64,000 nucleotides of DNA from Methylobacterium sp. NMS14P (lineage in GTDB: Bacteria; Pseudomonadota; Alphaproteobacteria; Rhizobiales; Beijerinckiaceae), in assembly GCF_028583545.1 (NCBI RefSeq), contig NZ_CP087106.1:5253001-5317000 (forward strand), given 5' to 3'. Numbering within the stretch: the first letter of the stretch is position 1; every line of letters starts with the position of its first letter. Shown one piece after another: positions 1 to 64,000 of the stretch. Position numbers and translations under genes: made by a program. The notes under the pieces are model-generated. The model did no database searches. It saw nothing but the letters and a program-made list of their open reading frames with translations, and was not told the origin of the DNA.

Positions 1-336
1 TCGGCATCGGTGAACGGCCCGGCGTCCGGGCCTCCGCGTCTGTGGCCACCGCACAGCAGAGCGGCATCACGCCAGTCATCCCGGGCGAGCGGGGCCGCGG
101 CGCCAGCCGCACTCGGCAGGCGCGATTATTGCGGGCGTCCGCCCTGCAGATCCGGATGTCGGGTTGCGAAACCGCGCGGGCGTGCGCCGGCCCGTTGTCA
201 GGTTCCCCCTGTGATCGCGCGATCAGACTTCGCCGTCGCGCGTTCGAGGCCGCCCCTGCCGAAGCCTTGAGGCGAAAGCCGTCCGAGCGTTAGAACCAGT
301 ACCCAGTAATCGCCCCTGCGATTCGGAGCGCCTTGA
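1..336. other. No gene recognised at the left edge
   Basis: This stretch precedes the GH16 gene. Reading frames here overlap each other and look like GC-rich noise with no domain. A GGAG-type ribosome site just before base 337 belongs to the GH16 gene. The region may hold its promoter, but no clear -35/-10 pair is visible. Confidence 0.5.
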
Positions 337-1281
337 ATGATGAAGCCAGGATGGGTCCGCCGAGATATTGTGAAAACCGGTCTTCGAGGTCTGCCGCTCT
401 GCACGATGGCGTCCCTGATGGGAATCGAACGCTCGAATGCGGCGATCGACGCGACCGCGGATCCCACCCAGGGGCGTGCGCTCATCTTCGATGAGCCGTT
501 CAAGGAGATCAACGGCCGGATCTGGAACGGTGGTCCGAAGGCGACAACGGGGCCGTCCGGATTCTACGGACGCTCCGCCTTCGCGCCCCTCTCCGGGGCT
601 GAGGGCTTCAAACCGTACGAGATTATCGACGATCCGGATGCCACGGGAGGCACTGCCCTTCAGATTTCCGCGAAATATATCGGGCGCACGATGACCGTCG
701 TGAATTATTATGGAAACAACACGCCCGATTACCAATGGATTTCCGGTAACTTGCAGGCTGGAAGCCGCAGCGGCGTCGTGTCGATCGGCTGGGCACAGGG
801 CTATTTCGAGGCCAGGATGAAGTTCCCGCGCCATCCATTGACCTGGCCCGCTTTCTGGTTGCTGAACCGAGACGGTATTGCGAATACAAAAAGAAGCATT
901 GAAGTCGATATCGTTGAGCAGAAAGGGTTTGAGCCCAACCTCTACGGTGCATACCTGCACGAGTGGGGACAGCCCGGCGAGCATAACGAAGGGAGTGGCG
1001 TGCCGACGTCGGTCGACATGACCCAACAGTATTGTCGCTACGGCGTGCTGATCCGCGACGGGCAGTGCATTCCCTATTTCGAGCGCAAGCCGATCATCAA
1101 CCCGGCCACAAACCAGATCAACATCTGGACACTCACGCGTGCGTCGGAAATGGAGAGAACCGGCGATGTCTTCTGGCCGCTCCTCACCCTGGCGTTACGG
1201 ACAGATGTTCCGGCTCCCCAACTGACGGAAGCGCAGAAACTTGCCCATATGCGGGTCGATTACGTCCGCGTGTATGGCTAG
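337..1281 (+). CDS. Secreted GH16 family glycoside hydrolase (beta-glucanase type)
   Basis: This is a retaining endo-beta-glycanase of family GH16, likely acting on EPS in the envelope or outside the cell. Residues 1-36 form an export signal with a twin-Arg start (V-R-R-D-I) and an S-N-A-A end. The catalytic motif E189-V-D191-I-V-E194 is the ExDxxE form, preceded by the aromatic strand WPAFWLLN (170-177). The 314-aa length is usual for the family. The start is ATG 337, with GGAG upstream; a second ATG follows at once. The gene flanks the EPS locus, so it probably trims polysaccharide during synthesis or release. Family is near certain; the substrate cannot be read from sequence. A second GH16 at 59469-60305 has the other catalytic variant. 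Confidence 0.88.
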   Translation: MMKPGWVRRDIVKTGLRGLPLCTMASLMGIERSNAAIDATADPTQGRALIFDEPFKEINGRIWNGGPKATTGPSGFYGRSAFAPLSGAEGFKPYEIIDDPDATGGTALQISAKYIGRTMTVVNYYGNNTPDYQWISGNLQAGSRSGVVSIGWAQGYFEARMKFPRHPLTWPAFWLLNRDGIANTKRSIEVDIVEQKGFEPNLYGAYLHEWGQPGEHNEGSGVPTSVDMTQQYCRYGVLIRDGQCIPYFERKPIINPATNQINIWTLTRASEMERTGDVFWPLLTLALRTDVPAPQLTEAQKLAHMRVDYVRVYG

Positions 1282-1712
1282 GGATATGCCGCCCGGGATC
1301 GCGGCGGCCCGGGCGCGGAGACCCGCGATCGGCAGCGGCTCTCGGACGGCGCCGTTCCCGAGTTCTCGGTGACGGCCTGCCGGAACCGATTGTCGTCGAC
1401 GGCTCTGTGCCCCGGCCCGCCTGGCCGGGACGGTTATCGCGCTGGCCTCGTCGGATGTCTGCAGAGGACTGCGCGCGGGCACGCAGGACGACGATGCGCG
1501 CGGGGATCCGGTCGATGTGCGCCTGCGCGACAGGATCTTACCTGCGCCGTCGCCCCTCTTGGTTGCAGAGATGGAACCGCGGACGTGGATGCGGCTGCTG
1601 TTTCGCCGGCCCGTTCAGATCTGACCGGGCGGTGAACATCGCTCTCCAGGCGTCGCGGGTGACCGGACGGTCGCGCGCGCGACACGCCGAGATCCGGCCC
1701 GATCGCTCGGCT
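1282..1712. other. Convergent intergenic region, no gene recognised
   Basis: These 431 bases separate the GH16 gene (+) and the methyltransferase gene (-), which converge. All frames here give Arg/Pro-rich translations with no domain. No strong hairpin followed by a T run was seen. Confidence 0.5.
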
Positions 1713-2405
1713 TCATTCGGCAAGCACCAGAAGCGAGTATCCTCCCAGTACTCTGACAGTCGCATCCTTGTTGAGCGCGAACAGGGCCCGCCGCGGGACG
1801 CTCATCAGACGGCTCGACAGCGCCTGGTTCGGCAGCTCGATCCGGCTTGCAGTATAGCAATAATCGATCACATTGTACCCGCAATCACGTAGAGTAGCCA
1901 GCGCCGAATCTTTGAAGAAGTAATGGAGGTGACCAACGCTCTCCCTGAGGCGGAGGATCGGTTCGCGTCGGAGCAGCGACTGGACCGAAAGATCGAGCGG
2001 AATATGAAAGATCTTGAATTTGGCGAGCGGTCGAAGCTGTTTCGTGAAACTTACATAATCCTCGACATGTTCGATGACGTCGATGGCGAGCAGAACATCG
2101 AAGGGGGCGTCGGAGGCGTCGAACACGTTCTCGAGGAAGAACTTGGTCCGAGTCGTTTCCTTGCTCTTGGCGCGTTGATAGGCGTGGGGCGAAACTTCGT
2201 AGCCGAAGCCTCTGGAAAAATCGAATGCCCGTTCGAGGTTCAGAATAACGTCACCCGTGCCGCATCCGACTTCGCAGATAGTATCGAATCTGATCCCGTT
2301 TCTCTTGACGATGTTTCCGATCTGCGTCGCTTTCCAGGGCGCGTCCGATTCATGCCAGTCGGGATTGTTCTCTGCGTAGGTTGTGTTCTTGTATATCTCG
2401 AGCAC
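1713..2405 (-). CDS. Class I SAM-dependent methyltransferase
   Basis: Predicted to transfer a methyl group from S-adenosylmethionine, perhaps to a sugar or lipid-linked intermediate of the EPS. The motif E-V-G-C-G-T-G-D (about residues 45-52) is the SAM-binding glycine loop, and LLAIDVIEHVEDY downstream matches motifs II/III of the Methyltransf_11/23 group. I chose GTG at 2405 because a GGAG ribosome site lies eight bases upstream and the protein then opens with LEIYKNTTYAENN. An in-frame TTG at 2453 would add 16 residues. The DNA is noticeably less GC-rich than the downstream transport genes, as is common in EPS loci. The acceptor is unknown. Confidence 0.8.
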   Translation of the reverse strand: MLEIYKNTTYAENNPDWHESDAPWKATQIGNIVKRNGIRFDTICEVGCGTGDVILNLERAFDFSRGFGYEVSPHAYQRAKSKETTRTKFFLENVFDASDAPFDVLLAIDVIEHVEDYVSFTKQLRPLAKFKIFHIPLDLSVQSLLRREPILRLRESVGHLHYFFKDSALATLRDCGYNVIDYCYTASRIELPNQALSSRLMSVPRRALFALNKDATVRVLGGYSLLVLAE

Positions 2406-2649
2406 TGTCGATACTCCACTGAACCATGGGGGCGTCGCCGAGGCCAAACTCAATTTCGCGGGCAGTCAGCATGTCTGATGTCGATCTTCGTTCTCGGACG
2501 AGGTGCAATCTGTGTTCATGCTGGCGTCATCAAGTTTCGGTCTTCCCGCAAAAATTCTCGGTTTGGTCTAGGCAACGAACCAAGGTGCGCTCGCAGTTCG
2601 GTGATGAAACGAGGCTGCCCATACCGCATCCGTGGACGATACGCGCGGA

Positions 2650-3762
2650 TCAGATGATGGATTGCCGGATCGCATCGGCGTGAACATGAACCACATTCTC
2701 GGGATTGTAGCGCTCGATGTACTCCCTTCTGTAACGCGAAAATGATCTCTCTTTTTCCAAGTTGTCACAGTAGTAATCCATCGTTTTGATTAAGGCATCC
2801 TCGTCATTCGGAGGTACGAGACGCCCGAGGCGTCGATCGATCAGAATATCGCTCGGGCCAAATTCACAATCGGTCGATATGACCGGCAGCCCGCACCGCA
2901 GGGCTTCGCATATGGCTAGAGACCAGCCCTCCCAGCGAGATGTGGCAACAAAGATGTCGCCGGAGTCGAGTGCTTGTTGTGGATTGTCGGGGTGATATGT
3001 CAGTCTGATGACCTCTGAAAGGCCGAGCGAGTGAATCTGCTCGGTCAGGGCCGCCTTGTCGGTTCCATGTCCGACCAAGTTCAGGCGTATGTTCTTGCGA
3101 TGCGCGTACAGCTTCGCGAAGGCCGTTACTAAAATATCCTGACCCTTCTGGAAATCGTATCGACCGACATTCACGAAAGTAATCGGGGCTGATTCGGTTC
3201 GCGTGTCGAGACTCGAGGGATCGAAGCGGCGAACCGGATTCGGCACCCAGTACATCGGCCGTGAGCAATTGAAGTCCTGTTTGAAGGCTTCAAGTTGCCT
3301 CGGAGAGGTGCCGAAGACGGAGCTTACATGGCGAAGGACGACATGCTTCACGAGGAAGAAATAGGCCGTCGATTTGAGGCTTGCCCCTTCGCGTCTCGGA
3401 TTTCCGTGCAGGTGCATGGCGATCCGCTGTCGGATTCCGAGCCGCGCGATCCAGAACATGGCGGTCGGTTCGATCTGTGGAACGATCACCAAGTCGTAGG
3501 GTTTGTCTCGGATGACATTCCTGAACGTTCGTAGAAGGTTCAGCCGCGACGTAACCGGTCGGAAGACGCTCCTATAGAGCCGCGGCTCAGGCGGGTGATT
3601 CGCATGCTGTGAAAGCCTCAGCACGTCGACGTCGAATTCGGAGCTGTATCGTGCCGCGAGTTCGGTGCAGACGGTATCAACGACGCGTTCGATCCCAGCG
3701 AATACGGGTGTATTCGGCTGGATGTAGAGGATCCGGATCTTTTCCTTACTTTGAAGTCGCAT
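2650..3762 (-). CDS. GT4 family glycosyltransferase
   Basis: A retaining GT-B glycosyltransferase (GT4), presumably adding one sugar to the lipid-linked repeat unit at the cytoplasmic face. The C-terminal domain has VNVGRYDFQKGQD and the nucleotide-sugar motif E-G-W-S-L-A-I-C-E, a proper EX7E. The N-terminal domain has IQPNTPVFAGIERVV, the usual acceptor-side loop. ATG at 3762 is chosen (MRLQSKEKIRILYIQ); a GTG at 3795 would add 11 residues, and neither has a strong ribosome site. It lies just downstream of the Wzz-like gene on the same strand. Sugar specificity cannot be told. Confidence 0.85.
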   Translation of the reverse strand: MRLQSKEKIRILYIQPNTPVFAGIERVVDTVCTELAARYSSEFDVDVLRLSQHANHPPEPRLYRSVFRPVTSRLNLLRTFRNVIRDKPYDLVIVPQIEPTAMFWIARLGIRQRIAMHLHGNPRREGASLKSTAYFFLVKHVVLRHVSSVFGTSPRQLEAFKQDFNCSRPMYWVPNPVRRFDPSSLDTRTESAPITFVNVGRYDFQKGQDILVTAFAKLYAHRKNIRLNLVGHGTDKAALTEQIHSLGLSEVIRLTYHPDNPQQALDSGDIFVATSRWEGWSLAICEALRCGLPVISTDCEFGPSDILIDRRLGRLVPPNDEDALIKTMDYYCDNLEKERSFSRYRREYIERYNPENVVHVHADAIRQSII

Positions 3763-3831
3763 CCACGCAACTCTTTTCGCGAAACCTGTCGACACTGAAC
3801 TCGGGGGGCGGCGACGCCGCGCAGGCGTGGG

Positions 3832-5496
3832 TCAGACGCGATTGAGGACGGCGCCGATGACATGGGCGCCGGCGCTGATCAGGCCACTCACTGCGTCCGA
3901 CAATTCGTCGACGGTAGTCCGCCCGGACTCGGCGACGATCACCACGATATCCGCCCGCCGGGCCGCCACCCGCGACTCCGCCGACACCGAGAGCGGCGGC
4001 AGGTCGAGGATGACGTAACCGCCCCGGCGCATCTGATCGATGACGTTCTGGAAGATCGGCGAACTGAGGGACACACCGGTGCTGACGGCCGTGTAGGGCG
4101 ACCGCGACGGCAGGACGGGGACGCCTCCGAAATCCACAAATTTTGCCAAGGCCAGATGATTGGGGTTGATGACCAGGTCGGCGAGACTCGCGCCGACGCC
4201 GGCCTTGGAGTCTGGAGTCAGGAAGAACGTTCCGGCGCCGTGTATATTCGTGTCGATCAGACGCGCGGACCGCCCACCTTCCTGCAGCAGGCGCGCCAAG
4301 CTCAGGCCGATCAGCGTCGTGCCCGCGCGCGGGGTGCAACCGACCAGGGCAATGACGCAGTCGGAATCGTGGCCGCGCGCCGAGAGGGCCAACTGGATCG
4401 ACGTCCGCAGGTCACGGATCCCCGTGGAGAATCTGACGTTGAGGAACCACGGCGCGTTGACGTTGCGCAGATCCACCGTCTCGCGGCGCCCGTCGGCGGT
4501 CCTGCGCAGAACCTCGGGCATCACGGCGAGACAGGGAAGACCGGCTCGCTGGACGAGATCCTGCGGCGTCCGGATCCGACGATCGAACGCCTGCAGCAAC
4601 GCCACGGCCAACAACCCGCCCACGAGGCCGATCATCGCGCCGAGCCCGAGGATCAGGGTCTTTCGCGGAGCTGAGGGTTTGAGGGGCTGCAGCGCCGCGC
4701 CGATCACCCGCGCATCGGCATCGGGCGTCGGCGCATCCGGCAAGGTGCCCTCGGTGACGGCCGCCGCGGCGGACCGGGCCTGAGAGGCGAGGGCGTTGAC
4801 GCGGCCCTGGAGGAACTCGGCGCCATTCTTGGCCGCGTCGGCTTTGGCCGCGATGGATTGCAGGAGATAGGCCGAGACGGCCGCGTTCGCCACGCGTCGC
4901 GCCAAGTTCGGATCTCTGGACGTGTACGAGACTTCAACCACGTATGATTGACCAACACGCCTGACGGTAAATTGCTCGGCGAAGCTCTCGAACTTCCTCT
5001 GCTGCAGGATGGCGGATGTCGAGGGCGGCGCCGTCCGCAGCCCCGACAGTTCCGAGGCGCTCGGCCCCGGCTCCTTCGGGCTCTCCGAATCGGGCGGCCC
5101 GAACTCGGGATTGTTCGCGAGCCGGAGACTGTTGAACACGTTGGCCAACAACCGTTCCGAGCGGAGTACCTGGAGCTCGCTCTCGGCCCGTCCAACATCG
5201 AGACTCGGCATCAGGGCACCGTCGGAGGAGCCCGAGCCCACCGGGCGCCGCGGCTCGAGCAGCAGCACCGCGGTCGCCGTGTAGGAGGGGGTTGCGGTCA
5301 CCGCGTAGAGCGCCGCGCAGCCGATGCAGAAGAGCACCCAGAGGGCCACCGCGTATTTGTGCCGGTGGGCCGCCTTGAGGGCCGCCGAGATGACGGCCAG
5401 CGGGCCGTCCTGCACGCCGACGGATGTCGTGTCCGGAAAATGGGAGGCGGACTGGGTATGGTCCGGCGGGATCCGGTTGGTGTTGTAGATGTTCAT
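3832..5496 (-). CDS. Wzz/BY-kinase-like polysaccharide co-polymerase with degenerate kinase site
   Basis: An inner-membrane polysaccharide chain-length and export regulator (Wzz plus CpsD/ExoP-like ATPase). TM1 is about residues 49-67, the periplasmic part 70-280, then the Pro-rich PLKPSAPRK just before TM2 (281-302). The cytoplasmic P-loop-like domain runs to residue 554. The Walker A region reads T-P-R-A-G-T-T (388-394), with Thr393 where the lysine should be. The A' motif is L-I-D-T-N, while Walker B (VILDLPP, 495-500) remains. The protein stops at LNRV with no tyrosine cluster. The periplasmic part is short and lacks a long coiled coil. Its start is one base after the stop of the GT fusion gene, so the two are co-transcribed. 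It probably acts as a scaffold, not a kinase. Confidence 0.85.
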   Translation of the reverse strand: MNIYNTNRIPPDHTQSASHFPDTTSVGVQDGPLAVISAALKAAHRHKYAVALWVLFCIGCAALYAVTATPSYTATAVLLLEPRRPVGSGSSDGALMPSLDVGRAESELQVLRSERLLANVFNSLRLANNPEFGPPDSESPKEPGPSASELSGLRTAPPSTSAILQQRKFESFAEQFTVRRVGQSYVVEVSYTSRDPNLARRVANAAVSAYLLQSIAAKADAAKNGAEFLQGRVNALASQARSAAAAVTEGTLPDAPTPDADARVIGAALQPLKPSAPRKTLILGLGAMIGLVGGLLAVALLQAFDRRIRTPQDLVQRAGLPCLAVMPEVLRRTADGRRETVDLRNVNAPWFLNVRFSTGIRDLRTSIQLALSARGHDSDCVIALVGCTPRAGTTLIGLSLARLLQEGGRSARLIDTNIHGAGTFFLTPDSKAGVGASLADLVINPNHLALAKFVDFGGVPVLPSRSPYTAVSTGVSLSSPIFQNVIDQMRRGGYVILDLPPLSVSAESRVAARRADIVVIVAESGRTTVDELSDAVSGLISAGAHVIGAVLNRV

Positions 5497-5497
5497 C

Positions 5498-7540
5498 TCA
5501 CGCTTTCCGTCGGATCTGCAGGGCCCGCTCGGGTTCCAGCCGTCCCAGGAGCACGTCCGCGGCGCCGCGTAGATTGCCGCGCAGCCGGCCGCGCCGGTCG
5601 ATGAACGGCTCGGGAGCCGGGAAGCGCGTCACGTTGCTGAGAACGTTGCGGGTGATCTGACCGAAGACTTGAGATAAAGTCATCGTGCCCTTCCGCAGCA
5701 TGTAAAGCGGGTTGACGATCTGCGAGTAGCCGAGCCGATCGCCCGAAATCCGGCCGCCCTTCACACCCATATGGACGCCGCGGGCCTCCAGGCATTTGAC
5801 GAGCCGGCCTCCCTTGGCTGCCAGCGCTGCACCGAAGTCGCGGTCCTCGAGCCAGCCGTACAGGACGAGCCGCTCGTCGAAGCGCAGCGCGCCGATGGCG
5901 GCGCGGCGGAACGCCATGTTGCAGCCGTACGGGCTGAAGGCCTCGATCGGCGCCGACGGCTCGACCGGGCCGAGCGCCGCGAGCATCCGGTCGACCTCGG
6001 TGAAGCGCAGCCCGGGCCCCTTGATGCCGTCCGCGATGACGTCCCCCGTCAGGCCGACGATGTCCGGCGCGTCGTGAAAGCGCTGCGCGGCCGCGGCGAG
6101 CCAGCCGGCCTCCGGGACGAAGTCATCGTCGAAGAAGACCACAATATCGATCGCCTCGGGCAACGCGGCGAGGGCGGCGTTCCTCTGGGTGGCGAGGCCA
6201 GGACGCCCCGTCACCACCGTCACGCCGGGCCACGTGCCCGCCTCACCGGCATCGTCCGGGGTGACGCAGGAGATCAGGACGGCGGCGGGCTTCAGCGTCT
6301 GCCGATCCAGGATCCGCCTGAGGGTGCCGGTCACCACCTCGGGGCGGCCCAGCGTCGCTATGGCGACGGCGATGCTGGGCGCCGGGGGAGGTGCCGCGGG
6401 TTGCGCGGCGGAATGCGCGGCGGAATGCGCTGCGGACTGCGCGGCCGGCCGCGCCTTCGGCGCCCGCATGAGATCGAGGTAGCCCTGCGCCGAAGCGTCC
6501 CACGAGAAGAGGGCTGCTTGCTCGCGACCGCGGCCGATCAGGTCCGATCGCAGGCCCTGGCTGGAGGCCAGGGCGCGGATCTGGGCGATCCAGCGGTCCG
6601 GCCGGTCCGGCGGAGCGAGCAGGGCCGCTGACCCGCAGATCTCCGGCAAACTCGCGCGGTCGGTCGAGACGACGGGGCAGCCGCGCGCCATCGCCTCCAG
6701 TGCCGGAAGCCCGAACCCCTCCGTGAGGGAGGGGAAGGCCAGGCACAGGGCGCGCTCCATCAGGTAGGCGAGGTCGTGGTCGGTGACGAAGCCGAGGTGG
6801 CGAACGTTCTCGCCGCGCCGCAGGTCCTCGGCGGCGTAGATGGTCGCCTGGCCGCCCGCCACCACGAGGTCGAGCCCGAGTTCGCCCAAGGCAGGCGCCA
6901 GTTTGAGGAGCAGGTCGAGGTTCTTGTGGCGGGCGCGAGATCCGAGGGCCAGCACGAAGGGACGTTCCAGGCCGTCGGCGTCCCGGTCCAGACCCGCCGG
7001 CGCTCGGTCGGCCTGCCGCGGATCCCAGGCGTGCACGTGCTCGTGCCCGTTCGGGAGGACGACGATGTCGGAGGCCCTCACGGAGAGATGGTTCGCGATC
7101 TGCCCGGCCGAGAAGGTCGAGACGGTGGCGATCCGTGCGGCACGGCGGGCCAGAAGCGGCTGGAGCGTCCTGTAGAAGGTCCGGAACGAGGCGCTGTAGC
7201 TCTCCGGCGCGTTGAACACGTTCGCATCGTGGATGCAGACGACCTGATCCGCCTTCAGCGCGGGGGCGGTGTTGCAGAGGTTGAGCAATCGGCCGGGCCA
7301 AGCGCGCGGCAGGACGAACTGCTCCCAGGCATGCCCAGCCGCGGGTCCGACGGTGCGGAGCGGCGTGCCCGCGAGCCGGGGGTCCGCCGCGTCCGGCACG
7401 GACAGCAAGGGGGCGCTCTCGCCCCGGGCAGCCAGGGCCGCGCTGATCGCCCGGGTGACGTTCATCGCGTAGCGCTGAACTCCCGTCATCGGCTGGGTGA
7501 GGAACCGACCGTTGATCCCAAACGATCCGACTGCCGTCAT
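5498..7540 (-). CDS. Bifunctional GT4-GT2 glycosyltransferase fusion
   Basis: Two glycosyltransferases in one 680-aa chain. Residues 1-360 form a GT4 domain of the mannosyltransferase type (TGVQRYAMN near the start, LALGSRARHKN in mid-domain, and the EX7E motif E-G-F-G-L-P-A-L-E). Residues 390-680 form a GT2 domain (VAIATLGRPEVVTGTL at its start, VVFFDDDFVPEAGW with the DXD metal site, YGWLEDRDFG near the acceptor site). An Ala/Pro-rich linker of repeated S-A-A-H units joins them. The fusion suggests two consecutive sugar additions. The start is ATG 7540; GGGAG lies rather far upstream. It heads an operon with the Wzz-like gene one base downstream. Confidence 0.88.
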   Translation of the reverse strand: MTAVGSFGINGRFLTQPMTGVQRYAMNVTRAISAALAARGESAPLLSVPDAADPRLAGTPLRTVGPAAGHAWEQFVLPRAWPGRLLNLCNTAPALKADQVVCIHDANVFNAPESYSASFRTFYRTLQPLLARRAARIATVSTFSAGQIANHLSVRASDIVVLPNGHEHVHAWDPRQADRAPAGLDRDADGLERPFVLALGSRARHKNLDLLLKLAPALGELGLDLVVAGGQATIYAAEDLRRGENVRHLGFVTDHDLAYLMERALCLAFPSLTEGFGLPALEAMARGCPVVSTDRASLPEICGSAALLAPPDRPDRWIAQIRALASSQGLRSDLIGRGREQAALFSWDASAQGYLDLMRAPKARPAAQSAAHSAAHSAAQPAAPPPAPSIAVAIATLGRPEVVTGTLRRILDRQTLKPAAVLISCVTPDDAGEAGTWPGVTVVTGRPGLATQRNAALAALPEAIDIVVFFDDDFVPEAGWLAAAAQRFHDAPDIVGLTGDVIADGIKGPGLRFTEVDRMLAALGPVEPSAPIEAFSPYGCNMAFRRAAIGALRFDERLVLYGWLEDRDFGAALAAKGGRLVKCLEARGVHMGVKGGRISGDRLGYSQIVNPLYMLRKGTMTLSQVFGQITRNVLSNVTRFPAPEPFIDRRGRLRGNLRGAADVLLGRLEPERALQIRRKA
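6404..6451. repeat. 12-bp tandem repeat encoding the inter-domain linker
   Basis: About four tandem 12-bp units (the first two are identical, gcgcggcggaat) lie exactly in the linker between the GT4 and GT2 domains. Each unit adds four residues (S-A-A-H/Q), so copy-number change keeps the frame and only alters spacer length. Confidence 0.7.
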
Positions 7541-7698
7541 GCTGTCGCTCTACTCCCTTCGGAGCCTCGATTCGCGGATCGAATACGAGAAGGACTGTTC
7601 CACCTTTCGCGCGCGCGGCGCGGTCCGACCCGTGCGCTCAGGAAGCGGGATCACGCGCGGCCGCGCTCGTGCGCAGAAATCCAGTCTGTAATATAGGC

Positions 7699-7737
7699 AA
7701 AAAAGCGCGGCGCTAATTATTTTGCAGCCAGCGCTTT
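7699..7737 (-). terminator. Possible rho-independent terminator after the HAD pair
   Basis: On the minus strand AAAGCGC (7737-7731) can pair with GCGCTTT (7708-7702), followed by a run of six T (7704-7699). The loop is long (about 22 nt) and AT-rich, so the structure is only moderately convincing. It lies downstream of the gene ending at 7809 and before the GT fusion gene. Confidence 0.35.
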
Positions 7738-7808
7738 GACTTTCTACAAGAAAATCCGAGTGCAGAAACAAGTGCCCGTGCGCTGCATTCGGAGACATGC
7801 CGGCGATC

Positions 7809-9128
7809 TCAGTTGGCGCCAGAGGCCTGCCGACGCCAAAGCGGCGGCTCCGAGCGCATTTCGAGCGCGGGCTCGTGCTTCCGCTGGCGGCGGGACAGGG
7901 CTTCTCTGTGGAGGGCGCGTCCCGCGTAGACGGCCTCGATCACGGGAAGAAGGAACCGGCCGATCCGTGGAAAGCAGCGGAGGAGCGCCCCTTCGCGCCA
8001 GAGACTGTCGCGGATCTGCTGCACGGGCCGGGACGGCCGCGGCGCTGCGTACTGCGCGCTCAGCTCGATTCGTCCGAAATCGCGGGATCTGCTGCCGAGG
8101 CTCAAGGTCGCGACGGCCCGGTCGTCCGGCCAGATGATCGCGGCCTTCAGGTCCGTCCACGCCCGCGCCGCATCGTCTGGGATCGTCACCACGTGCTCGA
8201 AGCGAAGACGTTCGATGTGAGCCAGGACGCCCGTGAAGAGGTCCGGCCGCGCCGGCGCGACCCGCGCCTCCCAGCCCTCTTCCTGGAGGTTGGCCCGCGG
8301 CGGCGATCCCGGATCGGGCTGGGAGAAGGTGCGGACACTCGGCAGGTCCGGTTCCAGGCAGGCCTCGATCAGGTGCCAGAAGCGCAGCACCGATGTGCGC
8401 GCGTCCCAGGGCTTGTACCAATCGCTCTCGACGCTCAGGCCGAGCGTGCGGCGGAAATGCGGTGTGGCGAGGCGCTTGTAGTTGCAGCGGGCGAACTGAA
8501 GTCCGGACCAAGTTCGCTCCGGGATGCCCTCCTGAAGCATGCGGACCGTACTGCCGTAGAGCCCGGTATCGACCAGCACGCAGTGGCGCGCCGGGCCCGC
8601 GCAGGCATCGAGATGCGCGCGGAAACGGGCGTCCTGCTGGACGACCGCGGCGCGAAGGCGGGCCACGCCGGGCTCGTTGCCGGCCAGCAGCGCGGTGAAT
8701 GTCGCCTCCTCAAAGGGCGCATCCCAGGACGCCGGCAGGGCCAAGTCGTCGCGCTGCGCCAGCGCCGCCGCGATCTCCGCCATCGACCGTCCGCTGAACT
8801 CCCGACCGAGTTCGGAGAGAACGCCGGGGCTCGGCGGATCGAAGGCGGTGCGGGCGGCCACGAGGCGCGAGACCATGAGGGCCGCGTGCGGGAGGTTCGG
8901 CGGCAGACCGGTTCGGCTGAGGAATCGCTCGTAGACGAGTTGCAGGCGCAGGCCGCCCCGGGCGCAGAACAGGAGGACGGACCTGTCCGGCGCGAGGAAG
9001 CGCTCGACGAGCCAGAGGCGTAGGCAGAACTCGGCGAGGATCGGGCCGAGCACGCGCTGCCCGAACACGACCGCGTCGTCGCGTGCAGAGTCGCGTGCGG
9101 CATCACGTGCCGCGTCGGTCGCGCTCAC
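7809..9128 (-). CDS. Conserved protein coupled to HAD domain (C-terminal half of a COG5610-like protein)
   Basis: A 439-aa protein with no catalytic motif I can name. Its start is GTG at 9128, in a GTGA overlap with the stop of the upstream HAD gene, so translation is coupled. Patterns such as RSVLLFCARGGLRLQLVYERFL, CVLVDTGLYGSTVRMLQ and FWHLIEACLEPD resemble the C-terminal part of the large HAD-type proteins (COG5610) found in polysaccharide loci. There, one long chain joins an N-terminal HAD domain to such a region. Here the two parts are separate genes. A longer open frame upstream of 9128 is only the shadow of the HAD gene. The molecular role is unknown. Confidence 0.72.
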   Translation of the reverse strand: MSATDAARDAARDSARDDAVVFGQRVLGPILAEFCLRLWLVERFLAPDRSVLLFCARGGLRLQLVYERFLSRTGLPPNLPHAALMVSRLVAARTAFDPPSPGVLSELGREFSGRSMAEIAAALAQRDDLALPASWDAPFEEATFTALLAGNEPGVARLRAAVVQQDARFRAHLDACAGPARHCVLVDTGLYGSTVRMLQEGIPERTWSGLQFARCNYKRLATPHFRRTLGLSVESDWYKPWDARTSVLRFWHLIEACLEPDLPSVRTFSQPDPGSPPRANLQEEGWEARVAPARPDLFTGVLAHIERLRFEHVVTIPDDAARAWTDLKAAIIWPDDRAVATLSLGSRSRDFGRIELSAQYAAPRPSRPVQQIRDSLWREGALLRCFPRIGRFLLPVIEAVYAGRALHREALSRRQRKHEPALEMRSEPPLWRRQASGAN

Positions 9129-9889
9129 GGCCCGACCCTCCTGGCCCTGCTTCGGGCGGCCCCGATCCAGTGCCGGTGCATCACGCGGGTGCGGACGGCG
9201 TCGAGGCGGCGACGCAGCACCACGTGGCGCGGCCGGAGCAGCTGTGCCGTCCGCAATCCCGCGGCGGCGGCCATGGTCACGTCCGCCAGCGTGTCGTCGC
9301 CAAGGTGGAGGATCTCGGCGGGAGCCACGTTCTCGCTCCGGAGAACGACGTCGAAGAGCGCCCGTTTCCGCTTGGTCGCGTCGTGATCGGCGCTGGTGTA
9401 GATATGCGTGATGGGATGATCTGGAGCCAACGTGTTCAGCAGATGCGCGATCGTCTCGCCGCGATGATAGGTATCGCTCACCGCGATGATCCTTTTTCCG
9501 GCCTGCGCGCGCTGCTTCAACCAGGTCATCAGCCGGGTGTTCGCGCGCAACTGGGCGAGCTCGACCGTGATCTCGGCCCGGTACAGAATGTCCGCGGCAC
9601 AATCATCGAGGCTGAGGACGCGCGTCATGGCCGCGAGCATGTCGGCGAAGTGCACGTCGCCGGACGGATTGGCCAAGTCGAGTGCGCGGTAGGCTGCTCT
9701 CTGCACCTGCAAGCGCGCGGCGTAGATCGCGCCCGCACGGCGCGTCGTACCGAGTTCCGCCGCGAGCAACTGCGACGCGACCGTCGCGATATCGTGGAAG
9801 CGGCAGCGCTCGGATCGGTGATCGCGATGGAGCAGCGTGTCGAAGACGTCGCACGATATGATTCGGGCCGCCGTCTCAGGGAGGTGCAT
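9125..9889 (-). CDS. HAD superfamily hydrolase-like protein
   Basis: A 254-aa haloacid dehalogenase-like protein. Motif I is I-S-C-D-V-F-D-T-L-L near the N-terminus. The second Asp of the usual DxD is replaced by Phe, as in the COG5610 group (FDIFDTL style). Motif II is probably IIAVSDTYH, Lys is in KRKRALFD, and motif III is ILHLGDDTLADV. Together these support a phosphatase-like fold, though lack of the general acid-base Asp may mean a non-phosphatase role. It is first in a two-gene operon and overlaps the next gene by four bases. The start is ATG 9889, with no good ribosome site. Its place among EPS genes suggests sugar modification or transfer. Confidence 0.8.
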   Translation of the reverse strand: MHLPETAARIISCDVFDTLLHRDHRSERCRFHDIATVASQLLAAELGTTRRAGAIYAARLQVQRAAYRALDLANPSGDVHFADMLAAMTRVLSLDDCAADILYRAEITVELAQLRANTRLMTWLKQRAQAGKRIIAVSDTYHRGETIAHLLNTLAPDHPITHIYTSADHDATKRKRALFDVVLRSENVAPAEILHLGDDTLADVTMAAAAGLRTAQLLRPRHVVLRRRLDAVRTRVMHRHWIGAARSRARRVGP

Positions 9890-10512
9890 GCTGGCTAGAT
9901 CTTTCTCGATCGGTTGCGACCGAACTTAATGTCAGGCCGCCGGACCGCGCCCGGCGGATCCCTTCTGCAATGACGGTGCCGCGGCGGCGCGATGTCCATA
10001 CTGCGACCAGTATAGCAATAAATTGTCCCGTCCGACATGAATGAAGACGTCCAGCCACAGCCATAAGCATTGACGACGCGGCATCGCTCCCCCGGAAGGT
10101 GGGTTGATCGGCCCGGCGAGGTGCCCCCTTGTCGGGACCGTGCGCCCATACGAGGCCTGGAAGCGCCTAACAACTCCGCCGTTCGGTGTAGTGCTGGCGA
10201 TCGAAGGTGCGACCTGCGCCGCGGGCGGCGACTGATACTCTCGGCCGTGCTCGGGTGACGTCGCGATGGTCCGCGTCGGCTGGCCGTGCTCACCGATCGA
10301 TCGACAATACCGGGGAATTGAACGCCCCGCTCCAGGCCTCGTGAACGCCCACCTGATCGGGTCGATGTTCAGCAATGAGCCTCGATGTTTTGCAGGTGTT
10401 TTAAGACGTCGATCGTGGATTTCAGTCGGATCGCGTGCTAGCCACGCCGTGCTGGGCGCTCGATGCGGCGGGATACAGGGTCGCGAAGCGACGAGCGAGA
10501 AAGATACCTGTC
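9890..10512. other. Divergent intergenic region, no gene recognised
   Basis: These 623 bases lie between the divergent HAD and GT2 genes. Frames here give no recognisable protein. Both promoters should be here, but I could not assign them. If the GT2 gene starts at the GTG at 10435, the gap shrinks by 78 bases. Confidence 0.45.
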
Positions 10513-11535
10513 GTGATCACGGAGCCCAAATTAGCGGTCGTCATTACCTGCTTCAACTACGAAAATTTTGTAGGCCGAGCGATCCAGAGCGTCATCGATC
10601 AGGGCAGCGACGCTTGTGAGATCGTGGTGATTGACGACGGATCGACGGATCGCTCGTGGTCGATCATCCAGCAATCCGGCGTGCCGGCGTTCCGGCTCCC
10701 GAACGGCGGTCAGAGGGCGGCCTGCCTCTACGGGTTGTCGAGGACCCGCGCCCCGTTTCTGCTGTTTCTCGACGCGGACGACGAGCTCCGTCCGGGCGCT
10801 CTCGCGCGCATCCTCCCGGCCCTGGATTCGGATGTCGCCAAACTCCAGTTTTGTCTGACGTGCATCGATTTGGCGGGAACTGTCCTGGCGGATCCTTATC
10901 CGGCTCTCGACGCCTTCCGCGGGCAGGACAGGATCGTCAACGACATCCTGCGCTCCGGGGTCTATCAAACGCCGCCCACGTCCGGGAACGTCTTCCGCCG
11001 CGACGTCTGCGAGCTGCTCCATCAATGTGAGTACGACCAGGCCGTCGATGGCGTGATCCTGCTGGCCGCTCCGTTCATGGGCGACATCGTCAGTCTTCCC
11101 GACAGTCTCGGCCTCTATCGCGTCCATGGCCGGAACGACTCGGGTCTCGGGCGCGTCCCGCAGGCCGCAACCTTCGAACGGGATCTTCGGCGGTTTCAGT
11201 CGCGGCTGGCGCATCTGCGGGACCTGCTCCGGAACTGGAGGCCCGGGGCCTCGCTCATCGAGCCGAGGAAGACGTACTATTTCCAGTTCCTCGAGTTCTG
11301 TACGGCGATTCTTCGAGGCACCCGGTACGGCGGCCGAGCGTTCCTGCGCCTGATCGGATCCGTCCTGACCGAACCGCGCCCGCTGAAATGGAAAGTCGCG
11401 AATGCGCTCTTCGTGGTGGCGATGTTCCTCGCGCCTGTTCGCTGCGCGCGGGCGTTGCTCGCCTTCCGCTTCTCGCTGCGGCGACGGCCGGTCCGCCAGA
11501 TCCTGCGGGCGAGTTTAGGTGCGGGGCATTGTTGA
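10513..11535 (+). CDS. GT2 family glycosyltransferase
   Basis: An inverting GT-A glycosyltransferase. After the chosen GTG start the protein reads ITEPKLAVVITCFNYENFVGRAI, the family's N-terminal strand. It then has IVVIDDGSTDRSW and the metal-binding LFLDADDE. The C-terminal 80 residues are basic with a hydrophobic stretch (NALFVVAMFLAPVRCARALLAF), suggesting membrane association. GTG 10513 fits the family start and has a weak GAGAAAG upstream; an in-frame GTG at 10435 would add 26 residues that look non-homologous. It is the first plus-strand gene of the EPS locus. Donor and acceptor are unknown. Confidence 0.85.
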   Translation: MITEPKLAVVITCFNYENFVGRAIQSVIDQGSDACEIVVIDDGSTDRSWSIIQQSGVPAFRLPNGGQRAACLYGLSRTRAPFLLFLDADDELRPGALARILPALDSDVAKLQFCLTCIDLAGTVLADPYPALDAFRGQDRIVNDILRSGVYQTPPTSGNVFRRDVCELLHQCEYDQAVDGVILLAAPFMGDIVSLPDSLGLYRVHGRNDSGLGRVPQAATFERDLRRFQSRLAHLRDLLRNWRPGASLIEPRKTYYFQFLEFCTAILRGTRYGGRAFLRLIGSVLTEPRPLKWKVANALFVVAMFLAPVRCARALLAFRFSLRRRPVRQILRASLGAGHC

Positions 11536-11719
11536 GGCTCGGCAGGATCTAGAATTTCTCTCTTGCGATGAGCTGCGTATCAACACCTAAATATATACGA
11601 AAGTTGTATCAGTTTTCCTGTCTGACTAAGGTCTTATCTCGCGCTCTCATCGGCGCCGCGGCTCGCGCAGATCCGCAGCGCGGGCCGGGGCTCGGATCCG
11701 ACACGTGCGCTCGTCAGTC

Positions 11720-12781
11720 ATGCGTATTCTCCATCTGCTGAATCACACGCGCCGGCTGAACGGCCATGTCCACGCGGCCGTCGATCTGGCGTGCCAGCAG
11801 ATGCAGCTCGGGCATCAGGTCGCGGTCGCCAGCCAAGGGGGCGATCTCGACGCTCTGCTGCGCTCCAACGGCGTCGAGACGATCTTCGCAAGTCACGCCC
11901 GCGGTCCGAGGCAAATCCTGAAGTCAGTCCTCGATTGTGGCAGCGCGCTTCGGCGCTGGCGCCCCGACGTCGTCCACGCCCATATGATGACCAGTGCCGT
12001 CCTGGCCTGGCCGACCTGCAGGCTGTTGCGCATTCCCCTCGTGACGACCGTCCACAACGAGTTCGAGAAGGGCGCGATCCTCATGGGCCTCGGGAACAGG
12101 GTCATCGCCGTGAGCGGCGCCGTCGCCGCGTCCATGCGGAAGCGCGGCATCGCGGGCTCGCGAATCGATGTCGTGCTCAACGGGACGATCGGCTCGGCCC
12201 GCATGCGCGGTCGATCCGAGGAGCCGCAGAACCTGGATCATCCCGCGATCGTCTTCGTCGGAGGCCTCCACCCGCGCAAGGGATTGCCCGATCTCCTCCA
12301 AGCCTTCGATGCGGCATTCTCCCACAACCCGGCGATGCGCCTCTACGTCGTCGGCGGCGGTCCGCACCAGGACGCCTACGAGCGCACCGCGCGCGCGCTG
12401 CCCTGCGCGGACGCCGTCACATTCGCGGGCCCGCGGGACGATCCTTACCGCTGGATGCTGGGCGCCGACATCTTCGTGCTCTCATCCCACGCCGATCCGG
12501 CCCCACTGGTGCTCTCCGAAGCCCGGGAGGCGGGGTGCGCGATCATCGGCACGAACGTCGACGGGATTCCTGAACTCCTCGACGGGGGACAGGCAGGCAT
12601 CCTCGTCCCGCCCGGCGATCCCGACAAGCTCGCGCGCGCGCTGATCGCGCTCACCACCGACCCGGCACAGCTGAGTGCGTGGCGGGCGAAGAGCCAGCGC
12701 AACCTGGATCACCTGCGGATCGCGCGGGTGGCCGAGGAGACCTTGGCTGTCTACCGGCGTGCTGGCCGCGTCCCGGCCTGA
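11720..12781 (+). CDS. GT4 family glycosyltransferase
   Basis: A GT-B retaining glycosyltransferase (353 aa). It opens MRILHLLNHTRRLNGHVHAAVDLA, typical of the GT4 acceptor domain. The donor-binding domain starts at IVFVGGLHPRKGLPDLL, with the late motif D-P-A-P-L-V-L-S-E-A. The first Glu of the usual EX7E is Asp here, a conservative but noticeable change at the nucleotide-sugar site. ATG at 11720 is preferred over GTG at 11705 because the Rossmann strand begins at once; there is no clear ribosome site. The AT-rich stretch at 11570-11630 upstream may hold a promoter. Likely one step in repeat-unit assembly. Confidence 0.84.
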   Translation: MRILHLLNHTRRLNGHVHAAVDLACQQMQLGHQVAVASQGGDLDALLRSNGVETIFASHARGPRQILKSVLDCGSALRRWRPDVVHAHMMTSAVLAWPTCRLLRIPLVTTVHNEFEKGAILMGLGNRVIAVSGAVAASMRKRGIAGSRIDVVLNGTIGSARMRGRSEEPQNLDHPAIVFVGGLHPRKGLPDLLQAFDAAFSHNPAMRLYVVGGGPHQDAYERTARALPCADAVTFAGPRDDPYRWMLGADIFVLSSHADPAPLVLSEAREAGCAIIGTNVDGIPELLDGGQAGILVPPGDPDKLARALIALTTDPAQLSAWRAKSQRNLDHLRIARVAEETLAVYRRAGRVPA

Positions 12782-13022
12782 TGCCCGATCCTGCGTAGGG
12801 CCGGACCCTGGGCGGCATCCGCGCTGCGCCACCGCGGCGCGCGCGCGCAAGGCGGCCAAATTGGCTAGATTGATGCTTCCGCCGGATACTGGTCCAAGGC
12901 TGACGGGCAAGGGGGCCAGGATCGGAGCCGCTATGTTATTCAGTTCCGGATCTATTTCTTGAGCACGCGCGACTTCGCTTCGAGCCGCTGCGGGGTCGGC
13001 CGTCGCCGCGCGGGACACGTGC

Positions 13023-14438
13023 ATGCTGGCCTTTAAGACGCTGCGCGGCGCCGGCTGGAGCGTCGCCGCCCGGTTCTCCGGACGCGCGATCGATCTCGCC
13101 ACGCTGCTCATCCTCGCGCGAGTCCTGTCGCCCGCCGATTTCGGCCTGACGGCCATTGCCGCGTCCCTGATCGCCATCGTCGATATGGTGCTCGAGATCC
13201 CCCTCGTTCAGGCCCTGATGCGCCTGCCGCACGTCGAGAAGGCGCATCTGGATACGGCCTTCACGCTGGGCCTCCTGCGCGGTGTGGTGATCGCCCTCCT
13301 GCTGGTGGCGGCCGCCTGGCCGGTCGCGCGTATCTACAGCGACGCCCGGCTCGTCCCGATCATGCTGGTGTTCTCGGCGGCCCCGATAGCCCGGAGTCTG
13401 TACAGTCCGGGCATGGTGCATCTGTACCGCAACATCGACTTCCGCGTGGCGTTCATAGCGGACTTCTCCGGCAAGGTTGGAGCCGCCCTCATCTGCATCG
13501 GGTCCCTCTACGCGGGGGCCGGTTACTGGGCGCTGGTGATCAATCCGGCTGCATCCGCGGTCCTCCCGACCGTCCTGTCCTACGGGCTGGCGCCCTACCG
13601 CCCGAGGCTCTCGTTGGAGAAGGTGAGCGCCTTCTCGGCGTTCACGGGTTGGTTCACATCCTCGCAGATCCTGGCCGCCTTCAGCTGGCAGTATGATCGC
13701 GTGTTCCTCGGCTACCACGTCGACAAGGCCGTTCTGGGCCGATACGGGGTTGCCAGCGACTTCTCCGTGCTCCCGACCCAGAGCCTCATCGGACCCGCCA
13801 TGCGCCCCGTCATGGCCGCGTTCGCGTCGATCGCCGATGACCGCCTGCGCCTACAATCCGCCTTCCTGAGGGCCGCTCGGCTCACGATGATCATCGCGTT
13901 CCCGGCCGGCGTGGGCATCGCCCTGACCGCCGACCAGATCGTCAGCGTCGTCCTCGGCGCGCAATGGGAGGGTGCGGCGCCCTACCTGCGCTGGCTGTCG
14001 CTGGCTATCATGTTCACGGCCTATTATCAGCCGGTCTCGACGCTCTGCCTCGCCATGGACGAGCCGGATGTCATGCTCAAGATCAATGTCCTGGAGTCGA
14101 TATTCAAAATATCGACCATGACTTTAGGGTTCTATGTCGGCGGCGTCATGATGATGATCTACGCGCGCGTCGCGGCGGCCGTGTTTCATTTCCTGATCAG
14201 CGCGATCTACGCCCGGCGCCTCGTCGGTGTGGGCGTGGCGCGGCAGGTGCGCAACCTCTGGCAGGTCGGCCTCTCGTGCCTCGTGATGGTCGTCGCCGTC
14301 CTCGCGCTGCGGGCGATTCTGAGCCGCATCGATATCGGACTGGTCGGGCTCCTGTTGGCCATGATCGCCAGCGGCGTGGCGGCTTACGGTGTCAGCATGC
14401 ATCTGCTCGGATTTCGCCTGCGGACCCTGCGCCCCTGA
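13023..14438 (+). CDS. Polysaccharide flippase (Wzx/ExoT-like, MOP superfamily)
   Basis: An inner-membrane flippase that likely moves the undecaprenyl-linked repeat unit to the periplasmic side. The 471-aa protein is almost wholly hydrophobic, with about 12-14 membrane segments. It begins MLAFKTLRGAGWSVAARFSGRAID and has the typical first helices LATLLILARVLSPADFGLTAI. This is the polysaccharide-biosynthesis branch of the MOP exporters (WzxC/ExoT style). Length is normal. The start is ATG 13023. It precedes the export and polymerase genes, so flippase, polymerase and outer-membrane export protein cluster as in a Wzx/Wzy pathway. Confidence 0.88.
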   Translation: MLAFKTLRGAGWSVAARFSGRAIDLATLLILARVLSPADFGLTAIAASLIAIVDMVLEIPLVQALMRLPHVEKAHLDTAFTLGLLRGVVIALLLVAAAWPVARIYSDARLVPIMLVFSAAPIARSLYSPGMVHLYRNIDFRVAFIADFSGKVGAALICIGSLYAGAGYWALVINPAASAVLPTVLSYGLAPYRPRLSLEKVSAFSAFTGWFTSSQILAAFSWQYDRVFLGYHVDKAVLGRYGVASDFSVLPTQSLIGPAMRPVMAAFASIADDRLRLQSAFLRAARLTMIIAFPAGVGIALTADQIVSVVLGAQWEGAAPYLRWLSLAIMFTAYYQPVSTLCLAMDEPDVMLKINVLESIFKISTMTLGFYVGGVMMMIYARVAAAVFHFLISAIYARRLVGVGVARQVRNLWQVGLSCLVMVVAVLALRAILSRIDIGLVGLLLAMIASGVAAYGVSMHLLGFRLRTLRP

Positions 14439-14717
14439 GGTCTCTCTGGGGCAGGACCGCTGGCGAACTGACCGGGCTCCCGGCGTTCCGCGGGGCCGAT
14501 CGATGGAGTCACGAGCGACAAGTTGTCGACGCGCTACCGCCCTGCCACCCCCCGAAGACGGGCGGCCGCAGGACAGCGCACGGGTCGATAGATCTTGGAT
14601 AATTTGACTGCCCCTGTTACGATTAAATGTGAGTCTCCGGACTATGTGCTACAGATGCCGTAGGTCGGGCGCGGGGCGCAGCTCTATATTCAAGAACTGG
14701 CTTGGGACGAGGAGGAT

Positions 14718-16079
14718 TTGATGCGTCTGCGTTCCATGGCGGCGGGCTGCCTTGTGCTGTTCGGCAGTTCCCTCGCGGCCGCGGCCGCCGACGAGGCGGG
14801 TCGATACGTGCTCGGTCCTCAGGATCATCTGACGATCCGCGTCTATGACCTGCGTCGCAATACCGGCGAGGCCTATTCGTGGACGGCCCTGAACGGTCAG
14901 TTCGTCGTTGCGGCGGATGGAACGGTCTCCATGCCGCTGATCGGCCAGATCAAGGCCGCGGGCGGAACGCCGGTCGATCTCGCGAACGCCATCGGCGTTG
15001 CGCTGAAGCAGGTCGCCGATCTCGCCGAGAAGCCCGCGGCTTCCGTCGAGGTCGCGACGTACCGTCCATTCTACATCATCGGCGCCGTCCAGCAGCCCGG
15101 CAAGTACGAGTATCAGCCTGGCCTGACCGTTCTCCAGGCCGTCAGCACGGCGCAGGGCCTGATGCGCGGCACGGACCCGCGTGGCATCCAGCGCGACGCG
15201 GTCACGTCGCGCGGCGAGTTGCGGAACCTCGCCGCGGAGCGCACCGGCCTGGCCGCGAAGCTGGCCCGCCTGGAGGCGGAGATCGCCGGGACGGACACGA
15301 TCGCGTTCGGCACCGATGCGAGGGGCGCCGCGGACAAGGCGTACGCGGATCAGGCCGTTCGCGGCGAGCAGCTCCTGTTCGACACCCGGCGAAACGCGCT
15401 GAAGGCCGAGATCAAGGCGATCGAACAGTCGGTTGCCAGTTTCGAGAACGAGATGAGCACGCTCGATCACAAGTCCAAAACGCTGGACCGTCAGATCGAG
15501 CTCAGCCGCGGGGAACTCGGCCTCATCAACGAACTGGTTTCGAAGGGGCTCACGATCGCGCCGCGGAAGCTCGCCGCAGAGCAGAGCCAGGCCTCCTTCG
15601 AGAGCGGCCGGCTCGACGTGCAGGTCGCCATGCTGCGTGCCCAGCAGAGTCTCACGCGGGCCGAGCGCGACCTCATCGATCTCAAGGCGCGGTTTCGCCG
15701 CGAGGCCCTGTCGGAGGCCGCGGAGACACGGCAGAAGCTCGCCCTGATCGATGAGAAGACGCGCACGGCCGAGCGGCTCACGACCGATGCCGAGGCGCAG
15801 ATGATCGGCAGCACCGACGACGCGTCCGAGGGCCTGAGCCCGCGGTACGAGATCACCCGAAAGCAGGGGGCGAAGGCGGGCACATGGCTCGCCTCGGAGG
15901 ACGTCGTCGTCGAACCGGGCGACGTCGTCCGCGTGACGCTCGCGCGTCAGCCGGCCGACAAGTCCGGGGAGACGCGTCAGCCGCCGATGCCGCGGCGCGG
16001 ATCCGGGAGCGCGCCGGTGAGCCGCGGCCCGGCGGCGCCGGACGCGCCGCAACGGCCGATTGAGAGCGCCAACCGCTGA
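14718..16079 (+). CDS. exoF: Outer-membrane polysaccharide export protein with long coiled coil (ExoF-like)
   Basis: A secreted export auxiliary protein (OPX/Wza family). A signal peptide covers residues 1-22 (ends A-A-A-A-A-D), the Poly_export domain about 28-115 (YVLGPQDHLTIRVYD), and the SLBB-type domain 115-160 (YIIGAVQQPGKYEYQPGLTVLQAV). A long charged coiled coil runs about 180-360 (ELRNLAAERTGLAAKLARLEAEI). A Pro-rich tail ends the 453-aa chain. This arrangement is that of rhizobial ExoF rather than enterobacterial Wza. The coiled coil may replace the one missing from the short Wzz-like protein at 3832-5496. The start is ATG 14718, with AGGAGG close upstream. Confidence 0.86.
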   Translation: MMRLRSMAAGCLVLFGSSLAAAAADEAGRYVLGPQDHLTIRVYDLRRNTGEAYSWTALNGQFVVAADGTVSMPLIGQIKAAGGTPVDLANAIGVALKQVADLAEKPAASVEVATYRPFYIIGAVQQPGKYEYQPGLTVLQAVSTAQGLMRGTDPRGIQRDAVTSRGELRNLAAERTGLAAKLARLEAEIAGTDTIAFGTDARGAADKAYADQAVRGEQLLFDTRRNALKAEIKAIEQSVASFENEMSTLDHKSKTLDRQIELSRGELGLINELVSKGLTIAPRKLAAEQSQASFESGRLDVQVAMLRAQQSLTRAERDLIDLKARFRREALSEAAETRQKLALIDEKTRTAERLTTDAEAQMIGSTDDASEGLSPRYEITRKQGAKAGTWLASEDVVVEPGDVVRVTLARQPADKSGETRQPPMPRRGSGSAPVSRGPAAPDAPQRPIESANR

Positions 16080-16173
16080 GACGGCCGGTGCGGCGCGTCG
16101 CAGCGGTCGGGCGACGCGGTCGCCCGTGCCCCCCATACCGGTCGGCCGTCGACCGTGCCGGGACCCGTCTGAC

Positions 16174-17649
16174 ATGAGTTTCGAACCGATCGGCGCCATC
16201 ACGGTCGTGGTCGGCCTGTTCTGCCTGCTGTTCGGCACCCAATCGGTCGTCGTCGCGTTCGTGGTCTTCTGCAATCTCGGATCCGCCGCGGCACTCCTGC
16301 TGGGGGGCGCCAACGTTCAGCCGGCGCATCTTTTCCTCCTGTTCCTGATGATTGCGACACTGTTCTATCGCAACATCTCGACACTGTTCCTGAACGCGTT
16401 CCGCTTCCCGGAACCGGGCTTCTGGCTTCTCTGTCTGGCTCTCTACGGGGTGGCGAGCAGCTACGTCCTGCCGCGTCTCTTCGCGGGACAGACCTATATC
16501 GTACCGCTCGGGACGTCGTCGCACCTGATCACGAGCGACGGCGTCGTTCCCCTGGGGCCGGTCTCCAGCAACTTCACGCAGCCGATCTACCTTCTCGGCG
16601 ATCTCGTGTGTTTCAGCGTCATCGCGGCATTCGGTTCCACGAGGAACGGCGTCGAGACGCTCGCGAGAGCGCTCATCATCTACGCGTGCGCCAATATCTG
16701 CTTCGGCGTCATCGACGTGCTCACCGCGGCGACGGGCACTCAGGAGGCGCTGCAATTCATTCGCAATGCCCAGTACACGTTCCACGATGATGAGAGCGTC
16801 GGCACGATGCGGCGAATCATCGGCGCCTGGCCTGAGGCCTCGGCATTCGCCGGGATGACACTGGGAAGTTGCGGCTTCACCGGCATGCTCTGGCTCTGCG
16901 GGCGCAAGCCACTGGTGACGGGACCGCTCGCGCTGATCTCGCTGCTGTTCGTGATCCTGTCGACGTCCTCGACCGGCCTGGTCGGTGCCGCGGTGCTGAT
17001 CGCGCTCCTCTACACCATCGCGCTGATGCGGTGCAGCACGCACAGGCAGGACCGTTTCAGTGCCGGGCTCGTGATCGCGGGTCCGCTGGTCCTCTGCATC
17101 CTCGTCCTGCTGGCCCTCTCGGTCGGCGGTGTGGCCGAACGCGTCTACGATTACGTTGATACGCTTGTCTTGAGCAAAGGCGAGACCAGTTCGGGTGTTC
17201 AGCGCTCCGCCTGGAACGCCTACGCGTGGCGGAACTTCATCGACTCGAGCGGTCTGGGGGTCGGTCTTGGGACCAATCGCACGTCGAGCTTTCCCCTCGC
17301 GGTCCTGTCGAATGTCGGCATTCCCGGAACCGTGTTCTACGTGCTGTTCTTGGCTTCGGTGTTCGGATTCCGCCGTGGAGCGCCGCGCACCTACTGGAGC
17401 GATATCCGCTCCTCGGCCCGCGTCGCCTGCCTGTGCCTGCTCTCGGGCGGCATCATCGCGGGCCCGACGGTCGATCAGGGCTTGCTGTTCTATATCTTCG
17501 CCGCGACCGCATGCGCCTACCCCGAGCGGCGGCAGATCCAGCGCACCGCGGGTTCCGCCGCGCTGATCGAGCCGGGCGCCGCCGCGATACGGCCACGGCG
17601 CGCCGATCCATCCCCTCAGGCAGCCCGGAACGCGTCACTGGGCACGTAA
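16174..17649 (+). CDS. Wzy/O-antigen-ligase-like polysaccharide polymerase
   Basis: A predicted inner-membrane polymerase that joins repeat units in the periplasm. The 491-aa protein has about ten hydrophobic segments (VVVGLFCLLFGTQSVVVAFVVF at the start). The late periplasmic loop holds GVQRSAWNAYAWRNFIDSSGLGVGLGTNR, the arrangement seen in Wzy/WaaL proteins, where Arg and the NxxGxGxG-like turn face the glycan. ATG 16174 was chosen because the hydrophobic start follows at once; the open frame upstream overlaps the export gene and reads as non-coding. The C-terminal 50 residues are Arg/Pro-rich and cytoplasmic. It follows the flippase and the export protein, so all three likely serve one polymer. 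Confidence 0.82.
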   Translation: MSFEPIGAITVVVGLFCLLFGTQSVVVAFVVFCNLGSAAALLLGGANVQPAHLFLLFLMIATLFYRNISTLFLNAFRFPEPGFWLLCLALYGVASSYVLPRLFAGQTYIVPLGTSSHLITSDGVVPLGPVSSNFTQPIYLLGDLVCFSVIAAFGSTRNGVETLARALIIYACANICFGVIDVLTAATGTQEALQFIRNAQYTFHDDESVGTMRRIIGAWPEASAFAGMTLGSCGFTGMLWLCGRKPLVTGPLALISLLFVILSTSSTGLVGAAVLIALLYTIALMRCSTHRQDRFSAGLVIAGPLVLCILVLLALSVGGVAERVYDYVDTLVLSKGETSSGVQRSAWNAYAWRNFIDSSGLGVGLGTNRTSSFPLAVLSNVGIPGTVFYVLFLASVFGFRRGAPRTYWSDIRSSARVACLCLLSGGIIAGPTVDQGLLFYIFAATACAYPERRQIQRTAGSAALIEPGAAAIRPRRADPSPQAARNASLGT

Positions 17650-17821
17650 AATCGGGCGCCGGGCCGATAGAGCGGAAGCCTGTTCATCGCGCGCCTGGAA
17701 GTCGCGCGGCGCGCCGCGATGCTGTCGAGGTGCGGCGGTCCACCGGTGGAGTCTCGCGCGGCCGCCAGAACACGCCGTCAGCAGTCTTTCCGAGGCGTTT
17801 TGTGACGAAAATCGCTCTTGT

Positions 17822-17855
17822 ATCGAAACTGTAACACCTGTGTTCCGGTTTCGAT
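17822..17855. promoter_or_regulatory. Nested inverted repeat (34 bp)
   Basis: Outer arms atcgaaac (17822-17829) and gtttcgat (17848-17855) enclose inner arms aacac and gtgtt separated by two bases. Only the three-base spacers (tgt and ccg) break the symmetry. It is 170 bases beyond the polymerase stop and has no T run, so an operator or RNA structure is more likely than a terminator. Confidence 0.5.
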
Positions 17856-17989
17856 GTTGGATATTCGTGCGGCACACCGGCCCGATTTTATCGTTCGACG
17901 GGTTGACAGACTATATCGGTCACTTCGACGACGGGGTAGATCGGGTGACTCGACTGAAAATCCTGTCCCGATCCGCGCGCGATGGCGTA

Positions 17990-18018
17990 TTTACAAATCC
18001 GGATTTGTTTACGATAGT
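17990..18018 (+). promoter_or_regulatory. Putative promoter with a 16-bp palindrome in its spacer
   Basis: TTTACA (17990-17995) and GATAGT (18013-18018) are 17 bases apart, a fair sigma-70-type pair. A perfect palindrome ACAAATCC-GGATTTGT (17993-18008) overlaps the -35 box and spacer, the place a repressor would bind. It would drive the FAD oxidoreductase gene about 150 bases downstream. Confidence 0.35.
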
Positions 18019-18164
18019 AATGCCTGAGCCTCGTTCCGCGCCTGTAGTATCGATGCGCGAACGGTCGCGGCACGATCAATTGCCGAGGGTGAGGGCCGTT
18101 TCTCTCTCGGTCCATCACTGTGTTCCAACGTCATGCTTCATGGTTTGATGCGGTTGCCGACCCG

Positions 18165-19517
18165 ATGCAGATCATGACCGATCCCTCAGATCCCGGCGCG
18201 CCTCTCGACGCGGACGACGACGTCTTCGATGCGGTCGTCTTAGGGGCCGGGATCACCGGCCTCGTTTCGGCGGCCATACTTCACGATCTCGGCTGTCGAA
18301 GGATCGCCGTCATCGATGAGTTCGGTAATCTGGGCGGCAATCACATCGATCGGGCCATCAACGGCTACACGTTCGACATCGGAAGTCTCATCTTCCAGGA
18401 CGATTCGCCTCTGCTGGACTATTTTCCGGAGCTGCTCGAGCATTACGTCCCGATCATGCCGACCTGGGGAAAGCTGACGCCTCAGGCTTTCGTGACCTCT
18501 TACCCGCTGTCCATCAAGGACGACATCCTCCGGGCCGGTGCGTGGGGTATCGTCAGGATCGGACTGTCGGTCGTATTCTCGCGTCTGCTACGGCGCCGGA
18601 TCGGAAATGCGCGGGAGTTCGCGCGCTACTGGATCGGTGATTATTTGCTCCAGAGGTCCGGCCTCGAGAGCTACATGAAGCGTTTCTTCGGCGTTCCGGC
18701 CGACTGGGTTGATCTGGAGTTTGCCGAGAAGCGGATGCTCTGGATCAAGGAACACGCGCATCCGCGCGTCCTGCTGCGCTACGTCCGCCGACATCACGCG
18801 ACCGTGCCGACCAACAGGCAACTGGCGCGTCCCCGTGAGGGCTACAATGCCCTCTACGGAGTGGCCGCGCGGACCCTCCGCCAGCGTGGAACGGTCTTTC
18901 ACCTGGGTCAACAGATCGGATCGATCACGAAGCGGGGGACGAAATTCGAGGTCCTCACGGGTAAGACCCGCATCACCGCCAACCGGCTCATCTCGACGAT
19001 CCCCATCACCCGGGCCCTGGAGCTCTGCGGGATCCGGGAGGATCCTCATCTGGCGTCGGTGACGCTGATCAGCCTGTATTTCAGCTTCAGCGGAAATCGC
19101 GGCTTCGACTGCTCGATCCTCTACAATTTCGCGCATGACGGGGCATGGAAACGGCTGACAATGTATTCCGATTTCTACGGTCGCGTGGACGGACGCGAGT
19201 ATTTTGGAGTCGAGGTCATTGCCGCACATGCGGGCAACTGCGTGACCACCGCCGAGCAGGATTTTCGCGCCCATGTGGCCAAGAACGGGCTCTTCATCGG
19301 TGATCTGGTCTGCGAGGGCAGCCAAGTGGTGCCCTGTGCCTATCCGATCTACACGGAGCAGGCCCACGAGAGGGTGTCCCGCGCGCGCGCGCTCCTGCGC
19401 GACTTCGGGATCGAGTCGTTCGGCCGGCAGGGCGGCTTTGACTATCAGCCGACAGCCCGTGTCTCGACGCTCAACGCGGCGGCTCACCTGATGCCGACGG
19501 CGAACACCGAGACTTAG
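18165..19517 (+). CDS. FAD-dependent oxidoreductase (amine oxidase / UDP-galactopyranose mutase-like fold)
   Basis: A flavoprotein with a Rossmann FAD-binding start, V-V-L-G-A-G-I-T-G-L, followed by AVIDEFGNLGGNHIDRAINGYTFDIGSLIF. The 'GGNHID' and 'FDIGSLIF' patterns match FAD amine-oxidase-like enzymes, including the UDP-galactopyranose mutase and protoporphyrinogen-oxidase-like families in sugar loci. No membrane segment is visible. The start is uncertain: ATG 18165 and 18174, or GTG 18120, are all in frame and none has a strong ribosome site. Position at the end of the plus-strand EPS genes suggests action on a sugar or lipid intermediate. The substrate is unknown, and the upstream region has two strong palindromes. 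Confidence 0.75.
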   Translation: MQIMTDPSDPGAPLDADDDVFDAVVLGAGITGLVSAAILHDLGCRRIAVIDEFGNLGGNHIDRAINGYTFDIGSLIFQDDSPLLDYFPELLEHYVPIMPTWGKLTPQAFVTSYPLSIKDDILRAGAWGIVRIGLSVVFSRLLRRRIGNAREFARYWIGDYLLQRSGLESYMKRFFGVPADWVDLEFAEKRMLWIKEHAHPRVLLRYVRRHHATVPTNRQLARPREGYNALYGVAARTLRQRGTVFHLGQQIGSITKRGTKFEVLTGKTRITANRLISTIPITRALELCGIREDPHLASVTLISLYFSFSGNRGFDCSILYNFAHDGAWKRLTMYSDFYGRVDGREYFGVEVIAAHAGNCVTTAEQDFRAHVAKNGLFIGDLVCEGSQVVPCAYPIYTEQAHERVSRARALLRDFGIESFGRQGGFDYQPTARVSTLNAAAHLMPTANTET

Positions 19518-19829
19518 CATCGACCTTACCGGATCCGACACGTCCTCCGTGAGAGCGCCCGTACGACGACCGAGCGGGATCGACCTGATTCGGAGCGCGG
19601 CATCCCCGCGGCACGGCAGGGACGGGACAGGCAAGGCGACGCGGATGGTGTCGTCCTCGCCGGGGTCGGAGCGGACCTCGATCGGCAGAGAGACCACCGA
19701 GAACAGGGCACCGAAGCCGCCCGCTCGCCGGTCGATACCGCGGTGATGCGGCGGCTATGCGGCGCACCACTACCCAGCGCTCCGCCCGGATACGATTCAC
19801 CCGGACGCGCGCCGCGAATGCGGGCCGTC
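19518..19829. other. Convergent gap, no gene recognised
   Basis: These 312 bases lie between the convergent FAD oxidoreductase and GT4 genes. No domain-bearing frame and no clear bidirectional terminator were seen. Confidence 0.45.
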
Positions 19830-20975
19830 TCACTGGACCAAGTAGGCGCGACTCGGCTCCCGTGGGGCACGCGGCGCCGCCAAGCGCTCCCGCGCCAGGA
19901 CTCCATCCACGAAACGGCTGATCTCGTCCGCGAAGCGGTCGACGCCGAAATCGGCGGCGCGGCGGACGAGGCGCTCGGGTTCCACCCCGATCGCCCGGCA
20001 GCGCTGGACGGCATCGATCAGCGCCTCGACGGATTGCTCGTGGAAAAAGGTCCCGGTCACCCCCTCGATGACCGTCTCGGTGGCCCCGCCCTTGCCATAC
20101 GCGATGACCGGACGTCCGCTCGCCATGGCCTCGACAGGGACGATGCCGAAATCTTCCTCCCCGGGGAAGATCAGGGCATGGCACCGTGCGTAATGATGCT
20201 TCAAGACCTCGAAAGGCTGTGGGCCGAGAATCGTGATGTGCGGACCGGCCATGCTGCGCAGCTCGCGCAGCATCTCGCCGCCGCCGATCACCACGAGCGG
20301 CTGCCCCAATCGGTTGAAGGCCTGGATCGCCAGTTCCGGCCGCTTGTAACGGACCATCTCGCCGACCATGAGATGGTAGTCGCCGCGCTCGCCGTCCGGA
20401 ACGGTCTCGAAGGCTGCCGTATCTACGGGCGGATGGATGACCTTGGCTTGCCGCCGATAGTAGGTCTCGATGCGCCGCGCGACCGTGGCCGAGTTGGCAA
20501 CGAACTCGTGGACTCGACCCGCCGAGATCGCGTCCCAGTTCCGCACATAATGGGCCACCGGCGGCATCAGCAGGCGCGTGAGCAGCCCCGTCCGCTCGCG
20601 GTAGTCGTGATACATGTTCCAGACGTACCGCATCGGCGAGTGGCAGTAGCAGATGTGGAGCGCGTCGGACGGCGGGATGATCCCCTTTGCCGGTCCCGAT
20701 TCACTGCTGATAATTAGATCGTATCCCCGCAGGTCGAGCTGTTCGAGCGCCATCGGCATCAGGGGCAGATAGGATTTGTACCGTCTGGTCGCGAACGGCA
20801 ACCGGCCGATGAAAGAGGTCCTGACCCGGTGCGCCCTGATGGTCGGCGACATGGATTGCGGCGCGTAGGCGTGCGTGAAGATGTCGGCTTCGGGATAGAG
20901 GTCGCAGAGCGCCTCGATAACCTTCTCGCCACCCCGCATCCCGATGAGCCAGTAATGGACGATCGCGACTCTCAT
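19830..20975 (-). CDS. GT4 family glycosyltransferase (WbaZ-like)
   Basis: A GT-B retaining glycosyltransferase of 381 aa. The N-terminus MRVAIVHYWLIGMRGGEKVIEAL is the conserved 'HYW...RGGEKV' start of WbaZ-type mannosyl/rhamnosyltransferases. HICYCHSPMRYVWNMYHDY is another hallmark of this subgroup, and the donor site has E-D-F-G-I-V-P-V-E (EX7E). The start is ATG 20975, with no rival. It is a single minus-strand gene facing the FAD oxidoreductase. The role is transfer of one sugar to the lipid-linked chain; mannose is a guess from the subgroup. Confidence 0.87.
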   Translation of the reverse strand: MRVAIVHYWLIGMRGGEKVIEALCDLYPEADIFTHAYAPQSMSPTIRAHRVRTSFIGRLPFATRRYKSYLPLMPMALEQLDLRGYDLIISSESGPAKGIIPPSDALHICYCHSPMRYVWNMYHDYRERTGLLTRLLMPPVAHYVRNWDAISAGRVHEFVANSATVARRIETYYRRQAKVIHPPVDTAAFETVPDGERGDYHLMVGEMVRYKRPELAIQAFNRLGQPLVVIGGGEMLRELRSMAGPHITILGPQPFEVLKHHYARCHALIFPGEEDFGIVPVEAMASGRPVIAYGKGGATETVIEGVTGTFFHEQSVEALIDAVQRCRAIGVEPERLVRRAADFGVDRFADEISRFVDGVLARERLAAPRAPREPSRAYLVQ

Positions 20976-22289
20976 CGACCAGGCCTTGATCTCAAGATTA
21001 TCGCGACGGGCAGGCCATGTGCGCGGCAGGTGTCGGATGCGGTCAGCGGGGCGCGCCCATGTGCCGCCTCCGGACCTGACGGGTGACCAGCGGACGCTCC
21101 CGGCCCCTGACCGGATGTCCGATCAGCCGCTGTCGGGCAGCCGCTCCGTAGGCAATGGACCATGATGGCGATGTTCTCAGCTGGATCGCAAGCGGGCGCC
21201 GTCATTCGGACAAGGCGTGAGCCAAGCCTCGGGTGCTGCCGGAATTGACGAACTTCAATGGGTCTCACAGGGCTTCACGACGACCGCTGCCGGCCGGCGC
21301 TGCGCGCAGAGCGTGCCGACCTGAAAGACATGCTCGGGATCCACATCAGGCTTTGCCCTCCCACTGGCCGGCCGAATAGGCGCGAACCGCTCTACGTGCC
21401 GCCCCGCACGGCACTCCATTGCCTCTCAACGGATACGCCATGCGCTGCCCCAATCCGTACTGACAGGCATTGTGGCGGCTCCTGCATGTTGGATGCCGCT
21501 TAGCCATCCGCAGGATACTGAGTTCGTCCATCCGGGTCACGCCGAGACGCACGCCACCATAGGGATTACTCCCAGGACGCCGGAACGCGGCCCCGCACCC
21601 GCATCCTATTGCGGTGCGGCGACCGATGCAGGCAAGTCGATGCGCAACGCACTCTCGCTAACTGCGTCTAATGTCCGGTATTGGCGAAACCTCCCGGGAC
21701 GCTTTCGTCAAGTTGTCAGGGTTGTCGCAAATTCTGAATTGATTATGCAAGGCTATTCACCGCATCCCGGTAATCGCCGCCGACGAGGCGCCGTGCGGTG
21801 GCCCGCCGTGGGGCTGGAAGGCGGGCGTTGCCCCGGCTGCCCGCGGCTTAATCCTGGGGATTGCAGGGTTTTCCCCACGCGGTGATGCCCCCGTCCCGAA
21901 TATGTGGCGCGCTTATACTGAAAAGCTACAGCTTCGAGAGCGGATCAGCTCTCGCCCATTAAGGGCCGATCGGTGCGGCTTTACGCAGCCCGAGCGCGCG
22001 CACTGCACAATGGAGGGCGAGCATATGCCCAAAGTAGATGTCGCGAGACATTGCGCGCGGCGACGTATCGAGTTGGATTCGTTGCCGCCGCGTGTTGCGG
22101 AAGGCGGCGTGCCACTGCGCCTCCGCCTGCAAGATCCGGATCTGTTCTTGCGGCTTCCAGAAGGAATAGACTAGGATACACAGCGCGGCTAAGCTTGAAA
22201 TAAGCCCGATGATTTGATATCGGAGATTTAACAATTAATTAGCCGTTCCTGCCCCCGCCGGCCGTCTGCCGTCACGAGGAGCCGACACC
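20976..22289. other. 1.3-kb region with little coding evidence
   Basis: No convincing gene was found except a weak membrane ORF at 21959-22234. Other frames are short and lack domains. The composition shifts to lower GC near 21660-21760 and 22180-22240. It may be decayed DNA or the long leader of the ExoY gene. The final 20 bases hold the ExoY ribosome site and the left arm of an inverted repeat. Confidence 0.5.
21959..22234 (-). CDS. Possible small membrane protein
   Basis: A 91-aa frame that starts MLNLRYQIIGLISSLAALCILVYSFWK. This is a clear single membrane helix after a short basic start, then a charged, possibly helical part (PQEQIRILQAEAQW). The C-terminal half looks less protein-like. 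It lies divergent from the ExoY gene. No family recognised. It could be a small bitopic protein or a chance frame. Confidence 0.3.
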   Translation of the reverse strand: MLNLRYQIIGLISSLAALCILVYSFWKPQEQIRILQAEAQWHAAFRNTRRQRIQLDTSPRAMSRDIYFGHMLALHCAVRALGLRKAAPIGP

Positions 22290-22352
22290 ATGCTGCGCGA
22301 CGCTGGCCCACCGCTTCAGCCCGCCCTGCGTGCACCGCAGCATGGTGTCGGC
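22281..22352. promoter_or_regulatory. 17-bp perfect inverted repeat spanning the exoY start codon
   Basis: The left arm 22281-22297 (gccgacaccatgctgcg) is exactly complementary to the right arm 22336-22352, with a 38-base loop. The ExoY start codon ATG (22290-22292) lies within the left arm and the GAGGA ribosome site (22276-22280) abuts it. In RNA this stem would hide the start. In DNA the arms could support inversion: the flipped 72-bp segment keeps the ATG, the frame and contains no stop. Confidence 0.6.
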
Positions 22353-23048
22353 CTGGCGGATCAAGTTGGCGAGGTCGCAGAGGCTGTCGCAGTGGTCGTC
22401 CTGCCGACGGCGCCGTTCGTGGCGCACGGTCTGCGGCTGGGCTGGGCAGCCAAGCGCGGGCTCGATATCGCGGTGGCGGCTACGGCCTTGTTCCTGCTCC
22501 TGCCGCTGCTGATCCTGATCGCCGCCCTCGTCTATGCCGGCGATCGCAAGGCGCCGATCTTCCGCCACATGCGGGTGGGGCGGGACGGACGCCGCTTCGG
22601 CTGCCTGAAGTTCCGCTCCATGGTGACGGACGGCGACGCCGTGTTGGTGACGCATCTGGCCGCCAATCCTCAGGCCCGCGCCGAGTGGGCGGCCACCCAC
22701 AAGCTCAGCGACGACCCGCGCGTGACCGCGATCGGTTACGTGCTGCGTAAGACATCGCTGGACGAGCTGCCGCAGCTCTGGAATGTGCTGCGCGGTGAGA
22801 TGAGCTTGGTCGGTCCGCGCCCGATCGTGCCTGCCGAAGTCGCCCGCTACGGGCGGGCCTTCCCGACCTGTTTCGCCATGGCGCCGGGTGTGACCGGGCT
22901 GTGGCAGGTCTCGGGCCGCTCCGACACGACCTATGCCGAGCGCGTGGCCCTGGACCTGGACTACGCTACCCGTTGGACCCTGCACCGGGATCTCGTCATC
23001 ATGCTGCGCACCGTCCCCGCCGTTCTGGCTCAGCGCGGGAGTCGATAG
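22290..23048 (+). CDS. exoY: ExoY-type undecaprenyl-phosphate sugar phosphotransferase
   Basis: The priming enzyme: it transfers a sugar-1-phosphate from a nucleotide sugar to undecaprenyl phosphate, the first step of EPS synthesis. The 252-aa chain has a variable N-terminus (1-50), one membrane helix (about 56-80, [21 protein letters not shown]), then the bacterial sugar transferase domain. That domain has [48 protein letters not shown] and [15 protein letters not shown]. There is no extra N-terminal membrane domain, so it is the short ExoY/WecP type. Start: ATG 22290 after GAGGA. A close paralog is at 58143-58880 with the same 'gagccgac' leader. The start codon is inside an inverted repeat. 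Confidence 0.92.
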
Positions 23049-23867
23049 GACGTTGGCGGTCCTGACGCGTCGCCCGAACCGCGCGGGCGCGACGGATCCT
23101 GATACGCGGCGCCGGACGGGTGGAGGTCTGGATTTCGGCGTCAGCGGGGCCGGTCGACGAGTTGCACATTCGATGGATGACGGCCGGATCGCGCTGCGGA
23201 GGATTCCAGCATTGGCCAAACATGAGCCGCGTCGGCCCGATGATCCGATCTGGTATGATCGGATCGAGGCGGATGAGAGGCCGGGCCTGAGCCTCACGCT
23301 TCTGGCTCACCTGTTCCTGCTGAGCATGGCCGGTCTTCGGGCGGCACGAACGGTGTACTGGCTTCCGACTCTGGTGCGGTGGCGGGTATCGGGCTGGATC
23401 CTGAACCGTCGGGCCTCAGCGGCGAAACGGTCTTGAACCGATCGCTCGATACCGGGGCGCCGAGCGTCGTCAACGATCCCACCTGCGCCGGCGGAGCCGC
23501 TGGATCGGACCGCGGCGAAGCTGAGACCGGTATTGACCCGCCCGGAGCCAGCGCCGCGCAGAGCGGAGTTCTCGCGGAGGTCTCGCGTGATCGTCCCGAC
23601 GTTCAACAGTACACTCCCGTCGCCACAGCGAGACATTCCGTGAAAACTGTCGGTTGCGGGTCTGTGTGTCGCAGGGCAAAAATTGACAATACTCGCACTC
23701 GGACGTACCGTCATCGATTGCATGGAACTTGTGAGAAGAGCAATCGTGTTCGATTTTAATCCAATATAATTTCTCAGTTCGGAATGTTGAGTGCTTGTAT
23801 GAGGTTTTGGGAGACAGGCGCTGCGACTCGACGTTGGCCCTTCGTTCGGTCGCCGCGAACCCGCAGA
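23049..23867. other. Gene-poor stretch after exoY
   Basis: These 819 bases give only short frames without domains. The last 120 bases are AT-rich and contain TATAAT at 23765-23770, a good -10 box without a clear -35 partner, possibly for the small zinc-ribbon-like gene that follows. Confidence 0.45.
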
Positions 23868-24089
23868 ATGACCGCCAAAGAGCGATCGCTCTCGATTGGC
23901 GGCTGTCAGTCGTGCGGTGCGAGGGTGGAAACCCCCAAGGCTTACTGCGTTCCGTGCGCGACAGAGCGCGCCGATCGTGATGTCGTATATTTCGATCGCT
24001 GGCTGTCGATATTTATCTGCTTGTCTGTGGTCGCGACGATATCAGTTCTGATTCATATGGCTTTGAGATATCGCGGCGTGTCAAATTAG
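23868..24089 (+). CDS. Small membrane protein with a Cys4 zinc-ribbon-like motif
   Basis: A 73-aa protein. After MTAKERSLSIGG comes C-Q-S-C-G-A-R-V-E-T-P-K-A-Y-C-V-P-C: two CxxC pairs spaced as in a small zinc ribbon. A charged stretch and one membrane helix (WLSIFICLSVVATISVLIHMAL) follow. The composition (CxxC pairs plus helix) is unlikely by chance. ATG 23868 is chosen because the ribbon follows shortly; an upstream frame extension to 23784 adds non-conserved-looking sequence. No family recognised. The ribbon probably lies on the cytoplasmic side, by the positive-inside rule. Confidence 0.45.
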   Translation: MTAKERSLSIGGCQSCGARVETPKAYCVPCATERADRDVVYFDRWLSIFICLSVVATISVLIHMALRYRGVSN

Positions 24090-24302
24090 CGACAGCACTT
24101 GCGGGAACCGCCTTTCGCTGAATATGGAGTAAAATCTGTTCAGAAATCTGCTGAATTCAGACCGGCTGTACCTCTTTCGAATGATGTAGGCCGGCCGTGT
24201 TTAGGCAAAATAGCTGTGGAATGCACTGTTCGTGGCGCGATCGCAGCTCGCGATATGATTGAGTCGGGTCCGATCAGGTTGCGGGTTGAGAGTGAGGGCA
24301 GG

Positions 24303-24815
24303 ATGCTCGGCTTGTTTTCGACGGCGGTGCTTTCCGGCGCAATGGCGCTTGCCTTCAGCATGTCCGCATCGGCCGCCTCCGACATCACCGTGGCGGCCAT
24401 CACCACTGGCCGCCTCTATGTCGTCGGTACGACCGATCGGCCGCACACGGCGGTGGTCTTGGATGACCGGTTCCGGACCGAGTCCGACGAGACCAGGAGA
24501 TTCCAGTATGAGCTGGTCTATCATCCCGCCAACTGTGTCGTCTCGGCGGCGATCGACGGGGCGATACATGAGGCGGTTGTCAGCAATTGCGGGCAGCAGG
24601 TGATGCCCGGAACTTGGCTGGATCCGAAGCCGGCCACGACGAAGCCGGCGCCTCTGGAGCGGGTGCTCTCACCGAAAGCCGAGGTGCCACCCGCCCTGTT
24701 CTGCCCCTCCATCCAGACGGGGCGGTCGCAGGATGCCGCGCCGATCGAGCTCGCCGACCGCACGTCGCCCGTGTTCACCGTCGTGACGGGGATCGATTTC
24801 TCGCCGCGCTACTGA
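24303..24815 (+). CDS. Hypothetical secreted protein
   Basis: A 170-aa protein with a clear Sec signal peptide (MLGLFSTAVLSGAMALAFSMSASA, cleaved before A-S-D). The mature part is beta-rich: ITVAAITTGRLYVVGTTDRPHTAVVLDDRFRTESDETRRFQYELVYHP. Cysteines in NCVVSA and VSNCGQQ could form a disulfide. The pattern suggests a small Ig-like or beta-sandwich periplasmic domain. Start ATG 24303 has GAGGGCAGG just upstream; the frame is open further upstream but with no signal peptide. The exact function is unknown. Confidence 0.62.
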   Translation: MLGLFSTAVLSGAMALAFSMSASAASDITVAAITTGRLYVVGTTDRPHTAVVLDDRFRTESDETRRFQYELVYHPANCVVSAAIDGAIHEAVVSNCGQQVMPGTWLDPKPATTKPAPLERVLSPKAEVPPALFCPSIQTGRSQDAAPIELADRTSPVFTVVTGIDFSPRY

Positions 24816-25024
24816 CGCCATCCCGCGTGCGGGAACGAGGCGAAACGGGACCGGCACGGCGCCGATGACCCGTGCGCCCGCCGCGCCGCAGGGGATGGCG
24901 GTGTCGGCCTCATCCGCCGACAGATCCAGGAGCCTGTCGCTGTCTCAGACACTTCTGCGAGGATGAGATGCCCGGCTCGAGCGGAGCGCCGCCGGATAGG
25001 CCTGTGCCGCGTCGGCGCGCCCTG

Positions 25025-25546
25025 TCAGCATCCCGAGCAGATGCTCTTCGCGGCGTCGCGCCCGCCCTTCAGGAGCGTCGCCATCGTTGCTTCGCGATTG
25101 TATTCGGACAGGATTCTTTTCGTCGCAAGTTCTCTGTCGAAGCCGGGAGCGGTCGCCTTCCGCGGAGCCGACGTCGAGCCGGCGTCGAGACCGTTCGACA
25201 TCCTGGACGGGCCGGTATAGCCGGGCGGCCTCGTCAGATTTTCCGGGCGGAAAGTCTTCCAGGTCGCGCGGCTGCGAGCCGAGGAATCGAGCACGGCCAG
25301 AGGATTGACGCCATGCCGCCCGATCTCGTCTTCCTGAAGCTTCAGGGTGCCGGGAATGATGACGGGAATCGGGCCGAGATCGGCCTCAACACGCGGCGGC
25401 GCGGAAACCACGATCGGCCCCGTGGACGAGACGGAGGCGGGCGAGGCGGGCGGCAGGGAGCTGTAGGCGGTCGGCATCAACGGCGGGTGCGAGCACGCGC
25501 TCGATGCGAGCACCACCATGAGCGATCCGATTCGTTTGAAAGCCAT
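25025..25546 (-). CDS. Putative lipoprotein of unknown function
   Basis: A 173-aa protein that opens MAFKRIGSLMVVLASSACSHPP: a short signal ending in A-S-S-A-C, an atypical but plausible lipobox with Cys as the mature N-terminus. The mature part is Pro/Ser-rich and low in hydrophobics, then has VEADLGPIPVIIPGTLKLQEDEIGRHG. The tail contains TMATLLKGGRDAAKSICSGC. Start ATG 25546 has GAGGGCGG upstream; the open frame continues to 25669 but without signal features. No family recognised. It probably sits in the envelope. Confidence 0.55.
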   Translation of the reverse strand: MAFKRIGSLMVVLASSACSHPPLMPTAYSSLPPASPASVSSTGPIVVSAPPRVEADLGPIPVIIPGTLKLQEDEIGRHGVNPLAVLDSSARSRATWKTFRPENLTRPPGYTGPSRMSNGLDAGSTSAPRKATAPGFDRELATKRILSEYNREATMATLLKGGRDAAKSICSGC

Positions 25547-26250
25547 GGCCGCCCTCGCGCTGAGCCGGGCCATTCTAGCCAAGCTTGGACATGACATACC
25601 AGTGTTGGGTGGTGAAAGTCCAACCCTTATAAATTGGTTACAACGATCTCTGGAGTACGCGATGACCAAAAGTAGTATAGAGGCCGGCCGCCTCTCTTCC
25701 GGGAGGCGACTCCGGGGATGGATCGCTCACGGGGCAAATGCGTTCCGATTCTGGTCCGAATAGATCTCATTTGCTGGCGATATCGGGAAATGGTTCTGCG
25801 CCGCAGGGTCTATTGTGACCGTTTGGGTGGGCGCTGAACATCGTCGCACTGTCGGTTAGCTCTGTCCTTCGTATGCAGAACTTCGACATGGGCACGTCGG
25901 ACTGTTTCTGTCCCTGCGAGAGCGGGATTGCGGGCCGCCGGGCGGTCGACGGCTGCCCCGATAGAGCGGCCCCGCCGTCGAGGAGCCTGCGTCTACTGAC
26001 CTTGCTGGGCATGAGATCACGACAGTCCGGCCGAGCACGTTCGACCTGTGTAGATTCGTGACGCTGCCCGCTGGGAAGACCGCCGCACGACACACAGGTG
26101 GGAAGGCGGCACGGTCGGCCGGCGTGTCATTGGCCGCGCTCTGCCGCGCAGGCACCGCCAGGACGGGCATTCCGTCTACCCCGATTGGCGAACGGTTCGT
26201 CGCGCGAACGCGCGACGCGCGGATGCGGGGCCCGCGCGGAGATCCGTCCT
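25547..26250. other. 704-bp region with no gene recognised
   Basis: It lies between the lipoprotein gene and the hydrolase gene, both on the minus strand. Bases 25610-25680 are AT-rich and may carry the lipoprotein promoter. Frames in the rest translate to Arg/Ser-rich sequence with no domain. Confidence 0.45.
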
Positions 26251-27258
26251 TCACCGCGGCCGGAAAGCCGCCTCGAGCGCGTCCGAAACGCGCGCCAAAG
26301 TCGCGGCGCGGGCGGCGGCGTCGGAGCCGATGTGCGGGTCGCGCTGCACGCACGGGTCGGCATAGGTGAACGGCGTGGCGTTGGCGCCCTCGACGAGGGC
26401 GCCGTCCGCCGCCTCGCGGATCGCGCAAGCGCGGACCGTCTGCGCGCCCTTGGCGACCACGGGCTGGCTCGGCCCGGTCGGGTTGTCGAAGACGTGCTGC
26501 GCCCCGGGATAGACGGTCAGGTCGACATCGGCGCCGGCCGCCTTCAGCCGCTCGACGTAGGCCGCGCAGGTCGCGGCGGGATTGTAGTCGTCGCCGCTGC
26601 CACCGAACATCCGGATCGGCCGGTCCGCCACGGCGGTGTCGTCCCGGAACCGGATCGCGCAGTCCGGATAGACCGGCAGGTAGAGGGCGGGGGTGACGCC
26701 GGATCGGTTCCAGGCCGCGTCGAAGCGCTTGAGGCTGGAGTAGAGCGCGGCCTGCCCGCCGCGCGAGAAGCCCATCACGGCGATTCGCGCCGGGTCGACC
26801 CGCGGATGCTGGGCCAGCACGCCCAGCGCCCGGTAGATGTCGAGGATCAGGTTCGTGCGCGCCAGGAGGCTCTGGTCGGTGTTGACGCTGGTCAGACCGC
26901 GCCCGGTGAAGCCGTCGATGGCGAAGGTCGAGATTCCGCGTGCCGCCAGCGCCCGCTGCCAGAACTCGATGTTGCCGCCCAGCCCCCCGGAGCCGTGCAT
27001 CAGGATCACAGTGGGCAGGCGCTCCGTCCCCGCCTTGGCGACGCGCAGGATGCCCGCGACCGTGACGGGCTTCGCCCCCTCGGACGTGCCGGTGAGGAAC
27101 TGCCGGTCGGTCAGCGTCAGGCTCTCGAACGGGTGAGCTTCCACGCGGGCGGCGTAGCTGCCGAGATCGGCGACGCCGTCCGGCGCGGGCTCGGCGGAGG
27201 CTGCCCGCGGGATGCCGGCCAGCAGGCAGGCCGCCAGGAACAGGATCGATCGCCGCAT
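26251..27258 (-). CDS. Secreted dienelactone-hydrolase-like alpha/beta hydrolase
   Basis: A 335-aa serine hydrolase exported by a Sec signal (MRRSILFLAACLLAGIPRAASA). The oxyanion segment is VILMHGSGGLGGN, the nucleophile elbow G-F-S165-R-G-G, the acid in GGSGDDYNP (Asp223/224), and the histidine in GAQH255VF: a complete triad. It belongs to the DLH (dienelactone hydrolase) family, acting on esters or lactones in the periplasm. The start is ATG 27258. The gene downstream of it on the minus strand is far away, so it is likely a single-gene unit. The substrate is unknown. Confidence 0.85.
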   Translation of the reverse strand: MRRSILFLAACLLAGIPRAASAEPAPDGVADLGSYAARVEAHPFESLTLTDRQFLTGTSEGAKPVTVAGILRVAKAGTERLPTVILMHGSGGLGGNIEFWQRALAARGISTFAIDGFTGRGLTSVNTDQSLLARTNLILDIYRALGVLAQHPRVDPARIAVMGFSRGGQAALYSSLKRFDAAWNRSGVTPALYLPVYPDCAIRFRDDTAVADRPIRMFGGSGDDYNPAATCAAYVERLKAAGADVDLTVYPGAQHVFDNPTGPSQPVVAKGAQTVRACAIREAADGALVEGANATPFTYADPCVQRDPHIGSDAAARAATLARVSDALEAAFRPR

Positions 27259-27509
27259 CGGAGCCCTCCGCCACCGGTCGGCAGCCTAGCAGCGGCGCGG
27301 GCGCCCTGTCGCTGCGTGACGGACCGGAACCAGTTTCCCTTCGTGGCCGATGTCACGTGGCCGATGTCAGTCCCGGGGGCGGAGCGGAGGATGGTCGGCA
27401 GCCCGACGACGTCGATGTTGTCCTTCACTCAGCGCGTCGTCCGGCTCAACCGGGAAGGGGCCTGACCGGCAGGAGGCCTGACCAAGTGGGGGTCTGATAG
27501 GCGCCCCGC

Positions 27510-29087
27510 TCAGGCGGGCAGGCCGGCGCTGGCCAGCGCCTCGGCGTATCGCCGCCCCAGGGCGGCCACCGGGAAGGGGATCCGCGCCAGGAAGCCCGAG
27601 ACCGTCAATCCGGGTTCGATCTCCAGGAGCTCGGCGACCGCCTGCCGGGCGCGCTCCGGCTGGCCGAGCCCGACATGGGCCACGGCGAGCGCCCGCAGGG
27701 CGACGGCGAAGCGCCGGTTCTGCGCCAGGGCGCGCTCGGCCCACCGGATCGCCTCGGGGTAGTCCGCCTCGCTCACCGCCGCGACCGCCATCACCCCCGA
27801 CATCAGCCAGCCGCGCGGATCCCGCGGGTTGAGCTGCAGAGCCCGCTCGACCATGGCGCGCCCCGCCTCCGCGCGGCCGCACATGGTCTCGATCCAGCCC
27901 GCGAGGGTGAGCGCCAGGGCGGAGTTCGGGTTGACGAGCAGCGCGCGGCCGAACAGGTCGCGCGCCCGGTCCCGCTCGGTCTCCGACATGTTCCAGACCG
28001 CGAAGGCTGCCATGAAGAGCACCTGCGCGTCCCCGGGCGCGCGCTCGACCGCCCCCCAGGCCAGCCGCACCGCCGCCGCGCGCTCCGCGTCGCCCTGCGC
28101 GATCCAGCCCTGGAAATGGCACTGCGCCCGGCAATAGGCCGCCGCGGCCATCGCCGGGGCGTAGCCCGGGTCGAGCGCCAGGGCCTCGTCCAGGTGGCCG
28201 AGGGCCGCCGCCATGCCGGCGGCGGTGAAGTCGGCGAGCCTGGCATTGGCCCGGAGCAGCCGGTCGTAGGCGTCCGGATGGGCCGGCGCGTCGCGGCCGA
28301 GCCGGCCGATCTCCGCCAGCTGGAGGGTGGGCTCGATCGCGGCGGCGGCGCGCGCGGCGACCCGCTCTTGAAGGGCGAAGACGTCGTCGAGCCCGCCGTC
28401 GAAGCTGTCGGCCCAGAGATGGGCGCCGGTCCCGGCATCGACCAGCTGGCCGGTGATCCTCAGGCGCGAACCGCCGCGGCGCACGCTGCCGGCGACCACG
28501 TAGCCGACGCCGAGCTCCTGCCCGACCCGGCGCACGTCGATCGCCGCGCCCCGGTAGGTGAAGGTCGAGTTGCGCGCGATCACGAACAGGCCGCTGACGC
28601 GGGACAGCGCCGTGATGATCTCCTCGGTGATCCCGTCGGCGAAGTAGTCCTGATCCGGATCCGCGCTCAGGTTGGTGAAGGGCAGGACCGCCACCGCGGG
28701 GAGGCGCGGCCCGGTGCGCCACGTGACGCCCGCCTCCGCCGCGTCTTCCGGAGCAATCCCGGGCGAGACCTCCGATGCGGCCTCCCGCACGGCGCCGACG
28801 AAGCGCACGCCCTTGCGCGGGAGTGTGCGGATCCAGCGCTGGTCGGTTCCGGTGTCGCCGATCGCCGCCCGGGCCGCGTTGATCCGGCTGCCGAGGGTCG
28901 CCTCGGAGACGATGCGCCCGTTCCAGACCGCGTCCAGCAGGTCGTCGCGGCTGACCACCCGGTCGCGCCGCTCGATGAGCACCCGCAGGAGGTCGAAGAC
29001 CTGCGGCTCGACGGCGATCTCCGCGCCGTCCCGGCTCAGCTCGCGCCGGGCGGCATCGAGGGTGAAGGATCCGAACCGGTAGATCAC
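27510..29087 (-). CDS. Winged-helix (OmpR/CadC-type) TPR regulator
   Basis: A 525-aa cytoplasmic transcription regulator. Residues 1-100 are an OmpR/CadC winged helix (MIYRFGSFTLDAARRELSRDG, ending in WIRTLPRKGVRFVG). Residues 125-260 form a TolB-like domain found in many such proteins (VAVLPFTNLSADPDQDYFADGITEEI). From 270 onward TPR-like helices (ALALDPGYAPAMAAAAY, ALLVNPNSALALTLAG, ALQLNPRDPRGW) make up a peptide- or protein-binding superhelix. No membrane segment, so it is not a CadC-style membrane sensor. It is divergent from the hydrolase at 29291. Three 11-bp direct repeats between them are a likely operator, so it probably controls the hydrolase, itself, or both. Confidence 0.83.
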   Translation of the reverse strand: MIYRFGSFTLDAARRELSRDGAEIAVEPQVFDLLRVLIERRDRVVSRDDLLDAVWNGRIVSEATLGSRINAARAAIGDTGTDQRWIRTLPRKGVRFVGAVREAASEVSPGIAPEDAAEAGVTWRTGPRLPAVAVLPFTNLSADPDQDYFADGITEEIITALSRVSGLFVIARNSTFTYRGAAIDVRRVGQELGVGYVVAGSVRRGGSRLRITGQLVDAGTGAHLWADSFDGGLDDVFALQERVAARAAAAIEPTLQLAEIGRLGRDAPAHPDAYDRLLRANARLADFTAAGMAAALGHLDEALALDPGYAPAMAAAAYCRAQCHFQGWIAQGDAERAAAVRLAWGAVERAPGDAQVLFMAAFAVWNMSETERDRARDLFGRALLVNPNSALALTLAGWIETMCGRAEAGRAMVERALQLNPRDPRGWLMSGVMAVAAVSEADYPEAIRWAERALAQNRRFAVALRALAVAHVGLGQPERARQAVAELLEIEPGLTVSGFLARIPFPVAALGRRYAEALASAGLPA

Positions 29088-29194
29088 GGGGCGTTCCTGG
29101 GCGGGGCCATGTCCTCGTTCCGCGCCCTGTTCGCCGAACCGGCCGCCGCGGTGGAGGGCGCTCTAGCACGGGCCCGGGCGGGCATAAATCATGG

Positions 29195-29227
29195 TCCTCT
29201 GAAGGTGTCCTCAAGGCCCTCTGAAAG
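29195..29227. promoter_or_regulatory. Three 11-bp direct repeats, likely operator
   Basis: tcctctgaagg, tgtcctcaagg and ccctctgaaag lie head to tail at 29195-29205, 29206-29216 and 29217-29227. Winged-helix OmpR-type regulators bind direct repeats about one helical turn apart. These sit between such a regulator gene and the divergent hydrolase gene. Confidence 0.45.
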
Positions 29228-29290
29228 CGCCGCGCCGAGTATTGGGATAGGTTTCGCTCCATCGAAGACCTTCCGACGAGGGAGCCGTCC

Positions 29291-30490
29291 ATGGCCCGCG
29301 AGACCGATCCCGACACATCCGCCTGGAGCCGCCGCCGCCTCCTGAAGAGCGCGGTGGCCACCGCCGCCCTCGCCGAGCTCGGCCTCGGCGGGGCCGCGGG
29401 GGCGCAGGGCGCCCCGGCCCCCGGCACCCCGGTCCCCGGCACCCCGGTCCCCGGCACCCCGGTCCCCGGCACCCCGGTCCCCGGCACCCCGGTCCCCGGC
29501 ACCCCGGTCCCCGGCACCCCGGTCCCCGGCACCCCGGTCCCCGGCACCCCGGTCCCCGGCACCCCGGTCCCCGGCACCCCGGTCCTCGGCGCCATGCCGG
29601 GTGTCCTGAAGCAGGTCGAGGCCGGTGTGCTCGACGTCGGCTACGTCGAGGCCGGTCCCGCCGACGGGCCGGCGGCCATCCTGCTCCACGGCTGGCCCTA
29701 CGACATCCACGCCTTCGCGGAGGTCGTGCCGATCCTCACCGCGGCCGGGTACCGGGTGATCGTGCCGTACCTGCGCGGCTACGGGAGCACCCGCTTCCTG
29801 GCCCCGGACGCGGTCCGGAACGGCGAGCAGGCCGCGCTCGCCGTGGACGTCATCGCCCTGATGGACGCCCTCAAGATCCACCAGGCCGTCCTGGGCGGCT
29901 TCGACTGGGGCGCGCGGACGGCCGACATCGTCGCGGCGCTGTGGCCGGAGCGGTGCCGGGCGCTGGTGGCGGTCAGCGGCTACCTGATCGGCAACCAGGA
30001 GGCCGGCAAGAAGCCGCTCCCGCCGCGGGCCGAGCTGTCCTGGTGGTACCAGTTCTACTTCGCCACCAGCCGGGGTCGGGCCGGCTACGAGGCCTACCGC
30101 GCCGACTTCGCCAAGCTGATCTGGCAGACCGCCTCGCCGCGCTGGCGCTTCGACGACGCCACCTTCGCGCGGAGCGCCCCGGCCCTCGACAACCCGGATC
30201 ACGTCAGCATCGTCGTCCACAATTACCGCTGGCGGATGGGCCTCGCCGAGGGGGAGCACCGGTACGACGCTCTGGAGCGCCGCCTCGCCGACGCGCCCAC
30301 GATCGGCGTGCCGACCATCACCCTGGAGGGCGACGCGAACGGCGCTCCCCACCCGGAGCCCGCCAGCTACGCGGCCAAGTTCACCGGGCGCTACGCGCAC
30401 CGGTTGATCACCGGCGGGATCGGCCACAACCTCCCGCAGGAGGCGCCGCGCGCCTTCGCGCAGGCCGTGATCGACGCGGCCGCGGCCTGA
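29291..30490 (+). CDS. Tat-exported epoxide-hydrolase-like alpha/beta hydrolase with PGTPV repeats
   Basis: A 399-aa enzyme. A twin-arginine signal (W-S-R-R-R-L-L-K-S, residues 12-20) leads into a hydrophobic stretch and AGAQG. Residues 44-98 are eleven PGTPV repeats, a rigid Pro-rich spacer. The catalytic domain follows: H-G-W-P (133-136) is the oxyanion motif, and the nucleophile elbow G-G-F-D205-W-G carries Asp, not Ser. This is the signature of epoxide hydrolases and haloalkane dehalogenases. The C-terminal [12 protein letters not shown] supplies His. Start ATG 29291 has GAGGGAG upstream. It is divergent from the winged-helix regulator and followed by a cytochrome-like gene. Substrate not known. 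Confidence 0.86.
29420..29584. repeat. Eleven tandem 15-bp repeats (PGTPV)
   Basis: The 15-base unit cccggcaccccggtc is repeated eleven times, exactly in the copies checked, within the hydrolase gene. Each unit adds five residues, so slippage keeps the frame. The near-perfect identity at the DNA level suggests recent expansion. Confidence 0.9.
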
Positions 30491-30555
30491 CCGCCGCGGC
30501 GCGGCCGGATCATCCCCGGACACAGGACCATCCCGAGACGACGACGGAGGTTGCC

Positions 30556-31068
30556 ATGCGGTTCCCGGCTCACGCGCTGCCGGCCCTGCTCGCTGCGGGC
30601 CTGATTTTGGGTGGCTCCGCGGTGCGCGCCGTGGATGCCGGGACCGCCCCGGCGGCCTCGCCGATCTACGGCGTCACCGTCCCGGACGGGTACCGCGACT
30701 GGCAGCTCGTCGGCGTCGCCCAGGAGACCGGGGCCCTCGACGAGCTGCGCGCCGTGGTCGGCAACGCGCGGGCGCTCGACGCCTACCGGTCCGGCACCCT
30801 GCCGTTCCCGGACGGGACCGTGCTGGTGAAGCGCGCCTGGACGCGGGTGCCGTCGGCGGAGTTCGCCCCGGCCTTCGTGCCCGGCGGCGCCACGACGGTC
30901 CAGGTCATGGTGAAGGATTCGCGGCGCTACGCGGCGACGGGCGGCTGGGGGTTCGGGCGCTTCGTCGACGGCAAGCCCGCGGACGCGGCCCAGCACGAGA
31001 CCTGCTTCGCCTGCCACAGCGCCAATGTCCGGGACCACGACTTCGTGTTCACGCGGCTCGCGCCCTGA
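30556..31068 (+). CDS. Cytochrome P460-family protein
   Basis: A 170-aa periplasmic cytochrome-like protein. It has a Sec signal (MRFPAHALPALLAAGLILGGSAVRAVDA), then YGVTVPDGYRDWQLVGVAQE and FPDGTVLVKRAW, both typical of the P460 beta-sheet fold. A heme-binding C-F-A-C-H near the C-terminus is followed by DHDFVFTR. Family members oxidise hydroxylamine or detoxify NO, or bind NO, but the P460-specific Lys-to-heme crosslink residue cannot be assigned here. The gene follows the hydrolase by 65 bases and has its own CGGAGG ribosome site, so it may be in the same operon. The start is ATG 30556. Confidence 0.83.
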   Translation: MRFPAHALPALLAAGLILGGSAVRAVDAGTAPAASPIYGVTVPDGYRDWQLVGVAQETGALDELRAVVGNARALDAYRSGTLPFPDGTVLVKRAWTRVPSAEFAPAFVPGGATTVQVMVKDSRRYAATGGWGFGRFVDGKPADAAQHETCFACHSANVRDHDFVFTRLAP

Positions 31069-31258
31069 GGCCCGCCGCCGCCCGGACGGCCGCCACGACG
31101 CCCCTGTCAGCGCGCGGCTTCCCTCAACGTCCGCTCGCTGTCGCGCCTTGCGTCTCCCGTCAGCCGGCGCCTACACCTTTGCCGGCTCAAGCTCGGCCCG
31201 GACCGGGCGGGACATGACGGCGCCGGCCCGAGGCACGGCCCCGCAGGGAGGATAGCGC

Positions 31259-32281
31259 GTGACGATCGCCCGATACGGCGCAGCCCTGGCGCTGCTCTGC
31301 GGCTTCGGTTCCCTGTCGCCCCTCAGGGCCGACGAGTGCCCCAACCGCGGCCAGCTCGACGACGCCTACTGCGACGCCAACAAGGACCTCGTCGCCGACG
31401 TCCCGGCCAAGACCCGCGACCCGAGCGTCATCGTCTTCGCCTACACGCCGGTGGAGGATCCCGCGGTCTACGAGAACTCGTTCAAGCCGTTCACGACCTA
31501 CCTGAGCCAGTGCACCGGCAAGCGCGTCGTCTACTACCCGGTTCAGTCGAACTCGGCCGAGATCGAGGCGATGCGCTCCGGCCGGCTCACGGTGGCGGGC
31601 TTCTCGACCGGGCCCCTCGGCTTCGCGGTGAACATGGCCGGCGCGATCCCGTTCGCCGCCAAGGGCACCGAGAAGGGCGCCGAGGGCTACAACCTGATCG
31701 TCGTGGTGAAGGCGAGCAGCCCGTACAGGACGCTGGCCGACCTCAAGGGCAAGCGCGTGGCCCACACGGCGCCGTCGTCGAATTCCGGCAACCTCGCGCC
31801 CAAGGCGCTGTTCCCCGAGCAGGGGCTGAAGCCCGGCGAGGACTACAAGCTCATCTACTCGGGCGGCCACGACAAGTCGGCGCTGGGCGTCGGCACCGGC
31901 GACTACGACGCCGCCCCGGTGGCCTCGGACGTGTTCTACCGGATGGTCGCCCGCGGGACGATCAAGGGCGACGATTACCGGGTGATCTACACGAGCGAGA
32001 AGTTCCCGACCTCGGGCTTCGCGTACGCCCACGATCTGAAGCCGGAACTCGCCGAGAAGCTGAAGCAGTGCTTCTACGATTTCCGCTTCCCGCCCGACAT
32101 GGTGAAGGATTTCGAGGGCGACGACCGGTTCGCGCCGATCACCTACCTCAAGGACTGGGCGATCGTCCGCAAGGTCGCGGAGGAATCGGGCACGCCGTAC
32201 AACAAGGTCGCCTACGAGCGCGAGGCCGCCCGCGAGGCCGAGGCCGCCCGCAAGAAGGCCGCGGGCGCGCCCAAGCCGTGA
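31259..32281 (+). CDS. phnD: Phosphonate ABC transporter substrate-binding protein
   Basis: A periplasmic binding protein of the PhnD family (340 aa). Signal peptide: [24 protein letters not shown]. Recognition: [80 protein letters not shown] and [25 protein letters not shown], all hallmarks of PhnD. The GTG start at 31259 follows AGGGAGGAT. The tail is rich in Glu/Ala/Lys. It is the first of four genes with overlapping stops and starts. Phosphonate, phosphite or phosphate-ester ligands are all possible. No C-P lyase genes are present in the window. Confidence 0.9.
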
Positions 32282-32307
32282 CGCAGGCCGTGACGCAGGC
32301 CGTGACG
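32278..32307 (+). repeat. Tandem 12-bp repeat at the phnC start
   Basis: gtgacgcaggcc occurs twice head to tail (32278-32301) and a third unit begins gtgacg (32302). Each begins with an in-frame GTG, so three possible start codons are offered. The first overlaps the phnD stop as GTGA. Confidence 0.65.
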
Positions 32308-33123
32308 GCGGGGAGCGCGGCGCGCGCGGTGGCGGCCGGACCCGACGGCGATCCCCGCGCGGAGGATCCCCGCGCGCTGGTGATCCGCGGGCTGACCAAG
32401 GCGTACCGGGCCGGCCAGCCGGTCCTGAAGGGCATCGACCTCGTGGTGCCCGGCACCGGGCTCACGGCGATCATCGGGCCGTCCGGCACCGGCAAGAGCA
32501 CCCTGATCCGCTGCATCAACCGGCTCGTCCAGCCGACCTCGGGGGAGATCCTGTTCCGCGGCGAGGACCTCGCCCGGCTCTCCGGCCCCGCCCTGCGCCG
32601 GGCGCGGCGCCGGATCGGGATGGTGTTCCAGGAGTACAATCTGGTCGAGCGCCTCTCGGTGATGGAGAACCTGCTCTGCGGCCGCCTCGGCTACGTGCCG
32701 GCCTGGCGCGCGTGGCTGCGGCGCTTCCCCGAGGCGGACATCGCCCGCGCCTTCGACCTCCTCGACGCGGTCGGCCTGTCGGGCTTCGCCACCCGCCGGG
32801 CCGACGCCCTGTCGGGCGGGCAGCGCCAGCGCGTCGGCATCGCCCGGGCGATCATGCAGGAGCCCGAGATCGTGCTCGCCGACGAGCCGACCTCGTCCCT
32901 CGACCCGAAGAGCTCCGTCGAGATCATGGAGATCCTGTCCCGGCTCGCGGCCGAGCGCGGCGTGCCGGTGGTGGTCAACATCCACAACGTGGCGCTCGCC
33001 CAGCGCTTCGCCGCGCGGATCGTCGGCATGTCGGGCGGTCACGTGGTCTATGACGGGCCGCCGGACCGGCTGAGCGAGGCCGACCTGCGCGGCATCTACG
33101 GCGGCGAGAACTGGCTCGAATGA
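32278..33123 (+). CDS. phnC: Phosphonate ABC transporter ATP-binding protein
   Basis: The ATPase of the phn importer (281 aa from the first GTG). Walker A is [10 protein letters not shown]-loop [17 protein letters not shown], signature LSGGQRQRV, Walker B IVLADEP and H-loop [11 protein letters not shown]. The start is uncertain: GTG 32278 overlaps the phnD stop (GTGA), but GTGs at 32290 and 32302, in a tandem repeat, are also in frame. The first 35 residues (Ala/Gly/Asp-rich) precede the usual ABC start. The gene overlaps phnE by four bases (ATGA), so coupling is strong. Confidence 0.9.
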
Positions 33124-33926
33124 GCGCGCCCGCCCGTCCGGCCTCCCCAGACGCCGCCGACCGCGTCGCGTTCCGGCCCAACTGGACCGCCCGCGCCGGC
33201 TGGGCGCTCCTCGCCGCCTACGCGGTCTACGCGGCGACCCAGCTCGGCTTCTCGCCCGAGCGCTTCGCCGGCGGCCTCGCCCACGGGCAGCAGTTCCTGG
33301 CCCGGATGTTCCCGCCGAACTTCTCCCGCTGGGAGCTGATCCAGTCGGGGATCGTCGAGAGCCTGCAGATCGCCGTGATCGCCACGGTGGTCGGCATCGT
33401 CATCGCCCTGCCGATCGGCTTCCTGGCGGCCCGCAACCTGATGCCGCCCTGGGTGACGTGGCCGACCCGCATCCTGATCGCGCTCTGCCGCTCGTTCCAC
33501 CCGATCATCGTGGCGATCCTGTTCGTGAAGGCGATCGGCTTCGGGGCGCTCGCCGGCGTCATGGCGCTGATCGTCGCCTCGGTGGGCTTCATCGCCAAGC
33601 TGTTCGCCGAGGCGATCGAGGAGATCTCCCTGAAGCAGGTCGAGGCGGTGCGGGCGACCGGCGCCGGCTTCCTGTCGACCCTGATCATGGGCGTGCAGCC
33701 GCAGGTGCTGCCGCGCTTCATCGGCTTCGCCACCTACCAGCTCGATTCCAACCTGCGGAACTCGACCATGGTGGGCATCGTCGGCGGCGGCGGCATCGGC
33801 GCGACGCTGTTCACCGCCTACCAGCGCTTCGACTTCGACGTGGTGCTGGCGATCCTGATCGTCATCGTCGCCCTGATCATGGTGGCCGAGATCGTCTCCG
33901 GCTGGGCCCGCAAGGTGTTCCAGTGA
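33120..33926 (+). CDS. phnE: Phosphonate ABC transporter permease
   Basis: A 268-aa inner-membrane permease with about six helices. The BPD_transp motif is [53 protein letters not shown]. It overlaps phnC by ATGA and the second permease gene by GTGA, so it is translated in a chain. Together with the next gene it forms a heterodimeric channel. The first 20 residues are cytoplasmic and Pro/Ala-rich. Confidence 0.9.
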
Positions 33927-34738
33927 GCGTCGCCCTCGCGTCCGCCGCCGCCGGCCCGCGCCGCTGGGAGCGCTTCCCCCTGTGGAAGCGGCTGGCGCGG
34001 CTCGCCTTCACGCTCTGCGCGGTGGCGGCCTTCGTGGCGAGCCTGCGCACCATCGAGGTGATCCCGGAATTCCTCTACGACGCCCCCGACCAGCTGGCCG
34101 ACCTGTTCGGCCGGATGTGGCCGATGGATGCCGGCTATGTCGGGCCGACCCTGCGGGCGCTGGTGGAGACCCTGCACATCGCGACCCTCGGCACCCTGAT
34201 CGCCATCGCGATCGCGGTGCCGATCGGGCTGATGGCGGCCCGCAACGTCACGCCCAACCGCGCGCTGAACCTGTTCGCCAAGTTCGTGTTCGTGACCTCG
34301 CGCTCGGTGAACTCCCTGGTCTGGGCGCTGCTGTTCGTGGCGGTGTTCGGCCCGGGGCCGCTGGCCGGGACCCTGGCGATCGCGCTCCGCTCCGTCGGCT
34401 TCACCGGCAAGCTGTTCGCCGAGGCGCTGGAGGAGGCCAATCGCGGCTCGATCGAGGCCCTGCAGGCCGCGGGCGCCGGGCGCCTCTCGACGCTGCTGCT
34501 CGGCTACTGGCCGCAGGTGAAGCCGGCCTTCTGGTCGATCGCGCTGTTCCGCTGGGACATCAACATCCGCGAATCCGCCGTGCTCGGGCTGGTCGGCGCG
34601 GGCGGCATCGGCGTCGCGCTCGATACCGCCCTGAACCTGCTCTACTGGGACCAGGTCGCCGTGGTGCTCGCGGCGATCTTCGGCGTCGTCATCCTGGCCG
34701 AGATCGTCGTGACGGCGCTGCGCGCCCGGACGCTCTGA
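33923..34738 (+). CDS. phnE: Second phosphonate ABC transporter permease
   Basis: A 271-aa PhnE-type permease, paralogous to the gene just upstream. It shares IEALQAAGAGRLSTLLLGYWPQVKPAFWSIALFRWDINIRESAVLGLVGAGGIG, the EAA loop seen in all PhnE. The start is GTG 33923 in a GTGA overlap with the first phnE stop; a longer open frame upstream is a shadow. Two permeases side by side (phnE1-phnE2) is the usual phnDCE1E2 form. It ends the operon and faces the AbgB-like gene eight bases away on the other strand. Confidence 0.9.
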   Translation: MSVALASAAAGPRRWERFPLWKRLARLAFTLCAVAAFVASLRTIEVIPEFLYDAPDQLADLFGRMWPMDAGYVGPTLRALVETLHIATLGTLIAIAIAVPIGLMAARNVTPNRALNLFAKFVFVTSRSVNSLVWALLFVAVFGPGPLAGTLAIALRSVGFTGKLFAEALEEANRGSIEALQAAGAGRLSTLLLGYWPQVKPAFWSIALFRWDINIRESAVLGLVGAGGIGVALDTALNLLYWDQVAVVLAAIFGVVILAEIVVTALRARTL

Positions 34739-34745
34739 GGGGGCC

Positions 34746-36167
34746 TCACCGCCCCAGCGACATGCCGAGCGGCGGCTCCACCTCCGGCGGCAGCGGCGAG
34801 ACGTAGCCCGCCGCGCCGACCCGCCGGGCGAGGTCCGCCTTCGCGGCGTCGCGCAGCGCCGCGTCGGTCACCGCCCGGGCGCCGGTGGCGGCCATGGCCT
34901 TGGCGACCTGCACCATCGCCTTGTGGGCCGCCGGGGTCTTGCCCTGCGCCACCACCTGCCAAGTGTGGAACGGCGTGCCGATCGCCACCGTGGGCGCGTG
35001 GGCCTGGACGGTCGGCACCACCCAGCTCACGTCGCCGACATCGGTGGAACCGACCGCCGGGTTGCGCGGCGCGTCGAGGGGCACGAGGAAATCGGCGAGC
35101 GGTGCCTCGGTGCGCGGCATCCCGACGGCGCGGAACACGGCGTCGATGTCGCCGTCGGTGAGCGTCGCCCGGATCCGGCCGGCGAAGTCCCGGTCGGCCT
35201 CGTCGAAATGCGGCGGCCCGAGTTCCTCCATGACGCCGTGCAGCGCCCGCTCCAGGGGATCGTTGCCCAGCAGGTTCGACACCGCGCTGACGATCCGCAC
35301 CTCGACCGCGGTCTCGGTCATCAGGGCGGCGCCCTGCGCGATCTTCTTCACCCGCTCGACCAGCGCCAGCATGCCGGGGAGGTCGCGGGCCCGGATCGAG
35401 TAGCGCACCGTCGCGCCGGCCTGGACGACGTTCGGCGCGATGCCGCCGGCGTCGAGATAGGCGTAGTGGACCCGCGCGTCGGACGGCATGTGCTCGCGCA
35501 TGTAGTTCACGCCGACGCTCATCAACTCGACGGCGTCCAGCGCCGAGCGCCCGAGATGCGGTGCGGCCGCCGCGTGGGCGGTGCGGCCGGTGAAGACGAA
35601 GTCGGCCCGGGTGTTGGCGAGCGCCACCGGCGGCGCCACCTCCCAGAAGCTGCCCGGATGCCAGGAGATCGCGATGTCGGCATCCGCGAAGGCGCCGGCC
35701 CGGACCATGAACGCCTTGGCGGCGCCGCCTTCCTCCGCCGGGCAGCCGTAGTAGCGCACGCGGCCGGGGGTGCCGGTCTCGGCGAGCCAGTCCTTCAGCG
35801 CGGTGGCGGCGAGCAAGGCCGCCGAGCCGAGGAGGTTGTGGCCGCAGCCGTGGCCGTGCCCGCCCGCCTCGACCGGCCGGTGCTCGGCGACGCCCGCCTC
35901 CTGCGACAGACCCGGCAGGGCGTCGTACTCGCCGAGGAACGCGATGACCGGCCCGCCCGCGCCGGCCTCGCCCATCACGGCGGTGGGGATGCCGGCGACC
36001 GCTTCCGTGACCCGGAAGCCCTGGTGACGCAGCTCGGCGACGTGCTCGGCGCAGGAGCGGCTTTCCGTGTAGCAGACCTCCGGCATGCCCCAGACGCGCT
36101 CGGACAGGGCGATCAGCCGCTCCGACTGCGCGTCGACGTGGCGCCACACGGCGTTGCGGTTGTCCAT
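34746..36167 (-). CDS. abgB: AbgB-like M20 family amidohydrolase
   Basis: A zinc-dependent amidohydrolase (473 aa) of the M20/AbgB group, which split p-aminobenzoyl-glutamate or similar acyl-amino-acid compounds. Metal-site motifs: H-G-H-G-C-G-H-N (about residues 103-110), then CPAEEGGAAKAFM with the catalytic Glu and a further metal ligand. The dimerisation domain has GRTAHAAAAPHLGRSALDAVELM, and the last metal ligand is in GTPFHTW. STDVGDVSW is a well-known AbgB pattern. The start is ATG 36167. It is divergent from the peptide-type ABC operon, which may import its substrate. Cytoplasmic, no signal. Confidence 0.88.
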   Translation of the reverse strand: MDNRNAVWRHVDAQSERLIALSERVWGMPEVCYTESRSCAEHVAELRHQGFRVTEAVAGIPTAVMGEAGAGGPVIAFLGEYDALPGLSQEAGVAEHRPVEAGGHGHGCGHNLLGSAALLAATALKDWLAETGTPGRVRYYGCPAEEGGAAKAFMVRAGAFADADIAISWHPGSFWEVAPPVALANTRADFVFTGRTAHAAAAPHLGRSALDAVELMSVGVNYMREHMPSDARVHYAYLDAGGIAPNVVQAGATVRYSIRARDLPGMLALVERVKKIAQGAALMTETAVEVRIVSAVSNLLGNDPLERALHGVMEELGPPHFDEADRDFAGRIRATLTDGDIDAVFRAVGMPRTEAPLADFLVPLDAPRNPAVGSTDVGDVSWVVPTVQAHAPTVAIGTPFHTWQVVAQGKTPAAHKAMVQVAKAMAATGARAVTDAALRDAAKADLARRVGAAGYVSPLPPEVEPPLGMSLGR

Positions 36168-36486
36168 CGTGTCGTCTCCGGGAAGGTCGCGCGTCGCGTT
36201 CGCGCCACCATAGCGGGCTCCCCGCCGTCATCGCGAGCGCAGCGAAGCGACCCAGGGTTGCGCGCCCTCGGGAAGCGCGGCGCCGCCGGATGGCTTCGCT
36301 CCGCTCGCGAAGACGGATACGGCGCGCGCCTCCGGCCGCCCGACCGCATGCAGGCCTGAGGCCATGCTGTGCGCGAAGCGAACCTTCCTCAACACGTTCC
36401 GATTGAACCGTCACTGGCCCGCCCCTTGCCAAGGGCCCCGCCGGGATGGTGCTGTGCCGCGCGTGGCGGTCAACGGGAATGCGTAC
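36168..36486. other. Divergent intergenic region with a REP-like repeat
   Basis: It holds promoters of the AbgB-like gene and the ABC operon, plus the inverted REP pair at 36225-36316. No gene is seen; the frame upstream of 36487 reads as non-coding. Confidence 0.6.
36225..36316. repeat. Inverted REP/BIME-like element
   Basis: The left arm (36225-36254, ccgtcatcgcgagcgcagcg and on) is nearly complementary to the right arm (36286-36316, ending ccgctcgcgaagacgg). This 'GTCATnGCGAGCGnAGCGAAGC' sequence is a widespread REP-like repeat in Hyphomicrobiales genomes. It would form a hairpin in RNA. Confidence 0.7.
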
Positions 36487-38277
36487 ATGGACGAGCGGGA
36501 TCTGCGCGGCCTCATCGGGCAGGTGAAGGACGGCCGCCTGTCGCGGCGCGCCTTCGTGCAGCGGATGGTGGCTGTCGGCCTCACCGCGCCCATGGCGGGG
36601 CTCATGCTGGCCGGGAACGGGGTCGCGATGGCGGCCGATATCCGGGCCGGCTACAAGCCGACCAAGGCCGGCGGCGGCGGCGCGCTGAAGCTGCTCTGGT
36701 GGCAGGCGCCGACGCTGATCAACCCGCATTTCGCCATCGGCACCAAGGACCAGGACGCCTCGCGGATCTTCTACGAGCCGCTCGCCGCCTGGGACGCGGA
36801 CGGCAACCTCGTGCCGGTTCTGGCCGCCTCGATCCCGTCCAAGGAGAACGGCGCGCTCGCCGCCGACGGCCGCTCGGTGGTCTGGACGCTGAAGCCCGGC
36901 GTGAAGTGGCACGACGGCAAGCCGCTCACCGCCGACGACCTCGTCTTCACCTGGGAATACGCCCGCGACCCCGCCACCGCGGCGGTGACGGCCGGCTCCT
37001 ACAAGGATTGCAAGGTCGAGAAGGTCGACGACCTCAGCGTCCGGGTGCTGTTCGACAAGCCGACGCCCTACTGGTGCGACGCCTTCGTGGGCATCGTCGG
37101 GATGGTGCTGCCGAAGCACCTGTTCGGCCCCTACAGCGGCGCCAAGTCCCGGGACGCGCCGCAGAACCTCGCCCCCGTGGGCACCGGCCCGTACCGGTTC
37201 GTGGAGTTCCGGCCCGGCGACATCGTCCGCGGCGCGCTTAACCCCGACTACCACCTGCCGAACCGCCCGTACTTCGACACGGTCGAGATGAAGGGAGGCG
37301 GCGACGCGGTCTCGGCCGCCCGGGCCGTGCTCCAGACCGGCGAGTACGACTACGCCTGGAACATGCTGATCGAGGACGAGGTGCTCAAGCGCCTGGAGAC
37401 CGGCGGCAAGGGCCGGGTCGACGTCGTCTACGGCGGCAAGCTCGAGTTCCTGCTCCTCAACGCCACCGACCCGAACGTCGAGGTCGATGGCGAGCGCGCC
37501 TCGATCACCACCAAGCACCCCGCCTTCTCCGACCCGAAGGTGTGCCAGGCGATGAACCTGCTGGTCGACCGCAAGTCGATCCAGACCTACATCTACGGCC
37601 GCACCGGCAAGCCCACCGCCAACACGGTCAACGGCCCCGACCGCTTCGTCTCGAAGAACACGAGCTTCGCCTTCGACCCGGCCAAGGCCAACGCGCTCCT
37701 CGACGAGGCCGGCTGGAAGAAGGGCTCGGACGGCATCCGCACCAAGGACGGCAAGAAGCTCAAGCTGGTTTTCCAGACCTCGATCAACGCCCCGCGCCAG
37801 AAGACCCAGGCGATCATCAAGCAGGCGGCCGCCAAGGCCGGCATCGAGATCGAGCTGAAATCGGTGACCGGCTCGGTGTTCTTCTCCTCCGACCCGGCGA
37901 ACCCCGACACCTGCACGCATTTCTACGCCGACATGGAGATGTATGCCTACAGCATGACCCAGGCCGATCCGGCGATCTGGCTGCTCATGTACGCCTCCTG
38001 GGAGGTAGCCCAGAAGGCCAACAAGTGGCAGGGCCGCAACGTCGTGCGCTGGCGCAACGACGCCTACGACAAGGCCTACAACGCCGCCCAGAGCGAGCTC
38101 GACCCGGTCAAGCGGGCGGCGCTCCTCATCAAGTGCAACGACCTCGCGGTCTCCGAGAACGTGCTGCCGCTGATCCACCGCGCCGAGGTCTCGGCGGTGG
38201 GCGCGACGCTCACGGCGCCCCGCAGCGGCTGGGACAACGACCTGTCGTTCCTGCCCGACTGGTACCGGGAGGCCTGA
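36487..38277 (+). CDS. Peptide/dipeptide ABC transporter substrate-binding protein
   Basis: A periplasmic binding protein of the SBP_bac_5 family (596 aa), exported by Tat (L-S-R-R-A-F-V-Q-R, then MVAVGLTAPMAGLMLAGNGVAMA). Recognition: YEPLAAWDADGNLVPVLAASIPSKENG, WTLKPGVKWHDGKPLTADDLVFTWEYARD, GTGPYRFVEFRPGD and LNPDYHLPNRPYFDTV. ATG 36487 is chosen because it puts the Tat motif about 19 residues in; an open frame to 36364 adds non-conserved sequence. It is first in an operon with two permeases and a fused ATPase. Next to an AbgB-like gene, its substrate may be an acylated amino acid or peptide. Confidence 0.88.
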   Translation: MDERDLRGLIGQVKDGRLSRRAFVQRMVAVGLTAPMAGLMLAGNGVAMAADIRAGYKPTKAGGGGALKLLWWQAPTLINPHFAIGTKDQDASRIFYEPLAAWDADGNLVPVLAASIPSKENGALAADGRSVVWTLKPGVKWHDGKPLTADDLVFTWEYARDPATAAVTAGSYKDCKVEKVDDLSVRVLFDKPTPYWCDAFVGIVGMVLPKHLFGPYSGAKSRDAPQNLAPVGTGPYRFVEFRPGDIVRGALNPDYHLPNRPYFDTVEMKGGGDAVSAARAVLQTGEYDYAWNMLIEDEVLKRLETGGKGRVDVVYGGKLEFLLLNATDPNVEVDGERASITTKHPAFSDPKVCQAMNLLVDRKSIQTYIYGRTGKPTANTVNGPDRFVSKNTSFAFDPAKANALLDEAGWKKGSDGIRTKDGKKLKLVFQTSINAPRQKTQAIIKQAAAKAGIEIELKSVTGSVFFSSDPANPDTCTHFYADMEMYAYSMTQADPAIWLLMYASWEVAQKANKWQGRNVVRWRNDAYDKAYNAAQSELDPVKRAALLIKCNDLAVSENVLPLIHRAEVSAVGATLTAPRSGWDNDLSFLPDWYREA

Positions 38278-38293
38278 GCGGGAGCGCGGGGCC

Positions 38294-39253
38294 ATGGGCG
38301 CCTACATCCTGCGACGCCTCCTGATCGCGATCCCGAGCCTGCTCGGCATCAGCCTGATCCTGTTCACCGTCCTGGCGCTCGCGCCGGGCGACCCGTTCGG
38401 CGAGCTCGCCAGCAACCCGAACGTGCCCCCGGAGGTGCGGGCGGCGCTCCGCGTCAAGTTCGGCCTCGATGACCCGATCTTCACCCGCTACCTGCACTGG
38501 CTCACCGCCATGCTGCAGGGCGACTGGGGCTTCTCGTTCGCGAGCCGGGTTAACGTCGACACGCTGATCCTGCAGCGGCTGCCGACGACCCTGTTCGTGG
38601 TCGGCTCCTCCCAGGTGCTGGCACTGCTGATCGCGATCCCGGTGGGCCTTTACGCCGCGCGCCGGCCCTACTCGCTCGCCGATCAGGTCGCCAACACCCT
38701 GGCCTTCGTGGGCTTCTCGCTGCCGACCTTCTTCACCGGTCTGCTGTTCATCCTGCTGTTCTCGATCAAGCTCGGCTGGCTGCCCTTCGTCTACCAGGCG
38801 GACCTGCCGGGCTCCGGCCTGCCCTGGGTCTGGGCCAATGTCCGGCAGGCGATCATGCCGGTGGCGGTGCTGGGCTTCTTCCAGGCCGCCTCCTACACCC
38901 GGTACGTCCGCGCCTCGGCGCTGGACGTCGCCCGCCTCGACTACGTCACCACGGCCCGGGCCAAGGGTTTACCTGAGGGCACGGTGACCCGCCGGCACAT
39001 CGCCCGCAACGCCCTGATCCCGGTGGTGACGCTCGTCGCCCTCCAGATCCCGGCGGTGTTCGGCGGCGCCATCGTCACCGAGCAGATCTTCCGGATCCCC
39101 GGCATCGGCTCGCTTCTGATCGACGCCATGCTGGCCAACGACACGCCGGTGGTGATGGCGGTGACCTTCGTGTTCGCCGGCCTCGTCATCCTGTTCAACC
39201 TCGTCGCGGACCTGCTCTATGGCTGGCTCGACCCTCGCATCGCCCTCCGATGA
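38294..39253 (+). CDS. Dipeptide-type ABC transporter permease (DppB-like)
   Basis: A 319-aa inner-membrane permease with six helices. It starts MGAYILRRLLIAIPSLLGISLILFTVLALAPGDPF, the DppB/OppB signature, and has the EAA loop DYVTTARAKGLPEGTVTRRHIARNALIPVVTLVALQIP. The ATG at 38294 is 16 bases after the binding-protein stop. It pairs with the next gene. Confidence 0.92.
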   Translation: MGAYILRRLLIAIPSLLGISLILFTVLALAPGDPFGELASNPNVPPEVRAALRVKFGLDDPIFTRYLHWLTAMLQGDWGFSFASRVNVDTLILQRLPTTLFVVGSSQVLALLIAIPVGLYAARRPYSLADQVANTLAFVGFSLPTFFTGLLFILLFSIKLGWLPFVYQADLPGSGLPWVWANVRQAIMPVAVLGFFQAASYTRYVRASALDVARLDYVTTARAKGLPEGTVTRRHIARNALIPVVTLVALQIPAVFGGAIVTEQIFRIPGIGSLLIDAMLANDTPVVMAVTFVFAGLVILFNLVADLLYGWLDPRIALR

Positions 39254-40151
39254 GGCGGTGCCCGTCGCCCGCGCGCCGGCCTCGCCGGGGCGGGAGACAT
39301 GGCGGCGCTTCCGGCGGCACCGGCTGGCGCTCGCCAGCGTCGGCGTGCTGGCGCTCCTCGTCGCCGGCGTGGTGTTCGGCGGCCTGCTCTGGCCGGTCGC
39401 CATCGACGACATCGACTTCGCGGCCCAGCTCCAGGGCCCGTCCTGGGATCACCCGTTCGGCACCGACGATCTCGGCCAGGACCTGCTCGCCCGGATGATC
39501 TACGGCGGCCGGATCTCGCTCGCGGTCGGCTTCGCCGCCATGGCGGTGGCGAGCCTGATCGGGGTGCTGGTCGGCGCGCTCGCCGGCATGTCGCGCCGGT
39601 TCCTCGACCCGGTGCTGATGTGGCTGACCGACCTGTTCCTCTCGCTGCCGCAGCTGCCGCTGCTGCTCCTCGTGATCTACCTGTTCCGCGACAGCCTGAA
39701 GGCCGTGTTCGGCAGCCAGGGCGGCGTGTTCCTGATGATCGTCGCGGTGATCGGGGGCTTACGCTGGATGCCGGTGGCCCGGCTGGTACGGGCGCAATTC
39801 CTGAGCTTGCGCGAGAAGGAGTTCGTGGAGGCGGCCCACTCGCAGGGCGCGACCACCGGGCACCTCGTGCGCCGTCACATCCTGCCGAACGCGCTCGGTC
39901 CGGTCATTGTGGCGGCCTCGATCGAGGTCTCGTCCGCGATCATCGCGGAATCGACCCTGTCCTTCCTGGGGCTCGGCTTCCCGCCCGACATCCCGACCTG
40001 GGGGCGGCTGCTGTTCGACGCCAAGGACCACCTCGACGTCGCGCCGCACTGGGCGCTGTTCCCGGGGGGCGCGATCTTCCTGACGGTGCTGTCGATCAAC
40101 TTCATCGGCGACGGCCTGCGGGATGCGCTCGATCCGCGGCGGGTTCTGTAG
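39219..40151 (+). CDS. Dipeptide-type ABC transporter permease (DppC-like)
   Basis: A 310-aa permease with DppC hallmarks: ETWRRFRRHRLALASVGVLALLVAGVVFG at the N-terminus, HPFGTDDLGQDLLARMIYGGRISLAVG, and EFVEAAHSQGATTGHLVRRHILPNALGPVIVAASIEVSSAIIAES. The ATG at 39219 overlaps dppB by 35 bases; a GTG at 39258 is also in frame, leaving only a small gap. Either would suit the family, and I kept the ATG. It forms a heterodimer with the DppB-like protein. Confidence 0.9.
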   Translation: MAGSTLASPSDEAVPVARAPASPGRETWRRFRRHRLALASVGVLALLVAGVVFGGLLWPVAIDDIDFAAQLQGPSWDHPFGTDDLGQDLLARMIYGGRISLAVGFAAMAVASLIGVLVGALAGMSRRFLDPVLMWLTDLFLSLPQLPLLLLVIYLFRDSLKAVFGSQGGVFLMIVAVIGGLRWMPVARLVRAQFLSLREKEFVEAAHSQGATTGHLVRRHILPNALGPVIVAASIEVSSAIIAESTLSFLGLGFPPDIPTWGRLLFDAKDHLDVAPHWALFPGGAIFLTVLSINFIGDGLRDALDPRRVL

Positions 40152-40534
40152 CGTATGCGGTGGCGCAGTTCCGAGGGCAGCCGGCCTGCCGCTTGCGCGC
40201 CCACGACCGGGGAGGGACCTGCCGATCGGCAGATCCGGTCGGGCTCTGCGGCCCCCGGATCGAGCGCGGGTCCCCTCTCCCGGGCGGGAGAGGGACAGGG
40301 TGAGGGCTTCGCGGTTTCCGGGAGAGGCGCACCCTGGCCGCGCCCCGGCGGTGTGCTGGATCCCGATACCTTTCGCCCCTCACCCCAACCCTCTCCCGCT
40401 CGGGAGAGGGGGCCCGTCGCGCCCCGTCACCGGCGCCGGTGTCCGCTGGAGATGGGCCGACGGCGTCGCGTTGGCGGACGAAGGGAAGGCACGGGGGCGC
40501 CGCGCCGAACCTCGCTGGATCAGGAGTGAAGCCC
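40152..40534. other. Intergenic region with REP-like inverted pair
   Basis: It separates the permease and ATPase genes of one operon. It holds two copies of a hairpin core ccctctcccgngcgggagaggg (40274 and 40389 regions), in inverted orientation and each followed by a tract of type 'acaggGTGAGGG'. No gene is seen. The arrangement at 40274-40411 could stop or stabilise the transcript. Confidence 0.6.
40274..40411. repeat. Inverted pair of hairpin repeats (REP/BIME-like)
   Basis: The left unit runs about 40274-40306 and the right unit about 40377-40411; the second is nearly the reverse complement of the first. Each contains an internal palindrome (ctctcccgggcgggagag; the right copy has 'gctc' in the loop). 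The same core occurs near 53640 and 62693. Confidence 0.7.
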
Positions 40535-42385
40535 GTGACGGACCCGATCCTCTCGGTCTCCGACCTCACTGTGTCCTTCCGCTCGGACGGGCGCTGGCGC
40601 GAGGTCGTGCACGGCGTCTCCTTCGACGTGGGCCCGCGCGAGACCGTGGCCCTCGTCGGCGAATCCGGCTCCGGCAAGAGCGTCAGCGCCCTGTCGATCC
40701 TGCGCCTCCTGCCGCGGGACGCGAGCCGCATCGGCGGGCGCGTGCGCTTCGAGGGCCGCGAGCTGCTCGCCGCCCCCGAGGCCGAGATGCGGCGGGTGCG
40801 CGGCGATTCCATCGCCATGATCTTCCAGGAGCCGATGACCTCCCTGAACCCGGTCCTGACCATCGGCTTCCAGATCGCCGAGGCGCTGATCCGGCACCGG
40901 GGCCTGTCGCGGTCCGCCGCCGAGGCGGAGGCGCTCCGGCTGCTCGACAAGGTCCGGATCCCGGCCGCCCGGTCGCGCCTGCACGAGTACCCGCACCGCT
41001 TCTCGGGCGGCATGCGCCAGCGGGTGATGATCGCCATGGCGCTCGCCTGCCGGCCGAAGCTCCTGATCGCCGACGAGCCGACCACGGCCTTGGACGTCAC
41101 GATCCAGGCCCAGATCCTCGACCTGATCAAGAGCCTGCAGGACGAGGAGGGCATGTCGGTCCTGTTCATCACCCACGACATGGGCGTGGTCGCCGAGATC
41201 GCCGACCGCACCGTGGTGATGTACCGGGGCCGCGCCGTGGAGGCCGGCCCGACCGCGCGGATCTTCGACGCCCCCGCCGAGCCCTACACGCGGGCGCTGC
41301 TCGCCGCGGTCCCGCGCCTCGGGACCATGGTAGGCCGCCCCCGCCCGATGCGCTTCCCAGTGGTCGACCGGGCCACGGGCCTGGCGGCGCCGACGCCCGA
41401 GACGCCCGACACCGTCAGGGCCGCCGAGCGCCCGGTGCTGGAGGTGCGCGACCTGACCACCCGGTTCGACATCCGCTCCGGACTCCTCGGTCGCGTCACC
41501 GGCCGCGTCCACGCGGTGGAGCGGGTCTCGTTCAGCCTCGCGGCCGGCGAGACCCTGGCGCTCGTCGGCGAGTCCGGCTGCGGCAAGTCCACCACCGGCC
41601 GCGCGATCCTGCGCCTCGTCGAGCCGCTGTCGGGCTCGGTCCTGCTCGACGGCGAGGACATCACCGGCCTCGCCCCGACGGCCCTGCGCGCCCGCCGCCA
41701 GCGCATGCAGATGATCTTCCAGGACCCGTTCGCCAGCCTCGACCCGCGCCTGAGCGTCGGCGCGGCGGTGGCGGAGCCGCTGCTGATCAACCGCCTCGCG
41801 CCGCCCCGGGAGGCGCGGCGGCGGGCGGAGGACCTGCTGGCCCGGGTCGGGCTTCCCCCCGAGACCGCCGGGCGCTTCCCGCACGAGTTCTCCGGCGGCC
41901 AGCGCCAGCGCATCTGCATCGCCCGGGCGCTCGCCCTGAACCCCCGCCTGATCGTCGCCGACGAGGCGGTCTCGGCCCTCGACGTCTCGGTGAAGGCGCA
42001 GGTCGTGAACCTGATGCTCGATCTCCAGGCGGAGTTCGGCCTCGCCTACCTGTTCATCTCGCACGACATGGCGGTGGTCGAGCGGGTGAGCCACCGGGTG
42101 GCGGTGATGTATCTCGGCGAGATCGTGGAGATCGGCCCGCGCGCGGCGATCTTCGGCGACCCGCAGCACCCCTACACGAAGAAGCTGCTGGCGGCCGTGC
42201 CGGTCCCGGATCCGGCCCGGCGCGGCGAGCGGCACGCCCTGCCGGACGACGAGATCCGCAGCCCGATCCGCGCGCCCGACTACGTGGCGCCCGAGCGGCT
42301 CTACCGGGAGGTCGCGCCCGGCCACGTCGTGCAGGACTGGGGCGCCGACTGGGACGCGGGCGCCCGCCGGGGCGCGGCCGCCTGA
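40535..42385 (+). CDS. Fused dipeptide-type ABC ATPase (DppD-DppF)
   Basis: Two ATPase domains in one 616-aa protein. The first (about 1-265) has Walker A G-E-S-G-S-G-K-S, signature FSGGMRQRV and Walker B LLIADEP. The second (about 305-560) has [18 protein letters not shown] and [12 protein letters not shown]. Oligopeptide C-terminal motifs follow each domain ([13 protein letters not shown] and [14 protein letters not shown]). This is the fused form of DppD and DppF. Start GTG 40535 is favoured by CAGGAG eight bases upstream and gives [15 protein letters not shown]. It completes the operon, though a REP-like repeat splits it from the permeases. Confidence 0.9.
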
Positions 42386-42448
42386 GGCCGGGGCCCGGAA
42401 GCTCACCCGCGCGGCCGGCGACGGGATCGAGCGTAAAGCTTGCGATCG

Positions 42449-42494
42449 TGCTCAATATACGAGCAATCTTGCTCAGAAACCGGTCAGTACCGGT
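42449..42494 (+). promoter_or_regulatory. Cluster of dyads upstream of the sia genes
   Basis: Two mutually exclusive stems are possible: tgctc/gagca (42449-42465) and gagcaa/ttgctc (42461-42474, two-base loop). Two identical palindromic hexamers accggt (42479-42484 and 42489-42494) follow, four bases apart. The next gene begins at 42577. Confidence 0.4.
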
Positions 42495-42576
42495 AAGAAA
42501 GCTTTGATCGTTCCCGCCTTAATGTGGCCGCCACACGCGCGGTGTGTTGCCGCGATGAAGCGGTCGAGAGGCTTCC

Positions 42577-43131
42577 TTGCGCGCGAGCGATTTCAGATCC
42601 TTCCACGAGGCGTCGAAGCGCAGCGGCGTGATCCTGTCGTTCGGCGGAGATCTGTCGGAGAACATCCTGTTCTCGCTCGGCGAAGTGCTGAAGCTGCGCA
42701 TGCGGCACGAGGAGACCGACGCCGCGGTCGCCAAGCGCGTCTTCTCGATCTTCGTCGAGCAGGCCCAGAACGTGATCCGCTACTCGGCCGACAAGGTCGC
42801 GCCCGCCGAGCCGCCGGGCCCCGCCCGGGTCAGCGCCGGCATGATCGCGGTCGGCACCGAGGAGGGCCGGTTCTTCGTGGTCTGCGGCAACGAGGTCGGC
42901 AAGACCGAGGTCCCGCGGCTGCGCGAGCGGCTCGACGAGATCGCCACCCTGTCGAGCGACGAGCTCAAGAAGGTCTACCGCGAGAAGCTGCGCCAGCCGC
43001 CGGACGAGGTCAGTCTCGGCGGGAGCATCGGATTGATCGAGATCGCACGCCGGTCGAGCGCCCCTGTCGAGTACGACTTCCAGGATCTGGGCGCGGAGCG
43101 CAGCCTGTTCTGCCTCAAAGCCTTCATCTGA
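42577..43131 (+). CDS. siaB: SiaB-family kinase
   Basis: A 184-aa protein of the SiaB family (DUF6272), described as a kinase for the partner protein SiaC in Pseudomonas aeruginosa. It matches in length and in E61-Q-A-Q-N65-V-I-R-Y, an N-box-like helix of a histidine-kinase-type ATPase fold, with GGSIGLIEIARRS near the end. The TTG start at 42577 is chosen since GAGAGG lies five bases upstream and no ATG fits. It is the first of four genes that make up a complete Sia system, here in order B-C-D-A. Cytoplasmic. Confidence 0.82.
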   Translation: MRASDFRSFHEASKRSGVILSFGGDLSENILFSLGEVLKLRMRHEETDAAVAKRVFSIFVEQAQNVIRYSADKVAPAEPPGPARVSAGMIAVGTEEGRFFVVCGNEVGKTEVPRLRERLDEIATLSSDELKKVYREKLRQPPDEVSLGGSIGLIEIARRSSAPVEYDFQDLGAERSLFCLKAFI

Positions 43132-43144
43132 GGATCGCACGGAC

Positions 43145-43534
43145 ATGGACCGCATCACGCTGCCCCTGACCGAGCGATCCCCCGAGGTCGATTTCGACTT
43201 CGCGTCGGGGCGGCTCGTCCTGCGCGGCGAATCCTACCCGGAGGACGCCGCCGCGTTCTTCGGCCCGCTGCTGCAGGCCCTGCGCGGCCACCTCGCGGCG
43301 ACCGAGGCGAGCCCGATCACCTTCGACGTCGCGCTCGCCTACTTCAACTCGTCGAGCGCCAAGGCGCTGATGAACCTGTTCATGCCGCTGGAGGACGCCG
43401 CCGCCGAGGGGCGCCCGGTCACGATCCGCTGGATGTTCGGCGCCGACGACGACGTGATCCAGGAGGCCGGCGAGGATTTCGCGGCCGATTTCGCGCATGC
43501 CCGGTTCGAGATGATCCCGGGCGTCGCCGCGTGA
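43145..43534 (+). CDS. siaC: SiaC-family regulatory phosphoprotein
   Basis: A 129-aa DUF1987/SiaC protein. In P. aeruginosa, unphosphorylated SiaC binds and activates the diguanylate cyclase SiaD. The motif A-Y-F-N-S-S-S-A-K-A-L (65-75) matches the family core, where Pseudomonas has Thr68. Here serines 69-71 take that place, so Ser69 is the likely phosphosite. It follows SiaB by 13 bases and overlaps SiaD by four (GTGA). Start ATG 43145. Cytoplasmic, no membrane segment. Assignment is by motif and context. Confidence 0.85.
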   Translation: MDRITLPLTERSPEVDFDFASGRLVLRGESYPEDAAAFFGPLLQALRGHLAATEASPITFDVALAYFNSSSAKALMNLFMPLEDAAAEGRPVTIRWMFGADDDVIQEAGEDFAADFAHARFEMIPGVAA

Positions 43535-44376
43535 GCCCGCACCGGGCGCCGGCCCACGATCTCCTGTCCGAGCCGGCGGACGCCTTCAGCCTGTTCGACA
43601 CCGAGGAGGCGGTCCTCGGCCGGTCCGAGGTGATGCTGGCCCGCCTCGCCGAGGTCGGCGACGGGGTGCGGGAGCTCGCCGGCGCCTATCGGCGCAGCTA
43701 CCACGAGCAGCGCCGGCTGGTGCGGCTGAGCGACCGGATGCAGCTCGACCTGCACCGCGCCAACCAGCGGATGGCCGAGCAGCAGCGCGCCCTGCGCCAC
43801 CTCAACGACGCCCTCTCGGCGGAGATCGAGCACCGGGCGCGCCTCGAGGGCGAGCTCCGTCGCCTCGCCGACACCGACCACCTCACCGACGCCCTGTCGC
43901 GCCGCCGCTTCCTGCAGATCTGCGAGGAGGTCTGGGCCCGGACCCAGTCGGGCGACACGCCCTCCAGCGTGCTGATGCTCGACCTCGATCGCTTCAAGCT
44001 GATCAACGACCGCTACGGCCACAGCGCGGGCGACACGGTCCTCAAGGCCTTCGTCGAGACCTGCCGCGACAGCCTGCGCGCGGTCGACGTGATCGGCCGC
44101 ATGGGCGGCGAGGAATTCGCCATCCTCGTCACCGGCACCGTGCTGGCCGAGGCGCAGGCCATCGCCGAGGAGCTCCGCCGCGCGGTGGCGCAGCGACCGG
44201 TGCGCCTGGAGCACGGGCCGCTGCCGATCTCGGTGAGCATCGGTCTCGCGGCGTTCGGTCCGAGCGAGTCGATGCCGGCGACGCTCCGGCGGGCCGACGC
44301 GGCGCTCTACGCTGCCAAGCACGCCGGCCGCGACTGCGTGCGCTGCGCGACCGAGCCGGGCGGGTCCCCGACCTGA
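43531..44376 (+). CDS. siaD: SiaD-like GGDEF diguanylate cyclase
   Basis: A 281-aa cytosolic diguanylate cyclase that makes c-di-GMP. N-terminal helices (60-115, RLVRLSDRMQLDLHRANQRM and on) likely form a coiled coil for dimerising and binding SiaC. The GGDEF domain has DTDHLTDALSRRRF, the metal-site D-L-D-R-F-K-L-I-N-D, and the active-site G-G-E-E-F (192-196). The inhibitory site R183-A-V-D186 lies five residues before it, so product feedback is expected. The start is GTG 43531 (GTGA overlap with siaC). Its c-di-GMP could feed the EPS loci on either side. The start of the protein (1-30) is not a signal. Confidence 0.9.
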   Translation: MSPHRAPAHDLLSEPADAFSLFDTEEAVLGRSEVMLARLAEVGDGVRELAGAYRRSYHEQRRLVRLSDRMQLDLHRANQRMAEQQRALRHLNDALSAEIEHRARLEGELRRLADTDHLTDALSRRRFLQICEEVWARTQSGDTPSSVLMLDLDRFKLINDRYGHSAGDTVLKAFVETCRDSLRAVDVIGRMGGEEFAILVTGTVLAEAQAIAEELRRAVAQRPVRLEHGPLPISVSIGLAAFGPSESMPATLRRADAALYAAKHAGRDCVRCATEPGGSPT

Positions 44377-44430
44377 GGCGCAGCGCGCCCGGCCCGGGAG
44401 CGGAACCGCTGTGACACGGAGTGACGTCGC

Positions 44431-46245
44431 GTGAGCGGACCTGACACGGCCCTGGACAGCCCGCGCCCCGCCGGGGGGATCCGCGGCGCGAGACCGCTCC
44501 GGACCGGGGACGCCCTGGCGCAGCTCGGCTTCGCCGACATCGATCCCGTCCCGGCCGCCGGCGGTGCCGGGCGCGCGGGCGGCCTGCGCGGGGCCGGCCC
44601 GATCCGCCGGGGCGATCCCCTGTCGAAGCGCGGCTTCGCCGACGTGCTGGCCGCGGGCGCGCCCGCGGACGAGCTGATGAAGCCCGGCGCCCTGCGCGGG
44701 GCGGCCCGGGGCCGCGACCTCGACAGCCTGTCCCACACCCTGTTCCTGCGCATCTACCCGGTGATCGGCGCCCTCCTGCTGCTGACCCAGCTCGGGATCG
44801 CCTGGGTGACCTACACCGACCAGCTCCGCCTGTACGACGACCGGGCGCATCTCCTCGCCCGGCTCACCGCCGCGGCGATCGCGCGGCCCGACTGGGCGCG
44901 CGACCCGGACGCCTACGACGGCCCGCTCAAGGCCCTGGCCGCCGAGCCCGATCTCGCCCACGCCGTCCTGCGCGACGCCGCGGGCCACGTCGTCGGGACG
45001 GCGGGCGCGGCGCCGCCGGCGCGGGGCTGGTCGACCCTCTCGGCCCAGGCCGACCTGTCGGTGCCCGGCCGCCCCGGCCCGGCGGGCAGCCTGACCGTCA
45101 CGGTCTCCACCAAAGCGCTGCGGGACAACGCGGCGTGGCAGGTGATGCTCGCCCTCGGCGCCAGCGTCGGGCTGATGATCGCCTTCGTGATCACCCTGCA
45201 CGCCACCGTGCGCCGCCACGTCATGGCGCCGCTGATGCGGCTGCTGCTCGCCATGCGGGAGATCGAGCACAAGCGCTGGACGACCGTGGAGCTCGGAGGC
45301 GCCTACCGGCCGAGCAACGAGATCGACGTCATCAGCCAGGCCTTCAACCGCATGGTCGAGGGTCTGCGGAGTGGCGACGCCGCCAAGCAGCTCCTCGTCG
45401 AGCTGGAGCAGGCCCACGACAGGCTGGAGCGCGCCAACCGCCAGGTGGTCGAGAGCATCGGCTACGCCCGGCGCATCCAGGATTCGGTGCTGCCGGACCG
45501 GAACGCCCTGGCGGGCGCCGGGGTCGAGGTCGCGGTGCTGTGGGAGCCGCTCCACGTCGTCGGCGGCGACTATTTCTGGCTGGAGGAGATCGAAGGCCTC
45601 TGCGTGATCGCGGTCGCCGACTGCACCGGCCACGGCGTGCCCGGCGCGTTCCTGACCCTGATCGTCGCGACCGCGCTCGACCGGCTCCTGCACGAGCGCG
45701 GCCTGCGCGCGCCGGCCGCGATCCTGGCCGGGCTCGACGCGATGGTCCGCACGCAGCTCCGCCAGGACGGCCGCGGAGCCGAATCGGACGACGGGCTCGA
45801 TTGCGGCCTGTGCGTCTGGGACCGGACGGCCGGCACCCTGCACTTCGCCGGCGCCGGCCTGTCGCTCACGGTGGTCCGCGAGGGCGTGGCCGAGCGCGTC
45901 CGCGGCGGCCGCCGGGGCCTCGGCTACCCGCGCGCCGCCCGCGCGGGGCAGCCGGAGGACCTCGTCGCGGACATCGCCGTGCCGGTGGCGGGCGCCACCT
46001 TCTACCTGATGACGGACGGGATCACCGACCAGATGGGCCGCGCGGCGCCGGACCGGGCGCCCCGGCTCCTCGGCCAGCGCGGCGTCGCCGACAGCCTCCT
46101 GCGCCACGCCGACCTGCCCCTCGCCGAACAGGCCGCCGCCCTCGAGGCCGATCTCGACGCCTATCGCGGCGCCGAGGCCCGCCGGGACGACATGACTCTG
46201 GTGGCGTTCCGGCTTCCTCCGGACGGAGCGGCCGCCGCCGCCTGA
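44431..46245 (+). CDS. siaA: SiaA-like membrane PP2C (SpoIIE) phosphatase with repeated N-terminal tail
   Basis: A 604-aa membrane phosphatase which, in the Sia system, dephosphorylates SiaC. After an unusual 100-aa cytoplasmic tail come TM1 (about 106-127), a short periplasmic sensor region to about 230, TM2 (NAAWQVMLALGASVGLMIAFVITLHA), HAMP (to about 310), a linker helix, then the PP2C/SpoIIE domain. That domain has VVGGDYFWLEE, VADCTGHGVPGAF, LMTDGITDQMG and the closing DDMTL; these Asp residues bind Mn/Mg. The tail has two 23-residue repeats and a partial third. GTG 44431 starts the frame, 54 bases after siaD. It is last in the operon, while it is first in Pseudomonas. Confidence 0.86.
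   Translation: MSGPDTALDSPRPAGGIRGARPLRTGDALAQLGFADIDPVPAAGGAGRAGGLRGAGPIRRGDPLSKRGFADVLAAGAPADELMKPGALRGAARGRDLDSLSHTLFLRIYPVIGALLLLTQLGIAWVTYTDQLRLYDDRAHLLARLTAAAIARPDWARDPDAYDGPLKALAAEPDLAHAVLRDAAGHVVGTAGAAPPARGWSTLSAQADLSVPGRPGPAGSLTVTVSTKALRDNAAWQVMLALGASVGLMIAFVITLHATVRRHVMAPLMRLLLAMREIEHKRWTTVELGGAYRPSNEIDVISQAFNRMVEGLRSGDAAKQLLVELEQAHDRLERANRQVVESIGYARRIQDSVLPDRNALAGAGVEVAVLWEPLHVVGGDYFWLEEIEGLCVIAVADCTGHGVPGAFLTLIVATALDRLLHERGLRAPAAILAGLDAMVRTQLRQDGRGAESDDGLDCGLCVWDRTAGTLHFAGAGLSLTVVREGVAERVRGGRRGLGYPRAARAGQPEDLVADIAVPVAGATFYLMTDGITDQMGRAAPDRAPRLLGQRGVADSLLRHADLPLAEQAAALEADLDAYRGAEARRDDMTLVAFRLPPDGAAAAA
44473..44646. repeat. Duplicated 23-residue motif in the SiaA tail
   Basis: Residues 15-37 (G-G-I-R-G-A-R-P-L-R-T-G-D ... 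G-F-A-D-I) and 50-72 (G-G-L-R-G-A-G-P-I-R-R-G-D ... G-F-A-D-V) are clear copies 35 residues apart. A shorter third copy at 86-98 keeps ALRGAARGRDLDS. DNA identity is modest, so the duplication is kept by selection at protein level. Confidence 0.6.
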
Positions 46246-46455
46246 GGCGGCCCGTCATCCCGGCGCCGTGTCAGGGCCGATGATGCCGGCGGCGCATCGA
46301 TCGATCCAACATCGGCGTTGGACAGGCGATCCGACCTGCGCCACCCCTGGGCCCGGCCCCGGGCGAGCCGTCGCGGTCGCCGCCGGAAGGCGCCGCTAAG
46401 AACACTCTTCGTGGCCTCCGACGCACCCGCGCGTGAAGAGAACTTGGAGGAAGCC

Positions 46456-47586
46456 ATGGCTGAGGACGCCGTCACCGGGATCCGCCTGCGGTCCGTCGCC
46501 CTGCCGCTGAAGACCCCGATCAGCGACGCCAAGGTGCTCACCGGCCGCCAGAAGCCGATGACCGAGATCGCGATCCTGTTCTGCGAGGTCGAGAGCCGGG
46601 AGGGCCATCGCGGCCTCGGGATCACCTATTCCAAGCGCGCCGGCGGGCCGGGCCAGTTCGCCCATGCCCGCGAGATCGCCCCGGCGCTCCTCGGGACGGA
46701 TCCGAGCGACATCGCAAAGGCCTGGGACACGCTGGCCTGGGCCGGCGCCTCGGCCGGCCGCAGCGGCCTCGCCGTCCAGGCGATCGGCGCCTTCGACGTG
46801 GCCCTGTGGGACCTCAAGGCGCGGCGGGCCGGCCTCTCGCTCGCCAAGCTCCTCGGGGCGCAGCGCGACTCGGTGCGCTGCTACAACACCTCGGGCGGCT
46901 TCCTGCACACGCCGTTGGAGGAGCTGCTCGTCAACACCGACCGCGCCCGGACGAAGGGCATCGGCGGGATCAAGCTGAAGGTCGGCCAGCCGGACTGGGC
47001 CGAGGATATCCGCCGGGTCTCGCGGGTGCGCGAGCACCTGGGCGACGCCTTCCCGCTCATGGTCGACGCCAACCAGCAATGGGACCGGCCGACCGCCACG
47101 CGGATGGGCCGGACCTTCGAGCGCTTCAACCTGATCTGGATCGAGGAGCCCCTCGACTGCCTGGACGCCGCCGGGCACGCGGCTCTGGCCGCCGCCCTGG
47201 ACACGCCGATCGCCACCGGCGAGATGCTGACGAGCGGCGCCGAGCACTGGGACTTCATCCGCCAGGGCGGCGCCGACTTCCTGATGCCCGACGCGCCGCG
47301 GGTCGGCGGCATCACGCCGTTCCTCAAGGTGGCGGCGCTCGCCGAGTTCGCCGGGCTGACGATCGCGCCGCACTTCTCGATGGAGCTGCACATCCACCTC
47401 GCCGCCGCGCTGCAGCGGGAGCCCTGGGTCGAGCATTTCGAGTGGCTGGAGCCGCTGTTCAACGAGCGACTGGAACTGGAGGACGGCCGCATGCGCGTGC
47501 CGACCCGGCCCGGCCTCGGCCTCTCCCTGAGCGAGCGGGCGCTGGCCTGGACGCGCGAGACCGCCGGGTTCGGCAGCCTCGGCTGA
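46456..47586 (+). CDS. Enolase-superfamily sugar-acid dehydratase (L-talarate/galactarate type)
   Basis: A 376-aa cytosolic enzyme of the mandelate racemase subgroup. K173-L-K175 provides the base pair of lysines; the metal ligands are D204 (MVDANQQW), E230 (WIEEPLD) and E256 (ATGEM); H306 (IAPHFSMELH) is the second base. This set is that of L-talarate/galactarate dehydratase, which removes water from an acid sugar. Other sugar-acid activities are possible. ATG 46456 follows GGAGG by six bases; the open frame upstream is not coding. It lies after the sia operon but with 210 bases between, so it is likely independent. Confidence 0.86.
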   Translation: MAEDAVTGIRLRSVALPLKTPISDAKVLTGRQKPMTEIAILFCEVESREGHRGLGITYSKRAGGPGQFAHAREIAPALLGTDPSDIAKAWDTLAWAGASAGRSGLAVQAIGAFDVALWDLKARRAGLSLAKLLGAQRDSVRCYNTSGGFLHTPLEELLVNTDRARTKGIGGIKLKVGQPDWAEDIRRVSRVREHLGDAFPLMVDANQQWDRPTATRMGRTFERFNLIWIEEPLDCLDAAGHAALAAALDTPIATGEMLTSGAEHWDFIRQGGADFLMPDAPRVGGITPFLKVAALAEFAGLTIAPHFSMELHIHLAAALQREPWVEHFEWLEPLFNERLELEDGRMRVPTRPGLGLSLSERALAWTRETAGFGSLG

Positions 47587-47589
47587 GGC

Positions 47590-47985
47590 TCAGAAGGCGC
47601 GCTTCATCCCGGCCACGACGTTGCGCGGAGCGCTGGCGTGGATCGTGCCGCCGGTGGCGGCCAGGACCGCGGCGCCGTTCCGCCGGCCCGTGGTCGGGTT
47701 GAGCGTGTCGGCGAGATTCTGGGCCGAGTCGGTGTCGACCCGGTCGAGCACGTTGCGCAGCTCGACGTAGTGGCTCAGCCGCTTGGCGAAGGCGGCATCC
47801 GCCTGTCCCGGCAGCGCCCGGTCGTAGTGCAGGTTGAGGTTCACGACCGTGAAGCCCGGCGCCTTCGGCAGGTTGGCGCTGTCGCGGTGGAAATCGCTCT
47901 GGTCGACGGGGGGTGGCGTAGCCGGGGGCGACGTGGCCCAGGACGCTCCACTCCTGGCTCGGCCCGGTACGCTTTGCGGCCCGGA
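47590..47985 (-). pseudogene. 3' remnant of a TonB-dependent receptor, frameshifted
   Basis: The minus strand ends ...YVELRNVLDRVDTDSAQN ... NVVAGMKRAF, with the final Phe of an outer-membrane beta barrel, and carries FTVVNLNLHYDR, a classic last-strand pattern of TonB receptors. Upstream the match shifts frame: EWSVLGHVAPGYATP reads in one frame and DFHRDSANLPKAPG in another. The break is at a run of six G (47908-47913). Only about 130 residues remain of a roughly 700-aa protein, with no start. It lies next to the hmu heme genes, so it may be a relic of a second heme or siderophore receptor. Confidence 0.7.
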
Positions 47986-48275
47986 CGGGCAGGCATCGGC
48001 CGCGGCGCTGCGGGATCGGCCGGGGCCGCGGGTGTCGCGGAACGGTTGCCCCGCCTGTACCAATGTCCGCCGCCCGGAATTGGCCGGCAGGACGCGTTCG
48101 ACGATGTCCAGGCCCGAACAGCGACATCGCCCGCTGTCTGCAGCTGATTGTTCAAGTAAAACTGCGCCCTTGCCGCGGGGTGGCGTCCGCGATCAATTGC
48201 CGTTACGCTGCGTTTCTACCGATACCATTCTCTCATTTGACAATTTACAAAGAACAGATCTGGAGCGACCGGTCC

Positions 48276-48488
48276 ATGTTGTGTGCCGAAGGAGAAGGGC
48301 AGCGCGGCGTTCCGGGCGGCACCCGCGCCGGTCCCGGCGCGGCGCAGCCGGTTCCGCGTTCCGAGGCGGCGGGCGAGATCGGCTCCGCGCGCCTCCTGCA
48401 GGGGCGCCGCGAGATCGTCATCCGCCACGGCGACCACGCCTATCGCCTGCGGGTGACCGCCAGCGACAAGCTGATCCTGACCAAATGA
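48276..48488 (+). CDS. hemP: Hemin uptake protein HemP
   Basis: A 70-aa HemP/HmuP-family protein; the C-terminal R-L-L-Q-G-R-R-E-I-V-I-R-H-G and YRLRVTASDKLILTK are the family signature. In rhizobia HmuP helps activate the heme receptor gene. The N-terminal half is Gly/Ala/Pro-rich and variable. ATG 48276 is used because it is the last good start upstream of the conserved part; the frame is open above it. It overlaps hmuT by four bases (ATGA), so it leads the heme operon. The preceding AT-rich stretch (48220-48260) may hold an iron-controlled promoter, but no clear Irr or Fur box was seen. Confidence 0.87.
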   Translation: MLCAEGEGQRGVPGGTRAGPGAAQPVPRSEAAGEIGSARLLQGRREIVIRHGDHAYRLRVTASDKLILTK

Positions 48489-49363
48489 GCGCCCCCGTCC
48501 TCCTGTCGCGCCGCGCCCTCTTGGCCGCCGCCGCGGTCGGGGCGCTCGCCCCGCGCACCGCCGCCGCGCAGGCGGCCACCCGCATCGCCGCCCTGGGCGG
48601 GGCCGTCACCGAGATCCTCTACCGCCTCGGTGCCGGCGGTCGGATCGTCGCCGTCGACACGACCAGCCTCTACCCGCCCGAGGCCCTGCGCGAGAAGCCG
48701 AATGTCGGCTACCTGCGCGCCCTCTCGGCCGAGGGCCTGCTGGCGCAGCAGCCCGACCTGATCATCGCCGCCGAGGGAGCCGGGCCGCCCGCGGTCCTGG
48801 CGCAGCTGCGCGAGGCCGGGCTGCGCGTCGAGACGGTGACGGAGCCGCCGAGCCCCGAGGGCGTGCTGGACAAGATCGAGGCGGTCGGGCGCCTCACGGG
48901 CCTGGAGCGGGAGGCCGAGGCCCTCGAGGCCGAGGTCCGCACCCATTTCGCCGACCTCGCGACCCGGCGCGCCCGGATCGCCCGGGCGGCCCGTGCCCTC
49001 GTCGTCCTGTCGGTCCAGGGCGGCCGGACCGTCGTCGGCGGAACCGGCTCCTCGGCGGACGGCATCCTGACCCTGGCGGGCATCGCCAACGCGGCCGCGG
49101 GCCTGGAGGGCTTCAAGCCGATGACCGACGAGGCCATCGTGGCCGCCGCCCCCGACGCGGTGGTGATGATGCAGAACGGCCCCGAGCCGCCGAAACCCGA
49201 GAGCATCTTCGCCCCCGGCACGGCCCTCGGCCAGACGCCGGCGGCGGCGCAGGGCCGGCTGGTGGCCATGGACGGCCTCTACCTCCTCGGCTTCGGGCCG
49301 CGCACGCCCGAGGCCGCCACCGACCTGATGCGGGCGCTCTACCCGGACCTGCCGCGTGACTGA
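48485..49363 (+). CDS. hmuT: Heme ABC transporter substrate-binding protein
   Basis: A periplasmic heme-binding protein (292 aa) of the HmuT/PhuT family. A short export signal with twin Arg (LLSRRALLAAAAVGALAPRTAAAQ) precedes RIAALGGAVTEILYRLGAGGRIVAVDTTSLYPPEALREKPNVGYLRALSAEGLLAQQPDLI. That is the family's start, with a Tyr in the usual heme-ligand region (PPEALREKPNVGY). ATG 48485 overlaps the hemP stop. It delivers heme to HmuUV. Length is typical. Confidence 0.92.
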   Translation: MSAPVLLSRRALLAAAAVGALAPRTAAAQAATRIAALGGAVTEILYRLGAGGRIVAVDTTSLYPPEALREKPNVGYLRALSAEGLLAQQPDLIIAAEGAGPPAVLAQLREAGLRVETVTEPPSPEGVLDKIEAVGRLTGLEREAEALEAEVRTHFADLATRRARIARAARALVVLSVQGGRTVVGGTGSSADGILTLAGIANAAAGLEGFKPMTDEAIVAAAPDAVVMMQNGPEPPKPESIFAPGTALGQTPAAAQGRLVAMDGLYLLGFGPRTPEAATDLMRALYPDLPRD

Positions 49364-49387
49364 GCCGCGCGGCGGCGGGCGGGGCGC

Positions 49388-50434
49388 GTGAGCCGCCGGT
49401 CCGCGGCGCCCTGGGTGCTGGGGATCCTGGCGGCCGTGGTGCTCGCCGCCGCCCTGCTCTCCGTGAGCCTCGGGGCGATCCGCATCCCGCCGGAGCGGGT
49501 CCTCGCGGCCCTGATCGGGGAGGGGAGCGATCCGGCCCGCGCCCGCGACGCGCTGGTGATCCTCTCGATCCGCCTGCCCCGCACCCTGCTGGGGCTGATG
49601 GTCGGGGCCGGGCTGGCGGTCTCCGGGGCGCTGATGCAGGGGCTGTTCCGCAACCCCCTGGCCGATCCGGCGCTGGTCGGGGTCTCGTCGGGGGCGGGGC
49701 TCGCCGCCGCGGTCATTATCGTGCTCGGCGACCGGATCCTCGCCCGGCTGGGTGTCCCGGGCCCGCTGCCCTACGCCGCGCTGCCGGCCGGGGCCTTCCT
49801 CGGCGGCCTGTGCGCGACCCTCATCCTCTACGCCCTCGCCACCCGGTCCGGCCGCACCGCGGTAGCGACGATGCTGCTCGCGGGGATCGCGCTGGGGGCC
49901 CTGAGCGGCGCGCTGACCGGCCTGCTGACCTTCGTCAGCGACGACCGGCAACTGCGCGATCTCGCCTTCTGGTCGCTGGGCAGCCTCGGCGGCGCCACCT
50001 GGTCCAAGGTCGCGGCCTCGGCGCCGCTGATCCTGCCGGTGCTGGCCGCGGTCCCGTTCCTGGGCCGCGGCCTGAACGCGCTCGTTCTCGGCGAGGCCGA
50101 GGCGTTCCATCTCGGCGTCCCGGTGGAGCGGCTGAAGCGCGCCTGCATCGTGCTGGTGGCGGTGGCGGTCGGCGCCAGCGTGGCGGCGGCGGGGGTGATC
50201 GGCTTCGTCGGCCTCGTGGTGCCGCACGCCCTGCGGCTGCTGATCGGCCCGGGGCACCGGCTGCTGCTACCGGCCGCGGCGCTCCTCGGCGGCGCCTTCC
50301 TGGTGCTCGCCGACGTGGTGGCGCGCCTCGTCGCCGCGCCCGCCGAGCTGCCGATCGGGATCGTCACCGCGCTCGTCGGCGCACCGGTCTTCCTGTGGCT
50401 GCTCCTCGGCCGGGTGCGGGCGGACGATGTCTGA
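49388..50434 (+). CDS. hmuU: Heme ABC transporter permease
   Basis: A 348-aa FecCD-type permease with about nine or ten helices. Hallmarks: RLPRTLLGLMVGAGLAVSGALMQGLFRNPLADPALVGVSSGAGL and VGASVAAAGVIGFVGLVVPHALRLLIGPGHR. GTG 49388 starts the frame, 24 bases after hmuT. It overlaps hmuV by eight bases. It forms a dimer that passes heme inward. Confidence 0.93.
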   Translation: MSRRSAAPWVLGILAAVVLAAALLSVSLGAIRIPPERVLAALIGEGSDPARARDALVILSIRLPRTLLGLMVGAGLAVSGALMQGLFRNPLADPALVGVSSGAGLAAAVIIVLGDRILARLGVPGPLPYAALPAGAFLGGLCATLILYALATRSGRTAVATMLLAGIALGALSGALTGLLTFVSDDRQLRDLAFWSLGSLGGATWSKVAASAPLILPVLAAVPFLGRGLNALVLGEAEAFHLGVPVERLKRACIVLVAVAVGASVAAAGVIGFVGLVVPHALRLLIGPGHRLLLPAAALLGGAFLVLADVVARLVAAPAELPIGIVTALVGAPVFLWLLLGRVRADDV

Positions 50435-51251
50435 TCCGGCCCTGCTCGCGGCCCGCGACCTGACCGTCACGGTGGCGGGGCGCGACCTCGTGCGCGACGT
50501 CTCCCTGGCGGTGGAGGGCGGCACCCTGCAGGTGATCGTCGGCCCGAACGGGGCCGGCAAGTCGACCCTCGTCCGCCTGCTCAGCGGCGCCCTGCGCCCC
50601 ACGAGAGGCACCGTCGCCTATGACGGTGCGCCCGTGGAGACGATCCCGCCCTGGCGGCTCGCCGCGACGCGGGCGGTGCTGCCGCAGGCGGCGCGGCTGG
50701 CCTTCCCGTTCGCGGCGGCCGAGGTCGCCCGGATCGGCCTCGACGGCATCGGCCGGGGCCTCGCGGCCCGCGACCGGGCGGCGATCCTGGCGCGGGCCCT
50801 CGCGCGGGCCGACGTAGCGCATCTCGCCGACCGGGCCTACCCGACCCTCTCGGGCGGCGAGCAGGCGCGGGTGCAGTTCGCCCGCGTGCTCTGCCAGCTG
50901 GAGGCCGGCCGCACGGTCGCGGACCGGCAGGTGCTGTTCCTCGACGAGCCGACCGCGAGCCTCGACCTCCGGCACCAGGGCGCGCTGCTCGACGCCGCCG
51001 CCGGGCTGGCGGCGACCGGCGTCGCCGTGGTGGCGATCCTCCACGACCTCAACCTGGCGGCCGCCTACGCCGACCGGCTGCTGGTCCTCGACGGCGGCCG
51101 GCTGGTCGCCGGCGGGCGGCCGGTCGAGGTCCTGACCGACGACCTGATCGCCGGGGTCTTCGGCGTCCGCTGGCCGGTCGGGCGGGTGCCCGCGGGCGGC
51201 CAGCCCTTCCTGCTGCCGCACCGGGATAAGGCCGGTCGCGCGCGGGGCTGA
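50427..51251 (+). CDS. hmuV: Heme ABC transporter ATP-binding protein
   Basis: A 274-aa FepC/HmuV-type ATPase: Walker A G-P-N-G-A-G-K-S-T, signature LSGGEQARVQ, Walker B VLFLDEPTASLD, H-loop AILHDLNLAAAYADR. The insert QLEAGRTVADRQ before Walker B is typical of HmuV. ATG 50427 overlaps hmuU. It is the last gene of the ABC part; the receptor gene follows after 180 bases. Confidence 0.93.
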   Translation: MSDPALLAARDLTVTVAGRDLVRDVSLAVEGGTLQVIVGPNGAGKSTLVRLLSGALRPTRGTVAYDGAPVETIPPWRLAATRAVLPQAARLAFPFAAAEVARIGLDGIGRGLAARDRAAILARALARADVAHLADRAYPTLSGGEQARVQFARVLCQLEAGRTVADRQVLFLDEPTASLDLRHQGALLDAAAGLAATGVAVVAILHDLNLAAAYADRLLVLDGGRLVAGGRPVEVLTDDLIAGVFGVRWPVGRVPAGGQPFLLPHRDKAGRARG

Positions 51252-51432
51252 TCGGATTTCGCGGGTCCCGGACGGCGTCCGGCCCGCGCCGGAACGCAAT
51301 GCGCGGCGCGCGGACCAGCAATCCCGGAAACACCGGTTGCACATCTCTGTCGCGATCTGAGAGAAAAGCTTCAGCAAGCCAGCCATCCGCCAGCCAGCTC
51401 TCGGAAACGACTGTGCGCGGGCGGCTGTCATC

Positions 51433-53568
51433 ATGGCTCATGCTTTCCATCGGGCGCTCGCCGCCCTCGGCGTCGCGCTGGCGACCCTGCCCGGCGCCCG
51501 GGCGGAGGAGGCCGGCCCGGCCGCGCGCTCCGAGCCCGAGATCGGCCTCGACACCCTGTCGGTCACCGCGACCAAGACCGCCGTCCCGGCCGTCGACGCC
51601 CTGTCGGGCACGAGCGTGGTCCCGCGAGCCGCGCTCGACCGCCTCCAGCCCGGGCGCCTGTCCGAGGTGCTGCGCGACGTGCCCGGCGTGACCACCCAGG
51701 AGAACCGGAACGATCCGGCGCAGGCGATCAACATCCGCGGCCTCCAGGATTTCGGCCGGGTGAACGTCCTGGTCGACGGGGCCCGGCAGGACTTCCAGGT
51801 CTCGGGCCACGGGGCCAACGGCGTGTTCTACCTCGACCCCGAGCTCGTCGGCGGGGTCGACATCACGCGCGGGCCGACTGCGACGGTCTACGGCTCCGGC
51901 GCCATCGGGGGCGTCGCGGCGTTCCGCACCCGGTCGATCGACGACATCCTGGCCCCCGACGAGAGCGCCGGGTTCGTGCAGAAGCAGGGCTTCGGCACGA
52001 ACGGCCAGCGCTTCGTGAACAGCTCGGCGCTCGGCGCCCGCATCGGCACCGCCGCGGACCTGTTCGGGCAGTTCGTCTTCCGCGACACCGCGCCCTATCG
52101 CGACGGTGCCGGCCTGCCGGTGCCCGACACCGGGAGCGACCTGAACGCGGGCCTCGTCAAGCTCACCCTGCGGCCGGCGGAGGGGCACGCGCTCCACGCC
52201 ACGGCGCTCCTGCAGCGATTCGCCTTCGTCAACGGCGGCGACACCGGCGCGGGGGCCCGGTTCGCCGACGCCGTGCAGGCCGACACCGCGACCTTCGGCT
52301 ACCGGTTCGCCCGGCCGGACGTGCCGCTCGTCGACCTCAGCCTCGACGGCTACGCGACCACGACCCGCGACGCGCTGACCTTCCTGCAGGACTCGCCGCG
52401 GGGTCTCTACGGCCGGCTCGGCACCCGGGCCGGCGACCGCCTGACCTACGATCTCGCGACCGCGGGCTTCGACGCCCACAACACCGCCCGGTTCGAGACT
52501 GGCCCGGTCGCGCACGCGCTCACCCTCGGCGGCGACGGCGTGGCCGATCGCGTCCGGACGACCGACCAGGCCGGCGGCTTCGGCGCGGCCTTCACGCCGT
52601 CGGGGCGGCGGGAACTGGTCGGCGCCTTCCTCCAGGACGAGATCCGCGGCGCGCCGTGGCTGCGAATCGTCGGCGCGCTCCGGCACGACGGCTACCGGCT
52701 CGACGGCGGGGGCTATCGCGCGCGCGGCGCGCGGGTCTCGCCGAAAATCACGGTCGGCGTCGCGCCGCTCGGCGGCCTCGAGGTCTACGGGACCTACGCC
52801 GAGGGCTACCGCGCCCCGACGATCACCGAGACGCTGATGCAGGGCATCCACCCGTTCCCGGCCTTCGAGATCCTGCCGAATCCGGCCCTGCGGCCGGAGG
52901 TGGCCCGCACCGTCGAGGCCGGCGCCAACCTGCGCGCCGACGGGGTGCTGGGGCCGGAGGACGCGCTGCGGGCCAAGCTCGCGCTGTTCGACACGGCGGT
53001 CGACGGTTTCATCGACATGGAGGCCGTCGGGCCGGCCTACTACGTCCCGGCGATTCCCGGCATCCCGGCCTCGATCTGCGTCGTCCGGCCCGGGCGCTTC
53101 CCCTGCGTGATCCCGGCGCGGTCCTACCAGTACCGCAACGTCGCCCGGGCCGACCTGTCGGGCGCGGAGCTGGAGGGAACCTACGATTGGGGCCGGGGCT
53201 TCGTGTCGCTCGCCGCCACCCATGTCGACGGCCGCGACCGCGCCACCCACGAGAGCCTGCTCACGGTGCCGCCGGACCGGATCGGCACGACGCTGGGCCT
53301 GCGCTTCCTCGCCGACCGGCTCGTCGTGGGCACGCGCCTGACCCTGGTGGAGGCCCGCACCGACCTGCCCGCCGCCGCGCGGAGCCGGGCCAGCAAGGCC
53401 TACGGGCTGGTGGACCTCTTCGCCACCTGCGCGGTCACCGACCGCATCACCGCGGACGTCGTCGTCCAGAACGCCCTCGACCGCCGCTACCGCGCGTACC
53501 GCGACGCGCTGGCGAGCCCGGGCCTCGTCGCCAAGGCGTCGCTCAGCATCGCGTTCGCGACCCGGTAG
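51433..53568 (+). CDS. hmuR: TonB-dependent heme/hemoglobin receptor
   Basis: A 711-aa outer-membrane receptor. The signal peptide is MAHAFHRALAALGVALATLPGARA, the TonB box near LDTLSVTATKT, and the plug domain has LSEVLRDVPGVTTQENRNDPAQAINIRGLQDFGRVNVLVDGARQDFQ. The barrel ends in ASLSIAFATR, and GTYAEGYRAPTITETLMQG is the heme/hemoglobin-receptor family pattern. The hemoglobin/transferrin/lactoferrin receptor family is the best fit. It imports heme with energy from TonB-ExbBD. ATG 51433. It has its own leader, so may be read from a separate iron-responsive promoter. Confidence 0.9.
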   Translation: MAHAFHRALAALGVALATLPGARAEEAGPAARSEPEIGLDTLSVTATKTAVPAVDALSGTSVVPRAALDRLQPGRLSEVLRDVPGVTTQENRNDPAQAINIRGLQDFGRVNVLVDGARQDFQVSGHGANGVFYLDPELVGGVDITRGPTATVYGSGAIGGVAAFRTRSIDDILAPDESAGFVQKQGFGTNGQRFVNSSALGARIGTAADLFGQFVFRDTAPYRDGAGLPVPDTGSDLNAGLVKLTLRPAEGHALHATALLQRFAFVNGGDTGAGARFADAVQADTATFGYRFARPDVPLVDLSLDGYATTTRDALTFLQDSPRGLYGRLGTRAGDRLTYDLATAGFDAHNTARFETGPVAHALTLGGDGVADRVRTTDQAGGFGAAFTPSGRRELVGAFLQDEIRGAPWLRIVGALRHDGYRLDGGGYRARGARVSPKITVGVAPLGGLEVYGTYAEGYRAPTITETLMQGIHPFPAFEILPNPALRPEVARTVEAGANLRADGVLGPEDALRAKLALFDTAVDGFIDMEAVGPAYYVPAIPGIPASICVVRPGRFPCVIPARSYQYRNVARADLSGAELEGTYDWGRGFVSLAATHVDGRDRATHESLLTVPPDRIGTTLGLRFLADRLVVGTRLTLVEARTDLPAAARSRASKAYGLVDLFATCAVTDRITADVVVQNALDRRYRAYRDALASPGLVAKASLSIAFATR

Positions 53569-53573
53569 GCGCG

Positions 53574-53752
53574 GCTAGAGCCGCTCCCGATCGGGCTGGG
53601 ATGGGTGCGATTGCCGAGCCCGTGCCGCACGCGGCGCGGGCCCCCTCTCCCGTGCGGGAGAGGGGGCATGGGAGAGGACGGATGGCGCGGCTGTCTCGAC
53701 TGGAGACGCCCGTGTTCCAGACCGTTGCAGAACGATCGGGGGCGGCTCTAGC
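53574..53752. mobile_element. MITE-like element A with 20-bp inverted ends
   Basis: The left end gctagagccgctcccgatcg (53574-53593) and the right end cgatcgggggcggctctagc (53733-53752) pair at 19 of 20 bases. The inside (179 bp overall) holds the hairpin core ccctctcccgtgcgggaga near 53640-53667 and no gene. It fills the gap after hmuR exactly, and the TAG stop of the next minus-strand gene (53748-53750) lies in the right end. Element B at 62626 has the same ends. Confidence 0.65.
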
Positions 53753-54680
53753 GGTAGCGCGACGGGTGGTATTCCCGGTAGCTCAGGCCGATCACGGCCG
53801 CGAGCAGGCCGGCCCCCCGGCACAGCGTGTAGCCGCCGCCGATCAGGGTCGCGGGCCTGAGCGACAGGCCGGCGACCCCGAGCCGCAGCAGGCCGCCGCC
53901 GAGGCGCGCGAAGCCGCGGCCCGCGTTGGCGAGCCGGCCGCTCACCGTCTCCGGGCGGAGCCGGCCGAGATAGGCCTCGACGCTGCCGCTGCGGTACCAG
54001 CGAGCCAGCAGCCAGCGCACCCGCATCCGGTGCGTCGGGATGCTGTCGTAGACCACGGCCGTCTCGGCCCAGGCGATCCGGTGCCCGGCGAGCATCAGGG
54101 CCCGGAAGAAGAACGTGTCCTCGCCGCCCATGGTGTTGAAGCGCATGTCGAAGGACAGGCCCAGCGCCCGGATCACCCGCAGGTCCAGGAGCGCGTTGGC
54201 GGTGTAGCCGTCCTCCACGAAGCCGTCTCGGACCGGCAGGCGCTTGGCGAAGAAGCCTCCGGCGGCCGCCCAGGCGGGCGGAACCCGGTCGAAGAACGGC
54301 ACGACCGGCCCGACGCAGGCCGCGACGCCCGTGGCGAGGGCGGTCTCGAGCAGGTTGCGGAGCCAGTCGCGGTCGGGAAACTCGTCGTCGTCGATCAGCG
54401 CGACCCAGTCCGCGCCCGCCGCGGAGGCCTCCGCGAAGCTCCGGTTGCGGACCGCGGCGAGGCCGCGGGTCTCCTCCCGGACGTAGGTGACCGGGAAGCG
54501 GCCGGTCGCCCGGTACGCCTCGACCACCGGGACGGCGGCGCGGCTGCGCCCGTTGTCGATGATCAGGATGCGCAGGGCGGTCTCGGCGAGGCTGCCGAGC
54601 CGCTGCTGGTCCAGGGCCTTGAGCAGGCGCGCCAGCCCGACGGGCCGCTCGCAGGTGCAGATGCAGATGCACAGGCGCAT
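53748..54680 (-). CDS. GT2 glycosyltransferase (ExoM-like)
   Basis: A 310-aa inverting glycosyltransferase. It starts MRLCICICTCERPVGLARLLKALDQQ, very like rhizobial ExoM (about 309 aa), with ALIDDDEFPDRDWL as the metal site and GGEDTFFFRALMLAG for the acceptor site. The tail has a weak hydrophobic segment. ATG 54680 is four bases after the stop of the upstream GT2, so they form an operon; a longer open frame above is a shadow. It likely adds a glucose-type sugar in succinoglycan-like EPS, by analogy only. Its stop codon is in the end of a MITE-like element. Confidence 0.87.
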   Translation of the reverse strand: MRLCICICTCERPVGLARLLKALDQQRLGSLAETALRILIIDNGRSRAAVPVVEAYRATGRFPVTYVREETRGLAAVRNRSFAEASAAGADWVALIDDDEFPDRDWLRNLLETALATGVAACVGPVVPFFDRVPPAWAAAGGFFAKRLPVRDGFVEDGYTANALLDLRVIRALGLSFDMRFNTMGGEDTFFFRALMLAGHRIAWAETAVVYDSIPTHRMRVRWLLARWYRSGSVEAYLGRLRPETVSGRLANAGRGFARLGGGLLRLGVAGLSLRPATLIGGGYTLCRGAGLLAAVIGLSYREYHPSRYR

Positions 54681-54684
54681 CGTC

Positions 54685-55719
54685 TTACCTCTGTCCGATC
54701 GGGAGGGCGTGCGGCCGCGGCCGCAGGCGCTTGCCCGCCGCCGCCAGCAGCGTCGCGGCCAGGAACCGCCAGATCCGGGGATGCCGGAGCGCCAGCCCGG
54801 CGCCCGCGAGCCACCGGCCGGCCTGGGCCGCCTCGATGACCTGGGCGATCCGCTGCGTCCTCGCGAGGCCGTCGCGGTAGGCGCGGCTGCCGTGGCGGAT
54901 CTCGGCGGATTGCGACCGGGCCTCCGCGAGGCGGCCGTGCTCGGCCCGAGCCGCGAAGGCCGCGTCGAGGCGCACGATGTCGGCCTGGCGCAGCCGGTGC
55001 GACAGGGAGGTGGGCCCGCGCCGGTAGCCGTAGCCCGCATAGGTGGTGACCACGAACCGCGCCCCGGCCGCGAGGGCTTCCAGGCACAGCAGGAAATCCT
55101 CGCCGATCCGGACGTCCTCGTCGTACCGGATCCCGTGCCGGCGCAGGATCTCGGCGCGCATCATGGGCTTGAGGTAGCCGAGTTTGGTCGCCCGGCTGAG
55201 CATGTGGTTGCAGGCGATGTACTTGGCGAGGTCGATCTCGAACAGGTACGGCTCCCGGCCACCCTCCAGCATGCCCGGCCCCTGCGGGTCGAACATGTCG
55301 GTGAACGGGATCGGGTTGTCGGCGACAATGTCGGCATCCGCCGCGAGCGCGAGATCGAGCAGGCTCCGGGTGCGGTCGGGCAGGATCAGGTCGTCGGCGT
55401 CGAGGATCGCGATCCAGCGACCCCGGGCGGCGTTCAGGGCCGCGTTCCGGGCGCTCGACGGGCCCCGGGGCGCGCCCGGTCCGGCATCGGCGAGGCGTAT
55501 CACGCGGACCCGCGGGTCGGCCTCCGCCAAGCGCGCCAGCACGGAGGCGGTTCCGTCCCGCGAGCCGTCATCGACCGCCACGACTTCCACGGCGACGCCG
55601 GTCTGGGCCAGGGCGGAGCGGATGGCCGTCTCGATCCAGGGCGCCGCATCGTGCGCGGCCATGATGAACGAGACGTCCACGAACGTGCCCCGAGCATCGG
55701 ACAAGAGTTGATCCGCCAT
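54685..55719 (-). CDS. GT2 glycosyltransferase (ExoO-like)
   Basis: A 344-aa GT2 enzyme. VSFIMAAHDAAPWIETAIRSALAQ opens the fold; EVVAVDDGSRDGTASVL and IAILDADDLILP carry the nucleotide and DXD sites; GYLKPMMRAEILRRHGIRYDEDVRIGEDFLLCLEALAAGARFVVT closely matches the ExoO type. Length is like ExoO (about 350). ATG 55719 follows AGGAAG, and the open frame above is not coding. It is co-transcribed with the ExoM-like gene. A paralog lies at 60506-61531. Exact sugar unknown. Confidence 0.87.
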   Translation of the reverse strand: MADQLLSDARGTFVDVSFIMAAHDAAPWIETAIRSALAQTGVAVEVVAVDDGSRDGTASVLARLAEADPRVRVIRLADAGPGAPRGPSSARNAALNAARGRWIAILDADDLILPDRTRSLLDLALAADADIVADNPIPFTDMFDPQGPGMLEGGREPYLFEIDLAKYIACNHMLSRATKLGYLKPMMRAEILRRHGIRYDEDVRIGEDFLLCLEALAAGARFVVTTYAGYGYRRGPTSLSHRLRQADIVRLDAAFAARAEHGRLAEARSQSAEIRHGSRAYRDGLARTQRIAQVIEAAQAGRWLAGAGLALRHPRIWRFLAATLLAAAGKRLRPRPHALPIGQR

Positions 55720-56259
55720 CGCGCTTCCTGGGCCGCCGGGCGCGGCCTCCGAGACCGCCCCCGACTTTGGCCGGAAGCGATCGGGGCGCACGACGCTCAA
55801 AGGGCGTAGGGCGGCGGCCATCCCCTCCCATTGCGGGGGATGGCCACGACGGCCGGCAGCGGTCAGTGCGTGTCGGAGGCCGCGTCGTCGGCGGGTCGGG
55901 AATTCCGGACGGTGAGGCCGTTCGCCAGGATCGTCCGGACGTGCGCACGCAATTTTTGTTTTCTCTCCGTCGAGGCGGGAGAATCTTTTTTGAGGCTCGA
56001 ATCGCCGGAGGCTGCCATGTCGAACGCCCCTGAGGCCCGTCACCGCGCGTCGCCATTGCCGACGCGGCCGGAAGGGTGATCGGCGATACCTATAATGGAT
56101 TATTTCGTTGGAATCTCGACATTATTGCAACGCAACCGACGAAAACAGTTTTGATGTTTGTTAAGGTTTATGTCTCCTACTGAGCATTGTCGGACGTGGG
56201 CGAACTACGTAGGTAGTATCCGAGGGCCCTCCCGAGGGCAGAATTCAGGGAGGAGATGA
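55720..56259. other. Divergent intergenic region, AT-rich near the DUF6894 gene
   Basis: It separates the ExoO-like (-) and DUF6894 (+) genes. Bases 56085-56190 are AT-rich and likely hold the DUF6894 promoter. A 20-codon frame at 56017-56079 (starts MSNAPEARHRA, CGGAGG five bases upstream) could be a leader peptide. A small GC hairpin followed by T6 lies near 55965-55992. No longer gene is seen. Confidence 0.5.
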
Positions 56260-56481
56260 GTGCCCAGTCGCTTCTATTTCGACATCGAGAACGGCGAGGA
56301 GACGATCCGCGACACGCAGGGCGTGGAAGCCGAGGACTTGGCCGAGGCGCTGGCGGAGGCCCGCAGCGTGATCGACGAAATGGCGGGTGAACTGGAGGCC
56401 GCGGGGCCGGACGGTGCGTCGACGCTCGTCGTGCGCGACGCCACCGGCGCGGAAGTCGGCCGGGTGCCGATCAAGGGCTGA
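56260..56481 (+). CDS. DUF6894 family small protein
   Basis: A 73-aa protein of the DUF6894 family, common and multicopy in Methylobacterium and Bradyrhizobium-type genomes, with unknown role. Recognition: M-P-S-R-F-Y-F-D-I-E-N-G-E-E-T-I-R-D, then EALAEARSVIDEMAGEL and VVRDATGAEVGRVPIKG. The GTG start at 56260 follows AGGGAGGAG, a strong site. A paralog with the same length lies at 63299-63520. Cytoplasmic; no signal. Stress or regulatory roles have been suggested, but I cannot confirm them. Confidence 0.82.
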   Translation: MPSRFYFDIENGEETIRDTQGVEAEDLAEALAEARSVIDEMAGELEAAGPDGASTLVVRDATGAEVGRVPIKG

Positions 56482-56526
56482 GCGGGGACGCGCGGGTGCG
56501 GTCCCGGTCGCCGCCGCGCGACGGTA

Positions 56527-57603
56527 TTACGGGCCGACCAGCGCGGAGGCGCCGACGCGGCGGCGCGGGGCCCGCAGCAGGCGGCGGGCCGGCCGCTCCA
56601 GGAGCCGCCACGACAGTTCCGCCAGCAGCAGCGTCAGCAGCAGGTCGAGCGCCATGGAGACCGAGCGCGGTCCGGCGACGTCGATGCCGACCAGGGCCAG
56701 CACCCGCTCCGCGTGAAGCGGCACGTGGAACAGGTAGGCGGCGTAGCTGATCACGCCGATCCGGCGCAGCCACGCGATCTCCAGGAGGGCGACCGCGCGG
56801 CCCTCCCGCGCCTGGACCACCTGCAGCAGCAGCAGCGCCGCCAGGACGCCGCTGAGGCGGCCGAGAATCAGCCACCAGCCGGTGGGCGCGATCAGGAGCG
56901 GCAGGGCCACGAACAGGATCAGCACGCCGGCCAGGGCGGCGTCGCGGGCGAGCCAGGCCGGGAGCGGCCGGGTGCCCAGGCCGGCGAGCCCGCCCAGCGC
57001 GATCAGTCCGACATTGGCCAGGGTGTCGACGTCGAAACACCGCGGCGCGGCGCCCGCCCGCCACAGGGCGCCGTGCGCCAGGACGCTGATGCCGACCAGG
57101 AGCCAGCACAACGTGCCGAGGTGGCGCCGCGGCAGGAACAGGGCCGCCGGCGCGAACAGCAGGTAGAATTGCTGCTCGACGGCGAGGCTCCAGAGATGGC
57201 CGAGCTCGGTCCCCCAGCCGTTCTGCTCGATGTAGATGTTCGTGACGTAGAACCACGTCGCGAGCTTGAACGCGTCGTCGCCGAGACTGGCCGGGTCGCC
57301 GGGCCGGACCGTGTAGAGCGCAAACAGGAAGACGTAGTAGACCGGCACGATCCGGGCGACGCGGTTCCGGTAGAACAGCCCGAGGCTGCCGAGCGGCGTC
57401 GACGCGCCCGCCTCCACGGCCTCGCGGGCGGCGGCGAGGATCCGGACGATCAGGAAGCCGCTCAGGACGAAGAACAGCCACACGCCGGCCGTGCCGAGGG
57501 CCTCGGTCCTCGGGCTCGGCGCCTTGTGACTGACGAAGACCATCAGGAACGCCAGGGCCCGCAGGCCGTCGAACCCGTTGATGCGGCGCTCTGAAGGGGC
57601 CAC
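56527..57603 (-). CDS. Membrane acyltransferase (OafA/ExoZ-like)
   Basis: An acyltransferase-3 family protein with about ten membrane helices. It adds acetyl or succinyl groups to sugars of EPS or lipids. It starts RRINGFDGLRALAFLMVFVSHK (catalytic His in this segment), then GTAGVWLFFVLSGFLIVRIL and FYRNRVARIVPVYYVFL, all typical, plus ELGHLWSLAVEQQFYLLF. GTG 57603 puts the conserved start right at the N-terminus; an ATG at 57687 would add 28 residues of Arg-rich sequence. Length about 358 aa. It fits a succinoglycan-like locus, where ExoZ and ExoH decorate the repeat unit. Confidence 0.85.
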   Translation of the reverse strand: MAPSERRINGFDGLRALAFLMVFVSHKAPSPRTEALGTAGVWLFFVLSGFLIVRILAAAREAVEAGASTPLGSLGLFYRNRVARIVPVYYVFLFALYTVRPGDPASLGDDAFKLATWFYVTNIYIEQNGWGTELGHLWSLAVEQQFYLLFAPAALFLPRRHLGTLCWLLVGISVLAHGALWRAGAAPRCFDVDTLANVGLIALGGLAGLGTRPLPAWLARDAALAGVLILFVALPLLIAPTGWWLILGRLSGVLAALLLLQVVQAREGRAVALLEIAWLRRIGVISYAAYLFHVPLHAERVLALVGIDVAGPRSVSMALDLLLTLLLAELSWRLLERPARRLLRAPRRRVGASALVGP

Positions 57604-57778
57604 GACGCGTCCCGTCCGGTAATCGACCGCGCCGCGCCGGGGCAGAACGCCCCCGCGCGGCCGGGTCCGGCCGGGAGGGCCGGGCACCCCGGCTTAGACC
57701 GGGCCCCGCGCGGGGGCCCCTTACCTCGATCGGCGGACGGGACCTACCCGAAAGCGGTCCCGCCGCCCGGCGGGGCCG

Positions 57779-57931
57779 TCAGCGGCGCCGGGTGAGCAGG
57801 ACGACGAGGCCAACCGAAACGGCCGCCCCGGCCTGGGCGGCCAGCACCGCGAGCAGGAAACCCTTCGGTAGAACAACCGCGAAGCCGATCGCTCCTCCAA
57901 TCAGCGCAGCGAAGACCAGCACGACCAGCAA
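57779..57931 (-). CDS. Small membrane protein (50 aa)
   Basis: A 50-residue, two-helix membrane protein: LVVLVFAALIGGAIGFAVVLPKG, then FLLAVLAAQAGAAVSVGLVVLLTRRR. The TTG start at 57931 is chosen because GGAGG lies seven bases upstream; the frame is open further up but loses hydrophobicity. The closing TRRR puts the C-terminus inside. It lies between acyltransferase and ExoY genes. No family recognised. Confidence 0.55.
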   Translation of the reverse strand: MLVVLVFAALIGGAIGFAVVLPKGFLLAVLAAQAGAAVSVGLVVLLTRRR

Positions 57932-58142
57932 CGCCTTACCTCCATTGATGGATCGGCGGCCGTCTTGTTGCCGAACCTGTCGTGGGCCCAGTGTTGTCGC
58001 AAGGGTTCCGCCAGCGATCGACGCCCCTTCGGACCGGCCGAGAGCCGCCGAAGCCGGCTGCGGCGACGCTGGCCGAACCGGCCGGCTGCGCACGTCGCTC
58101 CGCAAGTTCCGACCCCGTCTCGCCCCGAGTCAAGGAGCCGAC

Positions 58143-58880
58143 ATGTTGCGCCCGGCTGGGACCCCGACGCCGATCGAGTCGTCGACGCCGCAGGATATGG
58201 TCGAGACGCTGAACGAGGCGTTGGTCAAGACATTGCCGGCCCCGCGGCAGGCCGGCCCCGGCCTCCGGGTGAGCTGGGCGATGAAGCGCGTCCTCGACGC
58301 GAGCATCGCGCTGACGGCGCTGTTCCTGCTGCTGCCCCTGCTGCTGTTCATCGCCCTGCTGATCTGGGGCAGCGACGGCCGGTCGCCGATCTTCCGCCAC
58401 AAGCGCCTCGGCCGGTACGGGCGCTCCTTCGGATGCCTGAAGTTCCGGTCCATGGTCGCGGACGGCGACGCGGTGCTGGCGCGGCATTTCGCCGAGAATC
58501 CCGAGGCCCGGGCCGAGTGGGAGGCGTCCTTCAAGCTTACCCACGATCCCCGCGTGACGGCGCTGGGCCAGGTCCTGCGCAAGACCTCCCTCGACGAGCT
58601 GCCGCAGCTCTGGAACGTGCTGCGCGGCGAGATGAGCCTCGTGGGACCGCGGCCGATCGTCCAGGCCGAGGTCGTCCGCTACGGCGCCGACTTCACCGCC
58701 TGCTTCTCGGTCCCGCCGGGACTGACCGGCCTGTGGCAGGTCTCCGGGCGCAGCGATACCGGCTACGCCGAGCGCGTCGCCCTGGATTGCGCCTATGCCA
58801 GCCAGTGGAGCCTCACCCGCGACCTCGCCATCCTGTTCAAGACGGTTCCGGCCGTGTTGTGCCAGCGCGGCAGCCGCTAG
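58143..58880 (+). CDS. exoY: Second ExoY-type sugar phosphotransferase
   Basis: A 245-aa priming enzyme for EPS, paralogous to the one at 22290. One helix (about 58-78, [23 protein letters not shown]), then the sugar transferase domain: [62 protein letters not shown] and [24 protein letters not shown]. The start ATG 58143 follows AAGGAG. The leader 'gagccgac' before the ATG is the same as in the first copy, but there is no long inverted repeat here. It likely starts the polymer made by the second cluster. Confidence 0.93.
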   Translation: MLRPAGTPTPIESSTPQDMVETLNEALVKTLPAPRQAGPGLRVSWAMKRVLDASIALTALFLLLPLLLFIALLIWGSDGRSPIFRHKRLGRYGRSFGCLKFRSMVADGDAVLARHFAENPEARAEWEASFKLTHDPRVTALGQVLRKTSLDELPQLWNVLRGEMSLVGPRPIVQAEVVRYGADFTACFSVPPGLTGLWQVSGRSDTGYAERVALDCAYASQWSLTRDLAILFKTVPAVLCQRGSR

Positions 58881-58934
58881 GGCCATGACCGGGCGGCCAC
58901 GCCGCGCCCGCCGCGCCCGCCGCGGAGCGCACCG

Positions 58935-59165
58935 ATGAAGGGCATGATGCTCAACGCCCTGCTGGGCGTGATGCTGGGCCGGTTCGGTTCGGTCTGGCGG
59001 CTGCTGGTCTTCGTCCCGATCGTGGCGGCCGAGGTCGGCTACGGCCTCCTCGTCTACAACCTGAGCGCCGGCGCGTGCCTGCGGCGCGGCACGGCGCTGC
59101 TGATCTGCGGGCAACTGGCCTTCCTGCTCGGCGCCCTGCTGCGGCCCATCGCCAACGAGCGCTGA
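58935..59165 (+). CDS. Small membrane protein (76 aa)
   Basis: A 76-aa protein with two likely helices: RLLVFVPIVAAEVGYGLLVYNL, then TALLICGQLAFLLGALLRPIA. A short amphipathic start (MKGMMLNALLGVMLGRF) precedes. The frame starts at ATG 58935, 54 bases after ExoY, with GGAG-like purines close by. It may be co-transcribed with ExoY. Function unknown. Confidence 0.55.
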   Translation: MKGMMLNALLGVMLGRFGSVWRLLVFVPIVAAEVGYGLLVYNLSAGACLRRGTALLICGQLAFLLGALLRPIANER

Positions 59166-59208
59166 ACCGCCCGGGCCCGACGCGGCCCGGCGCGGCGACG
59201 CGGACACG

Positions 59209-59310
59209 TCAGGCCGGGTCCTCCTCGGCGGCGGGCGCCTGAAGGCAGAGGCGCCAGAACTCCACGAAGCCGGCGGCATACGCGGCGATGACGAGGCTCG
59301 ACCAATGCAT
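59209..59310 (-). CDS. Very small membrane protein (33 aa)
   Basis: A 33-aa frame, MHWSSLVIAAYAAGFVEFWRL then CLQAPAAEEDPA: one membrane helix and an acidic tail. GGAG lies eight bases upstream of ATG 59310. Too short for standard gene finders, but the helix and ribosome site support it. It faces the small protein at 58935. Confidence 0.4.
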   Translation of the reverse strand: MHWSSLVIAAYAAGFVEFWRLCLQAPAAEEDPA

Positions 59311-59468
59311 CGCGTGGCTCCGGGCGCTTTCGAGGGCCCAGCCTGCCGCGGAGACGTTAAGATTTAGCCCCGCCCGGACTAGGTTCCGGTGTCCGGGGCC
59401 CTGTGCGGGATCGTGCGCGGGGCGATGCCCCGGGCGGTCTCCGGTGCGGCGGCCGCCCGCCGTCGCGA

Positions 59469-60305
59469 CTACCGACAGACGATCGATTCCTTGAAGCCGC
59501 ACGGATCGCCCATCCGGGTGAACGCGACCCGCTCGAACAGCGCGGTGACCGGCTGCCCCGAGTACTGCGTCGGTCCGAGCCAGGACGCGAAGTCCGGGCC
59601 CTGTCCGGACCAGACGCTGAGCATGATCTTGCTCGGATGCGACGGGATCGGCCGGTCGGGCGTGCCGACCACCTCGCGCAGCAGGCGTCCGTTGACGTAC
59701 CAGCGCAGGCGGTCGGGCAGCCACTCGATGGCGTAGTCCGCGGTGGTGGTCGCGGCGTCGAAGCCGAGCGCGTCGAGGCTGACGTGCTCGCCGACGCCGC
59801 CGACGAAGTAGTTGAGCTGGACCTTGCTCGTGTCCTTGCCGAGCCACTCGAGGTCGATCTCGTCGTTCGTCCGCCGGTCGCCGTTCTCGGGGCCGTTATA
59901 GGTGAAGAACGCCGAGACCATGCCGGACCCGGTCCCGGCCCGCATCCGGACCTCGTAGGTGCCGTAGCCGTAGCGCTCGCGAGTCTGGATCTCGGCGCAG
60001 CTGAAGGGGCGCTCCTTGTAGGTGATGTCCGTCAGGGACAGCGAGAGTTCGCCGGGCGTCGCGATCCGGGCGCGGTGCTTCGACCACGTGCAGCCCTGCC
60101 AGTCGCCGTTGACCCAGCCGTCCGAGACGTACCAGCGGCGTTCGTTCAGGGTGCTGAAGAGCTCCATGAAGGACGAGCCGCCCTGAGCGCCGGCCGCGGC
60201 CGGCGCCGCGGCGGTCTCGCCCGCGTGCGCGGGGCAGGCCTGCAGGAGAAGCGTCGCCGCCACGCAGAGGCGGCGGCCCGGGGCGGACCAGATCGTCATG
60301 CGCAC
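59469..60305 (-). CDS. Secreted GH16 glycanase (ExoK-like)
   Basis: A 278-aa endo-beta-glycanase with a Sec signal (MRMTIWSAPGRRLCVAATLLLQACPAHA). The catalytic motif is E149-I-D151-L-E153 (ExDxE form, no bulge residue), with FSCAEIQTRERYGYGTYEVRMRAGTGSGMVSAFFTY upstream. Length and motif fit ExoK/ExsH, which cut nascent succinoglycan. This differs from the ExDxxE enzyme at 337-1281. It lies within the second EPS cluster, so probably trims that polymer. The start is ATG 60305 or 60299. Confidence 0.9.
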   Translation of the reverse strand: MRMTIWSAPGRRLCVAATLLLQACPAHAGETAAAPAAAGAQGGSSFMELFSTLNERRWYVSDGWVNGDWQGCTWSKHRARIATPGELSLSLTDITYKERPFSCAEIQTRERYGYGTYEVRMRAGTGSGMVSAFFTYNGPENGDRRTNDEIDLEWLGKDTSKVQLNYFVGGVGEHVSLDALGFDAATTTADYAIEWLPDRLRWYVNGRLLREVVGTPDRPIPSHPSKIMLSVWSGQGPDFASWLGPTQYSGQPVTALFERVAFTRMGDPCGFKESIVCR

Positions 60306-60505
60306 GTCCTCATACCAGTCGCCGCAGGGTCGCGGCGGCGCGCATCGTAGCGGCGGGGGCGCCGCCGGCCGGGGATCATTCGGACGATCCGGCCCGGGCC
60401 CGGCCCCCTCCTTTCGGACGATCTCGCGCGCCGCGCCGGGGCCGCCCTACCGTGCCGGCGGACCGGCCGCGGTGCGGATCGGCCGGAGAGTCGCGGAGTC
60501 GTCCG

Positions 60506-61531
60506 GTGCGCAGCTTAGAGGCCTCGTCCCCCGTCCCGGAGGTCTGCGTCATCATCGCGGCGCGGGACGCGGCGGACACGATCGCGACCGCCGTCGCCTC
60601 GGCGCTCCGGCAGCCGGAGGTCGCGGAGGTCATCGTGGTGGACGACGCCTCCGCGGACCCGACCGGCGCGGCCGCGACGGCGGCCGACGACGGTTCGGGC
60701 CGCCTGCAGGTGATCCGGCTCGCCGAGAATGTCGGGCCCGCCGAGGCGCGGAACCGCGCCATCGCGGCTGCCACCGCCCCGCTGCTCTGCATTCTCGACG
60801 CCGACGACTACTTCCTCGACGGCCGGCTCAGCCGACTGCTGTCCGCGCCCCGGACCTGGGACCTGATCGCCGACGACATCGTCATGGTCCGCGGCCGCGA
60901 GGCGGCCTCCGCCGCCGGCCTCGTCACCGGACCGGGGCGGCCGCAGCGGCTCACCCTCGCGGCCTTCGTGACCGGCAACATCGCCCGCCCCGGCGCGAGC
61001 CGGCGCGAACTCGGCTTCCTGAAGCCGATCATGCGGCGCGGCTTCCTGGACCGGCAGGGGCTGCGCTACGACGCCCGGCTGCGGCTCGGGGAGGATTACG
61101 CCCTCTACGTCGAAGCGCTGGCGGCCGGGGCGGTGTTCGCCGTGACGGCGCCCTGCGGCTACGTGGCGGTCGAGCGCTCGAACTCGCTGAGCGCGCAGCA
61201 CAGGACGGACGACCTCGGGGCGATGCTGGCCTTCGACGACGCCGTGCTGGCCCGGCCGGGTCTCGGCCCGGAGGCCCGGGCGGCCCTCAAGGCCCACCGC
61301 TCCGCCACGGCGAAGCGCTGGCAGCACCGGCGCGTCCTCGACCGGCGGCGCGCCCAGGGTTACGCGGCAGCCCTGCGGGAACTGCTCGGCACGCCCCTGG
61401 CGTGGCGCCACATCCTGTCGGTGACCCTGGCGGCCAAGCTCGCGCGCCTCGTGCCGGCGCCCGCGCCGGATCGTGAGACCGGTCCGCGCCTGCTCCTCGG
61501 GCCGGAGCGCCGCCTCGAGCCGGCGCGCTGA
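60506..61531 (+). CDS. GT2 glycosyltransferase (ExoO-like paralog)
   Basis: A 341-aa GT2 enzyme: VCVIIAARDAADTIATAVASAL, VIVVDDASADPTGAA, ENVGPAEARNRAIAAATAPLLCILDADDYFLDGRL (DXD), and GFLKPIMRRGFLDRQGLRYDARLRLGEDYALYVEALAAGAVFAVT, the ExoO-type block shared with the gene at 54685. GTG 60506 is chosen for its closeness to the fold; a GTG at 60452 is also possible. It is divergent from ExoK-like GH16. Likely another sugar-adding step. Confidence 0.86.
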   Translation: MRSLEASSPVPEVCVIIAARDAADTIATAVASALRQPEVAEVIVVDDASADPTGAAATAADDGSGRLQVIRLAENVGPAEARNRAIAAATAPLLCILDADDYFLDGRLSRLLSAPRTWDLIADDIVMVRGREAASAAGLVTGPGRPQRLTLAAFVTGNIARPGASRRELGFLKPIMRRGFLDRQGLRYDARLRLGEDYALYVEALAAGAVFAVTAPCGYVAVERSNSLSAQHRTDDLGAMLAFDDAVLARPGLGPEARAALKAHRSATAKRWQHRRVLDRRRAQGYAAALRELLGTPLAWRHILSVTLAAKLARLVPAPAPDRETGPRLLLGPERRLEPAR

Positions 61532-61558
61532 GCCGGCGCGTCGGGCAAGGTCGGTGCG

Positions 61559-61909
61559 TCAGCGGTCGCGGTCTTCCTCGCGCGTGCGCACGGCCGCCAC
61601 ATCGGACCGGACGTCGTCCAGCGCGCTGCGGACCCGCTCCAGGGCCGTCGTGAACGTCGCGTCCGGGTCCGGATCGACGGCGCCCGGCGCCGTCCCGTGA
61701 CTGAAGCTGTCCAGCAGATAGGGCATCATCTTGCCGTGGAGCGCCGCGTAGGCACCGGGGCTGGACAACTCGTAGACGACCGCGAGAGCGTGATAGGCTC
61801 GGACGAGCACCTCGAGCGCGACATCCGCACTGCGCGCTCCCCAATCGCAATTATCGCTGCCCATCATCGTGCTTGATAATTTATTGCTGCCCTTTTCGCC
61901 GGGTAACAT
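61559..61909 (-). CDS. Hypothetical protein, paralog of the next gene
   Basis: A 116-aa protein of no known family. The core SADVALEVLVRAYHALAVVYELSSPGAYAALHGKM aligns well with the next gene's TLALDMVGRAYLALALLYETAHPGEFGDVQQKI. Both are helical and acidic. ATG 61909 is used (GTG 61915 possible). It ends near the GT2 stop. No signal or membrane helix. FliS-like helical bundles are a remote idea, not supported by motifs. Confidence 0.5.
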   Translation of the reverse strand: MLPGEKGSNKLSSTMMGSDNCDWGARSADVALEVLVRAYHALAVVYELSSPGAYAALHGKMMPYLLDSFSHGTAPGAVDPDPDATFTTALERVRSALDDVRSDVAAVRTREEDRDR

Positions 61910-62039
61910 GCCCACCTAAGACTGTCGACGTTGGTGAACGTTGCAATCTTCGATCCCCTATGGCCCGGGGCCGTTTATCCGAGCGCCATGGCTCGACTGC
62001 AACAGTCGATGATTAGTGGGCGTCAGTTCAAGATTTCGT

Positions 62040-62345
62040 CTAGCCGCGCATATGTCGCGTCGGCCGGATCATTGTGGCGATCTTGTTCTCGACCTCGCCC
62101 AGGACGCTGTTCACAAGGTCAATGGCGCCGTCAACCGTGCCGGTTGTCAGGCTCTCGTTGCGGCTTGTTTCCTGGATGATGCGGAAATTGTCCTCGACGA
62201 ACGAGCGGATCTTCTGCTGAACGTCGCCGAACTCCCCCGGATGGGCCGTCTCGTAGAGCAGCGCCAGGGCCAGGTAGGCGCGCCCCACCATGTCCAGCGC
62301 CAGGGTCGTGCTGACCTCAGAATGTCCGGCGTCCAAGGGCGACAC
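62040..62345 (-). CDS. Hypothetical protein, paralog of the previous gene
   Basis: A 101-aa helical acidic protein. The shared block is VGRAYLALALLYETAHPGEF, then SFVEDNFRIIQETSRNESL and VNSVLGEVENKI. The GTG start at 62345 follows GGAAA loosely. The tandem pair is 130 bases apart, same strand, so they look like an old duplication. Role unknown. Confidence 0.5.
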   Translation of the reverse strand: MSPLDAGHSEVSTTLALDMVGRAYLALALLYETAHPGEFGDVQQKIRSFVEDNFRIIQETSRNESLTTGTVDGAIDLVNSVLGEVENKIATMIRPTRHMRG

Positions 62346-62965
62346 GACGACTGGATTTCCTGTCGGATGTTAGTTTTCTACACTATCATGAACTTTATTT
62401 GGCGCCAACCGCGCCGATGATCGGCGATGTGGATTCTGAATTGAATCCGAGCGGCCGACGGCGGCCCTCGGCGGGCAGGAGCGGCGGCGCGGGAATGCCG
62501 CGGGCCGGGGTCGGCGCGCCGGCCAACGGGGCCTCGCCGCGGCACGGTCAACGGGTCGCCGGCAGGCCGATCCCCTCCGCCCCGCTCCGGCCGGCGGCCC
62601 GTCCCGCGTCGTCCAGCGCGGCGTCGCTGGAGCCGTTCCCGATCGAGTCGCAACGGTGCCGACGACGACTCGGGCAGACAGCCGCGCCATGCTCCTTCTC
62701 CCGTGTGGGAGAGGGGTGGGATGAGGGACGGGGCGCGTCCGGGTCGCGCGCGTTCGCCGCTCGGTCCGGGTCAGTGCCGTCCGGACGGACCCGATCCCTC
62801 ACCCGGCCGTCTGCGCGAGCAGCCCCCTCCGGACGGATCGCGGGCCTTCCCGGGATCCGCACCGGGGAGCTCGAGTCGGGCAAGCCCGGGTCCAAGGAAA
62901 GGGGATCCGCACGGCGCCGATCGGGCTCGGCACTCGCCTCCAGCCGAGCCCGATCGGGAACGGCT
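62346..62965. other. Region dominated by repeat element B, no gene
   Basis: This stretch includes most of the MITE-like element B (62626-62970). Bases 62346-62410 are AT-rich and likely promoter DNA for the minus-strand pair. Frames elsewhere are GC-rich noise. Confidence 0.55.
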
Positions 62966-62970
62966 CTAGC
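62626..62970. mobile_element. MITE-like element B with 20-bp inverted ends
   Basis: Left end gctggagccgttcccgatcg (62626-62645) pairs with right end cgatcgggaacggctctagc (62951-62970) at 19 of 20 bases. The 345-bp inside has the ctcccgtgtgggagag core near 62693-62716 and no gene. The same ends are found in element A (53574-53752). Here too the TAG stop of the next minus-strand gene (62966-62968) lies in the right end. Confidence 0.65.
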
Positions 62971-63202
62971 GGCCGGCGGTGGCCTGACGCCCGGCGCGGT
63001 TCCGGCGCGGCGCCAGATCCTGCTCGATCCGCAGCTTGAGCCCGAGGATCCGGTTGTGCCGCGCCATGGCGAGGAGCGATTCGGCGGTCCCGACATCGCC
63101 GCGCATCCGCAGCGCGTGGGCGGCCAGCGCCATCTGGGCAGCCATCGTCTCCGCCCGATGGGCGGCGTGCGGGAGGTTCTGGGAGAGGGGCGTTCCGGCC
63201 AT
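62966..63202 (-). CDS. Hypothetical small protein
   Basis: A 78-aa helical protein (MAGTPLSQNLPHAAHRAETMAAQ, then ALAAHALRMRGDVGTAESLLAMARHNRILGLKLRIEQDL). The start is ATG 63202 (GTG 63211 possible). The last ten residues come from the repeat end that supplies its stop. No family recognised. The helical, Ala/Leu/Met-rich pattern looks protein-like. Confidence 0.5.
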   Translation of the reverse strand: MAGTPLSQNLPHAAHRAETMAAQMALAAHALRMRGDVGTAESLLAMARHNRILGLKLRIEQDLAPRRNRAGRQATAGR

Positions 63203-63298
63203 GGCTGCCACGGTTCGAGGGCTGGCCCGATCCTCCCGACGATCCGTTAACGATATCTTAATGCCCGCGCCGCGGGACGGGCCGCTCCGCGCGGGCCG

Positions 63299-63520
63299 TC
63301 ACTTCCGGATAGGCAGCCGACCGACCAGCCAGCCGTCCTCGTTGCGCACGAGCAGGGTCCAGGGCGGCTCCTGGCCGCTTCCCGTAATCTCGTCGGCCAT
63401 CTCGGCGATCACGCTACGCGCCTCGTACAGGGCTTCCTCGAGGCCGGCAGCCTCAACCCCCACAAGGTCGTGGATCGTCTCCTCGGCATTTGCGATCTCG
63501 AAGTAGAAACGCGCCGCCAA
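63299..63520 (-). CDS. DUF6894 family small protein, second copy
   Basis: A 73-aa DUF6894 protein, the same length as that at 56260. It reads L-A-A-R-F-Y-F-E-I-A-N-A-E-E-T-I-H-D, then EALYEARSVIAEMADEI and LVRNEDGWLVGRLPIRK. The TTG start at 63520 is chosen because GGAGGAG lies seven bases upstream and it gives the same length as the other copy; the longer frame above is not conserved. Role unknown. The two copies bracket the second EPS cluster. Confidence 0.8.
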   Translation of the reverse strand: MAARFYFEIANAEETIHDLVGVEAAGLEEALYEARSVIAEMADEITGSGQEPPWTLLVRNEDGWLVGRLPIRK

Positions 63521-63916
63521 CAGGGTTCTCCTCCGCCGGAACTCTTCGGGGAGTTCAGTTCTATAGATCGGTGTTAGCATCTTAGCCGTTCGCGCTCCCC
63601 GACAAAGCGGTCGGGAAAAAGCAGCCTGTCTTTGACAATTCGGGTGATGCGCCGAGGAAATGTTCGCGCGATCGTCGACCGGCGGCGCCGGGTAAGCCGA
63701 ATGGCGTAGACGCCCGGGGGCCGCCATGGCCGGATGGCGATGTCCGCCGCGGTCCGGTCGCACGTGCGGGCCGGGCCGCGGCGGGTTCGGGCCGGTCCGG
63801 CCGAATCGCCGCCGCTACGCCGGATCGGCAGAGGCGCGTACGCCTAAGATATGATGTTGGTCGCCCTGCCGGGCCGCCGTAGACCCGAGCGTCGGTGCGC
63901 TCGCGGCGAGGATTCC
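63521..63916. other. Divergent promoter region of DUF6894 and ugd
   Basis: These 396 bases lie between divergent DUF6894 and UDP-glucose dehydrogenase genes. No gene is seen. The site 63838-63860 (AT-rich, taagatatgatg) may be part of the ugd promoter. Confidence 0.5.
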
Positions 63917-64000
63917 ATGAACATCACGATGGTCGGGTCGGGCTACGTCGGTCTGGTCTCCGGCGCGTGCTTTGCGGATTTCGGCCACACGGTCGTGTGC
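63917..64000 (+). CDS. ugd: UDP-glucose 6-dehydrogenase, 5' end (runs off the window)
   Basis: The first 28 codons of UDP-glucose/GDP-mannose dehydrogenase. [24 protein letters not shown] is the near-invariant NAD-binding start of the family. It makes UDP-glucuronic acid for EPS from UDP-glucose. ATG 63917 has GCGAGGA upstream. Which sugar-nucleotide dehydrogenase it is cannot be proven from 28 residues, but UDP-glucose is by far the best fit for the G-S-G-Y-V-G-L form. Confidence 0.9.

Follow-up and report, generated by a model that had tools for sequence, protein, structure and literature searches.

The window, by which we mean the whole 64,000-nucleotide stretch of Methylobacterium sp. NMS14P DNA that was analyzed, carries on its forward strand a gene for an exoY-type sugar transferase of 252 amino acids (22290 to 23048). 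The PF02397 match covers residues 55 to 246 and is nearly full length (profile positions 1–178 of 179, E 1.4e-59). Its exopolysaccharide (EPS) neighbors lie at 3.8 to 17.6 kb, with matches to Wzz, a glycosyltransferase, and polysaccharide synthesis and export functions; a Wzy_C match among them scores below cut-off. At the beginning of exoY, on the same strand, sits a perfect inverted repeat. The left arm (22281–22297) holds the ATG, the right arm (22336–22352) falls in codons 16 to 21, and the 38-nucleotide loop between them (22298–22335) is coding. The arms are complementary at 17 of 17 positions, and exact copies of them occur in the strain's own genome at these two places only, 55 bp apart. 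The ribosome-binding site GAGGAG (22276–22281, forward strand) has its final base inside the stem. The original prediction had given the 17-bp arms with their coordinates, base-for-base match and 38-nucleotide loop, had put the ATG inside the left arm and had the ribosome site abutting it. All of this was reproduced from the sequence, the site in fact overlapping the first base of the arm.

How credible is the start at 22290? No alternative start codon separates this ATG from the in-frame TAA at 22236, and downstream the first 60 codons offer just two in-frame starts, GTGs at residues 35 and 44. GAGGAG and ATG are both conserved across the three orthologues we compared, those of genomes G002, G050 and G038. 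Values of dN/dS are 0.14–0.33 for residues 1–50 and 0.04–0.12 for residues 51–252, and by this measure the N-terminal 50 residues of ExoY are under purifying selection. Because dN/dS is low in both parts, the ATG is credible and the gene seemingly functional. A true start further downstream was considered and rejected on two grounds, the constrained N-terminal codons and the conserved Shine–Dalgarno (SD) sequence.

An in silico fold of 22250–22370, a check proposed with the original prediction, came out as a strong hairpin (−64.1 kcal/mol, z −3.56), with none of 200 shuffles equally good. Opening the region from −20 to +15 around the exoY start is predicted to cost 32.0 kcal/mol. This is the highest value among 27 exoY-family starts (median 15.5; the other 26, 9.7–20.4), the 27 being what remained of 31 copies once four had been dropped because our rule found in them no start preceded by a ribosome site. 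Within the strain's own genome the start ranks third among 177 putative starts (median 17.6), an uncurated set that came from a filter on ORF, composition and ribosome site and that includes the window start itself; with a narrower filter, which left 54 starts, it is the highest. A putative start at window position 43666 is also costly to open, at 32.3 kcal/mol. The cost at exoY depends on where the transcript ends, rising from 17.1 kcal/mol at 22335 to 33.7 at 22352 (about 17 to 34). Since it is 17.1 at 22335, a ribosome loading before the right arm emerges would escape the stem. The diverged exoY paralogue in the window (57792–58880, forward strand; about 65% identical, aligned from 58143) was said to lack the structure; it does indeed have no start hairpin, and its start costs 13.8 kcal/mol to open.

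Searching 111 Methylobacterium genomes with the exoY 5′ region gave some match in 30 of them, with near-whole-query matches beyond the strain's own genome in G002, G050 and G038 only. The flanking genes are in matching order in G002 and G050, and partly so in G038. Our orthologue comparison is therefore one of four sequences, the window and these three, with a single strain of the window species. Arm conservation among relatives, which had been put forward as a check, did not hold up. Position for position with the window stem, and with G-U counted, G038 keeps 14 of the 17 pairs, G002 12 and G050 11. At the orthologous place there is no perfect repeat of at least 9 bp in G002 or G050, and a 10-bp part of one in G038. 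A search for the exact 15-bp core, allowing loops of 30–45, found it in one of the 111 genomes, the strain's own. G038 forms the hairpin nonetheless; G002 and G050 adopt other folds. Predicted opening costs for the orthologues are 18.6 (G038), 13.0 (G002) and 15.8 kcal/mol (G050). Over the four sequences 80.6% of cells are paired, and 233 of 500 shuffles score as well, so in these alignments the pairs covary no more than shuffled ones do. One pair, 22284–22349, has changed on both sides in G002, and two others are maintained through G-U. RNAalifold gave the four orthologues a consensus that is a bulged version of this hairpin (−26.4 from folding and +0.62 from the covariation term, which is a penalty).

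The original prediction, that the stem would limit translation until something opens it, can thus be divided in two. The predicted occlusion stands, at 32.0 kcal/mol for the window against 13.0–18.6 for its orthologues. A conserved regulatory brake is not supported, with pairs kept at 14, 12 and 11 of 17 and covariation at the level of shuffles.

Would such a repeat be expected by chance? In 1.84 Mb of sequence from a dinucleotide model, perfect repeats with loops of up to 60 were never longer than 15 bp. A 459-kb sample of the real genome (the window and 20 chunks of the strain's own genome, one of them less its 5000 masked bases) contains seven perfect repeats of at least 17 bp with loops of up to 60, the exoY repeat included. 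With seven in 459 kb, long perfect repeats are not rare in this genome; only the position of this one is unusual. When synonymous codons were resampled with the present leader and protein, 5 of 3000 trials produced a repeat of at least 17 bp that covered the ATG. Allowing two mismatches, there are 11 further arm sites in the genome, against one for a reversed-pattern control. An Rfam search of 22000–22600 at E up to 1 returned no known RNA family. Two simple identities were rejected: the end of a mobile element, as the genome holds no further exact arm copy, and a terminator, as no run of T follows the stem on reading the sequence.

Among the four sequences, the arms of the window differ from those of all the others at two bases only, A to G at 22351 and G to C at 22352. 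Together they turn codon GAG into GGC, replacing E by G at residue 21, and complete the last two pairs of the stem. Across 31 exoY copies, residue 21 is E in 14, G in three (the window included) and a gap in nine. Two other adjacent doublets are at 22181–2 and 22226–7 on the window branch, where such changes are thus not rare, and we estimate the chance of a doublet fitting the other arm at about 1 in 9. With the orthologue bases placed at 22351–22352, the start still costs 30.0 kcal/mol to open, only about 2 kcal/mol less, so the strong hairpin may predate this genome and have persisted.

These changes suggest a history. It would be by accident that the last bases of the leader, together with the first codons (22283–22297), are complementary to codons 16–21 (22336–22350). 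By parsimony, a 15-bp repeat would already have been present in the ancestor from which the window, G002 and G050 descend, because its arm bases are common to the window and G038 or to the window and G002/G050. The G002 and G050 pair would later have lost it. In this genome, AG to GC at 22351–22352 would have lengthened the repeat to 17, with template switching from one arm to the other as a possible route. Template switching homogenizes repeat arms in yeast genes (PMC8604942), and the same is also described for RNA genes (PMC8794818). Our repeat resembles such quasi-palindromes in that it is an inverted repeat in coding sequence, where a two-base change within one codon extends the identity of the arms. 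It differs in being a single two-base event, hardly separable from ordinary substitutions and worth only 2 kcal/mol more in opening cost. Perfection of the repeat by template switching is thus weakly supported.

On balance the repeat is probably a quasi-palindrome, incidental and specific to its lineage, in a working exoY; it may dampen expression and would not be an evolved switch. On the folding model, the mRNA hairpin would lower initiation once the right arm has been transcribed. ExoY output would then hinge on the first ribosomes to load, a passive form of dampening. The bulged hairpin in the RNAalifold consensus counts against this reading.

That consensus also speaks for a different and, in our judgment, unlikely explanation, that the hairpin works as a regulated brake on translation from this exoY allele, to be released by temperature, a small RNA, a helicase or a leading ribosome. 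Hairpins in mRNA that sequester the SD sequence or start codon are a known class, which includes translational operators and RNA thermometers. Here too the edge of the SD and the AUG lie within a long stem expected to prevent initiation, and a brake would fit the extreme rank of this start in both sets and the z score of its fold, as well as G038, which holds 14 of 17 pairs and forms the hairpin. Against it, the stem is disrupted in G002 and G050, and covariation and Rfam came out as described above. Unlike members of the class, the structure is poorly conserved and comes with no evidence of a trigger. Were the hairpin a brake, a few bases would set differences in ExoY dose between close Methylobacterium species, and the gene would offer a simple test of how intragenic inverted repeats alter expression.

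What recurs at exoY genes lies upstream. The candidate CtrA box TTAACAATTAATTAG (22228–22242, forward strand) is TTAA-N7-TTAA with one mismatch, at its last base, 22242; the change is absent from the three orthologues. Over the 330 nucleotides upstream of residue 58 in 55 exoY copies (distinct sequences and not independent lineages, five of them, L072–L076, from outside Methylobacterium), the motif occurs with at most one mismatch in 32 and exactly in 10. With the spacing set to any other value between 2 and 14 inclusive, at most 15 and three of the 55 are reached, respectively. The rate of sites with at most one mismatch in the strain's own genome is about 0.007 per 330 nucleotides (10 in 459 kb). 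The exoY copy at 58143 is without the motif. An exact TTAA-N7-TTAA at 63247–63261 is the only other site in the window within one mismatch.

TTAA-N7-TTAA is given as a CtrA motif, enriched at envelope and cell-division genes, in a transcriptome study of a methanotroph (PMC12403871). In rhizobia, Ros/MucR proteins also bind AT-rich sites upstream of exoY (PMC9779718). The peak at a spacing of seven bases favors CtrA over Ros/MucR for our box, and the recurrent upstream signal looks like a site for this cell-cycle regulator. The likeness to CtrA promoters extends to motif, spacing preference, an envelope-polymer gene downstream and CtrA-family genes in the genome, where two loci score above the NF045991 cut-off. 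It stops at the mismatch in the window box. The second CtrA-family gene, at G000:C3:20170-20838 (L178), is on the third contig and over the curated cut-off. The recurrent control of exoY would then be transcriptional, through a candidate CtrA-type box that starts 62 nucleotides before the ATG. If the box is bound, the priming step of Methylobacterium exopolysaccharide would be tied to a cell-cycle regulator. We found no literature joining CtrA, TTAA and exoY in a search that left out most subscription journals; a search on CtrA, Methylobacterium and exopolysaccharide, judged by titles and the starts of abstracts, gave nothing on a link between exoY and CtrA. Other papers on exoY in Methylobacterium, or on CtrA in M. 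extorquens or the Rhizobiales, may contain a related statement.

A closer exoY paralogue lies outside the window, 0.7 Mb away, at G000:C1:4553026-4553718. It is 94.6% identical to the window gene over 608 bp, with the match beginning at 22434, and the matching tract (window 22434–23041, L114:10031-10638) includes an identical run of 206 nucleotides. Its 5′ end is unrelated to that of the window exoY. The G002 and G050 orthologues are about 90% identical from codon 51 to the end, below this paralogue. That the paralogue is closer over this part than these two orthologues, with an unrelated 5′ end, suggests from sequence comparison that the exoY copies have exchanged sequence. An IS4/5-type transposase is encoded nearby, at L114:12138-12971.

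This paralogue bears on another doubtful explanation, slightly less probable to us than a brake, in which the window copy is drifting to low expression, with its start occluded, its box one base down and a near-identical copy elsewhere. The mismatch at 22242, absent from the orthologues, and the occluded start are what such drift would leave, and the 94.6% match provides the other copy. On the other side, the catalytic region is strongly constrained, with dN/dS of 0.06–0.12 against the three orthologues. Moreover, since there is no EPS gene in the 10 of 20 other called ORFs around the paralogue that were scanned, it may not be able to replace the window gene.

The box and the hairpin could also act together. 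We hold it improbable, somewhat more so than drift, that this lineage alone has an allele-specific, two-layer control in which CtrA would time transcription and a self-closing hairpin would confine synthesis of the priming transferase to a pulse. Each mRNA would then be translated only by those few ribosomes that reach it ahead of transcription of the right arm.

DNA inversion was rejected. Invertible promoters and phase-variable inverted repeats are a known class, and here too inverted arms flank a short segment. The original prediction had held that flipping the 72 bp at 22281–22352 keeps the ATG and the frame and brings in no stop, which is correct, and that it changes residues 3–16; the change is indeed localized, although it affects 12 residues within 4–16. 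That the arms are inversion sites swapping these residues we nonetheless regard as very unlikely. The arms are unconserved, the loop points the same way in all three orthologues, and the flipped RNA would cost about as much to open as the unflipped (32.5 against 32.0 kcal/mol), so a flip would give two equally closed states. A Pfam scan of 24 of the 48 called genes in the window found no recombinase. Least likely of all, barely worth entertaining, is that a DNA-binding protein uses the arms as a dyad operator. Two exact copies in inverted orientation, spaced by 55 bp and with no further exact copy in the genome, would suit such a role; against it, the right arm lies in coding sequence and the arms are unconserved.

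Relatives of exoY at E up to 1e-70 are present in 41 of the 111 genus genomes, and 20 of the 41 have two or more. A look for possible invertible EPS clusters flanked by inverted exoY copies, which covered G007, G031, G083 and M. pseudosasicola, showed a block with one exoY to be inverted in L146 (G031) relative to L137 (G007), with the breakpoint not placed at exoY. Some copies of exoY lie in repeated units of about 1.3 kb, as at L137:8416-9752 and 16868–18203, and also in L141, L142 and L143. In G007 the copies of the unit are 99.9% identical, and the unit extends past exoY to take in two small downstream ORFs (76 and 73 amino acids). In G083 they are 95–96% identical, and the unit is mainly upstream of exoY. 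A pair in G026 with 34% identity was an artefact of offset ends and was excluded from the copy comparisons. Eight Methylobacterium longum contigs (L080–L087) terminate within the 3′ part of exoY, and because all eight end there, they suggest that many near-identical exoY copies in M. longum have broken the assembly.
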